This document shows, in pieces, positions 1-64,000 of a DNA stretch of 64,000 nt. The notes under the pieces were generated by a model. That model searched no databases. It had not been told where the DNA came from and saw nothing but the letters and a program-made list of their open reading frames with translations. Made by a program: the position numbers and the translations under genes. The stretch lies in contig CAJAFV010000073.1 in NCBI GenBank assembly GCA_903939115.1, positions 1-64,000 of the forward strand. Reading direction: 5' to 3'. Each line of letters begins with the position of its first letter. The stretch's first letter is position 1. This DNA is from an uncultured Geobacteraceae bacterium. Its GTDB lineage: Bacteria; Desulfobacterota; Desulfuromonadia; Geobacterales; Pseudopelobacteraceae.

Positions 1-91
<91 letters not shown>

Positions 92-102
92 AATAAAACA
101 TC

Positions 103-137
103 AAAGCCCACAACCAGAAATGGTTGTGGGCTTTATT
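103..137 (+). terminator. Rho-independent terminator of the rRNA operon
   Basis: A perfect 14-bp stem (AAAGCCCACAACCA / TGGTTGTGGGCTTT) with a GAAA tetraloop ends in a T-rich arm. It lies directly after the 5S gene. Confidence 0.9.
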
Positions 138-245
138 GCGTTCAAAGTTGTCGATTTACCTTTATTTACGTTGCCTCATACGGGTAATGATGGTAAAAAT
201 ATATTGTAAATTCATTCTTGGAGTTGAATCAGACAGGAGGGCGGC

Positions 246-293
246 ATGATAGATCGCAATCCAGCTTTTCAAAGCCTTCAGGACACATCCTAA
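246..293 (+). CDS. possible 15-codon mini-ORF
   Basis: An ATG preceded by a good ribosome site (AGGAGGGCGGC) opens only 15 codons (MIDRNPAFQSLQDTS) before TAA. It lies in the leader region before the Cache-like gene. It could be a leader peptide or the remnant of a lost gene. Nothing else in 138-383 looks like a gene. Confidence 0.15.
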   Translation: MIDRNPAFQSLQDTS

Positions 294-383
294 TAGTATC
301 TCACTTAAGGTCTTTGTCGAATTCACTCTCTAAATCATAATGATGGTTAAGAACCACTCTAAACTACCACATGGAGGTTTACT

Positions 384-851
384 ATGCGGATTATCGTACT
401 GGTTTTAAGTCTTGTTTTCTTTTCTTTCTGTGCATTTGCAGCGGAAACACCAACAAAAGATGAGGCAAAAGCGCTGGTAAAACAGGCCGTAGCATTTGCC
501 AAAGAGAATGGTCGTGAAAAGTTTTTTGCCGAAGTAAGAAACCCAAATGGCAAGTTTCACTTCAAAGAAGGGATTAACAAGGGGTTATACATTTTTGTCT
601 ACGACTTGAAAGGTGTAGTGCTGGCTCATGGTGTGCGTCTTGAACTTACCGGAAAAAATCGCTGGAATGATAAAGACCCGGATGGAAAGTATTGGATTCA
701 AGATTGGACTACCCTCGTTAATAAAAGTGGCAGTGGCTGGATTAGCTACAAGGAATTTAATCCGGCAGACAAGAATAAAATTATGGATAAATCGTCGTTT
801 GTTGAGTTGACTGATGGAATGGTCATCGGTTGCGGTATCTATGGTAAATAA
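384..851 (+). CDS. secreted single Cache-domain protein
   Basis: This 155-residue protein has a clear signal peptide (about residues 1-19, ending CAFAAET), so it should act in the periplasm. The rest resembles a small sCache_2 ligand-binding domain: it has a long helix (about 25-45), then YIFVYDLKGVVLAHG, then a WTTLVNKSGSGWISYKEFNP segment. In this family that domain binds small molecules and is usually fused to a chemoreceptor or kinase; here it stands alone. The chemoreceptor gene follows after 27 bases on the same strand, so the pair may form a binding protein and receptor. That link is an inference. The start is supported by GGAGG eight bases upstream. Confidence 0.75.
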   Translation: MRIIVLVLSLVFFSFCAFAAETPTKDEAKALVKQAVAFAKENGREKFFAEVRNPNGKFHFKEGINKGLYIFVYDLKGVVLAHGVRLELTGKNRWNDKDPDGKYWIQDWTTLVNKSGSGWISYKEFNPADKNKIMDKSSFVELTDGMVIGCGIYGK

Positions 852-878
852 GAAATATCTTATGAGGAGTCACTTGCC

Positions 879-2486
879 ATGAGGGTATGGTCCGGTTTGA
901 AAATTCACCAGCAGATATTTATAAGTATTTTTGTAATTTCATTGCTGCTTACCGCATTACCGACATACCTGTCCGTTACAACTATTACAACTCAGGGAAT
1001 GACTGCTCTTCGTGAGAAGGGTTCGAGTTTGGCAATCATTACGGCTGAGACTGTCAAACAGGCGATACAATACAGCGTTAGGGAAGATGCTGAAAAAGTG
1101 ATCACCCAACTTATTTCCAGCGATGCTGATGTCAGCGCTGTTGCGGTCGTCGTACAAAATCCGAAAGGTGATTTTGTGGTAACAAATCAGAGGACATCTA
1201 AGGATTATGCGAATATAAACCTGACTGAGCCACTTAAAGAGTTGAAAGATCACCCGCCTATAAAAACAGGAGTTGCCGCAGCGCTTGGTGGAACCAATAT
1301 TCAATTTTTGGCGGTTAAAATAGAGTTGACCGCAAATGATGTTATTCAAAATGGTTATCTGTTTCTGGCATTAAATAATTCCCGAGTTTCACAAATAATT
1401 AGCTCTTCAATTATTACCATGATTGTCTCAGGCTTAATAATGCTGACTTTAGGAACGGTGTGTGCGTTCTTTATCTCGAAAAACATTACCAGACTTTTTG
1501 GTGGAGAGCCGTCAGTAATTGCCAAAATTACCGATCAGTTGGCCGCAGGTGACCTGACCGTTATATTCGAAGGTGACGCCAAGAAGAACAGCGGTGTGTA
1601 CGGGGCATTGAGAAACATGGCTGACAAGCTTAAGCAGGTAGTCGGAGAAGTAATGACTGCCGCCGACAATGTTGCTTCGGGCAGTCAACAGCTTTCCGCT
1701 ACGGCCATGCAAATGAGTCAGGGAGCCATTGAACAGGCCGCTTCTGCCGAAGAAATATCGTCCTCTATGGAAGAAATGTCCTCCAGCATCAGGCAGAATA
1801 CCGAGAACGCTATGCAGACTGAAAAGATCGCCATAAAGAGCGCTGCTGATGCTACAGATGGGGAGAAGGCGGTTAAAGAGACTGTTGTTGCTATGAAAGA
1901 GATTGCCACAAAGATCAACATTATCGAAGAAATTGCCCGCCAGACAAATCTGCTTGCTCTTAACGCTGCTATTGAGGCAGCGCGTGCCGGTGAGCATGGG
2001 AAAGGTTTCGCCGTAGTCGCCTCTGAAGTGCGTAAGCTGGCTGAACGAAGTCATACTGCCGCCGGAGAAATCAGCAAGCTGTCAAAAAGTAGTGTGGCAA
2101 TAGCTGAACAGGCGGGTATGATGTTACAAAAAATGTTACCGGACATCCAGAAAACATCCGAACTGGTTCAAGAAATATCAGCCTCCAGCAGGGAACAAAG
2201 TACCGGTTCAGATCAGATTCGTATGGCAATCAGGCAGCTTGACTCGGTTATTCAGAAAAACGCTTCTGCCAGTCAGCAGATGGCCGCGACTTCAGAAGAG
2301 TTTTTCAGCCAGGCAGAACAGCTCCAGGAAAACATCTCGTTTTTCAGTATAGAGAACGGGATGAGACGCGAAGGCGTCGGACGTTCTCAAAAAGTGAAAA
2401 AAATCCAATCGTATATGGAGTCAATTGAACACCTAACACCGAATATAAGAATTGGCAGTTCACGCGTAAAGGACAGGAAAATTTAA
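879..2486 (+). CDS. methyl-accepting chemotaxis protein
   Basis: This 535-residue chemoreceptor has an N-terminal membrane segment (about 13-35), a periplasmic sensor region, a second membrane segment (about 175-200), a HAMP-like stretch and a cytoplasmic signalling domain. The hairpin tip [20 protein letters not shown], near residue 355, is canonical and contacts CheA/CheW in this family. There is no CheR-docking pentapeptide at the C terminus, which instead ends in a basic tail. The start has GAGGAG nine bases upstream. It is probably cotranscribed with the secreted Cache-like gene just before it. The ligand is unknown. Confidence 0.93.
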
Positions 2487-2565
2487 AACAAAAACATTCT
2501 TTTGATGTCACGGGTAGATCTTCAGATATTCTTATTTTGCTTCTATTTTTTTATTGAGTGTACAC

Positions 2566-3495
2566 ATGACCGAATCCTGGCTTGAAATTGCATGTGATGT
2601 CCCCGAAGAGCTCTCAGAAGTGGTTGCTGATTTTCTTACACAGTTGACTGGTAATGGCGTTTGTGTTGACAATCTCTCTGTAGATGCTTTTTCAACAAGT
2701 GAAATTCCGGACTCAGTCCGAGTCGTAATTAAAGCGTATCTGCCTGCAGCTAAAGATTCTGCCTCTCAGATGCAAGAGCTTAATGCTTTTATGGTTGAGC
2801 TTGCGCTTCGTCATCCTTCAGCTTTTTTCTCCACACCAACGCTCAGTGCTGTTAACGCTGAAGACTGGAGCAGTAGCTGGAAGGTTCATTTCAAGCCTCT
2901 GCGAGTCGGTAAACACCTTCTGATTGTGCCTACCTGGGAGGAGTCAGTTGAGTTGCCCGGTGATCTTGTCATCCGTATTGACCCAGGGATGGCTTTTGGA
3001 ACAGGCGGACATGAAACCACACGCCTTTGTCTTGAGTTGCTGGAGTCGGTCATGGATGATAGCCCGCTTTTGACGGTGCCGTCGCTTCTTGATCTCGGTA
3101 CTGGTTCTGGTATTCTTGCCATTGCTGCGAATCTACTCGGCGCTGGGAGAATTCTTGCGCTCGATATAGACCCGGATGCGGTTGAAGTCGCACATGATAA
3201 TCTGGCGTTGAACGACATGGTCGATAGCGTTGAATGCGGAACGGTACCTCTGGAATCCTTAACGGAAAACTTTGATATTATATTAGCAAATATTCTTGCG
3301 GAAGAGCTGGTGCGACTCGCACCGAATCTTGCGGAACGACTCCATTCTGGCGGATCATTGATTCTCTCAGGTATTCTTGCGGAGAAAGAACCATTGGTCC
3401 GGCAAGGGTTTGCTTTTAAACCGCTAAAATACAGCAGAACTGTCTCTGACGGTGAATGGGTAGCAATGCTGTATGTGAAGGACTCTGAATTTTGA
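2566..3495 (+). CDS. prmA: ribosomal protein L11 methyltransferase
   Basis: PrmA trimethylates ribosomal protein L11 using S-adenosylmethionine. The 309-residue product has the N-terminal L11-binding region (about 1-100, including EDWSSSWKVHFKP) and the PrmA signature DPGMAFGTGGHETT. It also has SAM motif I, DLGTGSGILAIAA, and the ANILAEEL active-site motif. The ATG at 2566 is chosen. A TTG four codons upstream (2554) is also in frame, and neither has a strong ribosome site. The stop overlaps the next gene by four bases (TTGA), indicating translational coupling with rsmE, a common pairing. Confidence 0.93.
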   Translation: MTESWLEIACDVPEELSEVVADFLTQLTGNGVCVDNLSVDAFSTSEIPDSVRVVIKAYLPAAKDSASQMQELNAFMVELALRHPSAFFSTPTLSAVNAEDWSSSWKVHFKPLRVGKHLLIVPTWEESVELPGDLVIRIDPGMAFGTGGHETTRLCLELLESVMDDSPLLTVPSLLDLGTGSGILAIAANLLGAGRILALDIDPDAVEVAHDNLALNDMVDSVECGTVPLESLTENFDIILANILAEELVRLAPNLAERLHSGGSLILSGILAEKEPLVRQGFAFKPLKYSRTVSDGEWVAMLYVKDSEF

Positions 3496-4238
3496 GTGCC
3501 CGCCGTTTTATGATAAATTCACGCTCTGTCCGTGATGGATATGCTTCATTTGATGGTGACATTTACAATCACATGGTTCGAGTACTTCGTCTTGGAACGG
3601 GTGATTCGGTACAGTTAGCGGACGAAAAGGGCGTTGTGTATTATGGCACGATCAATCAGGTTGCAAAGGAATGGGTGGCGGTAAAGATCACCTCCTCGGT
3701 TCTTGTCAATGAGATTGATTCTAATTCTCCGCACATTACGATTTGTCAGGCGCTCCCCAAAGGGGATAAGATCGACTTGATCCTGCAGAAGGGTACAGAA
3801 CTCGGAGCGCATGATTTCTGGCTGTTTGGAGGGCGGCGCTCTGTTGCCAAAATTCGTGATGACCAGCAGGATAGTAAGCTGGAAAGATGGAATAGAATTA
3901 CTGCAGAGGCCGCTCGTCAGTGTGGGCGTCCCGATATTCCTCAGGTAACCTGGCGACCAAGCGCAGTCGAGGCTGCCAGTGACACCGGTCACGAACTCCG
4001 CTTGATTCTGTGGGAAGGAGAGAAGGACTATTCTTTGAAAGACGCACTTTCTGTTGGAGGAAAACCTTCCACAGTTATTGTGGCAATTGGCCCGGAAGGT
4101 GGATTTGACCCTCTTGAAGTGCGGCATTTCTCGCAGTACGGTTTTCAACCGGTTTCACTCGGGACAAGGATACTCAGAACGGAAACGGCAAGTATTGCTA
4201 TTCTCGCGATAATACAGTATACATGGGGCGAAATGTGA
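3492..4238 (+). CDS. rsmE: 16S rRNA (uracil1498-N3)-methyltransferase
   Basis: RsmE methylates N3 of U1498 in 16S rRNA. The 248-residue protein has the N-terminal PUA-like part (RRF near the start, NHMVRVLRLGTGDSVQL) and a C-terminal SPOUT fold. The SAM-binding knot is visible as GPEGGFDPLEV and LGTRILRTETASIA. The TTG start at 3492 is preferred because the family usually begins with an RRF motif a few residues in; the next ATG (3510) would remove it. It overlaps prmA by four bases. Confidence 0.92.
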   Translation: MSARRFMINSRSVRDGYASFDGDIYNHMVRVLRLGTGDSVQLADEKGVVYYGTINQVAKEWVAVKITSSVLVNEIDSNSPHITICQALPKGDKIDLILQKGTELGAHDFWLFGGRRSVAKIRDDQQDSKLERWNRITAEAARQCGRPDIPQVTWRPSAVEAASDTGHELRLILWEGEKDYSLKDALSVGGKPSTVIVAIGPEGGFDPLEVRHFSQYGFQPVSLGTRILRTETASIAILAIIQYTWGEM

Positions 4239-4280
4239 TGGATAACAGTCAGCCCGGATAAACGGGATACGTGCGTTACC

Positions 4281-4319
4281 GAAGTTATTTTCTGCCAGAA
4301 AAACAGAGAAAATAACTTC
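4281..4319 (+). other. 13-bp AU-rich hairpin in a leader
   Basis: A perfect inverted repeat (GAAGTTATTTTCT / AGAAAATAACTTC) lies between rsmE and the zinc-ribbon gene. The 3' arm ends about 21 bases before the next ATG and 10 bases before its AAGGAG site. There is no T tract, so it is not a classic terminator. It could be an attenuator, or simply stabilise the rsmE mRNA end. Confidence 0.45.
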
Positions 4320-4340
4320 AAATTTACTAAGGAGCCGCAG

Positions 4341-4907
4341 ATGAAATGTCCTAAATGCGGATTTAACAGCTTTGAATATTATGACAGCTGTAAGAAATGT
4401 GCTACTGACCTAACTGGTTACAAACAGACATATTCGATAAGCTCCCTGGTCCTTCCGCAGGAAGCCAAAGACGTGTTGGCAACGGCTTTTCGGTCAAATG
4501 AAAGTACGCCTGATGAGATTTATACACTGCCGGAAGTCCATGACGATATTTTTTCCTTTGACCTGCCGGACGCTCCTTCACGCTCCGTAAACGCGCCGCC
4601 TGTTGATCCATTCAGCTTTGATGAACCAACTCCTGCAGGACCACAGGTAAACAGCATAAAGCCGGAAGACGACTTTTTTGCCGATCTTCTGGAGTCTACT
4701 TCGCAAACAGAGGAACCTTCTTTTGCAGCCCAGTCTTCTCCCGTTGCAAAATCAACGGCGTCTTCACCGTCAGGAACGGGAGAATTCGATTTTGACAGCT
4801 TCTCGTGGGACGATTCTCCTGATGCACCAGCAACTTCAGGAAATGACGATACCGCTGATGACTTTGACTCCCTTTTCGGGGACACGAAAGAAAAACGTTC
4901 TAAATAA
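4341..4907 (+). CDS. zinc-ribbon protein with acidic disordered tail
   Basis: The function of this 188-residue protein is not recognised. The N terminus holds a four-cysteine zinc ribbon (CPKCGF, then CKKCATDL, residues 3-21). The remainder is low-complexity and rich in Asp, Pro, Ser and Phe, with repeated short FDF/FSFD/FDSF motifs. It has no membrane segment. A tail like this may bind partners through its aromatic-acidic motifs, but that is an inference. The start has AAGGAG upstream and a strong terminator follows, so it is probably a single-gene unit. Confidence 0.7.
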   Translation: MKCPKCGFNSFEYYDSCKKCATDLTGYKQTYSISSLVLPQEAKDVLATAFRSNESTPDEIYTLPEVHDDIFSFDLPDAPSRSVNAPPVDPFSFDEPTPAGPQVNSIKPEDDFFADLLESTSQTEEPSFAAQSSPVAKSTASSPSGTGEFDFDSFSWDDSPDAPATSGNDDTADDFDSLFGDTKEKRSK

Positions 4908-4935
4908 CGTGTCGTAACTACTTTATTCTCACCGG

Positions 4936-4962
4936 AAAGAGCGGGCTAACCCGCTCTTTTTT
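4936..4962 (+). terminator. Rho-independent terminator before mutL
   Basis: The stem AAAGAGCGGG / CCCGCTCTTT has a CTAA loop and is followed by a run of T. It closes the zinc-ribbon gene unit. Confidence 0.92.
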
Positions 4963-4982
4963 CGTAGAGAGCCGGATATCTC

Positions 4983-6806
4983 ATGTCTCAGCGTATCTCA
5001 ATTCTGCCGGAAAACCTCACTAACAAGATTGCCGCCGGTGAAGTCGTCGAACGTCCGGCGTCCGTCATTAAGGAGTTAATCGAAAACTCTCTTGATGCTG
5101 GCGCCACTGAAGTCTCCATTGAAATTACCGCAGGTGGCAGACGGAAAATATGCGTGACCGATAATGGGCATGGCATGTCGCGTGAGGATGCGCTTCTTTC
5201 GCTTGAGCGCCACGCCACCAGTAAAATCAGGGTAGACAGTGATTTAGAGAATATTCTGACACTCGGTTTTCGCGGAGAAGCACTTCCATCGATCGCCTCA
5301 GTGTCCCGCTTTTCGCTTGCAACCCGCGAAGCCGGATCCCTGGAGGGGACGGAAATTAGTATTGAAGGTGGGCGGGTGCGTGATGTCCGGGCCTGCGGCA
5401 TGCCCCCTGGTACAGTTATCTCTGTTGAACAGATCTTTTTTAATCTGCCGGCCCGCCTTAAATTTATGAAGAGTGCTGAAACCGAAGCCGGTCACGTTGG
5501 CGATGTTGTTGCCCGAATGGCAGTGTCACGGCCCGATGTTACATTCTCCTGCACGAGTGATGGGCGAGAGTTGCTGCGGTTGCAGCAGAGCGATCTCCAG
5601 CGGCGTTTGGCCCAGGTTGTCGGCAGGGAAAGTTCCCAGCATTTATATCCGGTCATGAGCGGAACCGGTGATACCGCAATCACAGGATTCATCTCAGGTC
5701 CGGCGTTGGTGCGCTCCGGAACGCAGTCAATGTATACTTATATTAATGGCCGCTTCATTCGCGATAAAGTCGTACAGCATGCCGTTATGCAGGCTTATCG
5801 GGGAGTATTCGATCGGGGTCGCTATCCTGTCGTTGCACTTTTTATCGAGCTTCCGGCGGGGGAAGTGGATGTGAATGTTCATCCGACCAAGCATGAAGTT
5901 CGCTTCAGGCGGCAACCAGTGGTGCATGATGCGATACAGGCCGCAATAGAGGAGGTGCTGAGTAGGTCGCCATGGCTGCCATCTCCGGTTGCAGCAATCA
6001 GTACCTCAAAGGAAACCACCGGACAGGCATACCGCGAACGGATTGCGGCAGCAGCGCAAGCCTCTTTGGAAATGCCGTCACAGAGAGTCTCCGGGATTCA
6101 GTATTCGTCGAATAATGGTGCATTACCTGCTGCACCAGTCGGCATCACATCCCAAAAAAGTTTGACAATAGGTGAGCCGGATACTCCCTTTCGTCCGGAA
6201 TCGCTGCAAGAGCAGGCAATGGGGTATTTTCCATCACTTGCCGTTATCGGGCAATTTCACAGTGAATATATCGTCTGTCAGACAGACTCCGAATTAGTGA
6301 TTATTGACCAGCACGCCGCCAGTGAACGGGTTGCCTACCAACGTCTTAAACAACAGTGCCAGTCAGGCAGCATTGAGTCGCAACGTCTTTTGTTTCCTGA
6401 AACGGTAGAGCTGTCGTTCAGCGAGGTGACTGTGGCAGTCACGTTCAAAGCGGAACTGGAGAGCATCGGTTTTGAGCTGGAACCGTTTGGCGGCACTACG
6501 ATTATGGTTTCAGCAGCCCCCCGCATCGTTGCCAGAAAAAACCCGATACTTCTGATTCGGGATATACTCGCCGATCTGCTCCGCTTTGGTACCAGCGCTG
6601 CGTTCACTGAAGCGTTGGATAATATCCTCTCCCGTATTGCCTGCCACTCGGTTGTTCGCGGGGTCCATCTTCTTGACAACAGGCAAATCAAGGAACTTCT
6701 GCTGCAGATGGATCAAACGGACTTCGCCGCCAGTTGTCCGCATGGCCGACCGGTTTCGCATGTTGTTACGCTAGCCGAGTTGCAGAAGATCTTCAAGCGG
6801 ACATGA
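4983..6806 (+). CDS. mutL: DNA mismatch repair protein MutL
   Basis: MutL couples mismatch recognition by MutS to strand incision. The 607-residue protein has the GHKL ATPase motifs ENSLDAGAT, DNGHGM and GFRGEAL (residues 30-110). A variable linker (about 330-430) precedes the C-terminal dimerisation/nuclease domain. That domain shows the endonuclease motifs expected where MutH is absent: IDQHAASER, ACHSV and CPHGRP. The second acidic residue of the DQHA(X)2E(X)4E motif is glutamine here (DQHAASERVAYQ). It overlaps miaA by four bases (ATGA), so the two are translationally coupled. Confidence 0.96.
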   Translation: MSQRISILPENLTNKIAAGEVVERPASVIKELIENSLDAGATEVSIEITAGGRRKICVTDNGHGMSREDALLSLERHATSKIRVDSDLENILTLGFRGEALPSIASVSRFSLATREAGSLEGTEISIEGGRVRDVRACGMPPGTVISVEQIFFNLPARLKFMKSAETEAGHVGDVVARMAVSRPDVTFSCTSDGRELLRLQQSDLQRRLAQVVGRESSQHLYPVMSGTGDTAITGFISGPALVRSGTQSMYTYINGRFIRDKVVQHAVMQAYRGVFDRGRYPVVALFIELPAGEVDVNVHPTKHEVRFRRQPVVHDAIQAAIEEVLSRSPWLPSPVAAISTSKETTGQAYRERIAAAAQASLEMPSQRVSGIQYSSNNGALPAAPVGITSQKSLTIGEPDTPFRPESLQEQAMGYFPSLAVIGQFHSEYIVCQTDSELVIIDQHAASERVAYQRLKQQCQSGSIESQRLLFPETVELSFSEVTVAVTFKAELESIGFELEPFGGTTIMVSAAPRIVARKNPILLIRDILADLLRFGTSAAFTEALDNILSRIACHSVVRGVHLLDNRQIKELLLQMDQTDFAASCPHGRPVSHVVTLAELQKIFKRT

Positions 6807-7744
6807 CCTCTCTTCCGCCACAAAAAATTCTCATTATTTGCGGCCCGACCGCATCAGGTAAGAGTTCCCTTGCCCTACAGCTTGCGCATGTTCTGGATGC
6901 CGAGATCGTTAATGCCGATTCAATGCAGGTCTATCGTAGGCTGGATATAGGCACAGCAAAGCCTTCGCCCGCTCAGCAAAGCGACATCCGTCACCATCTG
7001 CTTGATGTTATCGAACCTGATCAGCCGTTTTCTGCGGCCGATTTCGCTCTTGCTGCTGACGCTGCTATCCGCGACATAGTCAGTCGTGGCAAACGGGTAA
7101 TTGTTGTCGGAGGGACCGGCCTCTATATCAGGGCCCTGATACGTGGCCTTGTTGATTCACCAAGCGGAGCAGGAGAGTTGCGCCAGGCGCTGCAGGATGA
7201 AGCAGAGGATGTTGGTAACGTGGCAATGCTGGAGCAACTGCGCCTCGTGGATCCCGAACTGGCGGGCACCCTCCATCCCAATAATCTGGTTCGTATTATT
7301 CGGGCTCTGGAGGTATTTCGGCTGACCGGTATACCGCTTTCCAGATATCAACAACTGCACGCATTTACCGGACGTCGTTATGACACGCTTCAAATCGGTA
7401 TTTCAGTTGACCGTGCGCTGCTCTACGAACGAATTGACCAACGTGTCGAGCAGATGCTGGCTGCAGGTTTAATGGAAGAGGTTCGCGGACTTATCTCAAG
7501 CGGATTAGGGCGTGACCTCAAATCGATGCGCTCTATAGGCTATAAGGAGTCTGTTGCCTGCCTCTGTGGCGAGATCTCTGCGGATGAAGCCAGTCGCTTG
7601 ATCAAGCGCAATACGCGCCATTACGCAAAGCGGCAACGGACCTGGTTCAAGGCAGATTCTGACATATTGTGGTTTGAATATCCTGATAACTCTGGTACCA
7701 TAATTAAACATGCAATTGAATTTTATGAGCGACGGGAGGAATAA
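6803..7744 (+). CDS. miaA: tRNA dimethylallyltransferase
   Basis: MiaA transfers the isoprenyl group from DMAPP to adenosine 37 of UNN-reading tRNAs. The 313-residue product has the P-loop GPTASGKSSLALQLA, DSMQVYR and GGTGLYIRAL, all typical of the family. The start at 6803 overlaps the mutL stop as ATGA. A longer in-frame ATG at 6734 would run 69 bases into mutL and is rejected. hfq follows four bases later, the classic mutL-miaA-hfq order. Confidence 0.95.
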   Translation: MTSLPPQKILIICGPTASGKSSLALQLAHVLDAEIVNADSMQVYRRLDIGTAKPSPAQQSDIRHHLLDVIEPDQPFSAADFALAADAAIRDIVSRGKRVIVVGGTGLYIRALIRGLVDSPSGAGELRQALQDEAEDVGNVAMLEQLRLVDPELAGTLHPNNLVRIIRALEVFRLTGIPLSRYQQLHAFTGRRYDTLQIGISVDRALLYERIDQRVEQMLAAGLMEEVRGLISSGLGRDLKSMRSIGYKESVACLCGEISADEASRLIKRNTRHYAKRQRTWFKADSDILWFEYPDNSGTIIKHAIEFYERREE

Positions 7745-7748
7745 TACC

Positions 7749-7973
7749 ATGTCTAAAACACCTTTTAATATTCAGGACCAGTATCTCAACCAGGCCCGCA
7801 AGGAGCGAGTACGGGTCGCCGTTGTAATGATGTCGGGTGCCAGACTGGAAGGTTTAATCAAGTCTTTTGATAATTTTTCGGTGTTGCTGGATTATGGCGG
7901 TGACATGCTTGTTTATAAGCACTCTATTGCTACCATAACCTCTGCCGATGGCACCTTTCGGCTTCATCAGTAA
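7749..7973 (+). CDS. hfq: RNA chaperone Hfq
   Basis: Hfq is a hexameric Sm-like protein that pairs small RNAs with mRNAs. The 74-residue product has Sm1 (RVAVVMMSGARLEGLIKSFD) and the Sm2 motif YKHSIATI. QDQYLN, near residue 10, is the usual proximal-face Q-rich motif. The C-terminal tail is very short, as in many deltaproteobacterial Hfq proteins. A strong ribosome site (GGGAGGA) sets the start at 7749. It belongs to the mutL-miaA-hfq unit. Confidence 0.97.
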   Translation: MSKTPFNIQDQYLNQARKERVRVAVVMMSGARLEGLIKSFDNFSVLLDYGGDMLVYKHSIATITSADGTFRLHQ

Positions 7974-7997
7974 CTCAACTCTTCAGCGGGAGTGTTA

Positions 7998-9305
7998 ATG
8001 GCAGGACTTTTAATCGATTTCGTCTCTCCTGGTTCAATCGTCGACGAGTTGGAGGTTATGGCAGGTGACCGGCTGTTAACGGTAAATGGCCGGCCATTAC
8101 GCGATCTGATTGATTACAGTTATTACACCGCTTCCGAAGAAGAACTGCTGCTGGAAATTGAAAAACCGAATGGTGAACTGTGGGAGCTGGAAGTTGTTCG
8201 AGATGAGGGGGAGTCCCTCGGTTTGACTTTCCCCGCCCCTGATCCGGCCCGCTGTGCCAACAACTGCATTTTCTGCTTTGTCCATCAACTCCCTAAAGGT
8301 CTTCGCAAACCACTGTACGTTAAAGATGAGGATTATCGCCTCTCCTTTTTAAACGGCAACTATGTCACACTGGCCAACCTTTCCAGATCGGCTATGAACC
8401 GCATCACCAACCAGCGCCTTTCGCCGCTCTATATTTCTGTGCATGCAACCAATCCAGAACTTCGGGAACGGCTGCTTGGCAAATCAGGAATACCTCCTAT
8501 TCTGGAACAGTTGGAAAAGTTGGCTGCCGCCCGAATTGTCATGCACACTCAGGTTGTGCTCTGTCCCGGATTGAATGATGGAGAAGAGCTGCACCGTACA
8601 GTGGCAGATCTTGCCGCTCTCTTTCCGGCAGTACAGTCGCTGGCGATTGTACCGCTCGGGCTCACCGAGCACCGCCGGAAGTTACCGCTTTTGCCCCCTA
8701 TAGAGGCCGGATATGCGCGGCAATTTATTGCAGAGTGGCAGCCGCAGTCTGAAGCTCTACGCAAAAAACTGCGACAGCCGTTTCTCTTTCTGGCGGATGA
8801 ATTTTTCCTTAAAGCGAAGCGGCCATTCCCTCCTCTTAAGGAGTATGGCGATTTTCCGCAGCTGGAAAACGGCGTCGGCATGGTGCCGCTCTTCATGAAG
8901 GAAGCGGCACAGGTTTTGCGCCGCGCCACAGGTGGTGATAAATTCTATGCAACGGTAGTTACCGGAGTTTCATCGTTCCCATTTGTGTCTGATTTTTTGG
9001 ACAAACTGGGTGAGAAGACCGGCCTGGATCTCGTGCCGTATGCTGTGGAGAATCGTCTCTTTGGAGCGACGGTTACCGTTAGTGGTCTGGTGTCTGGCAA
9101 CGATATACTCTCAGCACTTGCAGAACACGAAATCGGTGCGGCTCTTCTTGTGCCTGATGTGATGGTGAAGGAGGGCGAAGGGATCTTTCTGGATGATGTT
9201 TCGCTTGAGGAGCTTGAGCTTCGGCTCGGGTGTCCGGTCATACTCTTTGATTCTACGCCGAGTGGCTGCTATAGAACTTTAAAATCGCTGCAGAAACGTT
9301 TTTAA
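7998..9305 (+). CDS. DUF512 family radical-SAM-like protein with PDZ domain
   Basis: The 435-residue protein starts with a PDZ-like domain (about residues 1-60: DFVSPGSIVDELEVMAGDRL). A cysteine cluster CANNCIFC follows, matching the C-X3-C-X2-C pattern of radical-SAM iron-sulfur sites. The C-terminal DUF512 region has TGVSSFPF and the VTVSGLVSG-type motif. The family is conserved but biochemically uncharacterised as far as I know. The ATG at 7998 is preferred, with GGGAG just upstream; a GTG at 7992 overlaps that site. It follows hfq by 24 bases and ends at a bidirectional terminator. Confidence 0.85.
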   Translation: MAGLLIDFVSPGSIVDELEVMAGDRLLTVNGRPLRDLIDYSYYTASEEELLLEIEKPNGELWELEVVRDEGESLGLTFPAPDPARCANNCIFCFVHQLPKGLRKPLYVKDEDYRLSFLNGNYVTLANLSRSAMNRITNQRLSPLYISVHATNPELRERLLGKSGIPPILEQLEKLAAARIVMHTQVVLCPGLNDGEELHRTVADLAALFPAVQSLAIVPLGLTEHRRKLPLLPPIEAGYARQFIAEWQPQSEALRKKLRQPFLFLADEFFLKAKRPFPPLKEYGDFPQLENGVGMVPLFMKEAAQVLRRATGGDKFYATVVTGVSSFPFVSDFLDKLGEKTGLDLVPYAVENRLFGATVTVSGLVSGNDILSALAEHEIGAALLVPDVMVKEGEGIFLDDVSLEELELRLGCPVILFDSTPSGCYRTLKSLQKRF

Positions 9306-9330
9306 TTTGTTTTATAGAAGCAATGATAAC

Positions 9331-9368
9331 AAAAAAAGGGACTCCGCTACGTGGAATCCCTTTTTTTC
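9331..9368. terminator. bidirectional Rho-independent terminator
   Basis: The inverted repeat AAAAAAAGGGA(C)TCC / GGA(A)TCCCTTTTTTT lies between the convergent DUF512 and TPR genes. Both arms give a U tract in the respective transcript. Confidence 0.9.
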
Positions 9369-10108
9369 TATCTTTTGCCGCCCATGCGCCGCTGCATCCG
9401 GCCGCCCATTGATGCCATCTGGTACTTCTGGAGAGCGCCGAGGCTTTCCAGGTGGAACTGAAACCAGAGGTCACCATACGCCCGCATATTCATTTTTTTA
9501 CCGTTTTGCAGGGATCCCAGCAGGTCTTTCAACTTTTCATCGCCAGGGTTCTTTTTAAGCCCTTTGGTAAGAATCTCCCTGGCTTTATCTGCCTCACCGC
9601 TCTCATTCATGCAGTATGCATACAGAGCCCAGAGCAGTGATTCTTTGCCGTTCCATTGCACCGCTTTCTCAAAGGTGCTGATCATCTTGTCCTTCTTCTG
9701 ACGTTTCATGTAAGAAACGGCCAGCATTGCAGTGGCAGCCCAGTTTTTAAAGAACGACTTCTCCAGATGCGGGAAAGCATTTGAAAAATCACGTTTCATA
9801 TAGTAAATCATACCGATCTGTGATTCGAGCTGCCCTTCCACATACAACTGCCATTTTCCGTACTGGAGCGCATCTTTCAGCTCGCGGATCGCTTTTTCAA
9901 AACGGGGCGGCTGGGCCTGCAGATCCTTGCCGGCAGCCTCAATAGAGGCCATGACTTTCTTCATGGTGATTTTTGAAAACAGGACAAATACAAGGCCGAA
10001 GACAATAACGCCGACCATCAGAGATCCCCACCAGGCAAGCTTGAGGACAAAAATCATTATCAGCAGCATGGCAACTGAAGCAGCTGCCGAGATCAAGAGG
10101 TTATACAT
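9368..10108 (-). CDS. membrane-anchored TPR protein
   Basis: This 246-residue protein has two N-terminal hydrophobic segments (about residues 3-22 and 27-46). A cytoplasmic or periplasmic helical region with TPR-like repeats follows: GKWQLYVEGQLESQIGMIYY, WAATAMLAVSYMKRQKK, SLLWALYAYCMNESGEADKA. The C terminus is basic and Met/Gly-rich (MASMGGRMQRRMGGKR). TPRs usually mediate protein contacts. No partner is evident. The start has AAGGAA six bases upstream. It is transcribed towards the bidirectional terminator. Confidence 0.75.
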   Translation of the reverse strand: MYNLLISAAASVAMLLIMIFVLKLAWWGSLMVGVIVFGLVFVLFSKITMKKVMASIEAAGKDLQAQPPRFEKAIRELKDALQYGKWQLYVEGQLESQIGMIYYMKRDFSNAFPHLEKSFFKNWAATAMLAVSYMKRQKKDKMISTFEKAVQWNGKESLLWALYAYCMNESGEADKAREILTKGLKKNPGDEKLKDLLGSLQNGKKMNMRAYGDLWFQFHLESLGALQKYQMASMGGRMQRRMGGKR

Positions 10109-10151
10109 CGGTAATTCCTTTCATTATGCGTAGACTATGGGATAAACGGAG

Positions 10152-11648
10152 TCAGCTTTTAGATTCGGCGGGGGCCAGTTCACCGTTCTTTTCGGTAAAC
10201 TTTGCGATAATAATGCGCCGGCCCGGCTTGAGGGCAACTTTTACTTTCAGGTCGTTCCAGGCGGAAAGCAGTTTTGTCGATACATTGAAACGTTTGGACA
10301 GTGCGCTGAGAGTATCACCACTTTTTATCGTGTAATATTTTGCGTAACTCCCCTTAGCGGCTACCGGTTTAACTGTACGTCCTTCGTGGCTGAAATCAAC
10401 AGTCTGTTTGACCGGCACAAGCAGTGACTTTCCGGTTATACGGCTCTTTGCATTCAGCCCGTTAAGCTCTGCCAGTGTCGCAGGCGATGTGTTGAAACGC
10501 CGAGCTACGCTTTTAAGGGAATCCTTATTGCGTGCCTGATAGCGGCTGTACAGAACCCGTTCAGTAAAACGTTGATCTTCAGGAACCTTCAGGTATTCAG
10601 CTTCGAATTGTTGCTTGCTCCCTTTGGGGATTTTAAGCAGGTAGTCTGGGTAGTTGGGGGGAGTGCACCAGTGACGCAGATCAGGATTCAGTTCCTTGAT
10701 CGATTCGTAGGTCGTGCCGCTCAGCTTTGCCGCCAGATCAAGGTTGGTGCGCGAAGGAATGGTGACTGTGTCGTATTCGATCGGTGTCAGGTAGGCGATG
10801 TCGGTGAAGCCGTAACGGGCAGGATCTTTGGCAATGATTGCAGCGGCTAATAGTTTAGGGACGTATTCTTTGGTTTCCGGCTTCAGGTAGGTGCCGCGGG
10901 AAATCTCCCAGAAGTCGTTGGTGTTATACATGCTGATGGCACGCAGAATTTTATTCTCTCCGGCATTGTAACCGGCGGTTGCCAGATACCAGTCGCCTTT
11001 GAACATTCCATACAGCTCTTTCAGGTACAATGCCGCAGCAGTTGTCGCTTTGACCGGATCTTTACGTTCATCAATCCATTGGTCGATACGCAGATCATAG
11101 CGTCGTCCGGTTTCTGAAATGAACTGCCACGGGCCGACAGCATTGGCCCAGGAACGGGCGTGCATCTGGAAACCGCTCTCGATCATGGCAACATACACCA
11201 GGTCTTCCGGCATTCCTTCGCGCTTCAGAATGTCCTTCATCATCGGAATATAGCGAGCCGAGCGCGACAACCATTTCGAGAATGATGTTTTGCCGCTCGT
11301 CTGAAAGTAGTAGAGGAAATATTCGACTTTACTGTTCAGTGTTAATGGGATATCGGAAATCGGCAGGTCGGTGTCAGGCGGCTCAAGCTCACTGTCGTCT
11401 TCACTGGAGGCGCGCAACTCTTCAAGGGAGAAAATTATGGGAACAGGTGCTGCCGCTTCCGGACCGATTGAGTTCTGATCGCCAAAGGGGGCAAGCGCAG
11501 GCGCCTCAATTGTTCCGGGCAGCAGAGCGTTAGGCCGTGTCAACTCAGCCAGTAACGGCTGTATTGGTTCCATAGCCGCTGCCGGCAGAGCGTAGATCAG
11601 CGAGGCAAGCAACATGAAAACATATGTGCGGAAGTTGTAGTGTTTCAT
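10152..11648 (-). CDS. LysM lytic transglycosylase (MltD-like)
   Basis: The enzyme cleaves peptidoglycan glycan strands to leave 1,6-anhydromuramyl ends. The 498-residue product has a signal peptide ending PAAAMEP and an SLT domain with the catalytic glutamate in IESGFQ. Conserved motifs AVGPWQFISETGRRY and TAGYNAGENKI follow. Two LysM modules end the protein (about 375-420 and 440-485, the latter beginning YYTIKSGDTLSALSKRF). The start at 11648 gives a clean signal peptide; an in-frame TTG 13 codons earlier is less likely. It should act in the periplasm or at the outer membrane. Confidence 0.92.
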   Translation of the reverse strand: MKHYNFRTYVFMLLASLIYALPAAAMEPIQPLLAELTRPNALLPGTIEAPALAPFGDQNSIGPEAAAPVPIIFSLEELRASSEDDSELEPPDTDLPISDIPLTLNSKVEYFLYYFQTSGKTSFSKWLSRSARYIPMMKDILKREGMPEDLVYVAMIESGFQMHARSWANAVGPWQFISETGRRYDLRIDQWIDERKDPVKATTAAALYLKELYGMFKGDWYLATAGYNAGENKILRAISMYNTNDFWEISRGTYLKPETKEYVPKLLAAAIIAKDPARYGFTDIAYLTPIEYDTVTIPSRTNLDLAAKLSGTTYESIKELNPDLRHWCTPPNYPDYLLKIPKGSKQQFEAEYLKVPEDQRFTERVLYSRYQARNKDSLKSVARRFNTSPATLAELNGLNAKSRITGKSLLVPVKQTVDFSHEGRTVKPVAAKGSYAKYYTIKSGDTLSALSKRFNVSTKLLSAWNDLKVKVALKPGRRIIIAKFTEKNGELAPAESKS

Positions 11649-11766
11649 AGGGAGAGGCAGTATAGCGGAAGCAATACTGAAAGTCAATGATGCGAAACTC
11701 TTGATAGATGGGCTTTTGCTGAGAAATAAAGATGTGGGTGGGGATGTTATTGAGATTGAATTGTTT

Positions 11767-11798
11767 GCAATAAAACCCGCCGAAGCGGGTTTTATTGC
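11767..11798 (-). terminator. terminator of the YtxH/DUF948 unit
   Basis: A perfect 14-bp inverted repeat (GCAATAAAACCCGC / GCGGGTTTTATTGC) has, on the minus strand, a TTCG tetraloop. It follows the YtxH gene stop by 18 bases. Confidence 0.85.
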
Positions 11799-11816
11799 AG
11801 TGCTTATTTATGGCTG

Positions 11817-12122
11817 CTACTGAGCCGAAGCGCGCTCTCGCTGCATCGCCTCGCGCCCGGCCTCAATTGCAGACGCCAGAACAGATTTTTTCTCCGTGAA
11901 AGTTTCTTTGCCGTCTTCGACTGCCGTTTTAATTTTTTCCTGAGCTTCTTTGGCATATTCCTTGATTTTGTCGACGGCATCTTCCGTCAGGTCAAGGATG
12001 TTTTCGCGCATTTCACGGCCGCTTTTTGGTGCGTACAACAGAGCCAATCCCGCTCCGATTGCAGCTCCTGCCACAAATGATACTAATACAGTTCCAGCCG
12101 ATACTTCACAATTGTCTGACAT
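11817..12122 (-). CDS. YtxH domain protein
   Basis: This 101-residue protein has one N-terminal hydrophobic glycine/alanine-rich segment, VSFVAGAAIGAGLALLYAP. The YtxH hallmark KSGREMRENI and a long amphipathic helix follow. YtxH proteins are small membrane-anchored proteins linked to stress or envelope functions; the molecular role is not defined. The start is fixed by GAGGAGG nine bases upstream. It lies two bases after the DUF948 gene, so the two form an operon. A second YtxH gene is at 26503. Confidence 0.88.
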   Translation of the reverse strand: MSDNCEVSAGTVLVSFVAGAAIGAGLALLYAPKSGREMRENILDLTEDAVDKIKEYAKEAQEKIKTAVEDGKETFTEKKSVLASAIEAGREAMQRERASAQ

Positions 12123-12124
12123 GA

Positions 12125-12520
12125 TTACATACCTCCTCTTTTTTTTAGATACTGTTCCAATATGTATTTGCCTGCAACCTTGGCGCCTGTTGTCCACGCC
12201 GAAGAGGTGTTAACAACAGTGCTGACAACACCGACTGCCCGGTTTATAGAGTGAAGATTTCCGCCGGTTTCGCCCAGCGCCGACATGAAACGCCTGACAT
12301 CGTCGGTGTGCTCGGCAACACCGCCGCCAACAGTTTTCAACTCCCCCAGTACGCTGGTCAGTTCCTGAAGCGTCGGCCGCAACTCCCCTTTAACCATATC
12401 AGCCAACTCACCGACCGAAGCGGCGGTACGCTTGATAGTGAGGAGAGTCGGGACAAGCGTCAGGACCAGAATACAAATTGCGACAGCTATAATTATCAGG
12501 GCAATTCCGGCCAGCGGCAT
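12125..12520 (-). CDS. DUF948 domain protein
   Basis: This 131-residue protein has an N-terminal membrane helix (about 4-28, IALIIIAVAICILVLTLVPT). A heptad-rich helix then runs through TAASVGELADMVKGEL and LQELTSVLGELKTVGGG, matching DUF948. The C terminus (YILEQYLKKRGGM) is basic. These proteins commonly sit beside YtxH genes, as here, suggesting a joint envelope role. A GGAGG site lies just before the ATG. The function is unknown. Confidence 0.82.
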   Translation of the reverse strand: MPLAGIALIIIAVAICILVLTLVPTLLTIKRTAASVGELADMVKGELRPTLQELTSVLGELKTVGGGVAEHTDDVRRFMSALGETGGNLHSINRAVGVVSTVVNTSSAWTTGAKVAGKYILEQYLKKRGGM

Positions 12521-12592
12521 TAGTTACCTCCAGTAGAAAAATCAAATATTTGTATGATTGGAGTATAGAGCAATTCGGGAAAAATTCAATGC

Positions 12593-13549
12593 TTAAACAT
12601 TTTTTCTGTCCGGCATTATTTTTGAGATGACCTCTTCTACCGCAGAATACGGATCAACGCGGTGGTCATTCATCTCTGCCACAATCATGTCCAGATAATT
12701 GCTCTCTGCCATAAAGAGCAGAGCTTTCCTGAGCAGAGTGTCACGCAGAATACCGATAAAATGGCGTTTGCTGCGATTGCGAAGAAAATCAGTAACGGCG
12801 CCACTTGATTGAAAAAAGGCCCGGTGGGAGAGAATTTCCTCGGTAAGCTCTTCAATGCCGGTTCCCCGCTGCGCTTCTGTCTTCATAACCCGGGGATTCC
12901 AACCGTCTTCGACGGCAGTGCGCATGTCCAGCATGGTGCTCAATTCCCGTGCGGTTCGGTCAGCGCCCTCACGGTCAGCTTTGTTGACGACAAAAATATC
13001 GCCGATCTCCAGGATTCCGGCTTTAATCGCCTGAATATCGTCACCGAGGCCCGGTACCATAACAACGCAGGTTGTATGTGCTTCTTTAACGATATCAACC
13101 TCGTCCTGTCCAACACCAACCGTTTCAATGATGACAATGTCCATGCCGAGAGCGTCCATAACCAGGGCGACATCCGAGGTTGAGCGGGAAAGTCCACCCA
13201 GTGCGCCACGTGTTGCCAGGCTGCGGATGAAAACTCCTTCGTCGCAGGAATGCCGGTTCATGCGGATACGGTCACCCAGGATTGCGCCACCGGTAAAGGG
13301 GCTGGTCGGATCGATTGCAACGACTCCCACTTTTTTTCCTCTCCCGCGAAACGAAGCGGTCAGCTGGTCGACCAATGTAGATTTCCCGGCGCCGGGCGGA
13401 CCGGTAATGCCGACGATAAAAGCGTTGCCGGTGTGCGGATAAAGCCGTTTAAGTTCTTCAATCGCCTGAGGGCGAGCATCGTCGATGTCACGCATCAGCC
13501 GTGCAGCGGCGCGAATGTTTCCTTTTAATACCTGTTCTGCGAGGGACAT
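12593..13549 (-). CDS. meaB: methylmalonyl-CoA mutase-associated GTPase MeaB
   Basis: MeaB (ArgK) is a G3E-type GTPase that protects methylmalonyl-CoA mutase and gates loading of adenosylcobalamin. The 318-residue protein has Walker A GPPGAGKSTLVDQL, the base/Mg region DPTSPF, switch motif ETVGVGQDEVDI and NKADREGADR for guanine recognition. A B12-binding mutase subunit is encoded at 21474 and cobO at 21936, so the partner system is present in the window although not adjacent. About 100 bases separate it from hldD upstream. Confidence 0.95.
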   Translation of the reverse strand: MSLAEQVLKGNIRAAARLMRDIDDARPQAIEELKRLYPHTGNAFIVGITGPPGAGKSTLVDQLTASFRGRGKKVGVVAIDPTSPFTGGAILGDRIRMNRHSCDEGVFIRSLATRGALGGLSRSTSDVALVMDALGMDIVIIETVGVGQDEVDIVKEAHTTCVVMVPGLGDDIQAIKAGILEIGDIFVVNKADREGADRTARELSTMLDMRTAVEDGWNPRVMKTEAQRGTGIEELTEEILSHRAFFQSSGAVTDFLRNRSKRHFIGILRDTLLRKALLFMAESNYLDMIVAEMNDHRVDPYSAVEEVISKIMPDRKNV

Positions 13550-13654
13550 AGGGCACCTATTGTTAGATTGGTTTATAACGGAGGCGACAGCTGAAATAAG
13601 TTTTTTAGTATCAGTGTGTTACTCTAATGTCAATGTCCGATATTTTGTAACGCT

Positions 13655-14647
13655 TTAATCCCCCAGCCGTTTGCCCGGCAGAAGATAATTCCTGATGTAA
13701 TCGTCAACCGCATCCTCAACGGCAATGACCGGATCTGTATATCCCGCAGCACGGATCTTTGATGTTTCGGCGCAGGTAAGGTACTGATAGGTGTTTCGGA
13801 TAGATTCCGGCATGTCGATATATTCGATATTGACGGCTTTCCCCATGGCGGTGAAGACAGCACCTGCAAGGCGGTTCCAGCTGACGGTTGTGCCGCCGCC
13901 GACATTGAATATGCCGTTCGCTTCTTTGTTCTGAAGGAAATGAAGTGTCATGGCTGCGGCGTCTTTAACATACACGAAGTCACGCAGCTGTTCGCCGTCG
14001 CCATATGCGGCCCGATGCGACTTGAACAGCCGGAGGGTGCCGGTGGTACTGATCTGCTCATACGCCTTAAGAACGAGTGAACGCATCTCTCCTTTGTGCT
14101 GCTCGTTGGGACCATACACGTTGAAGTATTTAATGCCGACAATTTTTGTGAGGAGATCCTGACGCAACGCCCAGAGGTCAAAAAGCTGCTTGGAGTAGCC
14201 GTACATGTTCATCGGTCGAAGCAGCGGCAGCTGGCTCTCCTCGTCGACAAAACCGAGTTCGCCATCTCCGTAGGTAGCGGCACTGGAAGCGTAGATAAAG
14301 CGGGCGTTGGCGGCCAGTGCCGTCAGAGCCGCTTTACGGGAATATTCAAAATTATTTCTGATCAGATACGTGGCATCCGGTTCGGTTGTCGCAGAGCAGG
14401 CACCGAGATGGATGATTGCGTCGAGAGTACGGCCGCCCGGCAGGCGTCCGGGCAGGGTGCCGGTATCGAGCAGTGTCTCGAAAGCATCCTTTTCCAGATA
14501 ATCAATAAAACGGAGCGGTGCCAGATTGCGCCATTTATCCGTGTGGCCAAGGTGATCCACGATCAGGATGTCTTCTCTCCCCTGTTCATTCAAGCGCTGA
14601 ACTATGGCGCTGCCGATCAGGCCTGCCCCTCCGGTAACGATTATCAT
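13655..14647 (-). CDS. hldD: ADP-glyceromanno-heptose 6-epimerase
   Basis: HldD converts ADP-D-glycero-D-manno-heptose to the L-glycero epimer for the LPS inner core. The 330-residue short-chain dehydrogenase has the nucleotide-binding GGAGLIGSAIV, HLGACSATTE and the catalytic YGYSKQLFD. The KYFNVYGPNEQHKGEMRS segment is typical of the heptose epimerases. Its ATG overlaps the cbiO stop by four bases, so it is translationally coupled to the cobalt transporter operon. The two functions have no obvious link. Confidence 0.93.
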   Translation of the reverse strand: MIIVTGGAGLIGSAIVQRLNEQGREDILIVDHLGHTDKWRNLAPLRFIDYLEKDAFETLLDTGTLPGRLPGGRTLDAIIHLGACSATTEPDATYLIRNNFEYSRKAALTALAANARFIYASSAATYGDGELGFVDEESQLPLLRPMNMYGYSKQLFDLWALRQDLLTKIVGIKYFNVYGPNEQHKGEMRSLVLKAYEQISTTGTLRLFKSHRAAYGDGEQLRDFVYVKDAAAMTLHFLQNKEANGIFNVGGGTTVSWNRLAGAVFTAMGKAVNIEYIDMPESIRNTYQYLTCAETSKIRAAGYTDPVIAVEDAVDDYIRNYLLPGKRLGD

Positions 14648-15501
14648 GGCGTATCCTCCTGTTTTATCTGTGCGGTAATTGCCTGCAGCAATTCACCTTT
14701 ACTGCGTGGTAGATACCCCTTATCACGAAGATCAATACCAATCAAGAGAAGTCGCCGGATAATTTCTGCGACAAGCGGAGCGCCGCCAAGCGCACTCCGC
14801 ACCTCCTCACGCAGAAGTATCTCCGTCGGAGAGCCGTCAGCGAGGAGTCGTCCCGATTCCATGATTATGCCTTCATCCGCCCAGCCATAGGCAAAATCAA
14901 GGTCATGAGTGGCAATAACAATTGTCATGCCTGCAGCGTGCAGCCGGTCGAGGACCGTCATCAGCTCGTCCTGCATGGCGGCGTCCAGCCCCGCCATCGG
15001 TTCGTCAAGCACAAGTATTTCGGGCTTCATTGCAAGGACGCCGGCGATGCAGACACGTTTTTTCTGGCCGTAACTCAAGTTATGGACCGGCCTGTCGGCC
15101 GATTCAGTCATCCCTACCGCCTGCAGAGAATCTTCTACCCGCTTCCGGACTTCTTTCTCATCCAGCCCCATATTCATCGGCCCAAATGAGACATCTTCCC
15201 GTACACTGGCAGAAAATAGCTGGCTGTCAGGATTCTGGAAGACCAGTCCGACCAGGCTGCGAAGTTTCCGCATTCCGCTGCGACTGTAATCAAGCGGGAT
15301 ACCACCGCAGAGAACCTGGCCGGCAGAAGGACGGAGGATGCCGTTCAAATGGAGAAACAGAGTCGTCTTGCCGGCGCCGTTTGCGCCAAGAACAGCAGTG
15401 CGCGACCCGCGACGAATCGCCAGGGAACAGTTGTCAAGGGCCGGTGTGTCGTCCTGATAACGATAGGAAACGTTCTGTAATGCCAGAATGCTTTCGGTCA
15501 T
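14644..15501 (-). CDS. cbiO: ECF cobalt transporter ATPase
   Basis: CbiO is the ATP-hydrolysing subunit of the cobalt energy-coupling-factor transporter. The 285-residue product has Walker A GANGAGKTTLF, the Q-loop FQNPDSQLF, signature LSYGQKKRVCIAGVL and Walker B ILVLDEPMAGLD, followed by the H-loop ATHDL. It overlaps cbiQ and hldD by four bases each. It should work with CbiM, CbiN and CbiQ encoded upstream, under the B12 riboswitch at 17454-17682. Confidence 0.95.
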   Translation of the reverse strand: MTESILALQNVSYRYQDDTPALDNCSLAIRRGSRTAVLGANGAGKTTLFLHLNGILRPSAGQVLCGGIPLDYSRSGMRKLRSLVGLVFQNPDSQLFSASVREDVSFGPMNMGLDEKEVRKRVEDSLQAVGMTESADRPVHNLSYGQKKRVCIAGVLAMKPEILVLDEPMAGLDAAMQDELMTVLDRLHAAGMTIVIATHDLDFAYGWADEGIIMESGRLLADGSPTEILLREEVRSALGGAPLVAEIIRRLLLIGIDLRDKGYLPRSKGELLQAITAQIKQEDTP

Positions 15502-16244
15502 GGCAGTATGGCTGTTAACGCTACCATCAAACAGCCGGAGACAACGGCAATAGATATGCTCAGTCGAGAGTTGGCGTAGCTGTTTTCAAGAAAGCGGAGA
15601 GCGCCGTCGTTGTTGCGCGCCTGGGCTGCATTATGAAGTGCAAGGCTGCGCTGCCAGACCTGTACAATCAGGTTGGAAATGAGGCCGCCGAGCGATCGCA
15701 TGGAGACCGTCAGAGTCGTATATCCAAGCCGTGCAGACTGGGCGGTCATTGTGTCATGAACCGCTTCCGACAGTACAAAGAGTGTCCGGTAGCAGAGCGT
15801 CATCAGGTCGAGCAGGATTTCCGGAATTTTGCAGCGGCGCAGTAGAGAGATGATATCCGAAAGCGGGGTAGTCAGCGCAAGGAAGAGCAGGGCGGTTACG
15901 CAGGCGAGTGAACGGCTGCTCGCCTGGGCAATACGCGAAAAATCTGAGCCAGAAAAATGAAGAGATACACCGGTGGCAGAGGTGCTGAAGTCAAGAGAAA
16001 TTGCCAGTGAAAGCGCGCTTGCCAGCAAAAAGAACAGCGGTGGAGCAGCAACTCGCAGGTAGCGGAGGAGAGGGATGCCGGCTCCGAAAACTGAAACAGC
16101 CGATAAAATAAGAGCTATTATCAAAGCTGTCCGTGGGGAACCTGCGGCAAAGGCGGCAATCATGCCGCAGAGGCTGAAGCACCCCTTGGCGACAGGGGTT
16201 ACACGGCGCCAGCGGTTTGCATAAGCGGACTGTTCGGTCAGCAC
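15498..16244 (-). CDS. cbiQ: ECF cobalt transporter transmembrane protein
   Basis: CbiQ is the T component linking the substrate-binding CbiM/N to the ATPase. The 248-residue protein has about five membrane segments (for example LFFLLASALSLAI). The family's cytoplasmic coupling region appears near residue 185-205 (SMRSLGGLISNLIVQVWQRS). The gene overlaps cbiN by seven bases and cbiO by four, giving a tightly coupled operon. The T-component family is clear; the cobalt assignment rests on the riboswitch and CbiM. Confidence 0.9.
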   Translation of the reverse strand: MLTEQSAYANRWRRVTPVAKGCFSLCGMIAAFAAGSPRTALIIALILSAVSVFGAGIPLLRYLRVAAPPLFFLLASALSLAISLDFSTSATGVSLHFSGSDFSRIAQASSRSLACVTALLFLALTTPLSDIISLLRRCKIPEILLDLMTLCYRTLFVLSEAVHDTMTAQSARLGYTTLTVSMRSLGGLISNLIVQVWQRSLALHNAAQARNNDGALRFLENSYANSRLSISIAVVSGCLMVALTAILP

Positions 16245-16573
16245 CGGGCTTCTCTATCGGTTTCGCGGCGGATTCTGGCACGGGTGGTGGATACTCCGAG
16301 GTAATAGCCGATGAAGCCGGTACCCAGTGCGGCCTGAAGGGCAAAGAGCAGGGAGCCGGTTTCTCCGCTCGGCGCCTCAATCAGCGGCTTAAACCAGGGC
16401 CGATATCCGGGAGCAATCCTGCTGATAACATCCGTGGCCTGGTCGTCGGTTCCCCGGAATAGTGCAACCTCCTTACCAGCAGGTGCCGGCGCCGGTTTCT
16501 GTCTCAACCAGAGAGGCAGAGCGACAAGGAGAGCTACGCCGAATATCATCAACAGGTTCTGGTAGCGTTTCAT
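16238..16573 (-). CDS. cbiN: CbiN-like cobalt transporter subunit (PDGLE family)
   Basis: This 111-residue protein has an N-terminal membrane helix ([17 protein letters not shown]), an extracytoplasmic loop and a C-terminal helix ([18 protein letters not shown]). That topology matches CbiN and the related PDGLE proteins, which assist CbiM in cobalt transport. The sequence is less conserved than its neighbours, so the call leans on position between cbiM and cbiQ. It overlaps both by a few bases. Confidence 0.8.
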
Positions 16574-17247
16574 GCCTGCATCTCCTGAGCGGCTACAACT
16601 TTCATCTCTTTCAGTTCCAGCGGATTGAACCGGGCCAGGGCGTTCATAACCAGGACCGTCAGGAGGCCTTCACTGATGGCCAGCGGAATCTGGGTTACGG
16701 CAAAAACAGCCGTAAATTTGGCGAAAGAGGCGGCAACGCCACCTGCCGGATCAGGAAAAGCCAGTGCCAACTGTGCGGAAGTAGTGATGTAGGTAAGGAG
16801 ATCCGCAAGCGAAGCGGCGAGGAAGATCGAAAACCCGAAGGGCATTTTAGCCGCTTTGGCAAACCGATAGATCGCCGCCGCTGCAAATGGCCCCACAACC
16901 GCCATGGAAAAGACGTTGGCACCCAGCGTTGTCAGGCCGCCGTGTGCGAGTAACATCGCCTGAAACAGAAGTACGACCAGGCCGATCGGAGCCATTGCGG
17001 CCGGGCCAAACAGTATCGCACCAAGACCGGTTCCGGTCGGATGAGAGCTGCTGCCGGTGACAGATGGCATTTTCAGAGCCGAAAGGACAAAGGTGAAAGC
17101 AGCGGCAACGCCAAGCAACATCCGCTGCTCTGGTTTCTCTTGTATTCGTTTGTTGATGGTGTACATACCGTATGCAACAAACGGCGCTGAAGCAACGCTC
17201 CAGCCGATGGCATGTGTTACCGGTAAAAAACCTTCCATGATGTGCAT
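16570..17247 (-). CDS. cbiM: ECF cobalt transporter substrate-binding protein
   Basis: CbiM is the membrane-embedded metal-binding S component. The 225-residue protein begins MHIMEGFLP; the N-terminal Met-His of this family coordinates Co2+ or Ni2+. The central [20 protein letters not shown] motif and several membrane helices are typical. It is first in the cbiM-cbiN-cbiQ-cbiO-hldD operon. Control is probably by the upstream cobalamin riboswitch and terminator. A ribosome site AGGAGAG lies six bases before ATG. Confidence 0.95.
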
Positions 17248-17258
17248 GAAACTCTCCT

Positions 17259-17333
17259 AAAACCCCCTCAATCCCCCTTTGCAAAGGGGGAGGTTTTAGA
17301 GCCCCACTTTTTAAAGTGGGGAAGGGGGGATTT
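17259..17333. repeat. double-hairpin palindromic repeat
   Basis: Two short perfect hairpins stand side by side: CCCCCTTT/AAAGGGGG (with GC between) and CCCCACTTT/AAAGTGGGG. Runs of CCCCCT and AGGGGGG flank them. It looks like a dispersed intergenic palindromic repeat, and sits inside the leader between the riboswitch terminator and cbiM. Confidence 0.65.
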
Positions 17334-17345
17334 CCTTTTGTAAAA

Positions 17346-17386
17346 CAAAAAAAGTCCGCGCCTGCGCGAGCAGTATGCGGACTTTT
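17346..17386 (-). terminator. riboswitch-associated terminator before cbiM
   Basis: On the minus strand the stem AAAAGTCCGC / GCGGACTTTT is followed by a T run. It lies about 70 bases downstream of the cobalamin riboswitch and 100 bases before cbiM. It is therefore placed to stop transcription when B12 is bound. Confidence 0.8.
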
Positions 17387-17453
17387 CGTATTCAAAGCCT
17401 GATAATGAGTTCACTCACCCCTTACCAGTGGGGAACAGTTGAGTGTTGAGATC

Positions 17454-17682
17454 ATGGCAGGTCTTCTGGCTCGCGATTCTTCCTCCGGGCGCCTTCCCGG
17501 TTTTTCAACCAGTGACATATTGCCCTTTGTCCTCGCTTACAGCGGCGGGTCCGCGGAGGACTCGTTCCAATTTCTTATCAAGGCGCTATCTTCGTTAGCC
17601 CGGTTTCGGCTCCTTGATATCATCCTTGATAATGGAATTGGAAGTGCACCTCACTTCCCTATCAAGCCCTTGCGGGCACCAT
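17454..17682 (-). promoter_or_regulatory. cobalamin (B12) riboswitch
   Basis: Read on the minus strand, this region carries the cobalamin aptamer signatures in order: GGTGCCCGCAAGGG, GGGAAGTGAGGTGC, GCCGCTGTAAGCGAGGAC (B12 box), GTCACTGG, GGGAAGGCGC and GAGCCAGAAGACCTGCC. Ligand binding should reduce expression of the downstream cobalt-uptake operon, probably through the terminator at 17346-17386. The rest of the 537-base gap before cbiM holds only the terminator and the palindromic repeat. Confidence 0.95.
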
Positions 17683-17784
17683 AATCCATTATTCAATTGT
17701 CATACAACAAACAGCGTAATTGCGTAGCTGAAATACCACGCCACCCGTGTCCTGTCAAGGAGCATTGTGACGACTAAGCGGCAA

Positions 17785-18861
17785 TCAAGCCGTGTGTGGA
17801 TGCACGCGGCGCTTCAGGGCAAAGCCGATTACAAAACAGAGTGCCAATGTTATTGTGCCGCCGATTATTCCGGAGACACTGGTGCCGAACTTGCTCGCTT
17901 CCGGTATCTTTTCTGCCTTTTGATGATTCTGTCCTGCTGGCGGTACCGTTGTCCCGTCAGCCGCTTTGATTCCGTCAGTTTTTTTGAATGAGTAGTCCGG
18001 TAGAAAAGCCAGTTTTTTCTGTATATCTGCCAGCGCACCGTAGACGCCCTGTTCTGGGTTCTTCAGCTCTTTCTGGTCAGCCACTTTGGCGATCGACCAT
18101 TCCAGTCCGTCCGGGTGATTCGAGGCATACAAGGAAAGAACCCCGCCGGTTATTACGGCTGCAGCGAGGAAGCCAAGGAGCACGTTCCGTATCGGGTGGA
18201 CAGTTGTAGGGCTGCTTTTCATGGCACTCTGCACTATTTCCGGCCGTGCATTATAGACAAAAGATATTGCGGACGCGGTGACCACTCCCTCCACAACGCC
18301 GATGGCAAGGTGGATAGGCTGCATGACAGCCAGGAAAGTCCCGAAGGGGAGCGAAGAAATTCCTGATGAAACCGTCTCCATGACGACACTGAAAGCCCCC
18401 AGTTGCAGGCCGGCCACGGCAGCGAACAATGACGCTATCGATATTTTCCGTGCCGTGGGCGCGCTCCCGACGATCTTTTTGTAGATGAGCGGGTAGGCGA
18501 CAAAAGCCGGGAAAAACCCGAGATTAAAAATATTGCAGCCAAGCGCCAGTAAACCGCCATCGGCAAAAAAAAGTGCCTGCACCACCAGCACAGAGGCGAT
18601 TGTCAGAAAGGCGGCATAGGGGCCGAGCAGAACCGCGAGAATCATGCCGCCGCCAAGATGGCCACTCGATCCGGTTAACGGAATAGTGAAGTTGACCATC
18701 TGGGCCGTGAAAATAAACGCCCCCATAACACCCATCAGCGGCACTATGCCGTCGTTCATCTCTGTACGGATTTTTTTCGAGCAGTAGGCGATCGCTGTGG
18801 CTGAAGCGGCCCACATGGTGACGCCAACAGCCGGTGAGATTAATGCATCTGCCATATGCAT
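17785..18861 (-). CDS. CbiM/NikM-type permease fused to a PDGLE domain (NikMN-like)
   Basis: This 358-residue membrane protein starts MHMADALISPAVG, the metal-binding N terminus of the CbiM/NikM family, and has LTGSSGHLGGGM. The N-terminal 210 residues are the permease domain. The C-terminal part contains HPDGLEW and a final membrane helix, the PDGLE (NikN/CbiN-like) module, so this is an MN fusion. No ATPase or T component follows; the next genes downstream belong to the cbi operon, which might supply them. Ni2+ or Co2+ is the likely substrate. The metal cannot be decided from sequence. Confidence 0.85.
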   Translation of the reverse strand: MHMADALISPAVGVTMWAASATAIAYCSKKIRTEMNDGIVPLMGVMGAFIFTAQMVNFTIPLTGSSGHLGGGMILAVLLGPYAAFLTIASVLVVQALFFADGGLLALGCNIFNLGFFPAFVAYPLIYKKIVGSAPTARKISIASLFAAVAGLQLGAFSVVMETVSSGISSLPFGTFLAVMQPIHLAIGVVEGVVTASAISFVYNARPEIVQSAMKSSPTTVHPIRNVLLGFLAAAVITGGVLSLYASNHPDGLEWSIAKVADQKELKNPEQGVYGALADIQKKLAFLPDYSFKKTDGIKAADGTTVPPAGQNHQKAEKIPEASKFGTSVSGIIGGTITLALCFVIGFALKRRVHPHTA

Positions 18862-18901
18862 ATCGAGACCCCCGCACCAACCGGGTGCAAATTTAAGATT
18901 C

Positions 18902-18966
18902 GTAACACAAAATCAATACAAGACAAAAAATTGAGTGTCAAGCGCTAAAAAATAATATTCGTGTTA
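18902..18966. promoter_or_regulatory. divergent GTAACAC / GTGTTAC half-sites
   Basis: GTAACAC (18902-18908) and GTGTTAC (18960-18966) lie in the AT-rich region between the NikMN-like gene and tupB. These heptamers resemble half-sites reported for NikR in deltaproteobacteria. They are about 51 bases apart and face the wrong way for the usual closely spaced palindrome. This is weak evidence for nickel control. Confidence 0.25.
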
Positions 18967-19078
18967 CTGAGGCTTTTCAGGCTTTTTTATGGTTATTAAG
19001 GCTTGCCCCAATGTGTCCTTGAAGGTATAAGGGGTTTTGTCTTTCAAAATTGGTTGTCGCTTGGTCTGCGGGGGGGTA

Positions 19079-19777
19079 ATGGAACTGATTCTCGAGGGGA
19101 TTCGCACGGCACTTACACTGATTTTTACTCTTGACCAGGAGGTACTGGCGGTTACCCTGCTTTCGCTGGGAATATCATGCAGTGCTACGCTTGTCAGCCT
19201 GCTGGTGGGCATTTCTTCGGGAGTGGTTCTGGCACTTGCTGATTTTCCCGGGCGGCGCTTTGTTGTCAGTCTGGTCAACACCGGAATGGGCCTGCCGCCT
19301 GTTGTCGTCGGCCTGTTTGTGACACTGTTTCTCTGGCGGAGCGGTCCGCTCGGTTTTTTGGAAATCCTCTACACGCCGGCTGCCATGATTTTGGCCCAAA
19401 CAGTCATAGCAACACCTATTGTGGCCGGCATTACCATCGCTTCAATCCAGAACCTGCCTGCTAATCTCAAGCTTCAGGTGCGCGCGCTGGGGGCAACCCG
19501 TATCCAGACCGTCTGGATACTTGTGCGGGAAGCACGTCTCCCGCTGCTGGCTGCGGTTATGGCCGGCTTCGGCGGCGTTATCTCTGAGGTTGGGGCTTCA
19601 ATCATGGTCGGCGGCAACATAAAAGGACAGACCAGGGTGCTTACAACGGCGACCGTTATGGAAACCGGAAAAGGGAACTTTGATGTGGCTATTGCCCTGT
19701 CGTTGATCCTGCTCGTGCTGGTTTTCGGAGTTAACTACCTGCTGACAGTCATTCAGCAGCGGGAGCGGCCGCGATGA
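19079..19777 (+). CDS. tupB: TupB-like tungstate ABC transporter permease
   Basis: The 232-residue inner-membrane protein has about five membrane helices and the ABC permease EAA-type loop (VRALGATRIQTVWILVREA). The pattern, including LPPVVVGLF and GFGGVISEVGASIMVGGNIKG, is that of TupB/WtpB oxyanion permeases. In those systems it pairs with a periplasmic TupA and ATPase TupC, neither of which is adjacent. The ATG at 19079 follows a G-rich ribosome site. It overlaps the sirtuin gene by four bases. Confidence 0.87.
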   Translation: MELILEGIRTALTLIFTLDQEVLAVTLLSLGISCSATLVSLLVGISSGVVLALADFPGRRFVVSLVNTGMGLPPVVVGLFVTLFLWRSGPLGFLEILYTPAAMILAQTVIATPIVAGITIASIQNLPANLKLQVRALGATRIQTVWILVREARLPLLAAVMAGFGGVISEVGASIMVGGNIKGQTRVLTTATVMETGKGNFDVAIALSLILLVLVFGVNYLLTVIQQRERPR

Positions 19778-20592
19778 TGAAGCGTGCTGCCGATGTGGTC
19801 AGAGAAGCAGAGGTCTTTGTCGTTACTGCAGGAGCGGGAATGGGAGTCGATTCCGGTCTGCCGGATTTTCGCGGTGATCGGGGCTTTTGGCATGCGTATC
19901 CCGCATATGCACGGTTGGGACTCACTTTTACCGACTGCGCCAATCCGCAGCATTTTTCTGATGATCCCGCTCTTGGCTGGGGTTTTTACGGCCACCGCAC
20001 CAATCTGTACCGTGACACTGTTCCCCATGAAGGTTTCCAAATTATCAAGAAGTGGCTCACGCGAAAGGGCGCGGAGTATTTTGTTGTGACCTCCAATGTC
20101 GATGGCCAGTTTCAAAAAGCCGGTTATGCCGATGACAGGATTCTGGAAGTCCATGGGTCAATCCACTGGCTGCAGTGCCAGACGCCGTGCAGCAGAACCG
20201 TCTGGGGTAATAATGAGGCTTTCCGGATTGATGCAGCCACCATGCGCGCACGCCAGCCACTTCCCCGCTGCCCGGAGTGCGGAGAGGTCAGTCGCCCCAA
20301 TATTCTCATGTTCGGCGACTGGTCATGGCTGCCGGACAGAGCCCGTATGCAGGAAAATGCGTTTGACCGTTTTTTGAGAGCGCATGGAGATCGCAGGATA
20401 GCGGTGATAGAGCTGGGAGCGGGAAGTGCTATCCCCACGATTCGGGCGACGTCGGAGCGGATCGGGTGGCATCTTGAACAGGCGACGGTCATTCGTATCA
20501 ATCCACGGGAGCCCGAGATAAAGGAGCCCCATATTTCATTGACCTGTGGTGCATTGGAAGGTCTGCAGGCAATTGACGCACTGCTGGAATGA
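19774..20592 (+). CDS. Sir2 family NAD-dependent protein deacylase
   Basis: Sirtuins remove acyl groups from lysine using NAD+. The 272-residue protein has GAGMGVDSGLPDFRG (NAD binding), TSNVDGQF and the catalytic histidine in EVHGS. Four cysteines (CQTPC and CPEC, near residues 130-170) bind zinc. The NAD-binding GAGSAIPTIR follows. The catalytic set looks complete. It is translationally coupled (ATGA) to the orphan permease gene, an unusual pairing. Substrate and acyl specificity are unknown. Confidence 0.93.
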   Translation: MMKRAADVVREAEVFVVTAGAGMGVDSGLPDFRGDRGFWHAYPAYARLGLTFTDCANPQHFSDDPALGWGFYGHRTNLYRDTVPHEGFQIIKKWLTRKGAEYFVVTSNVDGQFQKAGYADDRILEVHGSIHWLQCQTPCSRTVWGNNEAFRIDAATMRARQPLPRCPECGEVSRPNILMFGDWSWLPDRARMQENAFDRFLRAHGDRRIAVIELGAGSAIPTIRATSERIGWHLEQATVIRINPREPEIKEPHISLTCGALEGLQAIDALLE

Positions 20593-20604
20593 TACCTGAG
20601 TAAC

Positions 20605-20725
20605 ACCAATTTCAAATCAGAGATGCCATCAAGGCGGCGAGGATTGAGGCGACGAAGGCATACAAACAGTATGCTGAGGAGCCGAAGACGAGCCAACGAA
20701 GATGGGGCTTTGATCTGGAATTGGT
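20605..20725. repeat. MITE-like imperfect palindromic element, about 121 bp
   Basis: The ends are imperfect inverted repeats (ACCAATTTCAAATCAGAG and CTTTGATCTGGAATTGGT, 15 of 18 positions pairing). The centre holds a perfect GCATAC-AAACA-GTATGC hairpin. Between them are purine-rich, partly repeated segments (GAGGCGACGAAG, GAGCCAACGAAG). It encodes nothing and fills the gap between the convergent sirtuin and crotonase genes. Confidence 0.6.
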
Positions 20726-20739
20726 ATAACAGGCTGAAA

Positions 20740-21474
20740 TCAGGAATGCGAGGGGGGAAGCGAATTGATGTGGGTTGCAGTCTCCCGCTCCAACAGACAG
20801 CCGCTGCGCAGGTCGGTATCTTCGGCGGCGTTGATAAGGCGCTTGGTTGCAGAGAGTGCCGCCAGGGGATTGCTGGCTATCCGCTCGGCAAGCTTGACCA
20901 CCTGCGGCCAGAAATCGTCAGTGGCATATACTCTGTCCACCAGGCCCATTCTGAGGGCATCAGCAGAGCTGTAGGGTTCTGAAGTCATGAACATTTCCCG
21001 GGCAAAATTTTTCCCGACGATGTGAGGCAGTTTGTGCGTCCCGCAAAAACCGGTGATGATGCCGAGTTTAGCCCCGGAATGTCCAATACCTAACCCCTCT
21101 GTGGCAATGCGGATATCGCACGACATGGCGAGGTCGCAGCCGCCCCCCATAGTGATGCCGTTCAGGGCGCAGATGACCGGTTTTGAGCAGGACTCAATCT
21201 GGTCGAACAGGGATTGGCCGAGTTCGGCAAAATGAAAGGCGTCGCCGGGAGAAAAGTTCACCATCTGGCCGATATCGGCTCCTGCAGCAAAGGATTCTCC
21301 CGGATAGCCGCTGAGAACAACGGCCTGTGCCGATTCATCCGCCTCAAGTTGAGCAAACGCACGCTTCAGCTCGCGGATAGTGGTGACGGAGAGTTTGTTG
21401 AAGCGTGAACCGGATCCGAGCAGAATATACCCGACCCGGTTCACTACCTCTATGCGGATCTTATTGTAAGGCAT
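20740..21474 (-). CDS. crotonase-fold (enoyl-CoA hydratase/isomerase) protein
   Basis: This 244-residue protein has the crotonase fold, with the oxyanion-hole segment SFAAGADIGQM and GGGCDLAMSCDIRIA. At the two hydratase glutamate positions it has Asp (GGGCDLA) and Gly (GHSGAKLG). A classical hydratase mechanism is therefore unlikely; isomerase, decarboxylase or thioester-binding roles are alternatives. It is the last gene of a minus-strand operon with a B12-binding mutase subunit, overlapping it by one base (TGATG). Confidence 0.85.
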   Translation of the reverse strand: MPYNKIRIEVVNRVGYILLGSGSRFNKLSVTTIRELKRAFAQLEADESAQAVVLSGYPGESFAAGADIGQMVNFSPGDAFHFAELGQSLFDQIESCSKPVICALNGITMGGGCDLAMSCDIRIATEGLGIGHSGAKLGIITGFCGTHKLPHIVGKNFAREMFMTSEPYSSADALRMGLVDRVYATDDFWPQVVKLAERIASNPLAALSATKRLINAAEDTDLRSGCLLERETATHINSLPPSHS

Positions 21475-21878
21475 CAGGCTCGTGGCTGCACGTTGTCCTT
21501 CACCCAGGCAACAATATCTTCCGTGGAAGTGCCGGGGGTAAACACCTCGCAGATGCCGGTCGCTTTCAGTCCGGGGATGTCTTCTTCCGGAATAACCCCT
21601 CCACCGAAAACCTTGATGTCGTCAACCCCTTTTTCCTTGAAGAGCTGCATGACTTTCGGGAGCAGAGTGTTGTGAGCACCGGATAGAATCGAGAGGCCGA
21701 CGCAGTCAACATCTTCCTGGATAGCGGCCGAGACGATCTGCTCCGGAGTCTGGTGCAGGCCGGTATAGATGACCTCGAAACCGGCGTCGCGAAACGCACG
21801 GGCGATAATTTTGGCACCCCGATCATGGCCGTCCAGCCCCGGTTTTCCGACAAGTACGCGTAATGTTCTTTCAGCCAT
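21474..21878 (-). CDS. cobalamin-binding subunit of a methylmalonyl-CoA mutase-type enzyme
   Basis: This 134-residue protein is a stand-alone B12-binding domain. It has the base-off signature DGHDRG (His ligand to cobalt), the GLSILSGAH segment and [10 protein letters not shown]. In acyl-CoA mutases this domain pairs with a separate or fused TIM-barrel subunit, which is not in the window. Operon partners are cobO and two crotonase genes, so it probably acts in branched acyl-CoA rearrangement. The exact substrate cannot be told. GGGAGG precedes the start. Confidence 0.92.
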
Positions 21879-21935
21879 GGTACGTTACCTCCCAAAGATA
21901 AATTAACTTCGTAAACTACAAACTTTCTAAAGGTT

Positions 21936-22460
21936 TTACATTTCTATGCCGATTCTGGCCGGGACACCGGCATTATAGTAATGCTTGATCTCGCGCATCT
22001 CGGTAACCAGATCCGCTGCTTCGATAATCCTCTCGTCAGCATTGCGTCCCGTCAGCACCAGTTCGGTTTTTTTCGGCTTATTGCTGATTAGATCCAGCAC
22101 CTGCTCAACGTCAATCAGGCCGAAGCCGACCGCGCCGTTAATTTCATCGCAGATAAAAAGGTCAAATTCGCCGGAAGCTAACAGTTCAACGGCCTGAATG
22201 AGTGCTTCCTGAGCGACCAGCCGGTCTTCAGCGATGTCTTTGGTGTTTACCCATCCCGGTCTGCCGCTCTGAATAATCGTCAGCAGTGCGAGCTTTTCGG
22301 CAGCCAGATGTTCGCCATAGCGACCGCTCCCTTTGATAAACTGGAACATGCAGACCTTAAGGTCGCGTCCGACTGCCCGCAGCGCCAGTCCGAGTGCCGC
22401 AGTGGTTTTTCCTTTGCCATTACCTGTGTAGACCTGGACATAGCCCTGTTCCAGCGACAT
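21936..22460 (-). CDS. cobO: cob(I)yrinic acid a,c-diamide adenosyltransferase
   Basis: CobO/BtuR transfers the adenosyl group from ATP to cob(I)alamin or its precursor. The 174-residue protein has the P-loop GNGKGKTTAALGLALRA and the FICDEINGAV segment (Walker-B-like). Late motifs include LVLTGRNADERIIEAADLVTEM, with ALVTEMREIKH-type sequence. It sits three bases after one crotonase gene and upstream of the B12-binding mutase subunit, so it probably supplies adenosylcobalamin for that enzyme. Confidence 0.94.
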   Translation of the reverse strand: MSLEQGYVQVYTGNGKGKTTAALGLALRAVGRDLKVCMFQFIKGSGRYGEHLAAEKLALLTIIQSGRPGWVNTKDIAEDRLVAQEALIQAVELLASGEFDLFICDEINGAVGFGLIDVEQVLDLISNKPKKTELVLTGRNADERIIEAADLVTEMREIKHYYNAGVPARIGIEM

Positions 22461-22463
22461 GTT

Positions 22464-23231
22464 TTATTCCCCTTTAAAATGCGGCGCACGCTTATCGAGA
22501 AATGCCTGCATCCCCTCACGCTGGTCAAAGCTCGAAAAACAGAGGGCAAATGCATCGCGTTCAAGCATGCAGGCGGTTTGCAGATCGATATCATACCCCG
22601 CATTGACGACTTCTCCGCCGATACGGATGGCGTTTGCACTGCGTGTGCAGATATGTTCGAGCAGTTTTTCTGCCTGCGTCAAAGCTTCTCCAACAGGGTA
22701 GAGACGGTTTATCAGGGCGATCCGGTAGGCTTCTTCGGCGTCAATGAGGTCGCCGCTGTAGATCAGCTCTTTTGTTTTTGATTTGCCTACCAGTCGGGCA
22801 AGTCGCTGAGAGCCTCCGCAGAAAGGGATCTGCCCTGTTGCGATACCAGGAAAGCCAAAACTGGCTGACCGCGATGCCACGATAAAGTCGCAGGCCAGCG
22901 CAATTTCCAGGCCCAATCCGGAACATTCCACCTCGATGACAGCTATGGTCGGCTTGCCGGTCTTCTCAAGGTTGAACATGGTTTTCTGGCCAAAGGCGGA
23001 CAATTGTGATGCGGTCTGTGGAGATGCTGTGCCTTCAGTTGAACAGTTACAAAAGCCGCTCTCTGAACCGGTTAAAAGAATGCCTTTGATCTCCTCGGTG
23101 CCCGCCAGAGACGCTGTCTGACGATGCAGATATTCCAAGAGTTCCCGTGAAGAAACGGTGCTTTTTCCGGAAATAGTCAGAATGGCCACGCCGTTTGTTG
23201 TCGTTCGGGTGGTGCCAACTCTGTCAGGCAT
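22464..23231 (-). CDS. crotonase-fold (enoyl-CoA hydratase/isomerase) protein
   Basis: First gene of the crotonase-cobO-mutase subunit-crotonase operon. The 255-residue protein keeps one catalytic-position glutamate (GLGLEIALACDF), but the second is glycine (FGFPGIATG). The usual oxyanion segment is also altered (GFCNCSTEG), so it is probably not a plain hydratase. The C-terminal EGMQAFLDKRAPHFKGE is typical of the family. Methylmalonyl-CoA decarboxylase-like chemistry is one possibility given its mutase neighbour; that is speculative. Confidence 0.85.
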   Translation of the reverse strand: MPDRVGTTRTTTNGVAILTISGKSTVSSRELLEYLHRQTASLAGTEEIKGILLTGSESGFCNCSTEGTASPQTASQLSAFGQKTMFNLEKTGKPTIAVIEVECSGLGLEIALACDFIVASRSASFGFPGIATGQIPFCGGSQRLARLVGKSKTKELIYSGDLIDAEEAYRIALINRLYPVGEALTQAEKLLEHICTRSANAIRIGGEVVNAGYDIDLQTACMLERDAFALCFSSFDQREGMQAFLDKRAPHFKGE

Positions 23232-23272
23232 ACTGTTGATCCTGTTAAGCGGGTGATTGAATTAGCGGCGCG

Positions 23273-23301
23273 ACTATAACAATTCAACTGTATACGGTCA
23301 A
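23273..23301 (-). promoter_or_regulatory. sigma-70 promoter of the crotonase-cobO operon with GTATAC site
   Basis: On the minus strand, TTGACC and TATAGT are separated by exactly 17 bases and lie about 40 bases before the first gene. The spacer carries a GTATAC palindrome (23290-23295). GTATAC is the typical core of FadR/FCD-type GntR operators. Confidence 0.6.
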
Positions 23302-23436
23302 GAAAAGCTTTGGTTTGATTTCACTGAAAATAAAATTGCTTCGGAATAATAAATCAGAAGTAAAAAACTTTGCGGAAGGCTTCTCTATAACCTATACTTC
23401 GCGAAGTTTGATATTTTCTTCAAGGGAGAAATGATC

Positions 23437-26412
23437 ATGCACCTGACTTCGCTTGTCCGCCGCACCGCCCAGGGATCTCGAATCGCTGCAGAGAAGAATG
23501 CCGCCTGGCTCCAGAAGCATATGAGCCCCTACTTCTTTCAAGCCATGGCGGATGAAGATAACGCTTTGACGCTGCTGGCGCGAGAGATGGGCTGTCTGCA
23601 GCATAACCGGCATCTGATACTGACTGACAGCGATAAACGGTTGGTCGTAGCCTGTTGTAATCATCCCGGTTCTCTCTATGGTACCCTGACCAAATTGGGC
23701 GACAGAGAGATATCCTATGCCATGTTTTCCCACTCGAATGCCTCTATGCCATCTCTTCATGATGAGCTTGAAATCCAGCGCTTCGAGTTTGACCGTCGCC
23801 GGAATCAGGATATCGATCTGACGCGTGAGCTTGACATTCCTGCAGCACTGGTGAGAAAGGTGCGCACCGAACTGCGCTCAACGTTTCCCGACTTTGACCT
23901 GAAAAAACTCGATCGACTGCTGAAAATACTCTGGCTTAATAACGAAAACTATGTCCGGATGTCACCACCTACCCGTGTTGCCTATCTGATCTGGCTGTTT
24001 GACAGTGCGAACTCCTCAGGCGGGCTGTTCCTTGATATCGGTCAGGTAGAACGCGAAGGAGTCAATGAAACAAGGGTGCTGTTCGGCGTCGGCAATCCGC
24101 CGCAGAAAGATTTTCTCCTGCAGTTGCTCGAGGTTTTCAACCGTCTTGATGTCGGTATCCGCAGGGCCTATTGCCTGACCATTTCAAATGGTGTCCATCC
24201 ATACTTCCTCGGTTCGTTTCTCGTTATCAGCCGCAAGGGTGAGGATATTTCTCCGGAGAGCCCCCTGGCAGACAGTCTGAGGCGTGAGCTGTGTACAACC
24301 CAGATACTCTCCTCGTCAACCGAGGCGTATCATGAATATGTTGTGAAAGGGCGGCTCTCAGGCGAGGATGCCGCACTGGTTAATGCGTGTGTCTCTTTCT
24401 GTCACACAAGTCTGGCCCACGGTCAGCCGGAACGGTTCGGTCGTGATGACGTTCAGAGCGCCTTTTATGATCATCCTGAAATGGCCCAGCTTCTGATACG
24501 GCTGTTCCGGGTGCGCTTTGATCCGGAGTTGCAAGAGCGCGATACACTTTATACTGCCGCTCTTGCCGAAGTACAGGCTGCTGTTGAAGGCTATAATACT
24601 GGTCATCGCTGGCTCGATGATATCAGGCGCGGCGTCTATCGCTGCTGCCTGCTGCTGATAACCCACACCCTTAAAACAAACTTTTTTGTGGTGGAAAAGC
24701 AGGCGCTGGCCTTTCGTCTCGATCCCGGCTATCTGCGGCTGTTAGGCCGGGAGTTTACCGCAGACCTGCCGGAAGCGCTCCCGTTTCGTGTTACGTTTTT
24801 CTTCAGCCGTTTCGGTGCCGGCTATCACGTCGGGTTCTCGGATATTGCCCGTGGCGGCTGGCGCACGGTCATAGCCCGTAGTGCCGATGACTTTATTACC
24901 TCGACCAACACCATCTTCCGCGAAGTATATGTTCTGGCAAATACCCAGCAGCTGAAGAACAAAGATATCTATGAAGGGGGCTCAAAGCTGGCGGTCGTAC
25001 TGGATGCCTCTGACCTGGAACAGGCGGGGAGTGAAGCGGAAAACTTCCGTCTCTACAAGCTGCAATATGGTATCGCCAACGCGTTCCTCGATATTTTTAT
25101 CACCGAAAACGGCAAAGCGAAAGACCGCCGGGTTGTCGACTACTACTGTGATGATGAGCCGATCGAAATCGGCCCTGACGAGAATATGCACGACGGTATG
25201 ATCGAGGCGATAGCCGCCCTGTCAAAAAAACGGGGCTATATGCTCGGTGTCGGCATCATGTCCAGCAAACGTTTCGGCATCAACCACAAGGAGTACGGCG
25301 TTACCTCGACCGGTGTGGTCACGTTTGCAGAAATCACCATGGCTGAAACGGTCGGGATCAACATGCGCAGCGACACATTCTCGCTCAAGATGACCGGTGG
25401 CCCGAATGGGGACGTTGCCGGCAATTGCCTGCGCATCATGCTTGAACGCTGCCCCCGAATGCAGGTCCGCCTGATTCTTGACGGGACAGCCGCTCTGTAT
25501 GACCCAAGCGGTATAAGTCACGACGAATTACGTCGCATTACGCTCACTTCTGACCTGGATGCGTTTGATTCGGCCTTTCTGGGCATCGACGGCTATATAA
25601 TTTATCGGACCGGTCGGCGCTTGGAAGGGTTGAAGGAATCACATCGGAAGGTTATGCGCACACCTGACGGCATTGTTGAAGAGTGGCTTGATATCGATGA
25701 CTTCAACCGCCTCTACAACAGCCTGGTCTTTACCGTTAAGGCCGATCTTTTCGTTCCGGCCGGTGGGCGTCCAGAGACGATTGACGCCCAGAACTGGCAG
25801 CTGTTTCTCGATGAAAACGGCGTGCCGTCTTCAGGGGTGGTCATTGAAGGAGCCAATTCCTTTATCACTCCTGAAGCACGTATCAAGCTGCAGAAGAGCG
25901 GTGTAGCACTGATGCGGGACTCCTCTGCAAACAAATGCGGCGTTATCTCGTCATCGTACGAAATTATTGCCAATCTGCTGCTGACCGAACGTGAATTTAT
26001 GGAGCAGAAAGAGCGCTATGCCGGTGATGTTCTGACAATACTGGAAAAACGGGCCGCTGATGAGGCGCGACTGATACTGCTGCGCTATAAGGAAGCCGGC
26101 GGGACTCTTCTCTATAGCGAGATTTCCGAAACGATCAGCCATAATATTAATAATCTTTACACGCGGCTGTTTGACTTCTTCTCGCTTCGCCCCGAACTCT
26201 GTCTGCAGGCTCCTTTTCGCCAGGCGATCACGAGCCATCTCCCGCGCATGCTGCAGGAAACTGCTCAGTACCGGCAGCGGGTCGGTAAGCTGCCGCAAAA
26301 ATACCTCTGTGCAATTCTGGCTTCCGAGATCGCTTCATCTTTGGTCTACAGCGGCAGCAGTGATGCCGATTTTGAAGATATGATCCGTCGGCATCTCGCC
26401 AGGGTGTTGTAA
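23437..26412 (+). CDS. large NAD-dependent glutamate dehydrogenase
   Basis: The 991-residue enzyme resembles the roughly 1000-residue class of NAD-specific glutamate dehydrogenases, which deaminate glutamate to 2-oxoglutarate. The dehydrogenase core is seen in GFSDIARGGWRTV, YEGGSKLAVV and GVTSTGVVTFAE. MTGGPNGDVAGNCL (nucleotide binding) and EGANSFITPEA follow. The first 400 residues are a regulatory-type extension. AAGGGAG lies eight bases before the second of two nearby ATGs (23437), which is therefore preferred over 23431. It is transcribed divergently from the crotonase operon. Confidence 0.9.
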   Translation: MHLTSLVRRTAQGSRIAAEKNAAWLQKHMSPYFFQAMADEDNALTLLAREMGCLQHNRHLILTDSDKRLVVACCNHPGSLYGTLTKLGDREISYAMFSHSNASMPSLHDELEIQRFEFDRRRNQDIDLTRELDIPAALVRKVRTELRSTFPDFDLKKLDRLLKILWLNNENYVRMSPPTRVAYLIWLFDSANSSGGLFLDIGQVEREGVNETRVLFGVGNPPQKDFLLQLLEVFNRLDVGIRRAYCLTISNGVHPYFLGSFLVISRKGEDISPESPLADSLRRELCTTQILSSSTEAYHEYVVKGRLSGEDAALVNACVSFCHTSLAHGQPERFGRDDVQSAFYDHPEMAQLLIRLFRVRFDPELQERDTLYTAALAEVQAAVEGYNTGHRWLDDIRRGVYRCCLLLITHTLKTNFFVVEKQALAFRLDPGYLRLLGREFTADLPEALPFRVTFFFSRFGAGYHVGFSDIARGGWRTVIARSADDFITSTNTIFREVYVLANTQQLKNKDIYEGGSKLAVVLDASDLEQAGSEAENFRLYKLQYGIANAFLDIFITENGKAKDRRVVDYYCDDEPIEIGPDENMHDGMIEAIAALSKKRGYMLGVGIMSSKRFGINHKEYGVTSTGVVTFAEITMAETVGINMRSDTFSLKMTGGPNGDVAGNCLRIMLERCPRMQVRLILDGTAALYDPSGISHDELRRITLTSDLDAFDSAFLGIDGYIIYRTGRRLEGLKESHRKVMRTPDGIVEEWLDIDDFNRLYNSLVFTVKADLFVPAGGRPETIDAQNWQLFLDENGVPSSGVVIEGANSFITPEARIKLQKSGVALMRDSSANKCGVISSSYEIIANLLLTEREFMEQKERYAGDVLTILEKRAADEARLILLRYKEAGGTLLYSEISETISHNINNLYTRLFDFFSLRPELCLQAPFRQAITSHLPRMLQETAQYRQRVGKLPQKYLCAILASEIASSLVYSGSSDADFEDMIRRHLARVL

Positions 26413-26502
26413 ATTTTACTTTTATTGCGTTAGGCTGTTGTGCTAGAAAACAAGCTGATTATTTCATTCACCATTTAGATGCCACATAAAAAGGAGTCTG
26501 CT

Positions 26503-26748
26503 ATGTCAACCAATAACGATAATGCCGCTGCTGCTGTGATCGCTTTTGTTTCCGGTGCCGTAATCGGTGCCGCTGCCGCGCTGCTGCTCGCCCCGGCGCC
26601 TGGTCGTGAAATACGTGGGAAAATCTCCGATTTGGGAGAAACCGCTGCCGAACGCATGAGACGGCTTGCCCGCGAGGCGAAATTCAGGACTTCATCCAAA
26701 ACCAAGGGCGCCGATTATGAGTATGATGGCGGAGACGCCTGGATTTAA
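26503..26748 (+). CDS. YtxH domain protein
   Basis: This 81-residue protein has one Ala/Gly-rich membrane helix (VIAFVSGAVIGAAAALLLAP). PGREIRGKISDLGETA follows, the YtxH pattern, and then an acidic tail. It is a paralogue of the protein at 11817-12122. The start is set by AAGGAG seven bases upstream; an upstream in-frame ATG (26479) lacks a ribosome site. The role is unknown, probably envelope or stress related. Confidence 0.85.
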   Translation: MSTNNDNAAAAVIAFVSGAVIGAAAALLLAPAPGREIRGKISDLGETAAERMRRLAREAKFRTSSKTKGADYEYDGGDAWI

Positions 26749-26769
26749 ATAAATCAGGGATGTGACTGA

Positions 26770-27201
26770 ATGGAATTACACGATGCACTGAAATCACTTG
26801 GTTCAGGCGCTACCACCTATAACTATGACAAGCCGGATGCCGGACTGTTGGAAGCGTTCCCGAGTCCTTTTGCCAAAGTGGAGCTGAACTCTGCCGGGGT
26901 TGTTGGGACCCTGCATATCGAATGCCCTGAATTTACCTGCCTCTGCCCGATGACCGGTCAGCCGGATTTCGGGAAGATTGTCATTGATTATCAGCCTGAC
27001 CAGCTTTGTGTCGAGAGCAAGAGCCTGAAGCTGTACCTTGGTTCGTTCCGGATGCATGGCGAATTTCATGAAGCGGGGGTCAACCGCATCTGCAATGATC
27101 TGGTGAAGCTTCTCGAGCCGGTATGCCTGACGGTGCGGGGTGAATTTACCCCTCGCGGCGGCATCCCGTTCTGGCCGACGGCTGAGTACCGAAAGAAATA
27201 A
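26770..27201 (+). CDS. queF: preQ0 reductase (7-cyano-7-deazaguanine reductase)
   Basis: QueF reduces preQ0 to preQ1 with NADPH in queuosine synthesis. The 143-residue single-domain (type I) protein has the nucleophilic cysteine region [12 protein letters not shown]. The QueF signature [13 protein letters not shown] and the C-terminal [11 protein letters not shown] are also present. It is 25 bases upstream of the EF-P-like gene and probably cotranscribed, so the pair concerns translation. No preQ1 riboswitch is visible in the short leader. Confidence 0.95.
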
Positions 27202-27226
27202 CCATTACCAAGGAGAATTAATCTGC

Positions 27227-27790
27227 ATGTTTTCTACATCCGACTTTAAAAAAGGGCTTGTCATTCAACTGGATGGCGCGCCCTGTTTGATCACTGATAT
27301 CAACATCAGTTCGCCCACCGCGCGTGGCGCCAACACTATGGTAAAGACCAAATACCGCAACCTGATTACAGGCCAGGTATTGGAGAAAACGTTCCGCTCG
27401 GGCGATAAGGTGGATGAAGCCGATTTTGAGCGCCACAAAGGACAGTTCCTGTATGCCGACGGCGGCAACGGTGTGTTTATGGATCTTGAAAACTATGAAC
27501 AATTCGATATGCCGGCTGATGAGTTTGAGCCGCTGTCACTGTATCTGCTTGATGGCACTGAAGTCGTTCTCGGGCTGTTTGAAGGGCGGATGGTTAATGT
27601 TGATTTGCCGATGACGGTTGAGTTGTCAGTGGTAGAAACACCGCCGGTAATGAAAAACGCTACCGCTACAGCAGAAACAAAGGAAGCAATTCTTGAAACC
27701 GGTTTGAAAATACGGGTTCCGCCGTATCTTGAGTCTGGTGAAAAGGTGAAAGTCGATACGCGGGATGGACGTTTTCTCTCCCGCGCCTAA
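27227..27790 (+). CDS. yeiP: elongation factor P-like protein (EfpL/YeiP type)
   Basis: EF-P family proteins bind between the ribosomal P and E sites and relieve stalling. The 187-residue protein has all three EF-P domains. Its domain I loop reads SPTARGANT, matching the SPTARGA loop of E. coli YeiP (EfpL) rather than the PGKGQA loop of canonical EF-P with its modifiable lysine. The final domain shows VETPPVMKNATATAETKEA and the basic end. AAGGAG sets the start. A canonical efp is not seen in this window. Confidence 0.9.
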   Translation: MFSTSDFKKGLVIQLDGAPCLITDINISSPTARGANTMVKTKYRNLITGQVLEKTFRSGDKVDEADFERHKGQFLYADGGNGVFMDLENYEQFDMPADEFEPLSLYLLDGTEVVLGLFEGRMVNVDLPMTVELSVVETPPVMKNATATAETKEAILETGLKIRVPPYLESGEKVKVDTRDGRFLSRA

Positions 27791-27804
27791 CTGGTTAAAA
27801 TTGC

Positions 27805-27833
27805 TTGACAGGGGTGCGAGTCTCCTCTATTAT
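27805..27833 (+). promoter_or_regulatory. sigma-70 promoter of the tRNA gene
   Basis: A perfect TTGACA, a 17-base spacer and TATTAT precede the tRNA by 13 bases. Confidence 0.85.
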
Positions 27834-27846
27834 GCAACTCCCCTAC

Positions 27847-27923
27847 GGGCCTATAGCTCAGTTGGCTAGAGCCACCGGCTCATAACCGGTTGGTCCCAGG
27901 TTCGAGTCCTGGTGGGCCCACCA
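27847..27923 (+). tRNA. tRNA with CAU anticodon (Met, possibly Ile2)
   Basis: The 77-base cloverleaf is complete, with acceptor stem GGGCCTA / TGGGCCC, D arm GCTC-GAGC and anticodon stem ACCGG-CCGGT. The CAT anticodon is at 27881-27883, the T arm is CCAGG-TTCGAGT-CCTGG, and CCA is encoded. It lacks initiator features (the acceptor pairs normally). Elongator Met is most likely, but a lysidine-modified Ile2 tRNA has the same gene anticodon and cannot be excluded. Confidence 0.93.
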
Positions 27924-27997
27924 TTTCATATTTCGAGGGATAAACGCCGGATGCCGGCCAGATATTTGGGAACGCCCCGTTATCATACCTCACCACG

Positions 27998-28028
27998 AGA
28001 GTGCACACCGCAAGGTTGCACTCTTTTT
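27998..28028 (+). terminator. tRNA transcript terminator
   Basis: The stem AGAGTGCA / TGCACTCT is followed by TTTTT. It lies between the tRNA and the Nif3 gene. Confidence 0.82.
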
Positions 28029-28039
28029 AATTGTAGCCG

Positions 28040-29158
28040 ATGAAAAAGCCTAAAGTCGCGGACATAGTTGGTATTATTAACAAAATTGCTCCAACTGATC
28101 TGGCGGAAACGTGGGACAATCCCGGACTGCAGATCGGTGATCCCGCTGCCGAAGTAACCGGTGTTATGGTAGCCCTTGATCCGACCCCTGACGTTGTAGA
28201 TTCCGCTATAGCCGCTTCCTGTCAACTGCTTGTCACTCACCACCCTCTTATTTTCAAACCACTTAAGTCAATCTCAGCGGCTAACCCACTTGGCGCGGTC
28301 ATTCAAAAGGCTATCAGGGGAGGGGTGTCAATAGTTGCGCTGCACACAAATTATGATATCGCTGACGGCGGGTTAAATGATGTGCTGGCCCGCAAAATAG
28401 GAGTTTCTGTCGCTGTCCCGCTCAAAATTACATCATCTGCCGAGCTGGTAAAGTTGGTGGTTTTTGTTCCGGTTGAGCATCTTGATCAGGTGCGGTCTGC
28501 ACTGTTCCCTTTCGCTGCCACGCAGGGTAATTATCGTGACTGTTCCTTTGCCGCAGACGGGACCGGTACGTTTACCCCTCTGGAGGGGGCGGAGCCATAT
28601 TCCGGAACAGTCGGGGAGTTGTCGAAAGTGACGGAAGAACGCCTTGAGATGCTGATCGCCGCAGCAGAGGTGGCGCGGGCGGTGAAGGCGCTGCTGGCTG
28701 TTCATCCCTACGAGGAACCGGCTTTTGATCTCTATCCGCTATTGAATAAAGGAGTAAAGCTCGGGCTTGGGCGGATCGGTCGATTGCCTGAATCTTTGAC
28801 GCTGGCTGAATATGCTGACCGGTTGCGAAGCGTTCTGTCGGCCCCTGCACTGCGGTATGTGGGAGACCCGAATGCCACAATCTCAAAGGTGGCGCTCTGC
28901 AGCGGCAGCGGTGCCTCTTTGCTGCGGGATGCAGTCAGGGCCGGCGCTGATGTCCTGGTTACCGGAGATGTAAAATATCACGAGGCGCGCGACGCCGAAG
29001 ATTGTGGTCTGGCTTTGATTGATGCCGGCCACTATCCGACAGAAATTATTATGGTGCAAGATATGGCAGAACGTCTCGGACGGGCTCTTACCGCCGCCGG
29101 ATATGTCGATTGCAATGTAGAAGAGTGCCGGGCGGAAGCCGATCCGTTTCGAATATAA
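28040..29158 (+). CDS. Nif3-like dinuclear metal-centre protein
   Basis: The 372-residue protein belongs to the Nif3/YbgI (DUF34) family. Metal-binding residues are seen in VTHHPLIFKP, LHTNYDIADGG and DAGHYPTE. It has the central insert (roughly residues 130-230, containing AVHPYEEPAFDLYPL) found in longer family members. The hexameric family has been linked to GTP cyclohydrolase-like or metal-trafficking roles, with no agreed function. It is 42 bases upstream of the coiled-coil zinc-ribbon gene, a pairing frequent in bacteria. Confidence 0.92.
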   Translation: MKKPKVADIVGIINKIAPTDLAETWDNPGLQIGDPAAEVTGVMVALDPTPDVVDSAIAASCQLLVTHHPLIFKPLKSISAANPLGAVIQKAIRGGVSIVALHTNYDIADGGLNDVLARKIGVSVAVPLKITSSAELVKLVVFVPVEHLDQVRSALFPFAATQGNYRDCSFAADGTGTFTPLEGAEPYSGTVGELSKVTEERLEMLIAAAEVARAVKALLAVHPYEEPAFDLYPLLNKGVKLGLGRIGRLPESLTLAEYADRLRSVLSAPALRYVGDPNATISKVALCSGSGASLLRDAVRAGADVLVTGDVKYHEARDAEDCGLALIDAGHYPTEIIMVQDMAERLGRALTAAGYVDCNVEECRAEADPFRI

Positions 29159-29200
29159 TCGAGTATTGTCAAGGCTAATTCGTAGCAAGGGAGAATCAAT

Positions 29201-29914
29201 TTGAAAAAGAAACTGGACTTGTTGGAAGAATTACAGGAGGTCGATCAACAGATCGACGCACTTAAAGTCGCGCAGAGTGCCCTTCAGGCCGAAATGAGCG
29301 GGATCAATCAGGGCGTTGATGGTGCGCGGGAAGAGGTCGCCGCTTTTGAAGCAAGCCTGGCCCAGCTTGAAGCGGAAAAGATCGAGTTGGAGAGCACACA
29401 CGCTGCAGAGCTGGACAATATCGTCAGATCAGAAACAAACATGAAGGAGATCAAGACCAACAAAGAGTTTCAGGCTGTTGGTCGTGAAATCACCGCTGCA
29501 AAAAAACAGGTGTCTGATCTGGAAGAGAGTCTGCTGCAGAAGATCAGCCAGATCGAGGATCTCTCTGGAGCTCTTGCCGCTAAAAAGAGCAGCTGTGGTG
29601 AACTCGCTGAGAACGCTGCAGAGCGGGTTATTGCCAAGCAGGCTGAAATTGATGCGGTCCAGTCGGATATTGACACGGAAACAGTTCGTCGGGAAAACGT
29701 GACGAAAGGAATACCGGCCAGTCTGGTGAAAAAGTTTACAATTCTCCGCGAACAGCGCCGTGGACAGGCTCTCGCCATAGCCCGTGACGGTTATTGCATG
29801 GGGTGCAACATGCACCTGCCACCACAGTTGTATAACAATCTGTACAAGTATGAGGAGCTGCTTACCTGTCCGCATTGTCAGCGCATCCTTATTCTCAAGC
29901 TGCAGCAGCAGTAA
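29201..29914 (+). CDS. coiled-coil zinc-ribbon protein (CT398-like)
   Basis: This 237-residue protein is a long antiparallel coiled coil (about residues 1-190) ending in a zinc ribbon (CMGCNMHLPP, then CPHCQRIL). This matches the family with a CT398-like hairpin and C4-type ribbon. A role near RNA or secretion has been suggested for relatives, but none is established. The start is TTG with AAGGGAG nine bases upstream. The RNase P RNA gene follows. Confidence 0.85.
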   Translation: MKKKLDLLEELQEVDQQIDALKVAQSALQAEMSGINQGVDGAREEVAAFEASLAQLEAEKIELESTHAAELDNIVRSETNMKEIKTNKEFQAVGREITAAKKQVSDLEESLLQKISQIEDLSGALAAKKSSCGELAENAAERVIAKQAEIDAVQSDIDTETVRRENVTKGIPASLVKKFTILREQRRGQALAIARDGYCMGCNMHLPPQLYNNLYKYEELLTCPHCQRILILKLQQQ

Positions 29915-29975
29915 GCAGGAGCGCCTTTCAGGCGTGATACTCGCGGCACTTACGCCGCTCCTGCAGAAACGATTT

Positions 29976-30347
29976 GGTTGAAGTAGTTCAGATGTCCGCT
30001 GCCGGTTCGTCCGGTGGAGGAAAGTCCGGGCTCCATAGGGCGTGACGCTGGATAACGTCCAGCGGGGGTGACCCCAGGGAAAAGTGCCACAGAGAGAAGT
30101 CCGCCTGCCTCGGCAGGTAAGGGTGAAAGGGTGAGGTAAGAGCTCACCGGGTTCGGCGGTGACGTCGGATGCCAGGTAAACCCCGTCAGGAGCAAGACCA
30201 AATAGGGGGGCGTTAAGAGCGGCCCGTTCGTGCCTCCGGGTTGGTTGCTTGAGGGTGCCGGTAACGGCATACCCAGATGAATGGACATTGCCCGGGAAGG
30301 GGTAACCCGACTCGGGAACAGAACCCGGCTTACGAACTGCTTCAACC
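29976..30347 (+). ncRNA. rnpB: RNase P RNA, bacterial class A
   Basis: RNase P RNA matures tRNA 5' ends. The P1 helix is formed by GGTTGAAGTAGTTC and GAACTGCTTCAACC at the two ends. The conserved 5' core GAGGAAAGTCCGGGCTCC is at about 30014-30031. CACAGAGAGAAGTCCGCC, GTAAACCCC and the 3' core ACAGAACCCGGCTTACG follow in the right order. An open reading frame over its 3' end is not coding. Confidence 0.95.
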
Positions 30348-30387
30348 AATAGTACCAACAAGACCAAAAGTGCAAGGCTTTGATAAC

Positions 30388-30915
30388 GTGGACGATCAAC
30401 AGTTGTGGCATCTTGGTTTATCGCGTCTGAAGGCCCTGTATTCGGGGTTTACCCGGGAAACGGAACTCGGTTTTGCCGTGCTCCTGACCCGCTATTGCCA
30501 GACAAAAGAAGCCCTTGCCGAAGTAATTGCAGAAATCGATGCCTCTTCTGTCTGTCATCAATGTGGCGGTCAATGCTGTCTGAACGGAAAATACCGGATA
30601 AATGTATTTGATTCCTTGGCCTTATTCGCACGAAAAAGTATTCCGTCGGTAAACTTTATCCAGAGGCCTGTCTGTCCATATGGCAGCCAAGATGGATGCA
30701 GTATGGAAGCTGGGCTGCGTCCGGCTGACTGTATTTTGTTTATCTGCGATGCGATTAACGAGAAGTTGTCGCCGCAATCCCGCATGATTCTTGCCTCCGG
30801 GGAACAGGATCTGCGTGAATGTATCGAGCAGGCTTCCCGGTTGACTGGCGTACGGTTGAGAACTCCGCTGCTTCTCTGGGCGGAAGAACAGAAATCAATC
30901 AATCCAAAAGTGTAA
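30388..30915 (+). CDS. cysteine-rich hypothetical protein
   Basis: The function of this 175-residue protein is not recognised. It has several cysteine groups, CHQCGGQCC (about 55-63), CPYGSQDGC and CILFIC, that look able to bind zinc, iron or an iron-sulfur cluster, like YkgJ-type proteins. The GTG at 30388 is chosen: AAGG lies 10 bases upstream and it avoids the RNase P RNA. Longer in-frame starts would overlap rnpB. It is 11 bases before the next gene, so probably cotranscribed. Confidence 0.65.
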   Translation: MDDQQLWHLGLSRLKALYSGFTRETELGFAVLLTRYCQTKEALAEVIAEIDASSVCHQCGGQCCLNGKYRINVFDSLALFARKSIPSVNFIQRPVCPYGSQDGCSMEAGLRPADCILFICDAINEKLSPQSRMILASGEQDLRECIEQASRLTGVRLRTPLLLWAEEQKSINPKV

Positions 30916-30926
30916 AGGTGCAGATT

Positions 30927-31271
30927 ATGGCAACTATTAATGACCTAGTACTCATTCATGTGGATAATAAGCCGGGTTTCTACGCCCGTGTAGAGGATAT
31001 AGTTCCTGATGTCAAGCCTGGTTGGTGGCAGGTTACATTACTGGTGCTTACCTTTCCGCTGCAGGTCTTTACCTGGATCCTTGACGATCTTCAGCTTGAA
31101 GGAGCCGATTTTACTATGGGTGGTACGCCGCTTCGTTTGGAGGATCTTGTCTCTCCGGTAGAGTTGGAACGGATTGAGAAGGAAAAGAGCGATAAAGAGC
31201 GAGCACGCAAAGCACGCCTGGAGGGTGGCTCACCTAAAGTGATTTCACTTCTGGACCGCCGGAAAAAATAA
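30927..31271 (+). CDS. conserved hypothetical protein
   Basis: The function of this 114-residue protein is not recognised. The N-terminal half (HVDNKPGFYARVEDIVPDVK, then WWQVTLLVLTFPLQVFTWIL) looks like a small beta domain with a hydrophobic strand or helix. The C-terminal third is a charged helix (ELERIEKEKSDKERARKARLE). The start has AGG upstream and follows the Cys-rich gene closely. Its native terminator is the one split by the mobile element 17 bases downstream. Confidence 0.7.
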   Translation: MATINDLVLIHVDNKPGFYARVEDIVPDVKPGWWQVTLLVLTFPLQVFTWILDDLQLEGADFTMGGTPLRLEDLVSPVELERIEKEKSDKERARKARLEGGSPKVISLLDRRKK

Positions 31272-31287
31272 CGTACCTGCTTTGTTA

Positions 31288-31308
31288 AAACAAGAAGAGG
31301 GCCCTTCC
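31288..31308. terminator. left half of a terminator split by the mobile element
   Basis: These 21 bases (AAACAAGAAGAGGG followed by CCCTTCC) are the perfect reverse complement of 35087-35107. Without the element, the two arms and the 9-base loop GGATGTCTT would form one long A-rich/T-rich bidirectional terminator. It would lie between this gene and the convergent ompA. Confidence 0.8.
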
Positions 31309-31317
31309 GGATGTCTT
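31309..31317. repeat. target-site duplication, left copy
   Basis: GGATGTCTT is present in the same orientation at 35078-35086, directly outside both terminal inverted repeats. A 9-bp direct repeat at this place is the expected mark of transposition. Confidence 0.88.
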
Positions 31318-31341
31318 CAAGCCGGTCATTTAATCTGTTGA
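31318..31341 (+). repeat. left terminal inverted repeat
   Basis: It reads CAAGCCGGTCA, then T, then TTAATCTGTTGA. It pairs with 35054-35077 at 23 of 24 positions. Confidence 0.88.
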
Positions 31342-31366
31342 CAAAATTTTCTAATTATAACACAAT
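31338..31366 (+). promoter_or_regulatory. possible transposase promoter at the left end
   Basis: TTGACA (31338-31343) starts in the terminal repeat. Seventeen bases later lies CACAAT, a weak -10; an AT-rich TTATAA lies closer but with too short a spacer. A start near 31373 would fall inside the hairpin at 31364-31394. Confidence 0.4.
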
Positions 31367-31394
31367 CCCCTTAGCTCATTAAGCTAGGGGGATT
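31364..31394 (+). promoter_or_regulatory. hairpin covering the transposase ribosome-binding site
   Basis: AATCCCCTTAGCT pairs with AGCTAGGGGGATT (13 bp, one G-T pair, loop CATTA). The 3' arm contains AGGGGG, the only good ribosome site for the TTG start at 31400. Transcripts entering from outside would carry the whole hairpin and hide that site. Confidence 0.55.
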
Positions 31395-31399
31395 TTAGT

Positions 31400-33169
31400 T
31401 TGGGCGAGCAGCGGCAAGGCATACGCATACCTGAGAGTGTAGGCGGGATACAAGTAAACCATTGTAAAAACCCATTGTGCCTAAATTTTGGTCGACCTGC
31501 CAGTAGCGAAAAGCAACCTCGTGGAGCTAACTCCAGAGGTCGAGACCGAGATGCTTACACGATCAAAGGTGATAAGGGCGGGACTCCAAAGTTACTGTGT
31601 AATCTCTGCAACGAAAAGCTCCCCATTAAAAGCAATTTGGCTATTAGTGAAGAATTACAAAGGTTCTCTAAATACATGAATCCGGCACCTGAGACTACCT
31701 GTCCGGAGACTACCTGTCAAAATAATACCGTTGGTGTTACCTCCCCGAAGGCATATCAATCATTTGGCACAACAACAGCCGGAGCAAAAAGATACCGCTG
31801 CAGGGCATGCGGTAAAACATTTTCTGTAAATAGTGACCCGACATCAAGGCAGAGGTTTGCCGGCAAGAACGAGGAAATATTCAGATTCTTGGTTAACAAA
31901 GTACCATTGAAACGAATGAGTGAGTTAGCCGACGTTGCCATGGGTACACTCTATCGTAAGATCAACTTCATTCACCGCCAATGTTTGGCATTCACGGCAA
32001 AGCAGGAACTTCGACTGCCTGACCTGCATATAGACCGCCTCTATTTGTCGGTTGACAGACAGATTCATATTGTTAACTGGAAACATGCTGGTGAGAAACG
32101 GAATATAATTCTTAACGCACTTGGTACAGCAGACAATAAAAGCAGTTATATCTTCGGGATTCATGTTAATTACGATCCATCTCTCAATGCGGAACAAGTT
32201 GAAAAAGACGCTGTTATTAATGGGGATGATCTTCTTAGTCCCCCATTTCGTCGTTATGCCCGCGCATGGCTTCAACAGGATTACACAAATGCAATAGGGA
32301 AGAGCAATAGTAAAAGATCGGTCTCGAAATATTTGCGTGATAGAATCCAGAATGAATACGACAATTCCAGCTCCAGAGAAGACATCGAAGAGTCGGAGAT
32401 CCAGACTGTAGAAACCGGACTCCCTTGCGAAGGTATACAAATACATTCGGAGTATACCATGTACGGCCACTTTCTCTTTCTCAAGCATCTATTGAGGAAT
32501 GTTGGCAAACTCAGGTTCTTTATGGATCAGGAATCTGGAATCAGAGCAGCCTGTTTATCTGGTTTCTGGCAGGAAGTCCTTGAAAAGCGTTGCGATGCCT
32601 TCTACGTTCGGATAAACAAAGACCTTACCGTTGATCAAAAGCGGAGACTTACAGCTAAAAGCAAAAAAGAACTGTCCGACTTCCGGGCATCAAGTGCTGC
32701 ATACAAGGAATTAACTGATCAAGACCTACGGCATTTTGTTATTAAGGATCACCTGAAAGAGCTCGTTGATATAGGTGATTGGAACGATCGATGGTTGTTC
32801 TATCCCTTTCCGGATATGAGCGAACCAGAGAAAGCAATCTGCTGGTTGACCGATCTTCAGGACAGAGCATATGACGACGACCACTTAGCCTGGCTGTACA
32901 GCAAGGGCACACTTCACGGAATAGACAGGTTCTTCATGCAGGCCCACCGGCGGCTTTCTCTATTAGAAAGACCCATCTCAAGTGCCAGTAACGAGGGGCG
33001 GAAGTGGCATGGGTATAGCCCATATAACCCAGCCATGGTCGGGAAGGCACTTGACATTTTTCGCGTGTTTTATAATTTCGTGGAGGTTGGGAAAGACAAG
33101 AAAACCCCTGCTATGCGTCTCGGACTAACTATAGCTCCGGTATCAATTAATGATATAGTGTCGCAATAA
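31400..33169 (+). CDS. large zinc-ribbon DDE-type transposase candidate
   Basis: The 589-residue protein starts with several zinc-finger-like cysteine pairs: C22/C27, C67/C70, C101/C106 and C134/C137 (YRCRACGKTFSV). A helix-turn-helix-like stretch follows (KRMSELADVAMGTLYRKINF, about 171-190). Candidate catalytic acids are Asp219 (LSVDRQ), Asp376 (FFMDQESG) and Glu523 (SLLERPIS). An IS1/ISXO2-like layout is suggested, but I cannot name the family. The TTG start has AGGGGG eight bases upstream. It is the only enzyme in the element able to move it. Confidence 0.75.
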   Translation: MGEQRQGIRIPESVGGIQVNHCKNPLCLNFGRPASSEKQPRGANSRGRDRDAYTIKGDKGGTPKLLCNLCNEKLPIKSNLAISEELQRFSKYMNPAPETTCPETTCQNNTVGVTSPKAYQSFGTTTAGAKRYRCRACGKTFSVNSDPTSRQRFAGKNEEIFRFLVNKVPLKRMSELADVAMGTLYRKINFIHRQCLAFTAKQELRLPDLHIDRLYLSVDRQIHIVNWKHAGEKRNIILNALGTADNKSSYIFGIHVNYDPSLNAEQVEKDAVINGDDLLSPPFRRYARAWLQQDYTNAIGKSNSKRSVSKYLRDRIQNEYDNSSSREDIEESEIQTVETGLPCEGIQIHSEYTMYGHFLFLKHLLRNVGKLRFFMDQESGIRAACLSGFWQEVLEKRCDAFYVRINKDLTVDQKRRLTAKSKKELSDFRASSAAYKELTDQDLRHFVIKDHLKELVDIGDWNDRWLFYPFPDMSEPEKAICWLTDLQDRAYDDDHLAWLYSKGTLHGIDRFFMQAHRRLSLLERPISSASNEGRKWHGYSPYNPAMVGKALDIFRVFYNFVEVGKDKKTPAMRLGLTIAPVSINDIVSQ

Positions 33170-33191
33170 GAATTATGGTCATAAGTTTTCC

Positions 33192-33200
33192 CAAGCCGGT
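33192..33200 (+). repeat. internal copy of the terminal-repeat core
   Basis: CAAGCCGGT, the first nine bases of the left terminal repeat, recurs 22 bases after the transposase stop in the same orientation as the left end. It may be a relic of an ancestral end or a transposase-binding site; chance is possible. Confidence 0.3.
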
Positions 33201-33300
33201 TGAATTTCCCATGCTTTCAAAAGTACTTTCTTTGTTGAAGCTCTCTGCATACAGCGCACATCATGCATAATGCTCGGTATTTACTGTGTTGTTTTATGAT

Positions 33301-33381
33301 AATTACATAATATTGCATATTGACCGTAATTATATAATATCGTATATTGACAGTAATCGCAGAATACTGTATATCTGCAAT
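33301..33381 (+). promoter_or_regulatory. three tandem 27-bp operator-like repeats and hipBA promoter
   Basis: Three imperfect 27-base repeats begin at 33301, 33328 and 33355. Each has a near-palindromic core: ATATTGCATAT, ATATCGTATAT and ATACTGTATAT. A good promoter lies in repeats 2-3: TTGACA (33347-33352), a 17-base spacer, TATATC (33370-33375). HipB-type antitoxins repress their own operon by binding such repeats, so this is the likely autoregulatory site. Confidence 0.72.
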
Positions 33382-33395
33382 AAAAAGGAATTTTT

Positions 33396-33641
33396 ATGCA
33401 AAGAAAGATAATTTCAGCGCAATCGCTTGGCGCGATAATCAAGGACGAAAGAAAGAAAATACATATTTCTCAAGACATCCTTGGAAAAATGGTTGGCTTA
33501 GATAAAGCGACTGTTTCATATATCGAAAACGGCAAAACTGGAGTGAGGCTATCTACAATCTTGCAGTTGATGTCTGCACTCAATATTGACTTGGTCGCAC
33601 AACCTAAAAAAACAGACATCCAATCAAAGGACTCTTGGTAA
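33396..33641 (+). CDS. hipB: HipB-like antitoxin, XRE-family regulator
   Basis: This 81-residue protein has a central helix-turn-helix of the XRE type (SQDILGKMVGLDKATVSYIE, about residues 29-48). The sequence around ENGKTGVRLSTILQLMSALNID is typical of HipB. It should bind the tandem repeats upstream and neutralise HipA. AAGGAA lies six bases before the ATG. The stop overlaps the hipA start by one base (TAATG), giving tight coupling. It is cargo of the 3760-bp element. Confidence 0.92.
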   Translation: MQRKIISAQSLGAIIKDERKKIHISQDILGKMVGLDKATVSYIENGKTGVRLSTILQLMSALNIDLVAQPKKTDIQSKDSW

Positions 33642-34966
33642 TGGCTCGACCAAAATTATCGGCACATATGAATGTCTATATGAACGGCGAGGAAGTCGGA
33701 CGCCTGACTTCCGCATCTACTGGGCAACTACAATTTGTGTATACTGAGGCTTGGTTACAATCCGAATTGAGCCGACCAATTTCATTGTCTCTGCCTCTTA
33801 CTTCGCAACCCTACAGAGGCAAGATCGTCGAAAACTATTTGGACAATCTTTTGCCGGATGCCCAGTCAATAAAAAACCGAATTCAGACAAGGTTTAGAGC
33901 CAATAGTAATAACAGCTTTGATTTATTGTGGCATATCGGGCGAGATTGCGTCGGAGCAATACAGCTTTTACCTGAAGGTCTAAGTGTTGGTAATGTTAAA
34001 ACAATAAAAGCAGAACCTCAAACAAACACGCAAATAGCACATATTCTTCACAACTATAAAAGCGCGCCTCTGGGTATGGAGGAGGACGATGACGATGATT
34101 TCAGGATATCTATAGCCGGAGCACAAGAAAAAACTGCTTTACTTAAACAAGGTAATCAATGGTACAAGCCTTTGGGTTCAACCCCAACCAGCCACATATT
34201 CAAACTCCCTATTGGCCATATAAAAAACGGTCTGATTGACATGACTGAGAGTGTTGAAAACGAATGGTTATGCCACTTAATATTCAAGGCATATTCTATC
34301 CCGACGGCAGAAGCTGAAATAGGAGTATTCGATGATGCCAAAGCGCTCATTGTAACGAGATTTGACCGAAGATGGTCTGATGACGGATCGTGGCTGATCA
34401 GACTCCCACAGGAGGATTTATGCCAATCATTGAACATCCCACCCGCCTTAAAATATGAGAACAAAGGCGGGCCTGGCATTGAAGACATCATGAGCATACT
34501 GGCTCAATCAGAGAATTTCATCAAAGACAGATATGTCTTCTTTAAAACACAACTATTATTTTGGCTACTGGCAGCGATCGACGGTCATGCAAAAAACTTC
34601 AGCATTTTCCTTCTTCCAGGCGGTGGCTATAAACTTACGCCGATATATGATGTTTTATCGGCGCACCACCTCGCCGAAAACGGTCAGATTCTTCCGCAAC
34701 ATTTAAAAATGGCCATGTCTGTCAAAGGAAAAAATAAGCATTATGGATGGGAACGAATACTTCCCCGACACTGGTTTTCCATGGCAACAATATGCCATTT
34801 TTCTTCAGATCAGGTAAGAAAGATAATTAACGAATTAATTGAATCGCTCGATACTATAATTGATCAGGTTGGGTCCCAATTACCCACTGACTTTCCGTCA
34901 AGAGTTTCAGGACCTATTTTTAACGGCATGTTGGTAGCCAGAGATATATTTATAAAGTCCTCGTGA
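33641..34966 (+). CDS. hipA: HipA-type serine/threonine kinase toxin
   Basis: HipA kinases phosphorylate glutamyl-tRNA synthetase or other targets and cause growth arrest. The 441-residue protein has the N-terminal subdomain (VYMNGEEVGRL). The phosphorylatable-serine loop is RISIAGAQEKTALL. The catalytic loop IDGHAKNFS and metal-binding YDVLSA are both present, so it looks catalytically intact. The ATG overlaps the hipB stop by one base. Placed in a transposon, it may act as an addiction or stability module. Confidence 0.94.
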   Translation: MARPKLSAHMNVYMNGEEVGRLTSASTGQLQFVYTEAWLQSELSRPISLSLPLTSQPYRGKIVENYLDNLLPDAQSIKNRIQTRFRANSNNSFDLLWHIGRDCVGAIQLLPEGLSVGNVKTIKAEPQTNTQIAHILHNYKSAPLGMEEDDDDDFRISIAGAQEKTALLKQGNQWYKPLGSTPTSHIFKLPIGHIKNGLIDMTESVENEWLCHLIFKAYSIPTAEAEIGVFDDAKALIVTRFDRRWSDDGSWLIRLPQEDLCQSLNIPPALKYENKGGPGIEDIMSILAQSENFIKDRYVFFKTQLLFWLLAAIDGHAKNFSIFLLPGGGYKLTPIYDVLSAHHLAENGQILPQHLKMAMSVKGKNKHYGWERILPRHWFSMATICHFSSDQVRKIINELIESLDTIIDQVGSQLPTDFPSRVSGPIFNGMLVARDIFIKSS

Positions 34967-35000
34967 ATACAGTCAACTCGTTTCTGCGCCCAAACATAAA

Positions 35001-35035
35001 ACAATACCCCAGGGTGATTTACCTTGGGGTATTGT
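35001..35035 (+). terminator. hairpin closing hipBA inside the right end
   Basis: A 14-bp stem, ACAATACCCCAGGG / CCTTGGGGTATTGT (one G-T pair), has a 7-base loop. It lies 34 bases after hipA and 18 bases before the right terminal repeat. No strong T tract follows, so termination efficiency is uncertain. It could also block incoming transcription. Confidence 0.55.
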
Positions 35036-35053
35036 ACTGCTAAAACGAATTTT

Positions 35054-35077
35054 TCAACAGATTAAGTGACCGGCTTG
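35054..35077 (-). repeat. right terminal inverted repeat
   Basis: Reading inward on the minus strand it begins CAAGCCGGTCA, then C where the left end has T, then TTAATCTGTTGA. Confidence 0.88.
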
Positions 35078-35086
35078 GGATGTCTT
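35078..35086. repeat. target-site duplication, right copy
   Basis: The second copy of GGATGTCTT, in direct orientation with 31309-31317. Confidence 0.88.
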
Positions 35087-35107
35087 GGAAGGGCCCTCTT
35101 CTTGTTT
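35087..35107. terminator. right half of the split terminator
   Basis: GGAAGGG followed by CCCTCTTCTTGTTT is the reverse complement of 31288-31308. It lies 16 bases past the ompA stop and would be the ompA terminator if reunited with the left arm. Confidence 0.8.
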
Positions 35108-35123
35108 ACGGCGGTTCGAATTG

Positions 35124-36380
35124 CTATTCGCAGCTAAATGCTGTTTCTATGCGCCTGTTCTGTGCTCTGCCTGCAGCATCCTTATTAGAGGCAACCGGTT
35201 TGCTTTCGCCGTATCCTTTGGCGGTAATACGGCCGGCTTCAATGCCGAACTTCTTGTTAAGGTAGCCGGCAACTTTTTCAGCACGTGCAACTGAGAGCTT
35301 CTGGTTTGATTTCGGGCTTCCGATCGAGTCGGTATGACCTTCAATAGTTCCTTTCGATTTGGGGAACTCCTTCAGGAAATTACCCACTTTATCAAGCTCA
35401 TCGTGATATTTGGCCTTGATGTCTGATTTGCCGAAGTCAAATAAAATAGGAATAACAGTCGGTTTGTCACAATATTTCTTTGCGGCTTCCAGCGGGCAGC
35501 CACTTGCATTTACTGCTGTTCCTGCCGGTGTGTTGGGGCATTTGTCAAGGTAATCGGCAACGCCGTCTTTGTCAGAATCGAGCGGGCAGCCGTTACTGTC
35601 AACCGGGGCGCCTGCCGGTGTATTGGGGCATTTGTCAAGATAATCGGCAACGCCATCTTTGTCGGAGTCAATTGGGCAGCCATTGCTGTCAACTACAACA
35701 CCCGCGGGTGTTCCCGGGCATTTGTCGAGCGTATCGATAACGCCGTCATGGTCCGAATCTGCCGGAGGAACCGGAACGGGAGCAGGAACGGGAGCAGGAA
35801 CCACTTTTGCCGGTTCCGGCATCGGGGCGGGTTCTATGGCCTTCGCAACCGGTGCCGCTGCACCAAACTGAAAATAAGCGCCTAGAGTATATTCAAAGTT
35901 GTTGTAGTGGTTAGAGTCAATTGAATAAAGTATCTGGCGGATATCGCCGCGAAGGGCAAGGTTGTCAGTTAAAAAGTACTTGGCGCCAACGCCATAGTCA
36001 AACGCGCCATGTGTTCCCTCGGTGCCCTGAAAATGCAATCCCGAGTAGCCGGCAGCCAAATAGGGAACGAAAGCATTGTCCGGGAAAAAATGGTACAGAG
36101 CCTGGCCTCCAAGGCGGTTCAATGATCTGTCCGGACCGGCATTCGATGCGTTCGCCTTGGTGGCGTAGTCAAAGAGTGCCTCAACTCCAAGATTTTTGGT
36201 AAAATTGTAACCAGCCCGGAGCCCTAGTACCAAAGTGGAGTCGAGGTGTTGGTCGTCATCAAAGCTGTAGCCGCCTACCAGTGGTGATACTGAAAAGCTT
36301 CCTTCCTTTACCGCACCAAAAGCTGCTGTTGCCGAAATAATCAGGATAGCCGCCATCGCACAAATTATACTTTTTCTCAT
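35124..36380 (-). CDS. OmpA-family outer membrane protein with TSP3 repeats
   Basis: The 418-residue protein has a signal peptide (SATAAFGA end) and an N-terminal eight-stranded OmpA-like barrel (about 25-190). A proline/alanine linker with repeated APVPAP follows. Three calcium-binding thrombospondin type-3 repeats come next, each about 32 residues (DSDKDGVADYLDKCPNTPAG). The C-terminal OmpA peptidoglycan-binding domain shows IEGHTDSIG and ARAEKVAGYL. It anchors the outer membrane to the wall. The start at 36380 is seven bases from AAGGAGG. Its terminator is split by the mobile element. Confidence 0.94.
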   Translation of the reverse strand: MRKSIICAMAAILIISATAAFGAVKEGSFSVSPLVGGYSFDDDQHLDSTLVLGLRAGYNFTKNLGVEALFDYATKANASNAGPDRSLNRLGGQALYHFFPDNAFVPYLAAGYSGLHFQGTEGTHGAFDYGVGAKYFLTDNLALRGDIRQILYSIDSNHYNNFEYTLGAYFQFGAAAPVAKAIEPAPMPEPAKVVPAPVPAPVPVPPADSDHDGVIDTLDKCPGTPAGVVVDSNGCPIDSDKDGVADYLDKCPNTPAGAPVDSNGCPLDSDKDGVADYLDKCPNTPAGTAVNASGCPLEAAKKYCDKPTVIPILFDFGKSDIKAKYHDELDKVGNFLKEFPKSKGTIEGHTDSIGSPKSNQKLSVARAEKVAGYLNKKFGIEAGRITAKGYGESKPVASNKDAAGRAQNRRIETAFSCE

Positions 36381-36409
36381 ACGCATCCTCCTTGAAATAG
36401 AATTTTTGA

Positions 36410-36438
36410 ATAATACCTTATTGGTCGTATTAGCACAA
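36410..36438 (-). promoter_or_regulatory. likely ompA promoter
   Basis: On the minus strand TTGTGC and TATTAT are separated by 17 bases, about 30 bases upstream of the ompA start. The match at -35 is only moderate. Confidence 0.45.
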
Positions 36439-36584
36439 GGTAAAAAACAGTACATCTGATGTGATCCAGTAGGATTTATAGAAGATTCAAGCGGCACTGA
36501 AAATCTTGCAATTTATTTCCTGCTGCATTACTCTCACAACACCAAAGAGTTATAGAATCAACGCATTTGCAAGGAGGATACACC

Positions 36585-37559
36585 ATGTTTTTTCCACAGT
36601 TTCGGGCGCGCAGGATACGGGGTAATGAAACTTTTCGCCGGATGGTTCGCGAAACCTCTGTTTCTGTCAATGACCTTGTCTATCCGATGTTTTCTGCATT
36701 CGGTAGCGGGATTAGAAAAGAAATCTCTTCCATGCCCGGCATTTACCAGCAATCGATTGAAAACATCGTTGCCGAAGCGCAGGAGGTTAAGGCACTGGGG
36801 ATCCCGGCAGTGCTGCTGTTCGGCATTCCCGAGTGTAAAGATGCGGTCGGAAGCGACGCCTATTCCGAGACCGGAATCATTCAGGAAACGATTCGGGCGA
36901 TAAAAAAAGAGGTGCCCGGGTTGGCGGTAATTACTGATGTCTGCATGTGTGAATATACTGATCATGGGCACTGCGGAATTATCAAAAACGGCGATGTGGA
37001 TAATGATTCAACGCTCGAACTGCTGGCGCGTGAAGCGCTCTCGCATGTGCAGGCGGGGGCTGACATGGTGGCGCCGTCAGATATGATGGATGGTCGGGTG
37101 GGTGCCATCCGTGAATTACTTGATGAACATGGCTACGATGCGATCCCGATCATGAGCTATGCCGTCAAATACGCTTCCGGTTATTACGGACCATTCCGGG
37201 AAGCGGCAGAGTCGACGCCCCAGTTCGGAGATCGCCGTAGTTATCAGATGGATCCGGGTAATCGCCGTGAAGCGCTTCGTGAAGCGGCTGCGGATATTGA
37301 AGAAGGTGCTGACATAATAATGGTCAAGCCCGGTTTGCCGTACCTCGATATTCTCCGCGACCTGCGCAACGAATTCGAACTGCCACTTGCGGTCTACAAT
37401 GTCTCTGGCGAGTACAGCATGGTTAAGGGAGCTGCCGAACGAGGGTGGATTGAAGAAGAGCGGGTTGTCATGGAAACAATGACCGCGTTCAAGCGTGCGG
37501 GGGCTGATATTATCATAACCTATCACGCGAAGGACGTTGCAAAATGGCTTGCGAAGTAA
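36585..37559 (+). CDS. hemB: porphobilinogen synthase (ALA dehydratase)
   Basis: HemB condenses two 5-aminolevulinate molecules to porphobilinogen for haem, sirohaem and corrin synthesis. The 324-residue protein has the zinc-binding cysteines [12 protein letters not shown]. The active-site lysines lie in [14 protein letters not shown] and [10 protein letters not shown]. It supplies the tetrapyrrole route used by the cobalamin genes in this window. The start is fixed by AAGGAGG eight bases upstream. Confidence 0.97.
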
Positions 37560-37606
37560 GCTGCCGTACGTACTGTCACCAGTGAAGTACGTGTACTAAC
37601 CACCAC

Positions 37607-38506
37607 TCAGGTTTTATGGTTTTTTTCAGGATCCAGTGGCGGCCTGTCCAGATAACGGGGCAGGCTGCCACGGATTTCAACAACCGGACCATCTTCGAGT
37701 TCCTCTGAAGTCCCGTTGTCTTCTTCGTACTCTTCTTCTCCTGCAGCCCATTCATAGAGCCTCTGCGAGTCTTTCAGTGCCGGTTTTTGCGGCGTCCCGA
37801 AAACCCTCAGCTGCATCTCTTCATCGAACAGCCCGATACAGCCGTGCGAAGCCGGTCGGCCCGGCAGATCGCGGGCATGCAGCCAGTACGAGACATTGTC
37901 GGTTCCGATGTGAAAGCGGAGAGCATTATCCATCGGGTACTGTTCTTCGTCATTAGCCGTTTTATAGAGTGATGAGGTGTGATTGCGATCACGGGTGGAG
38001 ATACGAAACATGCCGGTAGGGGTTTCCGTTGTCGCTTTTCCGGTCGCGGCTGGAGCTGAAAATACCATTTTGCCGAATTCATAAGCACCTAACCACTGCT
38101 CAGTTACATCTATCAGGATATATTTCTCGTGGCGTGCAGCTGGCTGATAGAAATGCGGCAGCGGTGTATAGGAGCGAATGTCCGCCATACTGTCCGGAAC
38201 TTTAATCGTCGTGCCGGGATAGACATGGCGGCGGTCTACCCGGTTGAAACGGGCCACTAAAGTCCAGTCCGCTCCAAAGAGCGACTCAAGCGACTGATGC
38301 GGCTCAATAAACTGGGCATGCCACTTGATGTCCTTCAGGCTTGGATACTCTACTCGCGAGAGATCCTCCCTGCCCTTGTCTTCCGGCGATGCGGCCGGGC
38401 CATCAGTCATGGAAGGCGTCCGGAGTACCGAAAAACCGACAAATATCATGGTGAACAGCGTTACCACTATTATCTTATGTGAAAGCCTCATTCTACTGTA
38501 GCGCAT
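37607..38506 (-). CDS. L,D-transpeptidase (YkuD family)
   Basis: The enzyme cross-links peptidoglycan or attaches proteins to it. The 299-residue protein has an N-terminal membrane or signal segment (about 10-28) and a LysM-like stretch (FNRVDRRHVYPGTTIKVP, about 85-102). The YkuD domain has the catalytic SHGCIGL, where Gly replaces the more usual Arg/Ser after the Cys. The C terminus carries an acidic tail (EEEYEEDNGTSEELEDG). AGGA lies nine bases before the ATG. It is convergent with hemB. Confidence 0.88.
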   Translation of the reverse strand: MRYSRMRLSHKIIVVTLFTMIFVGFSVLRTPSMTDGPAASPEDKGREDLSRVEYPSLKDIKWHAQFIEPHQSLESLFGADWTLVARFNRVDRRHVYPGTTIKVPDSMADIRSYTPLPHFYQPAARHEKYILIDVTEQWLGAYEFGKMVFSAPAATGKATTETPTGMFRISTRDRNHTSSLYKTANDEEQYPMDNALRFHIGTDNVSYWLHARDLPGRPASHGCIGLFDEEMQLRVFGTPQKPALKDSQRLYEWAAGEEEYEEDNGTSEELEDGPVVEIRGSLPRYLDRPPLDPEKNHKT

Positions 38507-38677
38507 ACTGATTGTCCTTCAATGTAAGGGTCTTGTTGCCATCATAGTCATTTGTCTGCAACTATTCAACAATTGTCATGCTGATTGTCATGCGTATAGA
38601 AAATTTCTGGTGTCAATTCAAGACAGATGGTAAATTGCCGCCGATAGATTCTTATCGCTGAAGATTTGGAGGATAAC

Positions 38678-39739
38678 GTGGAAATACCACATGTAAAACG
38701 CACATACAGTCAGTTTGCCAGTGATAATTATGCCGGAATCTGCCCCGAGGCGTGGCAGGCCATGCAGGCTGCCAACGCTGGATTTGTTCCTTCGTATGGT
38801 GACGACATCTGGACTGAGCGGGCGTGTCAGCATTTGCGTGATGTTTTTGAAACGGAATGCCAGGTGTTCTTCGTCTTTAACGGTACTGCGGCAAATTCAC
38901 TGGCATTGGCATCTCTCTGCCGGTCATACCATAGTGTTATCTGTCATGAACTGGCCCACGTTGAAACCGATGAGTGCGGTGCCCCGGAGTTTTTTTCCAA
39001 CGGCACCAAACTGCTGCATGTGAATGGTCCAGGAGGAAAGTTCGATCTTGCGGAGGTAGAGCTGGCAATCACCCGTCGCAGCGATATCCATTACCCCCGC
39101 CCGAAGGTTTTGAGTCTGACTCAGGCGACAGAAGTCGGCACGGTGTACTCGCCGGATGAGATAAGGGCTGCCAGTGACCTGGCCAAACATCATGGCATGC
39201 GGGTACATATGGATGGTGCCCGTTTTGCTAATGCCGTTGTGTCATTAGATGTTGCTCCTGCAGATATAACCTGGCGTGCCGGGGTGGATGTGCTCTGTCT
39301 GGGCGGGGCGAAAAACGGCATGGCGGTCGGTGAGGCGGTTGTATTCTTCGACCGTGAACTGGCCTATGAATTCGATTATCGTTGCAAACAGGCCGGACAG
39401 CTGGCGTCAAAAATGCGTTTTATTTCGGCACCCTGGATCGGAATGCTCGAGGGTGGCGCCTGGCTCAAAAACGCCGGCCACGCCAATAATTGTGCAGCAC
39501 TGCTCGAAAAACAGCTTGCCGGAATCACCGGTGTCAGCATCATGTATCCGCGTCAGGCGAACTCAGTGTTCGTTCAACTGTCGGAAGCTGTCGCAGCAGG
39601 ACTTCGGGCTGCCGGATGGCATTTTTATTCATTTATCGGGTCAGGAGGTGCACGATTTATGTGCTCGTGGCAGACGACAGAGCATGATGTGTTCCAATTG
39701 GCGGAGGCGGTGCGGTCAGCCTCTTTGGCTGCGAACTAA
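38678..39739 (+). CDS. low-specificity L-threonine aldolase family protein
   Basis: This PLP enzyme of the beta-eliminating lyase/threonine aldolase family cleaves L-threonine to glycine and acetaldehyde. The 353-residue protein has the N-terminal YAGICPEAWQAM, HVETDECGAPE and VHMDGARFANAVV. The PLP lysine lies in CLGGAKNGMAVGEAV. The GTG at 38678 is chosen, with GGAGG five bases upstream; an in-frame TTG at 38666 falls inside that site. The next small gene follows by 20 bases. Confidence 0.88.
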   Translation: MEIPHVKRTYSQFASDNYAGICPEAWQAMQAANAGFVPSYGDDIWTERACQHLRDVFETECQVFFVFNGTAANSLALASLCRSYHSVICHELAHVETDECGAPEFFSNGTKLLHVNGPGGKFDLAEVELAITRRSDIHYPRPKVLSLTQATEVGTVYSPDEIRAASDLAKHHGMRVHMDGARFANAVVSLDVAPADITWRAGVDVLCLGGAKNGMAVGEAVVFFDRELAYEFDYRCKQAGQLASKMRFISAPWIGMLEGGAWLKNAGHANNCAALLEKQLAGITGVSIMYPRQANSVFVQLSEAVAAGLRAAGWHFYSFIGSGGARFMCSWQTTEHDVFQLAEAVRSASLAAN

Positions 39740-39759
39740 CATTCGGAAAGGAATAAAAG

Positions 39760-39918
39760 ATGATTAAAACTGCTACCTTTGAGGCGTTACTGAACGATGC
39801 AATTCCGGATGGCCAGGGCGGATACCACTTCACCCTGGAAGGGGAAAAATATCATCTGCAGGATAAAGATGAGGTGCGTAAGATTGCCGAGCTGCATGGC
39901 TACATAATTATTTACTGA
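39760..39918 (+). CDS. 52-residue hypothetical protein
   Basis: A short ORF starts with ATG preceded by AAAGGAA and ends at TGA. The product begins MIKTATFEALL and ends YIIIY. It contains GYHFTLEGEKYHLQDKDEV, which reads as a small beta-rich folded domain. Codon use resembles its neighbours and it lies 20 bases after the aldolase gene, so it is probably real and cotranscribed. The function is not recognised. Confidence 0.55.
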   Translation: MIKTATFEALLNDAIPDGQGGYHFTLEGEKYHLQDKDEVRKIAELHGYIIIY

Positions 39919-39924
39919 CCTGTC

Positions 39925-40677
39925 TCACGCGATAGTGTGAAGTAACTGCTTGACGCTGTTATTGTCGGAAGGCATTCCGGAATCTTTCAAAAAGGCATCA
40001 ATGTAAGGTTTCAGAGTGTGCTGCACCTCTTTCAGATCATCTTTAAGGGAAAAAGTCCCTACGCCGCCTGCAGTTCTAGGAGTGCCAGTCGGCACCTCTG
40101 TCGTCAGTGAAAAGCTGAAACTGGTACTTGTCAGCTCGGCAGAGCTGCCCGTAAAATTAAAATTGTAGCCATTCTGTCCGTTACTGAGGCTGAATGAGCT
40201 GTTGCTGGCGGACGCATGCATCATCTGAAGGTCAAGGGAAAAGGAAAACCTGGCGCCGTCACCCGTAGTGATGGCACCTTCGAGTGAAAAGCTACTTGCC
40301 TCGAATGATAGGGTGGACTGTTCCGCTGCGATAGAGGGCGATTGCCCTTGTACTTGTGCGGGTGCGGGTGGCACCGGAATGTCGCTGACAGGTGGTGCGT
40401 TTTTCAGTCCATTTACCTGTGCACCGGTAACCTTTTCGAGTATCTCCTTGATAAAGTCGAAGAGCGGGCTGCTGTTTTGGTCGTGACGAGCTTTCTGCAG
40501 CTGTTTGACGGCATGCTCAGCATCATGCGGGCGCCTGGCATCGTCTGACAACTCAATACGGTCCTGCCGGGCGGGCATTGGCAGCTGTGGGTCAATATTT
40601 ATTGCCGACTGATTGAGATTGATCTGGCTGTAGTCGAACTGTAATTGCTGCTGTGATGCGCTTATGGTCAGTTGCAT
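39925..40677 (-). CDS. hypothetical Ser/Phe-rich protein
   Basis: The function of this 250-residue protein is not recognised. It has no signal peptide or membrane segment. The N-terminal part is polar and glutamine-rich. The middle (about 120-215) is dominated by alternating Ser/Phe/Leu stretches such as FEASSFSLEG and FSFSLTTEVP, which look like beta strands of an extracellular or flagellar-associated protein. The C terminus is helical (LKEVQHTLKPYIDAFLKDSG). It is convergent with the 52-residue gene. Confidence 0.6.
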   Translation of the reverse strand: MQLTISASQQQLQFDYSQINLNQSAINIDPQLPMPARQDRIELSDDARRPHDAEHAVKQLQKARHDQNSSPLFDFIKEILEKVTGAQVNGLKNAPPVSDIPVPPAPAQVQGQSPSIAAEQSTLSFEASSFSLEGAITTGDGARFSFSLDLQMMHASASNSSFSLSNGQNGYNFNFTGSSAELTSTSFSFSLTTEVPTGTPRTAGGVGTFSLKDDLKEVQHTLKPYIDAFLKDSGMPSDNNSVKQLLHTIA

Positions 40678-40806
40678 GGTGGCCTCACTTTAATGCCGGA
40701 GTGTAGAGTGATTTTGTTATATATTCGGCTCTATTTTGATGATCTTTAGTGAAAAAACGCTGTACTACTTTTTGTGTCACAGCTTCGAAACGACAGGAGG
40801 TCGCAG

Positions 40807-42462
40807 ATGAATACATGTACTTCCACCCCGCCTGATTCCGGCCAGCGGGTAATATCCGACACAGCTCCTGTTATTGACGATAGCTCGATGCTCGTAGCCA
40901 TTGGCCGTGACATAACTGACTGCAAGTTGGTGGAAGAAGCCTTGCGCCTCTCAGAAGAGAAATTCTACGCTGTATTTCAATCCTCACCCGACGCCATAAC
41001 ACTTACTCGTTTGAGTGACAGCGTCTTCCTGGAGGTTAATGAAGGGTTTGCTGTCATGACCGGTTACGGCACTAAAGAGGTCGTCGGCAGGACTCCCGGT
41101 GAACTGAACCTGTTGATAGATCCTGCGCAGGAAGCGCTATTAGCACAGACCCTTGAAAACAAGGGAATAGTTAACAATACGGTGGCCCATTTCAGACGCA
41201 AGGATGGCTCTGAACTTATCGGGCAACTATCGGCACGCATTGTTAAAATAGATAACGAGCCGTATGTCCTCTCTATTACACGAGACATAACCCATCGTGA
41301 GCAGATGCAGAAGGAACTTCTGAAAGCGCAAAAACTCGAAGCTCTCAGTGTCCTGGCAGGCGGGATTGCACACAATTTTAATAATGTCCTCACTGGAGTT
41401 ATCGGCTACATCTCTTTTGCAAAAAAGCACCTGGGTGATCCGGGCAAAGTGCTGCCGCTGCTGGAATCCGCGGAAAAATCTTCCTACCGTGCTGCTGCAC
41501 TTGCACGGCAGTTGTTACTGTTTTCCAGAGGAGGCTCTCCCGTTAGAAAGCCGATTCTGGTTGATGAGCTGGTTCAGGAATCAGTCTCGCTTTTTTTGAC
41601 AGGCACTAATGTCTGTGGCGCTGTCGACTGTGCACCGAATCAAATCATACATGCTGACGCACAACAGGTAAGTCAGGCTTTCAATAACATTATACTGAAC
41701 GCCGTCCATGCCATGCCTGAAGGTGGTACCCTGACGGTTCGGGTTAACAGTGCTCAGCTTCCAGTCGGCAATCGGCACTCACTGCCGGCGGGCGACTATG
41801 TGGAAATTGTATTTACGGACAGCGGTTGCGGTATCCGCAGCGAAGATCTCCACAAGATTTACGACCCCTACTTTACAACCAAGGAAAGCGGTACCGGTCT
41901 CGGATTGAGCACAACTTTTTCAATAATTAACGGGCATAGCGGGCGTATAGAAATTACGTCTGATGCCGGTAAAGGGACAACAGCAACCATACTTTTGCCC
42001 TCTTCTGCGGAGAAACCTGTGGGAGATGCAGCTGCAGCGAAACATACGAAGCGGCATCGTAAGGACATTTCCATACTGGTAATGGATGATGAGAAGATGA
42101 TTCGAGAGCTTGTAGACGCTTTGCTGGGCGGGCAGGGGTATGAGGTGAAAACCTGTGCAACCGGCGAGGCGGCTGTCGAGTTTTACACGTCATCCTTAAG
42201 GGAAGGGAAGGCGTATTCTCTTGTGATACTGGACTTGGTCATTCCGGGTGGCATCGGAGGTGTACAGACAGCGAAGCTTATCCTCGACCATAACCCTCAG
42301 GCTGTTCTGGTCGTATCCAGCGGATATGCCGACGACCCGGCAGTTGCGGAGTATGAAAAACACGGTTTTAGCGGGGCTATTGTGAAGCCCTATAATTCCC
42401 AACAGTTGGAAGAAACAATAAAACGGTTATTACTTCGCCCCCGTAAGGTTGCTATGGTTTAG
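40807..42462 (+). CDS. PAS histidine kinase with C-terminal receiver
   Basis: This 551-residue cytoplasmic hybrid kinase has a PAS domain (about 45-165, EKFYAVFQSSPDAITLTRLS). The H-box GGIAHNFNNVLTGVIGY marks the NtrB-like HWE/HisKA_4 style without a membrane region. A HATPase domain follows (DSGCGIRSEDL, GTGLGLSTTF). A receiver domain (about 425-545) has DDE near its start and the phospho-acceptor in VILDLVIPG. The ATG at 40807 has AGGAGG upstream. It ends 11 bases inside the convergent thioredoxin-fold gene. The signal is unknown. Confidence 0.9.
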   Translation: MNTCTSTPPDSGQRVISDTAPVIDDSSMLVAIGRDITDCKLVEEALRLSEEKFYAVFQSSPDAITLTRLSDSVFLEVNEGFAVMTGYGTKEVVGRTPGELNLLIDPAQEALLAQTLENKGIVNNTVAHFRRKDGSELIGQLSARIVKIDNEPYVLSITRDITHREQMQKELLKAQKLEALSVLAGGIAHNFNNVLTGVIGYISFAKKHLGDPGKVLPLLESAEKSSYRAAALARQLLLFSRGGSPVRKPILVDELVQESVSLFLTGTNVCGAVDCAPNQIIHADAQQVSQAFNNIILNAVHAMPEGGTLTVRVNSAQLPVGNRHSLPAGDYVEIVFTDSGCGIRSEDLHKIYDPYFTTKESGTGLGLSTTFSIINGHSGRIEITSDAGKGTTATILLPSSAEKPVGDAAAAKHTKRHRKDISILVMDDEKMIRELVDALLGGQGYEVKTCATGEAAVEFYTSSLREGKAYSLVILDLVIPGGIGGVQTAKLILDHNPQAVLVVSSGYADDPAVAEYEKHGFSGAIVKPYNSQQLEETIKRLLLRPRKVAMV

Positions 42463-42940
42463 CTCCCAGCGCATCTTCAATCTTCTTTAAGTCAAATCCC
42501 TCAATGATCCTGCCGTTGATCATGAAAGTCGGAGTAGAACTGATTTTGTGATTTTTTGCAATTTCCAGCTGTTCTTCCTGCAACTTTATACCCTCAGGGG
42601 TCGCAGCCAATGGCGGGGCGGTATCCATCCTCCCTGACATGACATCGTGGTAGGCTTTGGCCTTGTCCGGCATAGAGAGCGTGAATCTGGCTTTCTCTTT
42701 CGCCCTGGGGTGACTGCGAAGCGGGAAGAAAAAGATATGCCGCGTTACGTCACTCCGTCCTTCAAAATACTTTGCAGCTTTACGGCAGAACGGGCAGTCT
42801 GGATCCGTAAATTCGAACACGGTCTTGGCACCGCTGCCGATGGTTATTGACTTGCTGATGTCGATGTCGGCTGCTGAAGCTCTGCCGCTGCATATCGTTA
42901 GGCATATCACAAGGATGAAGGCGAAGTACGTTGATTTCAT
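42452..42940 (-). CDS. periplasmic DsbC/DsbG-like thiol-disulfide protein
   Basis: The 162-residue protein has a signal peptide (ICSGRASA end) and a thioredoxin fold with the active site DPDCPFCRKA. The cis-proline region is STPTFMINGR. It lacks the N-terminal dimerisation domain of DsbC, so it is a short form. It probably isomerises or reduces disulfides, perhaps for c-type cytochromes. Its ATG overlaps the upstream sensor gene stop by four bases. Confidence 0.85.
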   Translation of the reverse strand: MKSTYFAFILVICLTICSGRASAADIDISKSITIGSGAKTVFEFTDPDCPFCRKAAKYFEGRSDVTRHIFFFPLRSHPRAKEKARFTLSMPDKAKAYHDVMSGRMDTAPPLAATPEGIKLQEEQLEIAKNHKISSTPTFMINGRIIEGFDLKKIEDALGAKP

Positions 42941-44136
42941 GCGAGTTTCTCCGGGATTGAATTTTCAGACGTGAAGCTGCCAGACTGCCCGGGGAGCAGT
43001 ATGATAAACCGGCTCCCTTCGTCTTCGTTGTTTTCGGCCCAGATGCAGCCGCCAAAGCTTTCCACCGCTTTTTTACAAAACGCCAGGCCAAGGCCGGCTC
43101 CGCCGCGGCTTCTCCTTGAGGCATTGCCTGCCTGAACGTAGCGTTTAAAGATGTTGGTCAAGTCCTCGGAGGAAACTCCGGTGCCGTTGTCAGTGACGCT
43201 GATGCGCACGAAACTGGCGGCCGAAGCAAATTCGCTGGAGCTGCCGGCGGCCTGGATTTCTGCTTTACCAAACGTACTGCGTTCTATGCAGTCGCACGAT
43301 ATGTTGATAGCCCCCCCATCCGGAACGAATTTAAGGGCATTTCCGATCAGGTTTGCAAACACTCGTGCCAAAATGGAGCTGTCCACAGCAATTTCAGGTA
43401 CTCTGGTTTTGGCATTAAGTGTCAGCGCGATGTTTTCACGCTCAGCAGCCGCTGAAAAATGTCTTACAGCGGTCTCAAGCAGTGTACAGGGATTGACCGG
43501 GCTGATTCTGGATTGCATTCTGCCGGTGTCAAAGCGCTGCATGTCGAGCAGGTTGTCGATCATTGTGACAACCTCTTGGCAGCTCTCAATGGCTGATTGA
43601 AGGTATTCAGCCTGCTCAGGATTGACTTCGCCAAGGCGCCCCTCACGCATGATGTCGATGGAGCCGATTACGGCAGTAATCGGATTTTTCATGTCGTGGG
43701 AGAGCATGAAAATAAAATCTTCCTTTTCCTGCTCCAGTATTTTTTTCTGCTTCACTATCTGCTGGTTTTCGAGTGCGCGCTTCATGCGGATCATCATGTC
43801 ATCAATATCAAACGGCTTGGCGACATAGTCCGCCGCTCCCGCCTTCATGCACTCTACCACCAGATTCTCGTTGCCGTGCGCTGTCATCATTATAACTGCG
43901 GTATCCAAACCGCTGGCCCGAAGGCGCTGTAAGACTTCAACCCCGCTTATTCCGGGCATGCGCACATCAAGCAGAACAAGATCATGTCCGTTGGAGCTGA
44001 GTTGTTTCAGCGCCGCCTCGCCGTCTGCTGCCCAGTTGGTGATATAGCCGAATTCTTCAAGATGAAGCTTGAGGATCTGAGCAATATCCGGCTCGTCATC
44101 CACAATAAGAATTTTTTCCGGTAGCTGTTTAGACAT
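42937..44136 (-). CDS. response-regulator/histidine-kinase hybrid
   Basis: The 399-residue protein starts with a receiver domain ([12 protein letters not shown], phospho-acceptor in [10 protein letters not shown]). A HisKA domain follows with the H-box [17 protein letters not shown], and then a HATPase ([31 protein letters not shown]). It has no membrane helix, so it probably receives phosphate from another kinase and passes it on. The start at 44136 lies just before the receiver; longer starts would run through ispD. It overlaps ispD by eight bases and the Dsb-like gene by four. Confidence 0.9.
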
Positions 44137-44854
44137 TATGAATCCTCTCTTTATGTGCGAAGGCGAGAAAAGCCTCAGCCAGTACAAGGTCTTCAGAAGT
44201 TGTGATTTTGATATTGTGATAATCACCCTGAACGATGCGCATAAGGCCGCCGGTCCGCTCGACGAGAGAGGAATCATCGGTGCCAAGATAGTGCTCCGTT
44301 TCAGCAGCCTGATGAGCGGAATAAATGACACTGTATCTGAATGCCTGAGGAGTCTGTGCCTGCCAGAGGGTATGCCTGTCGGGAGTCCCGGTTATAATGC
44401 TGTTTTTCACGGATTTGATTGTGTCCTTGGCCGGAACAGCAACCACTGCGCCATCGTGCGAACGGGCGACTTCGATCGATTCACGCAGCACCTCTTCGGT
44501 AATCAGCGGCCGGACACCGTCGTGTATCAGGATGACATCACCATCGGACACGTGTTCGCTCATACCTCGCAAGCCATTCATAACAGAGTGCTGACGCTCC
44601 TTCCCGCCGGGGATGATTGCTGCCACTTTGCTAAAATTATATGCCTCAACGACATGCTCACGACAATAGGGGATCTCTTCGGCAGGAATTACCAGATAGA
44701 TGGCATCGATCAGAGGGGATCGTTCAAAAACTGAAATGGTGCGCGCGACAATCGGCATGCCATCCAGATGAAGATACTGCTTGTTAATAGAAGCGCCCAT
44801 ACGTTTGCCCATGCCGGCCGCCGGAATAAGAGCTATCGATTTAAATAGAAACAT
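44129..44854 (-). CDS. ispD: 2-C-methyl-D-erythritol 4-phosphate cytidylyltransferase
   Basis: IspD makes CDP-methylerythritol in the non-mevalonate isoprenoid pathway. The 241-residue protein has the nucleotide-binding [11 protein letters not shown], the GGKERQHSV motif, IHDGVRPL and PAKDTIK. The TPQAFR signature and [10 protein letters not shown] complete the family pattern. ispF is not adjacent; instead a two-component gene overlaps its 3' end, which is unusual for ispD. Confidence 0.96.
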
Positions 44855-44939
44855 TAATATTTTCTCCGCAAGCAGTATACCAATTTACTGCAGAGATGCA
44901 ACATTTTGAAATAACACCCTTAGAAATGTCTCTGCGGAG

Positions 44940-45608
44940 TCAGTCGGTTTTTGCTGGTATACCTCCGTCCATGAGCACCTTGCCGCCATACTCGGCATTC
45001 TTGCGTACAAGCATTTCTGCCAGATCGGCATCCTTTTTCTGGAATGCATCGATAATCTTTTCGTGCTCCTGCACCGATATTGCCATCCGTCCCGGGAGAC
45101 TGAGAGACGCTAAGCGCAGTCGCTGAAATTTGGTAACCAGGCCGGCAATTAAATCATGCAGTTTTTCATTGTCAGCTGCCTTGATAAACAGCTCATGAAA
45201 GTCGCTATGAATTTTGAAGAAATGTTTGATATCACCGCTTTTAGCAAGTTCTGCCAACTTGTTATTGATCACCTGGAGACGTTCAAGCTCTTTTTCACTG
45301 AGGTTTTCGCAGGCACGCCTCGCTGCATAACCCTCCATGATGCTTTTGATGGCATAAAACTCTTCGACATCTTTCGGACTGTATTCGCTGACGACCGCTC
45401 CTCTGCGGGGGATCACCGTCAGGTAGCCTTCTGATTCCAGTTGCCGGAACGCTTCCCGTATCGGAGTGCGGCTGATTCCGTAGCGTTCGGCCAGTTCCGG
45501 TTCAGAGACCCGGCTGCCCGCCTTGAGCGTTCCGGAAACGATCGCATCACGGATATTCTCAAGAATTTTTTCACGAAGCGTCAGATGTTTTTCATGCGAT
45601 TTTTTCAT
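44940..45608 (-). CDS. GntR-family regulator with FCD domain
   Basis: The 222-residue protein has an N-terminal winged helix (LREKILENIRDAIVSG, ELAERYGISRTPIREAFRQL). The C-terminal FCD ligand-binding domain has Asp/His metal-site residues around HSDFHELFIKAADN. The start at 45608 is chosen because the candidate promoter at 45646-45673 overlaps the earlier in-frame ATG (45647). It probably represses its own promoter at a GTATAC site. A matching site lies in the crotonase-cobO promoter. FCD regulators often sense organic acids. Confidence 0.9.
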   Translation of the reverse strand: MKKSHEKHLTLREKILENIRDAIVSGTLKAGSRVSEPELAERYGISRTPIREAFRQLESEGYLTVIPRRGAVVSEYSPKDVEEFYAIKSIMEGYAARRACENLSEKELERLQVINNKLAELAKSGDIKHFFKIHSDFHELFIKAADNEKLHDLIAGLVTKFQRLRLASLSLPGRMAISVQEHEKIIDAFQKKDADLAEMLVRKNAEYGGKVLMDGGIPAKTD

Positions 45609-45645
45609 GATATGTATGCATAACCCCCGGATGGAATTTTTATTC

Positions 45646-45673
45646 ATTGTATACAGTATGCAATGTTTGTCAA
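45646..45673 (-). promoter_or_regulatory. gntR promoter with overlapping GTATAC operator
   Basis: On the minus strand TTGACA, a 16-base spacer and TACAAT form a good promoter. GTATAC (45649-45654) overlaps the -10 box, which suits autorepression. Confidence 0.62.
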
Positions 45674-45807
45674 TTATATCGCGAGTAACATTTGTCTATT
45701 GTATGGTTAACGAAGCGGTAACTCTCTGCATATTTATTGCGATTATTGCCATGAACAGCAGAAAGCAGCTTGTTTTTTTGAGCACTTACAGGTAATCTGC
45801 TGCCCCA

Positions 45808-46857
45808 ATGGATCCGGTAAGACACCTCAAAATATCGTTTTTTGTCCTTCTCATGCTTATTTCAGGCGGGACGTTCGGCTATATGTCCATCGAAGGATGG
45901 CGAATGCTTGATGCCGCCTACATGACGGTTATTACCCTGGGAACTGTTGGCTTCAAAGAGGTCCACGACCTTTCCGATGGCGGGAAAGTTTTCACGATGG
46001 GGTTAATTGTAGTTGGCGTCAGCGTATTGGGCTATATCGTCGGAAGTCTGGCCCAGATCATGTTCGAAGGGCAGTTCCAGAGAATCATGGGGAGGAAAAA
46101 GGTGGAAAAGCAGATTAGTTCGCTGTCAGGACACTATATTATTTGCGGCTTTGGCCGGATTGGTTCACTTATTTGCAAGGAGTTTAAAGCAAGCGGACTG
46201 AAATTTGTGATCATTGAAAAAAGTGTAGAGGCGGCCGAGCGTCTTTCGGAAGATGGCTATCTGTTCATGAAAGGCGATGCCACCCTCGATGAGACTCTGC
46301 TCAAGGCAGGAATCAGCAGGGCTAAAGGGCTGATATCCGTTGTCACATCTGACACGGAAAACGTGTATATCACCCTGACGGCGCGAGGTCTCAATCCTGA
46401 TCTTTATATCATGGCCCGTTCCGGAGAGGAAGGTTCTGACATCAAACTCAAGCGGGCCGGGGCCAACAAAGTTGTCTCGCCCTACACCATCGGCGGCAAC
46501 CGTATGGCTCAATCGATATTACGGCCGAACGTCGTCGATTTTATCGAGCTTGCCATTGGCGGCGAACATGCGGAATTGCAGATGGAGGAGATCGTTATCC
46601 CGGCGCACTCGGCATTTGTCGGCGAAACACTGGTCAGTTCCGGATTCCGTAAGGAGATTGGCGTCATTATCGTCGGCATAAAAAAGAGTCATGGCAAAAT
46701 GGTGTTCAATCCGCACTCCCAAACCAAGATCGAGGAGCATGACACGCTGATCGTGCTTGGCGATCCGGACTCGATTAATAAGCTTGAGGATCTTGTCGTC
46801 CGGGCAGCTACCGATGAAGTTATTAAAAAACACAGGAAAGATCACCATGGAAAATAA
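45808..46857 (+). CDS. two-TM potassium channel with RCK domains
   Basis: The 349-residue protein has two membrane helices (about 8-28 and 62-85). Between them is a pore segment whose filter reads TLGTVGF, a variant of TVGYG. The RCK/TrkA-N domain follows (CGFGRIGSLICKEF, dinucleotide-binding), then an RCK-C domain (about 245-335, VIPAHSAFVGETL). It should be a ligand-gated K+ channel of the MthK/Kch type. Its 3' end overlaps the next gene by 11 bases. Confidence 0.9.
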   Translation: MDPVRHLKISFFVLLMLISGGTFGYMSIEGWRMLDAAYMTVITLGTVGFKEVHDLSDGGKVFTMGLIVVGVSVLGYIVGSLAQIMFEGQFQRIMGRKKVEKQISSLSGHYIICGFGRIGSLICKEFKASGLKFVIIEKSVEAAERLSEDGYLFMKGDATLDETLLKAGISRAKGLISVVTSDTENVYITLTARGLNPDLYIMARSGEEGSDIKLKRAGANKVVSPYTIGGNRMAQSILRPNVVDFIELAIGGEHAELQMEEIVIPAHSAFVGETLVSSGFRKEIGVIIVGIKKSHGKMVFNPHSQTKIEEHDTLIVLGDPDSINKLEDLVVRAATDEVIKKHRKDHHGK

Positions 46858-47614
46858 AATTCATGCCCATGTTCCCTATGGCCGCCTGGCGGAACATCTT
46901 GACTATGCAATTGCGAATCGCATTAATCCTGAGGTTTTTTTTCCTGCCGAGGCACTCGATCATCTGGTTTGGGAAAAGCTGGCTTCACTGGCTGGCGCGA
47001 TTCACTCAGCAGGCCTAAAGACGACGATTCATGCCCCTTTTCTCGATCTCAATCCGGGGGCGGTTGATCCGAGCATTCGCGCTGCAAGCCGTCATCGCAT
47101 CCAGCAGGTCCTGCAGGCAGCAGAGCTGCTTCGACCCGAGGTAATCGTGGTTCATCCCGGTTACGATGACCTTCATTACGGAGACAACCGCCTGGTCTGG
47201 CTGAAAAACAGTATCAACTTTTGGCAGGAGTTCGTACCCAAAGCCCGCGAGCTTGGTACCGTTCTGGCGGTTGAAAATATTTACGAGAAGGAGCCGTCCA
47301 CAATCAAGGCGCTGCTTGATGCTGTTGATGATCCCCGTTTCCGGCACTGCTTTGACGTGGGGCACTGGAATATGTTCACCACGGTGACTCTCAAGGAGTG
47401 GTTCAGCGAGCTCGGTGAGTACATTGTCGAGAGCCATATACATGACAATCATGGAGAGAGCGACGAGCACCTGCCGGTGGGCGAAGGTGCCATCAATTTT
47501 GCACAGTTTTTCCCGCTGCTGAATCAGTACGCGCCCGATGCCGTCTGGACGGTTGAGGCGCACAATACCGAACATCTGCAGCGGGCGATGAAAAATATCA
47601 AAAACTACATTTGA
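46847..47614 (+). CDS. sugar phosphate isomerase/epimerase-like TIM barrel
   Basis: The 255-residue protein belongs to the AP-endonuclease-2/xylose isomerase-like superfamily. Metal-site motifs are visible: TIHAPFLDL, VVHPGYDD, AVENIYEKEP, FDVGHWNMF and HIHDNHGESDEHLPVGEG. It overlaps the channel gene by 11 bases and precedes galE by 18, so it is in one operon with them. The substrate is unknown; a sugar epimerase role fits galE. Confidence 0.85.
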   Translation: MENKIHAHVPYGRLAEHLDYAIANRINPEVFFPAEALDHLVWEKLASLAGAIHSAGLKTTIHAPFLDLNPGAVDPSIRAASRHRIQQVLQAAELLRPEVIVVHPGYDDLHYGDNRLVWLKNSINFWQEFVPKARELGTVLAVENIYEKEPSTIKALLDAVDDPRFRHCFDVGHWNMFTTVTLKEWFSELGEYIVESHIHDNHGESDEHLPVGEGAINFAQFFPLLNQYAPDAVWTVEAHNTEHLQRAMKNIKNYI

Positions 47615-47632
47615 GTTAATAAAGGAGAGCAG

Positions 47633-48619
47633 ATGAAAGAAACTATACTAGTAAGTGGCGGGTGCGGATATATTGGCAGTCATGTTGTGCGGCAGCTCTC
47701 AGAATCCGGCAGCACCGTTGTGGTGTATGATAACCTTTCCACCGGCTTTCGCGATGCCCTCACCCATGGCGAAGAGTTGGTCGTGGGGGAACTGGCTGAT
47801 CGCGAAGCGCTGGAAGCGCTCTTTAAACGCTATAAATTTACCACAGTCCTGCATTTTGCCGCAGCCATCATAGCACCGGAATCGGTCTCGCTGCCGTTGA
47901 AATACTATGGCAACAATACCCGCAACACCCTGGGACTTCTTGAAACATGCGTTAAATTCGGCGTGAAACAGTTTGTCTTTTCCAGTACCGCTGCGGTGTA
48001 TGGTTTTCCCGATGGTGGTGTGGCCTCTGAAGAGACGGTGCCGGCTCCGATTAACCCCTACGGGACCTCCAAGCTGATGAGTGAGTGGATGTTGCGTGAT
48101 GTTGCCGCAGCGCACGACATGAAGTATGTTGCGCTCCGTTACTTCAACGTAGCGGGCGCGGACCCGCAGGCCCGCATGGGGCAGCGAACCCCCGAAGCGA
48201 CGCATCTGCTCAAGGTCGCCTGCCAGGCAGCCCTCGGAATGCGGGACAGTGTCAGCATCTACGGGATCGATTATCCGACCCCGGACGGCACCGGAATTCG
48301 TGATTATATCCACATTGAGGATCTTGCCTCCGCCCACCTCTGCGCATTAAAGTATCTTGGCAATGGTGGTGAATCAACTATCATGAACGTTGGTTATGGA
48401 CATGGCAGCAGTGTTCGTGAGGTGCTTGAGGTCGTAAAAAAAGTCAGTGGAGCTGATCTGAAGATTATCGAAGCTGACCGGCGCCCCGGAGACCCGGCCT
48501 CACTGGTAGCCAAGGCCGATAAAATAAGGACGCTGACCGGTTGGCAGCCACGCCACAACAGCCTCGAAACAATTGTCGCCGATGCCTGGCGTTGGGAAAG
48601 CCTGTTGGCGGGAAAATAA
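47633..48619 (+). CDS. galE: UDP-glucose 4-epimerase
   Basis: GalE interconverts UDP-glucose and UDP-galactose for surface polysaccharides. The 328-residue short-chain dehydrogenase has GGCGYIGSHVV for NAD. The catalytic Ser/Tyr/Lys lie in SSTAAVYG and NPYGTSKLMSE. YFNVAGADPQARMGQ is a typical GalE stretch. AAGGAGAG lies before the ATG. It is third in the channel-isomerase-galE unit. Confidence 0.94.
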   Translation: MKETILVSGGCGYIGSHVVRQLSESGSTVVVYDNLSTGFRDALTHGEELVVGELADREALEALFKRYKFTTVLHFAAAIIAPESVSLPLKYYGNNTRNTLGLLETCVKFGVKQFVFSSTAAVYGFPDGGVASEETVPAPINPYGTSKLMSEWMLRDVAAAHDMKYVALRYFNVAGADPQARMGQRTPEATHLLKVACQAALGMRDSVSIYGIDYPTPDGTGIRDYIHIEDLASAHLCALKYLGNGGESTIMNVGYGHGSSVREVLEVVKKVSGADLKIIEADRRPGDPASLVAKADKIRTLTGWQPRHNSLETIVADAWRWESLLAGK

Positions 48620-48658
48620 TCTAAAAAATCAGGTATCTTGTCTGTTGATGAGGATTAT

Positions 48659-49381
48659 ATGGACTTTAGCTCTCTTTACATCAATCGAATTCAGACCTCT
48701 TTTGATGAAGATCAAAAAATGATTCTCACGACCTTTCGTGAAAAGCATACCACTAAAGACGGCTCAAAAGTAAGCCTTACCAACTATTTCAAGGGTTTAC
48801 CGATTGTCTGCCCAGCGACTATTCTTGGCGTTGAACATGAAAATCTCGATCTGGATATCAACCATCAGCAGGCTGTTGCGATCTCGGCAGATCATTATAC
48901 CCTGATTCGCAGTAAGCTTTTCCCGCTGCCTATAATGGCCCATGCCCAATATGTTAATATCAAAAAACATATGGTGTCACTTAACAAGCTCTGTTTTGTC
49001 GAGGTGCTGGCTGAAAAGCGCGCAGCGGTGAGAGTGGAACTTGACCCTCCGGTACGAGCCACAATGCTGTTCGGCGATCATGCGGCAGTAGGACAGCTGC
49101 GGGATATTTCGACACAGGGAATAGCGATAGAAGCAGATGATTTTATTCCGCTTGAAAACGGTACTGAGATGTCGGTCAAGTTCATGCTGCCGGATCTGGT
49201 GCTGATGAAACAGACCCTGATCAAAGTGCCGGCAATACTCATTGGGGTTGGCGGTAGTGGCCCGCCATACCGTTACAGGATGGGAATAACTCCGGAAAAA
49301 TATCAAGAACAGCTGATATCACGCTACAGTTTTCATCGTCAGGTTGATATTATTCGTGGCTTGAAGGGAATGGTTGGCTAA
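48659..49381 (+). CDS. PilZ-domain (c-di-GMP-binding) protein
   Basis: The 240-residue protein ends in a PilZ domain with the c-di-GMP motifs RAAVRV (RxxxR, near residue 123) and DISTQG (DxSxxG). The N-terminal half resembles a YcgR-like flagellar-brake domain. It may control motility or polysaccharide output in response to c-di-GMP. The ATG at 48659 has GAGGA four bases upstream; a TTG at 48638 is an alternative. The stop overlaps the convergent peptidase gene by four bases. Confidence 0.88.
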   Translation: MDFSSLYINRIQTSFDEDQKMILTTFREKHTTKDGSKVSLTNYFKGLPIVCPATILGVEHENLDLDINHQQAVAISADHYTLIRSKLFPLPIMAHAQYVNIKKHMVSLNKLCFVEVLAEKRAAVRVELDPPVRATMLFGDHAAVGQLRDISTQGIAIEADDFIPLENGTEMSVKFMLPDLVLMKQTLIKVPAILIGVGGSGPPYRYRMGITPEKYQEQLISRYSFHRQVDIIRGLKGMVG

Positions 49382-50172
49382 TGTAGTGGCGGGATGCTTT
49401 TTGTCCGCTGTAGTTCGTGGTAGACTGACAGTGGAAGTGGTCTGCTGTCCAAGAGTCGGAGCACGCTGAAGTGCAGATGCGTCGGTGATCGACGTTTTGC
49501 AGCGTTAAGGCCGCTGCGGCCCATTGTCGCCAGCAGGTCACCCGGCTTGACTATAGTTCCCGTTTCGACAAACAGCTCTTCATTATGGGCATAGTACACC
49601 AGCAGATTGTTAGCCGGGTCATAGACCCAGAGATACCTTCCCCCGCGCAGTTTGCTGCCCGAATGCCATTCCTTTTCAAGCGCGACAACAACCCCCCCGG
49701 TCATGGACAGTACCTGAACAGCTTTCCCGGTACGGTCATCACGGCTGTCCTGATTCCGGTCGTGAATAAAGATGTCATACGCCGGATGGCCGCCGTGACG
49801 ATTGCCGCTGAAAAAATCATACCCACTCGCAACAAAACCATGATTTCCCCGTTTCTCGATGGCAGCGGCACTGTACCCTGCAACCGGGAAAATCCACTCT
49901 ACTGGCGCATAGTCTCTGCCGCCACGTCCATAATAATCTGAGCGGATGGTGGCGAGTCTGACGGGGAGCTCTATGCGGGCAACAGCTTTACTGATTCCGC
50001 CGTCACGGATCAGATTGTTAAATTCATTAAAAGCCGAATAAAAGGGGAACGTTTCCGGAGAGGGTATGGCTTCAGTAATGGCATCTGCCGCTGAAAAATG
50101 TATCAGTACGTAAAGGACCGCTATGTATACTCTGCACCCGAATGATATCAATTTTAATCCTGTCTGTACCAA
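49378..50172 (-). CDS. M23-family peptidase (LytM domain)
   Basis: This 264-residue peptidase probably cuts peptidoglycan peptide bridges. An N-terminal hydrophobic segment (about 8-27) exports it. The M23 zinc motifs are HGGHPAYDIF (HxxxD) and THLHF (HxH), so it looks active. A start at TTG 50172 is given; a second TTG at 50151, with AGGA nearby, is possible. It lies 25 bases after the cbiD stop on the same strand. Confidence 0.85.
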   Translation of the reverse strand: MVQTGLKLISFGCRVYIAVLYVLIHFSAADAITEAIPSPETFPFYSAFNEFNNLIRDGGISKAVARIELPVRLATIRSDYYGRGGRDYAPVEWIFPVAGYSAAAIEKRGNHGFVASGYDFFSGNRHGGHPAYDIFIHDRNQDSRDDRTGKAVQVLSMTGGVVVALEKEWHSGSKLRGGRYLWVYDPANNLLVYYAHNEELFVETGTIVKPGDLLATMGRSGLNAAKRRSPTHLHFSVLRLLDSRPLPLSVYHELQRTKSIPPLH

Positions 50173-50197
50173 AATGTGATCAAGTCCCTACAGCAAA

Positions 50198-51433
50198 TTA
50201 CCTTTTATGGCCGCTCTGCTCTTTATGCTCTTTCGACTTCATGTTCTTCGGACAATTGAACACAACAGTCCCGTCATATGCGCAGAGTAACGGCCATGCG
50301 ATAAGCCCGGGAGCATGCACTGCCGCTACGGTTTTGACCCGATCTGCCACAATCTGCATGAGTTGTTTGTCAAAGTTGGTGGCAACGGCAATCTCGCGGG
50401 CGGTGTTGGCGTTAGAAATAATGGCCAGATATTCGGGCGGCACGCGTGCCGTCTCCGCCCATCCGAGCAGTACAGCCAGATCAAGCTCCGAGGCTGCCGC
50501 ATGGGTGTTTTCATAGCCGCAGGCTATTTTGAGCAGCTTGGCAAACTGGCAGGCGATGACCGGTCGGCAGAACCCGCGTTTTTGGCAGGCCTGCAGAGTG
50601 TACGCCACGTGATCGCCCATCATTATATAGGCTTCTTCGGTTAGCGGCGCTTGGTTCAAGGTTGGTAGTTCCTGGTTCAAGGTTCGTGGTTCCTGGTTCG
50701 TAGTAGTGAACCTTGAACCTTGAACCTTGAACAGATTTTGAACAGACATCTCGCTGCTGCGCCCGGTGGAGAGGACGACCGTCTCGCAGCCGCAAGCCCT
50801 AGCGACGTCAAGGGCTGCATCAATGGTATCAGTCCATGCTTTTGCCGAAATGGGGCGGACGATGCCGGTAGTGCCGAGAATCGAAAGTCCACCGATGATT
50901 CCAAGGCGGGCATTGAGGGTTTTTTTTGCGCGTTCTTCACCGTCGGGAATTGAAATTTCAATGTGAAGAGTTAAGGGCTTGCCCTGAGCGAAGTCGAAGG
51001 GTGAAAGGTGAAGGGTGTGGGGTGAAAAAACAGAGAGAACAGCCTCCTCTATCATGCGACGCGGCACCGGATTTATGGCCCATTCACCCGGTGGAATCGT
51101 CAGGCCCGGCTTGGTTACCCTGCCGATGCCTATGCCACCGGTAATCAACATTGTTCCCTGAGCAGAGTCGAAGGGAGCCGATGTTATCCTTCCCCATACT
51201 TCCACACCGTTGGTTACATCCGGGTCATCACCGGCATCCTTAATTACGAAACAGCTTGCCTCATTCGTTGAGAACGACTGACAATGCAGGACAAAAAGGG
51301 CACTGTCACCGGTCGGAAGATCAATGCTGACTTCTGTGACGACGGCCTGATTTACCAGCATCAAAGCCGCGCCTTTGGCAGCAGCGGCGGCACAGGCGCC
51401 GGTGGTATAGCCCGTCCTGAGCGCTCGGGTCAT
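50198..51433 (-). CDS. cbiD: cobalt-precorrin-5B (C1)-methyltransferase
   Basis: CbiD methylates C1 of the corrin ring in the anaerobic cobalamin pathway. The protein (411 residues) starts RALRTGYTTGACAAAAAKGA, typical of the family, and has GGIGIGRVTKPGL and STGRSSEM. It is longer than usual because in-frame repeats add residues at three places: PFDSAQG near 90, PFDFAQG near 145, and a Thr/Asn/Gln/Leu-rich stretch near 240-262. The reading frame is intact. The ATG overlaps the stop of a 30-codon ORF (ATGA). Confidence 0.93.
   Translation of the reverse strand: MTRALRTGYTTGACAAAAAKGAALMLVNQAVVTEVSIDLPTGDSALFVLHCQSFSTNEASCFVIKDAGDDPDVTNGVEVWGRITSAPFDSAQGTMLITGGIGIGRVTKPGLTIPPGEWAINPVPRRMIEEAVLSVFSPHTLHLSPFDFAQGKPLTLHIEISIPDGEERAKKTLNARLGIIGGLSILGTTGIVRPISAKAWTDTIDAALDVARACGCETVVLSTGRSSEMSVQNLFKVQGSRFTTTNQEPRTLNQELPTLNQAPLTEEAYIMMGDHVAYTLQACQKRGFCRPVIACQFAKLLKIACGYENTHAAASELDLAVLLGWAETARVPPEYLAIISNANTAREIAVATNFDKQLMQIVADRVKTVAAVHAPGLIAWPLLCAYDGTVVFNCPKNMKSKEHKEQSGHKR
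50651..50732. repeat. heptamer repeats inside cbiD
   Basis: Units of seven bases related to GGTTCAA and its complement recur in both orientations (on the sense strand GGTTCAA GGTTCAA GGTTCAC, then AACCAGG AACCACG AACCTTG). They form a potential hairpin and are read through in frame as a low-complexity insert. Confidence 0.7.
50982..51028. repeat. 20-bp dispersed repeat plus heptamers inside cbiD
   Basis: CCCTGAGCGAAGTCGAAGGG (50982-51001) matches 51156-51175 at 18 of 20 positions. It runs into GTGAAAG-GTGAAGG-GTGTGGG-GTGAAAA heptamers. It is translated as PFDFAQG. Confidence 0.65.
51156..51175. repeat. second copy of the 20-bp repeat inside cbiD
   Basis: CCCTGAGCAGAGTCGAAGGG, translated on the minus strand as PFDSAQG. 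Confidence 0.65.
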
Positions 51434-51522
51434 GCCCTTCTCATCGGGAATAGATGCAAGAAAAGGAGTGTGATAAACGAGAGCGTTATGCCGATACCTG
51501 CCAGGAGGATGATTTTTGACAT
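51430..51522 (-). CDS. 30-residue membrane peptide coupled to cbiD
   Basis: A short ORF starts at ATG with AAGGAG nine bases upstream and ends in TGA overlapping the cbiD ATG. The product begins MSKIILLAGIGITLSF and ends FPMRRA, a single hydrophobic helix with a basic end. The ribosome site here is much better than the one directly before cbiD, which suggests cbiD is translated by coupling. It might also help membrane placement. I know of no named family for it. Confidence 0.55.
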   Translation of the reverse strand: MSKIILLAGIGITLSFITLLFLHLFPMRRA

Positions 51523-51560
51523 GTGTCTTGCTCCTTGATTGGCTTAAGTGCTTGATGCTC

Positions 51561-51947
51561 CTACCAGAGGCGCTTGACGCCATATTTGGAAAGCACCGTA
51601 TCAGCGGAGATCAGGGTCATTTTTTCGCTCAGAGCCTGAGCAATGAGGAGTCGGTCAAAGGGGTCACGATGGTGAAAAGGAAGGGTCTCAACTTTCGCAA
51701 CATGCCTGAAATCTATTGAGAGTAGCTGAAAATCATTGGTTGCCAGCTCATCAGGTATAAAGCGGTCGAGTGATTTAGTGATCTGGAGTTTGCCTATACT
51801 TGCCTTGATGGCCAATTCCCAACAACTTGCAAGGCTCAAATAACATTCGTTTAATTCGCTGGAGATGGCACTTCGCGCCGGTTGAGAAAGAGATGGATCA
51901 TTGTTTATCCACCAGAGAAACGTATGTGTATCAAGGAGTAGACGCAT
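51561..51947 (-). CDS. VapC-like PIN-domain toxin
   Basis: The 128-residue PIN-domain ribonuclease has the first acidic residue in LLLDTHTFLWW and a conserved Glu in CWELAIKASIGKL. The later Asp residues lie in RDPFDRLLIAQAL and ISADTVLSKY. These are the metal-binding acids of the family, so it looks active. It starts one base within the antitoxin stop (TGATG-type overlap). The pair sits between cobalamin genes. Confidence 0.92.
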   Translation of the reverse strand: MRLLLDTHTFLWWINNDPSLSQPARSAISSELNECYLSLASCWELAIKASIGKLQITKSLDRFIPDELATNDFQLLSIDFRHVAKVETLPFHHRDPFDRLLIAQALSEKMTLISADTVLSKYGVKRLW

Positions 51948-52174
51948 CAGCGATACTCGGAAAAATCCGCCAGAGGTTCGTCAAAGTCAGGGGCGACATA
52001 AAGAATTTTCCCCTTCGCGGAACCGGGTTGACGCCCTTTGCCAGCATTTTTAACCGGGACAAGTCTAAGAATTGGCTTATTGTCCCGTGCAATAAGAACA
52101 TCTTCTCCAGTTAACGCCTTTTGAATCAGTTCTGAAAAATGTGATTTTGCTTCTGCTATATTAAATTGCGGCAT
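51947..52174 (-). CDS. Phd/YefM-type antitoxin
   Basis: This 75-residue protein has the Phd/YefM fold start MPQFNIAEAKSHFSELIQKA and ARDNKPILRLVP. A C-terminal toxin-binding tail with acidic ends (PDFDEPLADFSEYR) follows. It should neutralise the adjacent PIN toxin and repress the pair. It overlaps the toxin gene by one base. About 90 bases separate it from cbiC. Confidence 0.9.
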   Translation of the reverse strand: MPQFNIAEAKSHFSELIQKALTGEDVLIARDNKPILRLVPVKNAGKGRQPGSAKGKILYVAPDFDEPLADFSEYR

Positions 52175-52261
52175 ATCACGCTCCTATGTGGTCATGCTAC
52201 ATGACTAATCACTTTCGGTCAAGCACTCTATGCCTCATTCTATGCCTCAGCAGTCTATGCC

Positions 52262-52906
52262 TCAAACTGCAAGATTTTTATTTGCCAGGATGGCCAGTGC
52301 GTTTACGACTGCGGCCGCAACATTGGATCCACCTTTGCGACCGATATTTGTTATGAATGGTATGTCGTGACTGCCTGACGCCAGGGCATTTTTGCTCTCT
52401 TCTGCCCCGACAAAACCGACCGGCAGTCCGATGATGAGAGCCGGTTTAGCGGCACCGGCTTCGACCAGTCGGAGCAGTTCAAAGAGAGCTGTCGGGGCGT
52501 TGCCGATAACGAAGATCCGATTGTCCGGATTGGCAACGGCCGTGCGCATGGCGATGATGGAGCGGGTGACGCCTTCGGCCAGCGCCTGTGCGGCAACATC
52601 CGGATCGGCAACGTGACAGGAGGCTGAACATCCCAGCGGATTCAGGCGCGGTTTACTGATTCCGGAAAGGGCCATGTTCGTGTCGGTGACAATCCCGGCG
52701 CCGCTCTTGAGCGCAGCTACCGCCTTTTCAATCACGCCATCTGACAGCACCATGGATTGGGTATATTCAAAGTCGGCGCTGGTATGGATTGCCCGGCGCA
52801 CAACCTGCCACTCCGCCATGGGCCAGCCATGATTGCCGGCTTCGTCATCAATGATGGCAAATGATGCCGCTTCAATTTCCTCCGGTTTCATGCTCAATGA
52901 ATCCAT
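52262..52906 (-). CDS. cbiC: precorrin-8X methylmutase
   Basis: CbiC moves the methyl group from C11 to C12 to give cobyrinic acid in corrin synthesis. The 214-residue protein has the catalytic histidine region RRAIHTSADFEY. IVTDTNMALSGISK and IGLPVGFVGAEESK are typical of the family. The ATG at 52906 overlaps the cbiX stop (TAATG). A GTG three codons earlier is possible but lacks the coupling. Confidence 0.95.
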   Translation of the reverse strand: MDSLSMKPEEIEAASFAIIDDEAGNHGWPMAEWQVVRRAIHTSADFEYTQSMVLSDGVIEKAVAALKSGAGIVTDTNMALSGISKPRLNPLGCSASCHVADPDVAAQALAEGVTRSIIAMRTAVANPDNRIFVIGNAPTALFELLRLVEAGAAKPALIIGLPVGFVGAEESKNALASGSHDIPFITNIGRKGGSNVAAAVVNALAILANKNLAV

Positions 52907-53289
52907 TAACGCCACCCCAGTCTTTGCAGCGATTCATCGATCCGTTCGGCTTCGATCTCCGCCAGTTTGCGATGTGCCCCCAGATGTCCACCCATCTCCA
53001 TAATCAATTCGGGATGCCGCTTTTGTGCCTCTGCAATCTCCTCCGGCAGGTCATGTTGAACGTGTGCGCCCATGAAGAGGAAATAGGGCATCAGCAGGAT
53101 GCGTTCGGCGCCTTTGGCCACACAGGCGTCAATGCCGCTCTGGATATTCGGCTCGTGCAGTTCGCGGAATGAAACTTCGATAATCTCAAAGCCGGTTTGT
53201 TCCCGTACCATCTGTGCCACCTGATAGGCGGCATCATTGGCCTCTGCTATGCGACTGCCATGGGCCATCATTAAAATTGCAGTTTTCAT
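52906..53289 (-). CDS. cbiX: sirohydrochlorin cobaltochelatase, short form
   Basis: CbiX inserts Co2+ into sirohydrochlorin, the first committed step of anaerobic cobalamin synthesis. The 127-residue protein is the small (CbiXS) type. It has the metal-ligand histidines in MMAHGSR and LFMGAHVQHDLPEE. It leads the cbiX-cbiC unit with one-base overlap, and probably the whole cobalamin cluster down to cbiD. Confidence 0.92.
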   Translation of the reverse strand: MKTAILMMAHGSRIAEANDAAYQVAQMVREQTGFEIIEVSFRELHEPNIQSGIDACVAKGAERILLMPYFLFMGAHVQHDLPEEIAEAQKRHPELIMEMGGHLGAHRKLAEIEAERIDESLQRLGWR

Positions 53290-53428
53290 CGTTAGTGTCC
53301 TGTCTCAAAATAAATTAAATAGAGCGTGCAGCGGATTTCATGTCGGTACATAGGAGAAAAACATCAGCAGCGGTGTGCTCCTTAACAGGCAGCGGAGTGT
53401 AGAAATTTGTTCATGCGGGTCCAAATGC

Positions 53429-53457
53429 CGGAGAGACGCGTACCAGGCGTCTCTCCG
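53429..53457. terminator. hairpin after the cytochrome gene
   Basis: A perfect 11-bp stem (CGGAGAGACGC / GCGTCTCTCCG) with a 7-base loop lies 10 bases beyond the cytochrome stop. It lacks a clear T tract. Confidence 0.5.
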
Positions 53458-53467
53458 ACGTTGCAGA

Positions 53468-53761
53468 CTATTTTTTGAAGGTCTTGACGATATAATCGGC
53501 CACTAATTTAGCGTCTGCATCAGAAACGGCTTTAGCATCAAATACGGGCATTCCGCCGCCGCCTTTACGGATTTTTTTGGTTATCTTCTTTGGATCTTTA
53601 ATGCCTTTGAGGGTCTCTTTGGGGTTAATAATGTTGCCGCCATCAGGATGACAGGAAGAACATTTTGCCTTAAAGATCGTTTCGCCGGTTTCGGCAGCAA
53701 ATGCTGCGGACATCATACCTACGCTAACTGCAACTGTGGCCATAATAATGCGTTTTTTCAT
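53468..53761 (-). CDS. small periplasmic cytochrome c
   Basis: The 97-residue protein has a signal peptide (SAAFAAETG end) and one haem motif CSSCH. The methionine ligand is probably in GGGGMPVFDAK, and it ends in a typical class I helix (LVADYIVKTFKK). It is likely a soluble mono-haem electron carrier in the periplasm. GGAG lies just before the ATG. It is expressed alone on the minus strand. Confidence 0.94.
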   Translation of the reverse strand: MKKRIIMATVAVSVGMMSAAFAAETGETIFKAKCSSCHPDGGNIINPKETLKGIKDPKKITKKIRKGGGGMPVFDAKAVSDADAKLVADYIVKTFKK

Positions 53762-53919
53762 TTGATTCTCCTTTTTAATTCAAAGTAGTTGTCCTCGTGC
53801 GAGGCAGATTACAATTTTGCACCATACCACTCCGGAAGCGTTCAGACAAGTGGTGGTTTTTTTTGAATCATGTATATAATGTGCGCTTGGGAATGCTGGC
53901 CGGTAAATAGATGTTTTGG

Positions 53920-55053
53920 TTACAAAAACCGGTTAAAAACCTGATTCGAAAGCAGCATTCCCCGCTGTGTCAGGGCAAGTCTCTCCCCTGTTTGATCCAG
54001 AAGGCCGAGTCTGACAAGATCGGCCGGTACAGAGCCATAGGCATCTTCGAATGACAGGCCGAATTCCTGATCAAAGTTGTGCTGACTTACTCCATCCGCC
54101 AACCGCAGCCCCAGAAACATAAATTCTGCCATGGCATCACTCTGTGTCAACTTCTGCTCTTCAACCCGCGTCAGCAGGCCGGACAGAACCCCGCGACGAT
54201 ACTCTTCCAGATTGTCAGGGTTGCTGAAGCGGACTCCATATCCGTCCCGTAGGAATGAATGTGCTGCGACGCCCAGACCCAGATAGCCGTCCCGCTGCCA
54301 ATAACCGCTGTTATGCCGTGAGCGGTAACCAGGACGGGCATAGTTGGCAATCTCGTAATGGTCAAAGCCAGACCCGGTCAGAAACTCATTGGTAAATTCA
54401 AACATGTCTGCCGAAAGGTCTTCGTCAGCTAATTCAGGGCTGTCGGCAGGGTACTTTCGCGCAAATGGTGTTTCCGCTTCCACTGTCAGGCCGTAGATGG
54501 AAATATGCTCCGGAGACAGCTTGACCGCCTGCTGCAGTTCAGTTCGCCACTGGTCAAGGCTCTGGCCCGGAAGGGAGTGAATCAGGTCAATGCTGATATT
54601 GTCGAACCCGGCCTGGCGCGCTGCATGAAAGGCCTGGAAGGACTCTTCTGTTGTATGAATTCTCCCCAGACATTTGAGGAAACGATCGTCAAACGACTGA
54701 ACCCCCAAAGAAATCCGGTTACAGCCGGCATCGTGGAACGCCTTCAGAGAGATGAGATCAACGGTGCCCGGGTTTGCTTCAAGCGTAATTTCGGCATCTT
54801 TCCGGATAGGTATTTGATCGGTAATTTCCGTAAGCAGCCTGGCCACCTGCTCCGGTTTCAGCAGAGACGGAGTACCGCCACCAAAGTAAATTGACTCAAG
54901 CGGGCCGGCTTCGTTTGTGTGGAATTGCAGTTCACGGTTCAGGAGTGCCGGATATTCGACAAGCTCGTTATGTTTAGGCGTGGTGGAGACAAAAGCACAA
55001 TAGTGACATTTTTCACGGCAGAACGGCACGTGAATATAGAGTCTGTTGAACAT
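53920..55053 (-). CDS. hemW: HemW-type radical SAM haem chaperone
   Basis: HemW was long annotated as oxygen-independent coproporphyrinogen oxidase and is now viewed as a haem-delivery protein. The 377-residue protein has the cluster motif CREKCHYCAF (CxxxCxxC), GGGTPSLL and the HemN_C domain at the end. It lacks the extra N-terminal part of true HemN. It is divergent from the OB-fold secreted gene. Haem delivery fits the adjacent cytochrome gene. Confidence 0.9.
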   Translation of the reverse strand: MFNRLYIHVPFCREKCHYCAFVSTTPKHNELVEYPALLNRELQFHTNEAGPLESIYFGGGTPSLLKPEQVARLLTEITDQIPIRKDAEITLEANPGTVDLISLKAFHDAGCNRISLGVQSFDDRFLKCLGRIHTTEESFQAFHAARQAGFDNISIDLIHSLPGQSLDQWRTELQQAVKLSPEHISIYGLTVEAETPFARKYPADSPELADEDLSADMFEFTNEFLTGSGFDHYEIANYARPGYRSRHNSGYWQRDGYLGLGVAAHSFLRDGYGVRFSNPDNLEEYRRGVLSGLLTRVEEQKLTQSDAMAEFMFLGLRLADGVSQHNFDQEFGLSFEDAYGSVPADLVRLGLLDQTGERLALTQRGMLLSNQVFNRFL

Positions 55054-55139
55054 GAGAACTCCTGTTTTTTTGAGTGCCGAGAGTACGAAGATATGATAGT
55101 GTTACTCGCTTGGTTGGTAAATACAAAAAAGGGGATTTT

Positions 55140-55907
55140 ATGGATTTTATGAACAAGAATTTTCTGCTGTCGCTTTCCTGTGTAATTACGCTCTCTTCCG
55201 TAACGGCTACATTGGCCTCGCCCGACAAGGCGGCGGCTCCTGCCGCTGAAGCAACAGCTCAACCAGCTGCGGCGCTCCTCACCGGCAAAGTCCTTCAAAC
55301 TATGGATAGCGGTGGTTATACGTACGTCTATCTTGAAAAAAAAGGTGGAGAAAAAGTCTGGGTTGCAGCTTCGGCGACTCCGGTCAAGGTCGGTTCACAG
55401 ATGAGCTTCAAGGGCGGCACTGAGATGCTTAACTTTGAGAGCAAGAGCCTGAAACGAAAATTTGATAAGATCATATTTGCCGACGCTGCTGTGACTGATG
55501 GTGTTGCCAAGGGTGCTGACACATATAAAGGCAAGAGCGAATCCGGTGGCAGCAAGGCTGCTGCGGCAACCAAGGACGCAAAGATATCGGTAGCCAAAGC
55601 TGCCGGAGCAAATGCCTATACCGTTCAGGAAATATTTACCAACAGCGCAAAACTAAACAATAAAAAAGTTGTCGTCAAAGGCAAAGTTGTCAAAGTGTCT
55701 ACCGGAATCATGGGGAGGAACTGGATCCATATTCAGGACGGGACCGGCAATCAGGCCAATAAGAACCATAATCTCGTCTGTACTTCAAAAGACATGGCAG
55801 ATGTGGGTGACATTGTGACGGTGAGAGGAGTCCTTGCCAAAGATAAGGATTTTGGCGGCGGATACAAGTACACCGCTATTGTAGAAGAGTCCACCATCAA
55901 GAAATAA
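55140..55907 (+). CDS. secreted protein with OB-fold-like C-terminal domain
   Basis: The 255-residue protein has a signal peptide (ending ATLASPDKA). An N-terminal beta domain follows (about 50-120, TGKVLQTMDSGGYTYVYLE). A Gly/Ala/Lys linker separates it from a C-terminal OB-like domain (about 175-255) with KVVVKGKVVKVSTGIMGRNW and VTVRGVLAKDKDFGGGY. Relatives are often annotated as DNA-binding or NrfJ-like, but export argues against DNA. AAGGGGA sets the start. The precise role is unknown. Confidence 0.75.
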   Translation: MDFMNKNFLLSLSCVITLSSVTATLASPDKAAAPAAEATAQPAAALLTGKVLQTMDSGGYTYVYLEKKGGEKVWVAASATPVKVGSQMSFKGGTEMLNFESKSLKRKFDKIIFADAAVTDGVAKGADTYKGKSESGGSKAAAATKDAKISVAKAAGANAYTVQEIFTNSAKLNNKKVVVKGKVVKVSTGIMGRNWIHIQDGTGNQANKNHNLVCTSKDMADVGDIVTVRGVLAKDKDFGGGYKYTAIVEESTIKK

Positions 55908-55937
55908 ATGAATTTCAACAAAGAATCTCCCTCTTTT

Positions 55938-56029
55938 GTAGGGGCGACAGCACGGTTTTATTGTGCTTCGCCCCTGTCGGCGCAGAGAACAATAGCGGGC
56001 AAAGCAGATGACTCTTGCTTTGCCCCTAC
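55938..56029. repeat. palindromic intergenic repeat
   Basis: GTAGGGGC and GCCCCTAC form the outer inverted ends. An inner hairpin uses GGGGCGA/TCGCCCC-like arms, and GGGCAAAGCA/TGCTTTGCCC makes a second stem. It looks like a dispersed repeat element without coding capacity. Confidence 0.55.
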
Positions 56030-56067
56030 CAATTCAATGGAATTTTATGTGATGGAAATTCCCTAAA

Positions 56068-57156
56068 TTGATTACTGCCAATCCGGTACAAACACATTAC
56101 CAAAACTACCCCTATCCGACCTATCCTCTGGTAGCCTCAGTACGATGCTGTGATACCTACGCCCTCAATCTGAAAGTACTCTGGGCGCGTTTTAACAACA
56201 CCCTTCCACCCGTTGAAGCGGCAAAAATACTGATAGCGGGGTGCGGCACATTTGCTCCGTACCCGATGGCCATTGCCAACCCTGATGTGCCGATTACCGC
56301 GCTGGATCTCTCGGATAGAAGCCTCCATCGGGCACGGTTACACTGTCTTCTGCATGGCAGGCGCAACGTTACTTTTCGCTGCGGTGATTTGTCTGAGCAA
56401 CATGCTATTGATGACCGCTTCGGGTTTATAGATTCCTATGGAGTTCTACATCATCTGGAGGACCCGCTGGCGGGGTTGAAAATATTGGCAGGACACCTTG
56501 TTCCGGGGGGCATACTGAGAATCATGCTCTACAGTCGTTACGCCCGTCGGGAAGAGGAATCCATTCGTCGCGCTTTCAGGTTGCTTGGCATAAACTCGCC
56601 ACGTCGCGCCCGTCAGTTGCTGTGCAAAGCCGGGCCGGGATCGCGCCTTGCCGACTTTATGGCTGCATCTGATGAGACGACAACAGTTTCCGGTCTTGCG
56701 GACGCTCTGCTTCACCCGTGTGTACATACCTACCGGATTGATGAATTGCTTGAGATGGTCACTCAAGCCGGGATGGAGCCGTTACTCTTCGGACACCACG
56801 GTGCTCTGGAGGATCCGGCTGAGGAAATTTTGCGGCTCAGAATGCTTGAGAAAGATCGACAATCACCTGGAAATTTTGTTGTCTACCTCGGGAAAAAAGG
56901 TAAACCGATCGCTGCAAATACCGGTGACAGTTTGGTCGTTCTGAACCCCTGCCTTGTTTCTTCGGTCAGTCGATTGTCATTTGGAACTCTGCAGATCAAT
57001 CCACGGATCGGCTGCAGTAATCCGCTCATAAATGGCCGAAACAGAGGCTTTTTGCGACATTTTGTTGCTCCTGTCCGCCGCAGTGATTTAGCCGGTGATG
57101 AAGCGGGAATGGTCACCGTTTACAAACGTCTTCTTTTTCTGACTGAGTATGTCTGA
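56068..57156 (+). CDS. SAM-dependent methyltransferase
   Basis: The 362-residue class I methyltransferase has motif I ILIAGCGTFAPYP, the acidic ALDLSDRSL after strand 2 and FIDSYGVLHHLEDPL (motif IV). A C-terminal extension of about 120 residues follows. The N-terminal YQNYPYPTYPLV resembles the entry of several natural-product and lipid methyltransferases. The start is TTG without a strong ribosome site, directly after a repeat, so expression may be low. The substrate is unknown. It is convergent with lptD. Confidence 0.8.
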   Translation: MITANPVQTHYQNYPYPTYPLVASVRCCDTYALNLKVLWARFNNTLPPVEAAKILIAGCGTFAPYPMAIANPDVPITALDLSDRSLHRARLHCLLHGRRNVTFRCGDLSEQHAIDDRFGFIDSYGVLHHLEDPLAGLKILAGHLVPGGILRIMLYSRYARREEESIRRAFRLLGINSPRRARQLLCKAGPGSRLADFMAASDETTTVSGLADALLHPCVHTYRIDELLEMVTQAGMEPLLFGHHGALEDPAEEILRLRMLEKDRQSPGNFVVYLGKKGKPIAANTGDSLVVLNPCLVSSVSRLSFGTLQINPRIGCSNPLINGRNRGFLRHFVAPVRRSDLAGDEAGMVTVYKRLLFLTEYV

Positions 57157-57164
57157 TTTGTTTT

Positions 57165-59279
57165 TTACAGTCCGGCAAGGTTGAAGTTTACAGAAAATGA
57201 ATTATTCCCGGGGCGCTGGTGGACGGCAAGGTTTACGCTCCAGCATTTATGGAGATATTCCACGGAGGATACCGACTCAAGAAAATCGTGGTTGTCTAAT
57301 GAGTAGCGGATCGAGTAGGAAAGCTTGAGAGGTGTGATCAGCTTTGTTGTGAACCTCCCCTCGAGATATTCAACGCCATTTTGAGCCGGAGTAGAGGTCG
57401 CACTGGATGGTATTAAAGGTGTAGATCGGGCCATCTGATAGCCGGCGCCGAGAGAGTTTCCTTGCCGGTCATCAAGATCTATGCCCGCTTCAGTCGTTGA
57501 TAGATACTTTTCGTAGAGGTTAAAGCGGGTATCAAAGGTAACGTGAACCATTTTAGTCAGCCACGTATCTGTCTCCAAAATCAGATCACTCCATGGACGC
57601 TGACTTTCAACTAATGTCAGCAGATCCCGGCGCTCTCCGGAAAATAAATAGTCTGCACCCAGTTTAATCCTCGAAATATCGCGATACTCCGTTGAATTGC
57701 CTGAAACAAATTTTCCGGAAATCAAATTGGTAATTGAAAGCGCACCCGCATTTTGCGTGATCATTCGATCGGTGTAATCATAGTACGGAAGACGCTGCTG
57801 ATCCCGCTCAGGTATAAAATTGTAGCGAACTTCCGGGATGATTTCATGCCGGACTTTTTGTAACGTGGAGAAACCGGCGTCATACACCCGGGTCAGCGAT
57901 GTTGACATGCGTGCGCCCGCCTCCAGTAGCAGGTCGGCACTGCTCGCCGCATTATTGCTGCCGTCACGATTATCCGTGGCATACCCTCTCATGTGGAGAC
58001 CGGTATACAGCTCCGTTTGAAGAACGCCGCTTTTATACGGGTATATGGTGATACGGGGAAACATCTGCAGGCGCTGGCCACTTGGAGCCGTTTCTCGATA
58101 GAGGTTTTCTACGGTGCCGTCAAAATCGACGTAGAGCGGTGTTGAAAACAGTGGCTGCCGTACCGCTGCACCGCCAAGGGACGGCAGAGCCTGAAGCGTG
58201 GCTTTGTTATCGTTTGTATAGAGATTGTCGCTATAGCGCAGATTTGAGGTCATAGCATAATTATGCCATATATTCAGCGTGTTGATGATGGTGTCACTTG
58301 ATTGGCGATTGTACTCACCAACTTTTTCGCCAAAATCGCTCAAAAAGGTCGAGTCGCTGGTTAGGTTGGCAGTCATACGAATATTTGCGTCAGGTGAAAA
58401 GATTTCTTTATGTTCCTGGGCCAGGGCCCATCGCCAGCGATTCTCCCTCTTGTCGTAAAGCTGATAGGTCGTGATATACCCTTCGCTGCCGCGCTTTCGT
58501 ATATAGCGATAATTCAGCCCGGTTCCTACACCGCGGAGCGACATTACATAGAGATCAAGCAGAATATCCTGGCTTGGTGAAATCACCAGATAGAGTGGCA
58601 CATCAAGCTGTACTCCCCGTTTCTCGTAGTGACCAAATTTGGGAATAAGGAGCCCAGATGTTTTTCCGTTAAGAACCGGAAAGGCCATCCATGGCAGATA
58701 AAGAACGGGGACGTCTTTTACGTAGAAGATAACGTTACGCCCCGTAGCATACCCGTCTAACTTAATATTGAGGGTGCTGGTTCCGAATTTCCAGCTTGGA
58801 TCCGCTATGTCACAGGAGGTTACCTCGGCGGATGAGCCGCTATACTCGTTCTCATTTATTCGAACAAGCTTTTCTGCCTTGATGGTTATGTCTGAATCAG
58901 GTTTTTCAGGCTTGATAGCCGTGCCAGACAGCGGAGCCTTCAAGAGCGCTGGATCAATTTCTGCCCGGCCGGTATCGATGTTCATAACCAGTGCTTCGCC
59001 GGTCAGGATAGTAGTCTCCTTTGACAGCACAACCGAACCGTTTGCGTACAGCATGTGAGTCGCCGCTTCATACCTGACTCTGTCGGCAACAAGGGTCTGA
59101 CCCTGCCACTGTGCGACAACATGCCCTTCAGCAGTGTAAACACCTGCCGCCAGATCCTGGCTCATAGTGTCGGCATTTATATGTACGTTGCCATCTGCAA
59201 TCGGTAGATCAGCGGCCTCGGTAGGCAGCGCTCTGCAACCGATAAAACAGAATATAAGAAGATAATAGATAAACTTCAT
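57165..59279 (-). CDS. lptD: LPS assembly outer-membrane protein LptD
   Basis: LptD inserts lipopolysaccharide into the outer leaflet of the outer membrane. The 704-residue protein has a signal peptide and a periplasmic OstA/LptA-like jellyroll (about 30-200; GNVHINADTMSQDLAAG). A large beta barrel follows (about 210-704) and ends in an aromatic strand (NNSFSVNFNLAGL). The conserved PVLYLPWMAFP segment lies at the jellyroll-barrel junction. It ends eight bases before the convergent methyltransferase stop and follows folC by eight bases. Confidence 0.93.
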   Translation of the reverse strand: MKFIYYLLIFCFIGCRALPTEAADLPIADGNVHINADTMSQDLAAGVYTAEGHVVAQWQGQTLVADRVRYEAATHMLYANGSVVLSKETTILTGEALVMNIDTGRAEIDPALLKAPLSGTAIKPEKPDSDITIKAEKLVRINENEYSGSSAEVTSCDIADPSWKFGTSTLNIKLDGYATGRNVIFYVKDVPVLYLPWMAFPVLNGKTSGLLIPKFGHYEKRGVQLDVPLYLVISPSQDILLDLYVMSLRGVGTGLNYRYIRKRGSEGYITTYQLYDKRENRWRWALAQEHKEIFSPDANIRMTANLTSDSTFLSDFGEKVGEYNRQSSDTIINTLNIWHNYAMTSNLRYSDNLYTNDNKATLQALPSLGGAAVRQPLFSTPLYVDFDGTVENLYRETAPSGQRLQMFPRITIYPYKSGVLQTELYTGLHMRGYATDNRDGSNNAASSADLLLEAGARMSTSLTRVYDAGFSTLQKVRHEIIPEVRYNFIPERDQQRLPYYDYTDRMITQNAGALSITNLISGKFVSGNSTEYRDISRIKLGADYLFSGERRDLLTLVESQRPWSDLILETDTWLTKMVHVTFDTRFNLYEKYLSTTEAGIDLDDRQGNSLGAGYQMARSTPLIPSSATSTPAQNGVEYLEGRFTTKLITPLKLSYSIRYSLDNHDFLESVSSVEYLHKCWSVNLAVHQRPGNNSFSVNFNLAGL

Positions 59280-59287
59280 TACAACGA

Positions 59288-60568
59288 TCAGCCTCTGATC
59301 CCGGTATAATTTGCCTGCTCAAGCCAGGCTTTAACTTCACCAACAACAAACAGCGAACCACAAACCAGGATAAGATCGGACTCTGCTGCCCGGCTGCGTG
59401 CCTTGCCAATTCCCGCCACAACAGAGCCGCACGGCTCGGATTCAATTCCTTGCGAGCGGAAAAACTGTGTGAGGACTTCATCTTTCATGGCGCGATCAAC
59501 GGCTGGGGTTACGGTATAAATGCCATCGACGAGCGGCAGCAGCGGAGCATATATCTGCCCGATATCCTTGTCGTCGCAGACGCCGGTTACCATCAACAGC
59601 CGGGAATAGGAATAATCGTGCAGCGCTTCTGCCAGTGCTGCTGCACCGGCCGGGTTATGAGCGCCATCCAGCAGCAGCCGTGGCGTGCCAGGTACCAGTT
59701 CCATGCGGCCCGGCCACGCTGCTCCGGCAATTCCTTCTTTGAAAGAAGAGGGGGTGATCTCCGTCCCGTCTGTTTCAAGGCTCTCTGCAGCGGCAAGCGC
59801 GAGTGCGGCATTTGCTGCTTGATAGCGCCCGGGAATGCCAGGGGTTAGTTGCGTAAGACTCCGGCTCAAACCGTGATAATTGAGAGTATGATCGAGGGCC
59901 CACTCTGCTGAAAAATCCGTGCCGAGCGTTTTAACGTCACATTCTGCAATATGGCACTGCTCTGCTATCGCCAGACGGACCGCTTCAGGCTGTTCTGCGC
60001 TGATAACGCGGGTGCGCGGTTTGATGATCCCGGCCTTCTCCTTCGCAATCTCCTCAAGAGAGGTGCCGAGATACTCGGCGTGATCGATGGCAATCGGGGT
60101 GAGTATGGTCAGCTCGCCAGTAAAAGCGGCAGTCGCATCAGAACGGCCACCCATCCCCGCTTCCATTATCGCGAACTCAACCTGCTCCTCGCTGAAAATA
60201 TATGCCGCCAGTGCCGTTGTTATCTCGAAAAAAGTCGCTTCGTCCGGGGTGGCTTTCAGCACAATATCAAGCCTTTGCACGAGCTTATCGGTAGAATATT
60301 CGCTGCCGTTTATTCTGAACCGTTCGGTGAAACGGACCAGGTGAGGGGAGCTGAACTGCGCTACTGAAAGTCCCGCATGGAGGAGAATGTTGGAGAGAAA
60401 GGCCGACGTAGAGCCTTTGCCGTTTGTGCCGACGACATGAATAGTGCGGAATTGTTTGTCCGGATTGCCCAGGCGTTCGAGGAGAGTGCCGACCCTGTCG
60501 ACGCCTGGTCGGATACCAAAGCGCCGGCGGGCGTACAGCCTTTCCAGCACGTCTGTCAGATGCGGCAT
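59288..60568 (-). CDS. folC: bifunctional folylpolyglutamate/dihydrofolate synthase
   Basis: FolC adds glutamate to dihydropteroate or folate. The 426-residue Mur-ligase-like enzyme has the P-loop GTNGKGSTSAFLS, SPHLVRFTERFRING and EAGMGGRSDATA. The late motif is LLLDGAHNPAG. It follows accD by one base and precedes lptD, the order trpA-accD-folC-lptD typical of this lineage. Confidence 0.95.
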   Translation of the reverse strand: MPHLTDVLERLYARRRFGIRPGVDRVGTLLERLGNPDKQFRTIHVVGTNGKGSTSAFLSNILLHAGLSVAQFSSPHLVRFTERFRINGSEYSTDKLVQRLDIVLKATPDEATFFEITTALAAYIFSEEQVEFAIMEAGMGGRSDATAAFTGELTILTPIAIDHAEYLGTSLEEIAKEKAGIIKPRTRVISAEQPEAVRLAIAEQCHIAECDVKTLGTDFSAEWALDHTLNYHGLSRSLTQLTPGIPGRYQAANAALALAAAESLETDGTEITPSSFKEGIAGAAWPGRMELVPGTPRLLLDGAHNPAGAAALAEALHDYSYSRLLMVTGVCDDKDIGQIYAPLLPLVDGIYTVTPAVDRAMKDEVLTQFFRSQGIESEPCGSVVAGIGKARSRAAESDLILVCGSLFVVGEVKAWLEQANYTGIRG

Positions 60569-60569
60569 G

Positions 60570-61424
60570 TCAGGCGGTGGGACGATGCAGCATTTTCAAT
60601 ATGGAAGCAAGTTTGCTGCGCATTTCTGAGCGGGGTATGATCGCATCGATCATACCATGATCAAGTAAATATTCCGCACGTTGGAAGCCTTCCGGCAGTT
60701 TCTGCCGGATCGTCTGTTCAATAACCCGTGGGCCGGCAAAGCCTATCAGTGCTTTCGGTTCGGAAATATTGACATCTCCCAGCATGGCAAAACTGGCGGT
60801 AACGCCGCCGGTCGTAGGATCAGTCAGCAGGGAGACAAAAGGGATGCCGGCCCTTTTCAGCTTTGCCAGGGCAGCAGATGTTTTGGCCATCTGCATCAGG
60901 GAGAGGATGCTCTCCTGCATGCGCGCCCCGCCGGAAGCTGAAATAATAATCACCGGCTGGTTTTTTTGCAGACCGCGTTCGATCGAGCGGGTGATCTTTT
61001 CACCGACTACGCTCCCCATGCTCCCCCCCATGAAGGAAAAGTCAAAGCAGGAAACCTGAACCGGCAACTCTTCGATAGATCCTTCCACACAAATCACGGC
61101 ATCTTTTGCCCCCCCTTTGGCAAGGGCGGTGTCAATTCGGTCCTGATAGCTTTTGGCATCTTTAAATTGAAGAAAGTCGACAGACGTTACATCGGCGTCA
61201 AACTCCTGCCAGACGCCGTCATCAAGCAGTGCTTCGAGACGCTTGCGGGCGGAAATGCGGTAATGATGGCCACACTTCGGGCAGACCTGCAGATTGGCCT
61301 CGATATCCTTGCTTAACAGTGTTTCGGAACATCCCGGGCATTTTACCCACATCCCATCAGGAAACGTGACTTTGTTGCCGCCCGATCTTTCTATACTGAC
61401 TCTTTCCTTGGTAAACCAGCTCAT
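60570..61424 (-). CDS. accD: acetyl-CoA carboxylase carboxyltransferase subunit beta
   Basis: AccD forms, with AccA, the carboxyltransferase that makes malonyl-CoA. The 284-residue protein has the N-terminal zinc finger CPGCSETLLS and CPKCGHHYR. The crotonase-like core has SFMGGSMGSVVGEK, ASGGARMQESILSLMQMAKT and TDPTTGGVTASFAMLGD. All key motifs are present. Only one base separates it from folC, and 24 bases from trpA upstream. Confidence 0.97.
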   Translation of the reverse strand: MSWFTKERVSIERSGGNKVTFPDGMWVKCPGCSETLLSKDIEANLQVCPKCGHHYRISARKRLEALLDDGVWQEFDADVTSVDFLQFKDAKSYQDRIDTALAKGGAKDAVICVEGSIEELPVQVSCFDFSFMGGSMGSVVGEKITRSIERGLQKNQPVIIISASGGARMQESILSLMQMAKTSAALAKLKRAGIPFVSLLTDPTTGGVTASFAMLGDVNISEPKALIGFAGPRVIEQTIRQKLPEGFQRAEYLLDHGMIDAIIPRSEMRSKLASILKMLHRPTA

Positions 61425-61448
61425 AGATGGCCTCGCGTCTTTCGTGAT

Positions 61449-62246
61449 TTAATTGTCTGCAAGAGCTTGCTTCAAGCTCGAAACGTAACTCCCCAACTGC
61501 TGCTTCAGCTCTTCTCCGGAAAATTGTTCAAACAGTTTGACTATGGCACTGCCGACGACAATACCGCCGGCAAGCTTTCCAACTTCAGATGCCTGTTCAG
61601 GAGTGGAGATGCCGAATCCAGCCATGACCGGGAGCGAAATGGTTTGCTGCACTTTCGCCAGTTCTTGTGCCAGTGAGTGAGAAACAGAGCTCCTCGCTCC
61701 GGTTACTCCGGTTACGGTGACGTAATAGACAAAGCCGCTTCCAAGACGTTCTACGGTGGCTATACGCTCTGAATTTGACGTCGGCGTAAGCAGGAAGATC
61801 ACTTCAAGGCCATAAAGGCGGGCCGGAACGATCAATTCACTTGACTCTTCCGGCGGCATATCAACCAGCAGGACGCCATCAACCCCGGCCTCAGAAGCAT
61901 CCCGACAGAAGCGGTCATATCCGTAGGCATGAACCGGATTAAGGTATCCCATCAAAATAATTGGAATTTCGGTGCGGGTACGAACTCTTTTGACCAATTC
62001 CAGGATGCCTTGAAGAGTAGTCCCCGAGTTGAGAGCCCTTTCAGAGGAGCGCTGGATAGTCGGTCCGTCAGCCATCGGGTCTGAAAACGGGACGCCAAGC
62101 TCAATAACGTCGGCACCTGAGCTCTCAAGGAGCAGAATCATCTCTTCCGTGGTGGCAAGATCCGGGTCTCCAGCGGTGATAAATGCGATCAAAGCCTTTG
62201 ATTTGACTGTTTGAAGCGCTGTGAATCGTGCAGCAAGTCTGCTCAT
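61449..62246 (-). CDS. trpA: tryptophan synthase alpha chain
   Basis: TrpA releases indole from indole-3-glycerol phosphate. The 265-residue TIM barrel has the catalytic Glu in [16 protein letters not shown] and the catalytic Asp in [12 protein letters not shown]. The phosphate-binding GFGISTPEQ and [10 protein letters not shown] follow. The start at 62246 is chosen over an in-frame start 17 codons earlier because family members begin near MSRLAARF. trpB is not in the window on this side; a chemoreceptor gene lies upstream. Confidence 0.96.
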
Positions 62247-62265
62247 AGTAGTACCACGTAACCGG

Positions 62266-64000
62266 TCATATTTTGAATCCGGCCATCTCCTTCTCAAGCA
62301 GATAAATTTGCTGTGTCAAGTCGGTAACGGCAGAATTCATCACCGTTGTTGCTCGGCTGTTCGCGTTTGTGGCTCCCTCAATATTGTTGACAGATTTTGC
62401 AATCAAGGAGCTGCTGTCAACCTGTAAGCGGCACGCTTCCCGAATCTGGGTGACCATCGAGGTTACATCTTCAGTTGAACGGGCGATCATGCTGCTGGCC
62501 CGACTCTGTTCCCGGGTAGATGTACGCAGGTGGGCAGTGAGGTTTTTCATCCGCTCAACCGCCGCTGATATCATCTCCGTGCTCCGGGAGTGCTCTCGAG
62601 ATGAAGTGGCAATACTGCTGACCATCTCTTCAACACTTTCCATCGCCTCACGAATACTTTGGCTGCCTCTCGCCTGTTCTATGGTTGCCTTGGCAATCTC
62701 GCTTACCTGTATTCCGGTGCGCTCTACACCTGAAACAATCTTTTCAAGGGCTGCGCCTGACCGCTGCGACAACTTTTCCCCCGCAGCGATGCTCTCCTCG
62801 GCCTCATTGATCGCATTGACTGCACGCCGCGTCTCTTCCTGTACGCCTTTGATGACCGTTGCGATTTCCCGGGTAGAGCTGCTGGTACGTTCAGACAGTT
62901 CACGGATCTCCTCCGCAACGACGGCAAAGCCTTTCCCCTGTTCGCCTGCCTGTGCCGCTATAATTGCGGCATTGAGTGCCAAAAGATGCGTCTGTTCGGC
63001 AACTTCATCAATAACCAGAAGAATGGCTCCTATGTCGTTCACTCGCAACGAAAGCGTTTCGACAACTTCTGAAGTCGTTCGCGAAGAGACCCTGATCGCC
63101 TGCATGCCGGCAATCGCCTCAAGTACGGCGTTCTTGCCGATCTCTGCATCGCTTCGCACAGTTTCTGAAATGGCGGCGGAATCCTTGGCATTTTTCTCAA
63201 CCTGCCTGATGGTAGCATCCATTTCGGCAATTGAAGAGGCTGTCGTTGTCGAAGCATCGAGTAAGTTGATAATATTTGTACCGATCTTTTTAATTGAGGA
63301 GGTAATTTCGGTAATGGAAGAACTAACCTCATCGACGGCTTCTGCGAGTTTTTCGGCGCCCATTGCGATCTCTTCAATGGTAGCAGCCATCTCAAGCGAA
63401 GAGGCAGAGGTTTCTGTCGTTGAATCAGAGAGTTTGTCCATGCCGTCGTATATTTCATGAACAGATTTGTTGATTTGTACAACAGCGCGTGAAGTTTCCT
63501 GCACGGATTTTTCCTGCATCTCAGCAGAATTTACGACTTGACGGGCGGTGTTTTCAAGGTTGTGGTCAATCGCTGTGAGTACCTCAGAAGCGGACCCGAT
63601 GCGCGCAACCATGCTGTGAAGGTTTTCGGCCATGGTATTCATGGCGGCAGCGAGGTCGGCAGCTTCTCCGCCACCGCGTACCTGCAGGCGGGCATCCAGT
63701 TTGCCGTCAGCCATCGCCTTGGCAAACTGAACGCAGCTTTTCAGCGGTCTGGTTATCGAAATTGTAATGAAATATGAAAAAAGGGCGATCAGGCTGATGG
63801 CAATAATCGTAATCGCTGCGGAAATGGCGGTTTTCCTTCTGATACTTGTTGCCACCTGTTCCTCGGTGGCGGTAACATCCTGATGGATGTTCTCAACCAT
63901 CTGAACAATTGCCTTGCTGAATGTGCTGAATCGTTGCTCCTGGATGCCGGTCATGAGATAACTGGCTTTTAGCACATCGCCTTTTGTTGCCGCCGGCAGG
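62266..64000 (-). CDS. methyl-accepting chemotaxis protein, 5' end outside window
   Basis: The visible part (about 578 residues) includes the end of a periplasmic or four-helix-bundle sensor region and a membrane segment ([20 protein letters not shown]). A HAMP domain ([20 protein letters not shown]) and a long signalling domain follow. The hairpin tip reads [20 protein letters not shown]. Two trimer-contact residues that are Glu and Arg in classical receptors are Ile and Gln here. The frame stays open to the window edge, so the N terminus is missing. Confidence 0.92.

Follow-up and report, generated by a model that had tools for sequence, protein, structure and literature searches.

Many transposases pick their targets by short sequences or almost randomly. 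Terminator targeting itself has a precedent: according to two papers, IS1272/TnSha1 of the IS1182 family inserts into inverted repeats, several of which are confirmed terminators, without a primary-sequence consensus (PMC4923244, PMC5678879). Both report that the hairpin is deleted partly or as a whole, without a target duplication. Duplication of the loop is drawn there as 'pathway c', a hypothetical route only (PMC5678879). REP-targeting insertion sequences enter extragenic palindromes, and Tn3-family transposons carry toxin-antitoxin passengers from several independent acquisitions (PMC1525189, PMC7157771). The words HipA and terminator are absent from the text of PMC7157771.

Here we describe a 3,760-bp element in a contig stretch of 64,000 nt (the window) from an uncultured Geobacteraceae bacterium. 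Its family has terminator-hairpin insertion in common with the IS1182/IS1272 group, at 20 of 28 sites, but differs from the available descriptions of IS1272/TnSha1 in that it splits the hairpin centrally, keeps both arms and leaves a 9-10-bp duplication. REP-targeting insertion sequences are described as using one repeated REP target, whereas the stems used by this family vary and carry A/T tracts. Unlike Tn3-family transposons, whose mechanism is replicative, the element has a different transposase. An InsA-like zinc finger-HTH is shared with IS1, but the transposase of the window is one 589-aa frame and that of IS1 is encoded in two frameshifted frames. The duplication length of IS1 is similar to that of the window family. 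The titles and abstract openings of open-licence papers hold no description of the family, ISfinder and the subscription literature being outside the scope of this search; this agrees with the original prediction, which knew of no described family with this combination.

Ends of the element, split hairpin and empty sites

The original prediction described a 24-bp inverted repeat (23/24) bounding 3,760 bp. The element was confirmed base for base at 31318-35077, and the terminal inverted repeats extend to 28 nt with 93% identity, including 23 matches over the first 24 positions (Table 1). Scripts for end-finding, which were blind to the outer palindromes, ranked these two ends first. The direct repeats of the 9-mer GGATGTCTT outside the ends and the perfectly complementary 21-bp arms beyond them were found as predicted. 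Joining the flanks with one 9-mer copy gives an uninterrupted stem-loop, again in line with the prediction: the 89-nt site has a 23-pair stem with the 9-mer at its centre and minimum free energies of -48.0 and -44.9 kcal/mol for the two strands. The centre of the duplication coincides with the hairpin axis. Convergent frames flank the element, the (+) frame ending at 31271 and the (-) frame at 35124. Taken as a whole, the feature at 31288-35107 is supported as a hipBA transposon that looks intact and lies in a terminator-like hairpin.

Table 1. Features of the element and its insertion site (positions in the window)
Feature	Position	Strand	Description and basis
Left arm of split host terminator hairpin	31288..31308	+	21 nt, 100% complementary to right arm
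Target-site duplication GGATGTCTT, left copy	31309..31317	.	Directly outside element; loop and innermost stem of target
Left terminal inverted repeat	31318..31345	+	Repeat search; consensus in relatives
Predicted promoter	31338..31366	+	TTGACA 31338-31343 in repeat; CACAAT 31361-31366 as -10 (4/6); no shuffle control
Leader hairpin, inward-facing, terminator-like	31364..31394	+	3' arm holds G-rich ribosome-site-like stretch
Transposase, 589 aa, TTG start	31400..33169	+	Two zinc fingers, HTH, RNase-H-like domain
hipB antitoxin, 81 aa	33396..33641	+	PF01381 3e-10, 40.4 bits vs cut-off 23
hipA toxin kinase, 441 aa	33641..34966	+	PF07804 6.9e-49 (166.8 bits), PF13657 5.5e-28 (97.8 bits), above cut-offs
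Inward-facing terminator-like hairpin near right end	35001..35035	-	Inverted-repeat search and terminator scan
Right terminal inverted repeat	35050..35077	-	Repeat search
Target-site duplication GGATGTCTT, right copy	35078..35086	.	Directly outside element end
Right arm of split host terminator hairpin	35087..35107	+	21 nt, perfect reverse complement of left arm

The expected empty site with the rejoined palindrome is present in related species where the gene pair is kept. Nineteen other loci of the same genus were read beside the orthologous left-hand gene, and 10 of them show the hairpin uninterrupted. Since the hairpin stands uninterrupted there and other family members are arranged alike, the split hairpin is more than a chance arrangement. 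The outer arms could, being perfect reverse complements, also be read as a longer, nested terminal repeat of the transposon without host origin, but they sit outside the duplication, vary from insertion to insertion and form their hairpin without the element in the 10 loci. We give this reading practically no chance, as the empty sites rule out the arms as element sequence. For two further insertions no empty site was obtained: relatives could not be aligned beside the C89 site, and the two good matches found in relatives for C90 end ~190 bp short of the site.

Target sites of the transposon family

The element belongs to a scattered, apparently unnamed transposon family. Relatives of the 589-aa transposase have ends homologous to those at 31318 and 35077, as the original prediction expected, mostly starting with CAAG, CTAG, CCAG or CGAG, and their duplications are 9-10 bp long. 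This length depends on tip placement and is 11-12 bp for some (e.g. L037, L059) without the preference for CAAG-like tips; tip placement moves both edges of the duplication and leaves its centre unchanged.

Terminator-like hairpins were found at 20 of the 28 insertions with resolved ends, compared with 1.52% of 11,200 background positions. The 28 were drawn from 50 examined loci (43 + 7); the others comprised fragments, loci truncated at contig ends, unresolved cases and a duplicate (L074), and L064, resolved later, is also outside the count. Right ends were not found in the DNA examined for L039, L042, L043, L047, L049, L051, L067, L068, L072 and L079, and L127 and L128 were taken as the same contigs as L039 and L050. 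Among viral contigs, none of 205 pattern matches was confirmed.

The insertion in the window and 21 others keep the duplication and both arms, with exact copies in 21 of these 22 and 9/10 matches in L069. Axis and duplication centre lie within 0.5 nt of each other in 20 of the 22 strongest hairpins. The own flanks pair at at least 7 of 8 proximal positions in 17/22 cases, against 46/462 for swapped flanks. A distant relative carrying dfrG was read in 13 records, of which L139 was dropped, its left repeat missing. For this element, 10 of 12 placements have flanks that pair at six or more of 8 positions; the swapped control, confined to the eight proximal positions and leaving out the L136/L141 pair, gave 12 of 130. 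An earlier swapped-flank control (30/132 at a score of at least 16) came out too high because of A/T tracts and this pair. These comparisons support terminator-like hairpins as a preferred target of the whole family, rather than a place of chance landing.

The same pattern might come from insertion anywhere with survival only in harmless places. Terminators sit between genes, where insertion does little harm, and a few insertions do lie elsewhere: L052, L080 and L081 keep their duplications, yet show no clear terminator at the site, and L138 and L140 of the dfrG element are not in clear terminators either. Selection would, however, not be expected to centre insertions on the hairpin axis, and the one dfrG element occupies a wide variety of terminators and is found in either orientation at one (L136, L141). 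A lack of target preference is thus very improbable.

How the preferred target is recognised is a more balanced question. An extruded hairpin could plausibly be what the transposase recognises, but we see about even chances that the terminator is instead sensed as a symmetric or bent duplex, or through supercoiling or a paused RNA polymerase. A transposase acting as a dimer could read a symmetric duplex, and the sites have A- and T-rich flanks in common besides the pairing arms, whereas the wide differences in stem sequence between sites fit structure recognition at least as well. By sequence alone, duplex and hairpin recognition are inseparable.

Transposase, end hairpins and cargo

The large transposase candidate of the original prediction is borne out by a 589-aa frame with zinc fingers, an HTH and a predicted fold of RNase-H type (pLDDT 88.7). 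The best solved fold is the IS256-family ISCth4 transposase (Z 12.1, rmsd 4.0, 237 aligned), and Tn5 transposase matches with Z 10.2 and rmsd 5.6 over 271 aligned residues; the likeness is one of fold, with 8-13% sequence identity over the aligned parts. No IS1-type chain is in the VIA-align listing, an absence that is no evidence. Because of the predicted fold we infer that the family probably uses DDE/DDD chemistry. In an alignment of 29 rows D219 is invariant and D376 nearly so, with E in two rows; for the third catalytic residue we are unsure between D509, which is invariant, and E523, kept in 27/29 rows.

In profile searches the transposase stayed below every family cut-off of the models tested. 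The IS1 model NF033558 reached 32.3 bits (cut-off 100) with a match confined to residues 122-197, the IS1/IS1595 zinc-binding domain model NF050000 24.4 bits (cut-off 28), and the IS256 models NF048018 and NF048019 18.8 (cut-off 27) and 14.1 (cut-off 150); no IS1182 model was listed. Assignment to IS1, IS1595 or IS256 was rejected on these cut-offs. The InsA-like zinc finger-HTH lies in residues 119-188 (hhalign probability 93.2, E 2.9e-7), and a single InsB sequence as comparison gave a probability of 0.4. All five proteobacterial plasmid records examined label the transposase 'hypothetical protein'.

Inward hairpins were found at 25 of 30 left ends and 21 of 30 right ends, compared with 269 of 1,800 windows. 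These counts are probably low because the strict terminator scan misses long-loop or more-mismatched hairpins that are seen by eye (right ends of L069, L070). Many of the end hairpins could also terminate outward. IS10 and IS50 have protection against read-through, and this element is probably insulated by the inward hairpins close to its two ends. Promoters were predicted from 39 left ends, without a shuffle control.

The complete toxin-antitoxin pair was recovered as hipB and hipA, both with domain models above cut-off; toxicity of HipA and its neutralisation by HipB are predicted. The HipB-like HTH antitoxin lies directly upstream of hipA, whose start overlaps the hipB stop. HipB stays below the cut-off of the antitoxin model TIGR03070 (48.6 vs 71.65). 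HipA matches E. coli HipA (2wiu; 3.6e-110), with conserved DGHAKNFS and SIAGAQEKTALL stretches.

By gene content, hipBA is one of many cargoes of the family, which include HipBA, AbiE, Xre-RES, Fic, restriction-modification, ApeA-like and other modules, or none; an MkoC-like protein near L079, whose right end was not found, was left out of the cargo count. Most likely, hipBA serves either maintenance of the element or host defence. It may also be carried along by chance and contribute nothing to the element, though we rather doubt this: the near relatives L058 and L059 carry the transposase alone and some other members metabolic-looking or unknown frames, but unrelated toxin-antitoxin and restriction modules recur across the family, and this genome has a second hipBA next to an isolated left end. 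No partner repeat was found for the lone ends at C46, C55 and C58:158729 of this genome.

We consider it likely that this probably DDE/DDD family combines a transposase that targets the dyad centres of intrinsic terminators with inward hairpins, leader control and exchangeable cargo. A 9-10-bp staggered cut would span the hairpin loop and the innermost stem pairs. Insertion would split the terminator, and the inward-facing end hairpins would probably let both flanking genes still stop. Lying between the promoter predicted in the terminal repeat and the start of the transposase gene, the left hairpin should form only in RNA that enters from outside, which it would terminate and whose ribosome site it would mask; RNA made by the element itself would start within the 5' arm of this hairpin. 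The element would move exchangeable cargo, here hipBA.

A bolder reading, tentative and in our view somewhat doubtful, is that a wide-ranging unnamed family reads extruded terminator hairpins by structure, joins its ends round the loop, replaces the split terminator with inward ones, protects its transposase against transcripts arriving from outside and takes exchangeable modules, of toxin-antitoxin and restriction type, from one terminator to another across phyla. If true, a structure-reading family would realise the loop-duplication route that is only hypothesised in PMC5678879.

The label 'hypothetical protein' on the transposase makes it easy to miss elements that mobilise toxin-antitoxin and restriction-modification genes, or dfrG in Gram-positive hosts; a simple annotation route for the family is to look for the terminal repeats, the duplication and the terminator context together. 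Insertion centred on intrinsic terminators with base precision would offer a model of how structure can guide the choice of target, and perhaps a route to adding DNA without breaking genes.

Insertion site in the window and its relatives

Every feature named in the original prediction was found in the window: the terminal repeats, the outer arms (the split halves of a terminator-like host hairpin), the duplicated 9-mer and the convergent reading frames of the genes on either side. The same ends were ranked first by end-finding scripts, whose scoring is limited to terminal repeats and duplications.

Coordinates of the window element and loci of empty sites and cargo
Feature	Position or locus	Remark
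Terminal inverted repeats	window 31318-31345 / 35050-35077	93% match over 28 nt
Outer arms	window 31288-31308 / 35087-35107	perfect reverse complements
Target duplication GGATGTCTT	window 31309-31317 and 35078-35086	both copies read in sequence
Uninterrupted hairpin, empty site	L085, L086, L087, L088, L090, L092, L100, L101, L102, L103	
HipBA	window element, L052	
AbiEii, weak AbiEi match	L041	
Xre-RES, DNA methylase	L064	
CoiA-like nuclease with Fic	L063	
CoiA-like nuclease	L044	among other frames
Type II restriction-modification	L038, L069	
ApeA-like protein	L048	
Cold-shock/Excalibur protein	L017	
BRCT protein	L061	
dfrG	L082 and relatives	record annotation
Metabolic-looking frames	L062:1268-11901 (minus strand)	~8 kb, by eye; 10.6-kb member
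DnaJ-like frame	L070	by eye only
Transposase alone, no cargo	L036, L037, L045, L059, L078	

The left-hand gene region was searched in 39 genomes of the same genus, of which 37 matched including the window's own, and 20 loci were read. Relatives without the element had been expected to carry the palindrome intact, and in this comparison, which is across species and not strains, an uninterrupted hairpin lies immediately 3' of the gene in 10 of the 19 loci other than the window's own. The remaining nine have no such hairpin within the ~110 nt examined 3' of the gene. The orthologue of the right-hand gene ends within ~100 bp in L086, L087, L090, L092, L101 and L103, and the hairpin loops of several empty loci start with GGAT, as does the duplicated 9-mer.

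For the family, that is transposons with relatives of the window's 589-aa transposase, rejoined sites (both flanks joined with one copy of the duplication) were scored for 28 insertions with resolved ends, out of 50 loci examined. A stem score of at least 16 together with an A or T tract of at least 4 was found at 20 of the 28 insertions compared to 1.52% of 11,200 flanking positions, and with tracts on both sides at 15 of 28 compared to 0.14%. In 20 of the 22 sites with a stem score of at least 16, the hairpin axis and the centre of the duplication are no more than 0.5 nt apart, the exceptions being L077 and L078. The effect of the A/T tracts was controlled by swapping flanks between sites: at least 7 of the 8 proximal positions pair in 17 of 22 own flanks with a kept duplication but in 46 of 462 swapped ones, and all 8 pair in 13 of 22 compared to 4 of 462. 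L052, L080 and L081 kept the duplication, yet show no clear terminator at the site; L041, without a duplication, is likewise low-scoring.

In plasmids of Enterococcus, Staphylococcus and Listeria, and in one Staphylococcus phage record, dfrG sits inside a family element of a distant branch (L082:4332-7607, L131-L142). This distant relative, 3,276 bp long except for one record with 3,275 bp, was traced through 13 plasmid and phage records, 12 of which had both ends and were used for the pairing counts. Its flanks pair at 6 or more of the 8 proximal positions in 10 of 12 placements compared to 12 of 130 swapped combinations, with L138 and the phage copy L140 as exceptions. By reading, a single terminator was hit in both orientations (L136 and L141), as expected of a symmetric target.

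Transposase, distribution and element ends

The 589-aa protein passed no curated Pfam or NCBIfam cut-off. Its match to the NCBIfam IS1 model (8.8e-8) reaches 32.3 bits where the cut-off is 100, and that to the IS1/IS1595 zinc domain model 24.4 where it is 28; both matches are confined to the second zinc finger and HTH. A profile of the window's transposase and 28 relatives matched E. coli InsA (probability 93.2, E 2.9e-7) and did not match InsB (probability 0.4). The best solved fold for the AlphaFold2 model (mean pLDDT 88.7) is ISCth4 (Z 12.1, rmsd 4.0, 237 aligned; Foldseek E 2.8e-4), and Tn5 is also among the best (Z 10.2, rmsd 5.6, 271 aligned). Among the putative catalytic residues, D219 is invariant and D376 almost invariant. 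A third acidic one may be either D509, an invariant residue in the modelled helix 506-518, or E523, which is kept in 27 of 29 rows.

Counting the window's genome each time, transposase relatives occur in 19 of 147 related genomes, in 25 of 277 genomes of the class and, at a stricter limit, in 3 of 395 genomes sampled from the phylum. The GTDB contig set holds 22 loci, chiefly in Proteobacteria and Desulfobacterota, and 111 plasmid records carry a relative, 79 of them from Enterococcus, with ~23% identity among the matches listed. The family is therefore patchily but widely distributed.

The resolved elements measure between about 1.9 and 10.6 kb, and their ends have a common consensus with a CAAG-like tip. 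L061:1-3639 is an assembled contig which starts and finishes exactly at terminal repeats and holds a whole element alone, either as a collapsed multi-copy repeat or as an excised form.

Of 30 elements, 25 have an inward-facing terminator-like hairpin no more than 200 nt from the left end and 21 have one equally near the right end, compared to 269 of 1,800 random 200-nt windows; many of these hairpins could act outward too. Left ends follow a regular order: 31 of 39 have TTG at position 21 of the repeat, 27 of 39 have a -10-like hexamer (at least 4 of 6 positions), and then comes the hairpin, whose 3' arm usually contains a G-rich, ribosome-site-like stretch a short way upstream of the transposase start. 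In 37 of 39 left ends predicted folding is -15 kcal/mol or below, and weakens to no stronger than -6.4 once the transcript is taken to begin at the start site, which is predicted and has no shuffle control. We take this arrangement to resemble the read-through protection of IS10 and IS50.

Cargo

Cargo was identified with Pfam and PADLOC. The HipA of L052 has no significant similarity to that of the window in BLASTP. L063 and L064 have sister transposases and similar terminator targets with wholly different cargo, so cargo is exchanged. The element of L062 retains terminal repeats, a 9-bp duplication and a terminator target.

In the window, AT-rich near-repeats seen by eye upstream of hipB (33280-33395) are possibly HipB operators. 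On Polaromonas plasmid 2, an MkoC-like protein (PADLOC, 2.1e-157) immediately follows a family transposase (L079:8798-13042); the right end of this element was not found.

A second hipBA in the window's genome (L143:6409-8191, contig C58) encodes a HipA that shares 56% identity with the window's, and it immediately follows a solitary left terminal repeat with a leader hairpin. Neither a transposase nor, when looked for, a right end was found at this locus, which is probably the remnant of a decayed hipBA element.

Proposed mechanism and known systems

The transposase would bring the ends together and join them 9-10 bp apart over the centre of a terminator hairpin. The target may be read as an extruded hairpin or as symmetric features of the duplex, both of which fit the sequence. 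The element's own hairpins probably take over the function of the split terminator, and HipBA probably either makes losing the element costly or serves defence.

Terminator hairpins are already known as the target of IS1272/TnSha1, where, in the parts of the reports consulted, part of the hairpin is deleted and no duplication is left (PMC4923244, PMC5678879), an outcome distinct from that of the family described here. The consulted part of PMC5678879 also draws a hypothetical 'pathway c' with a duplicated loop sequence, a picture which the window's transposon family fits. Further precedents, from the portions consulted, are insertion sequences targeting REP elements (PMC1525189) and Tn3 elements carrying toxin-antitoxin pairs (PMC7157771). 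The family is apparently unnamed, and may have been listed earlier since ISfinder and subscription literature lay outside the sources covered; it has a known style of target but a distinct outcome.
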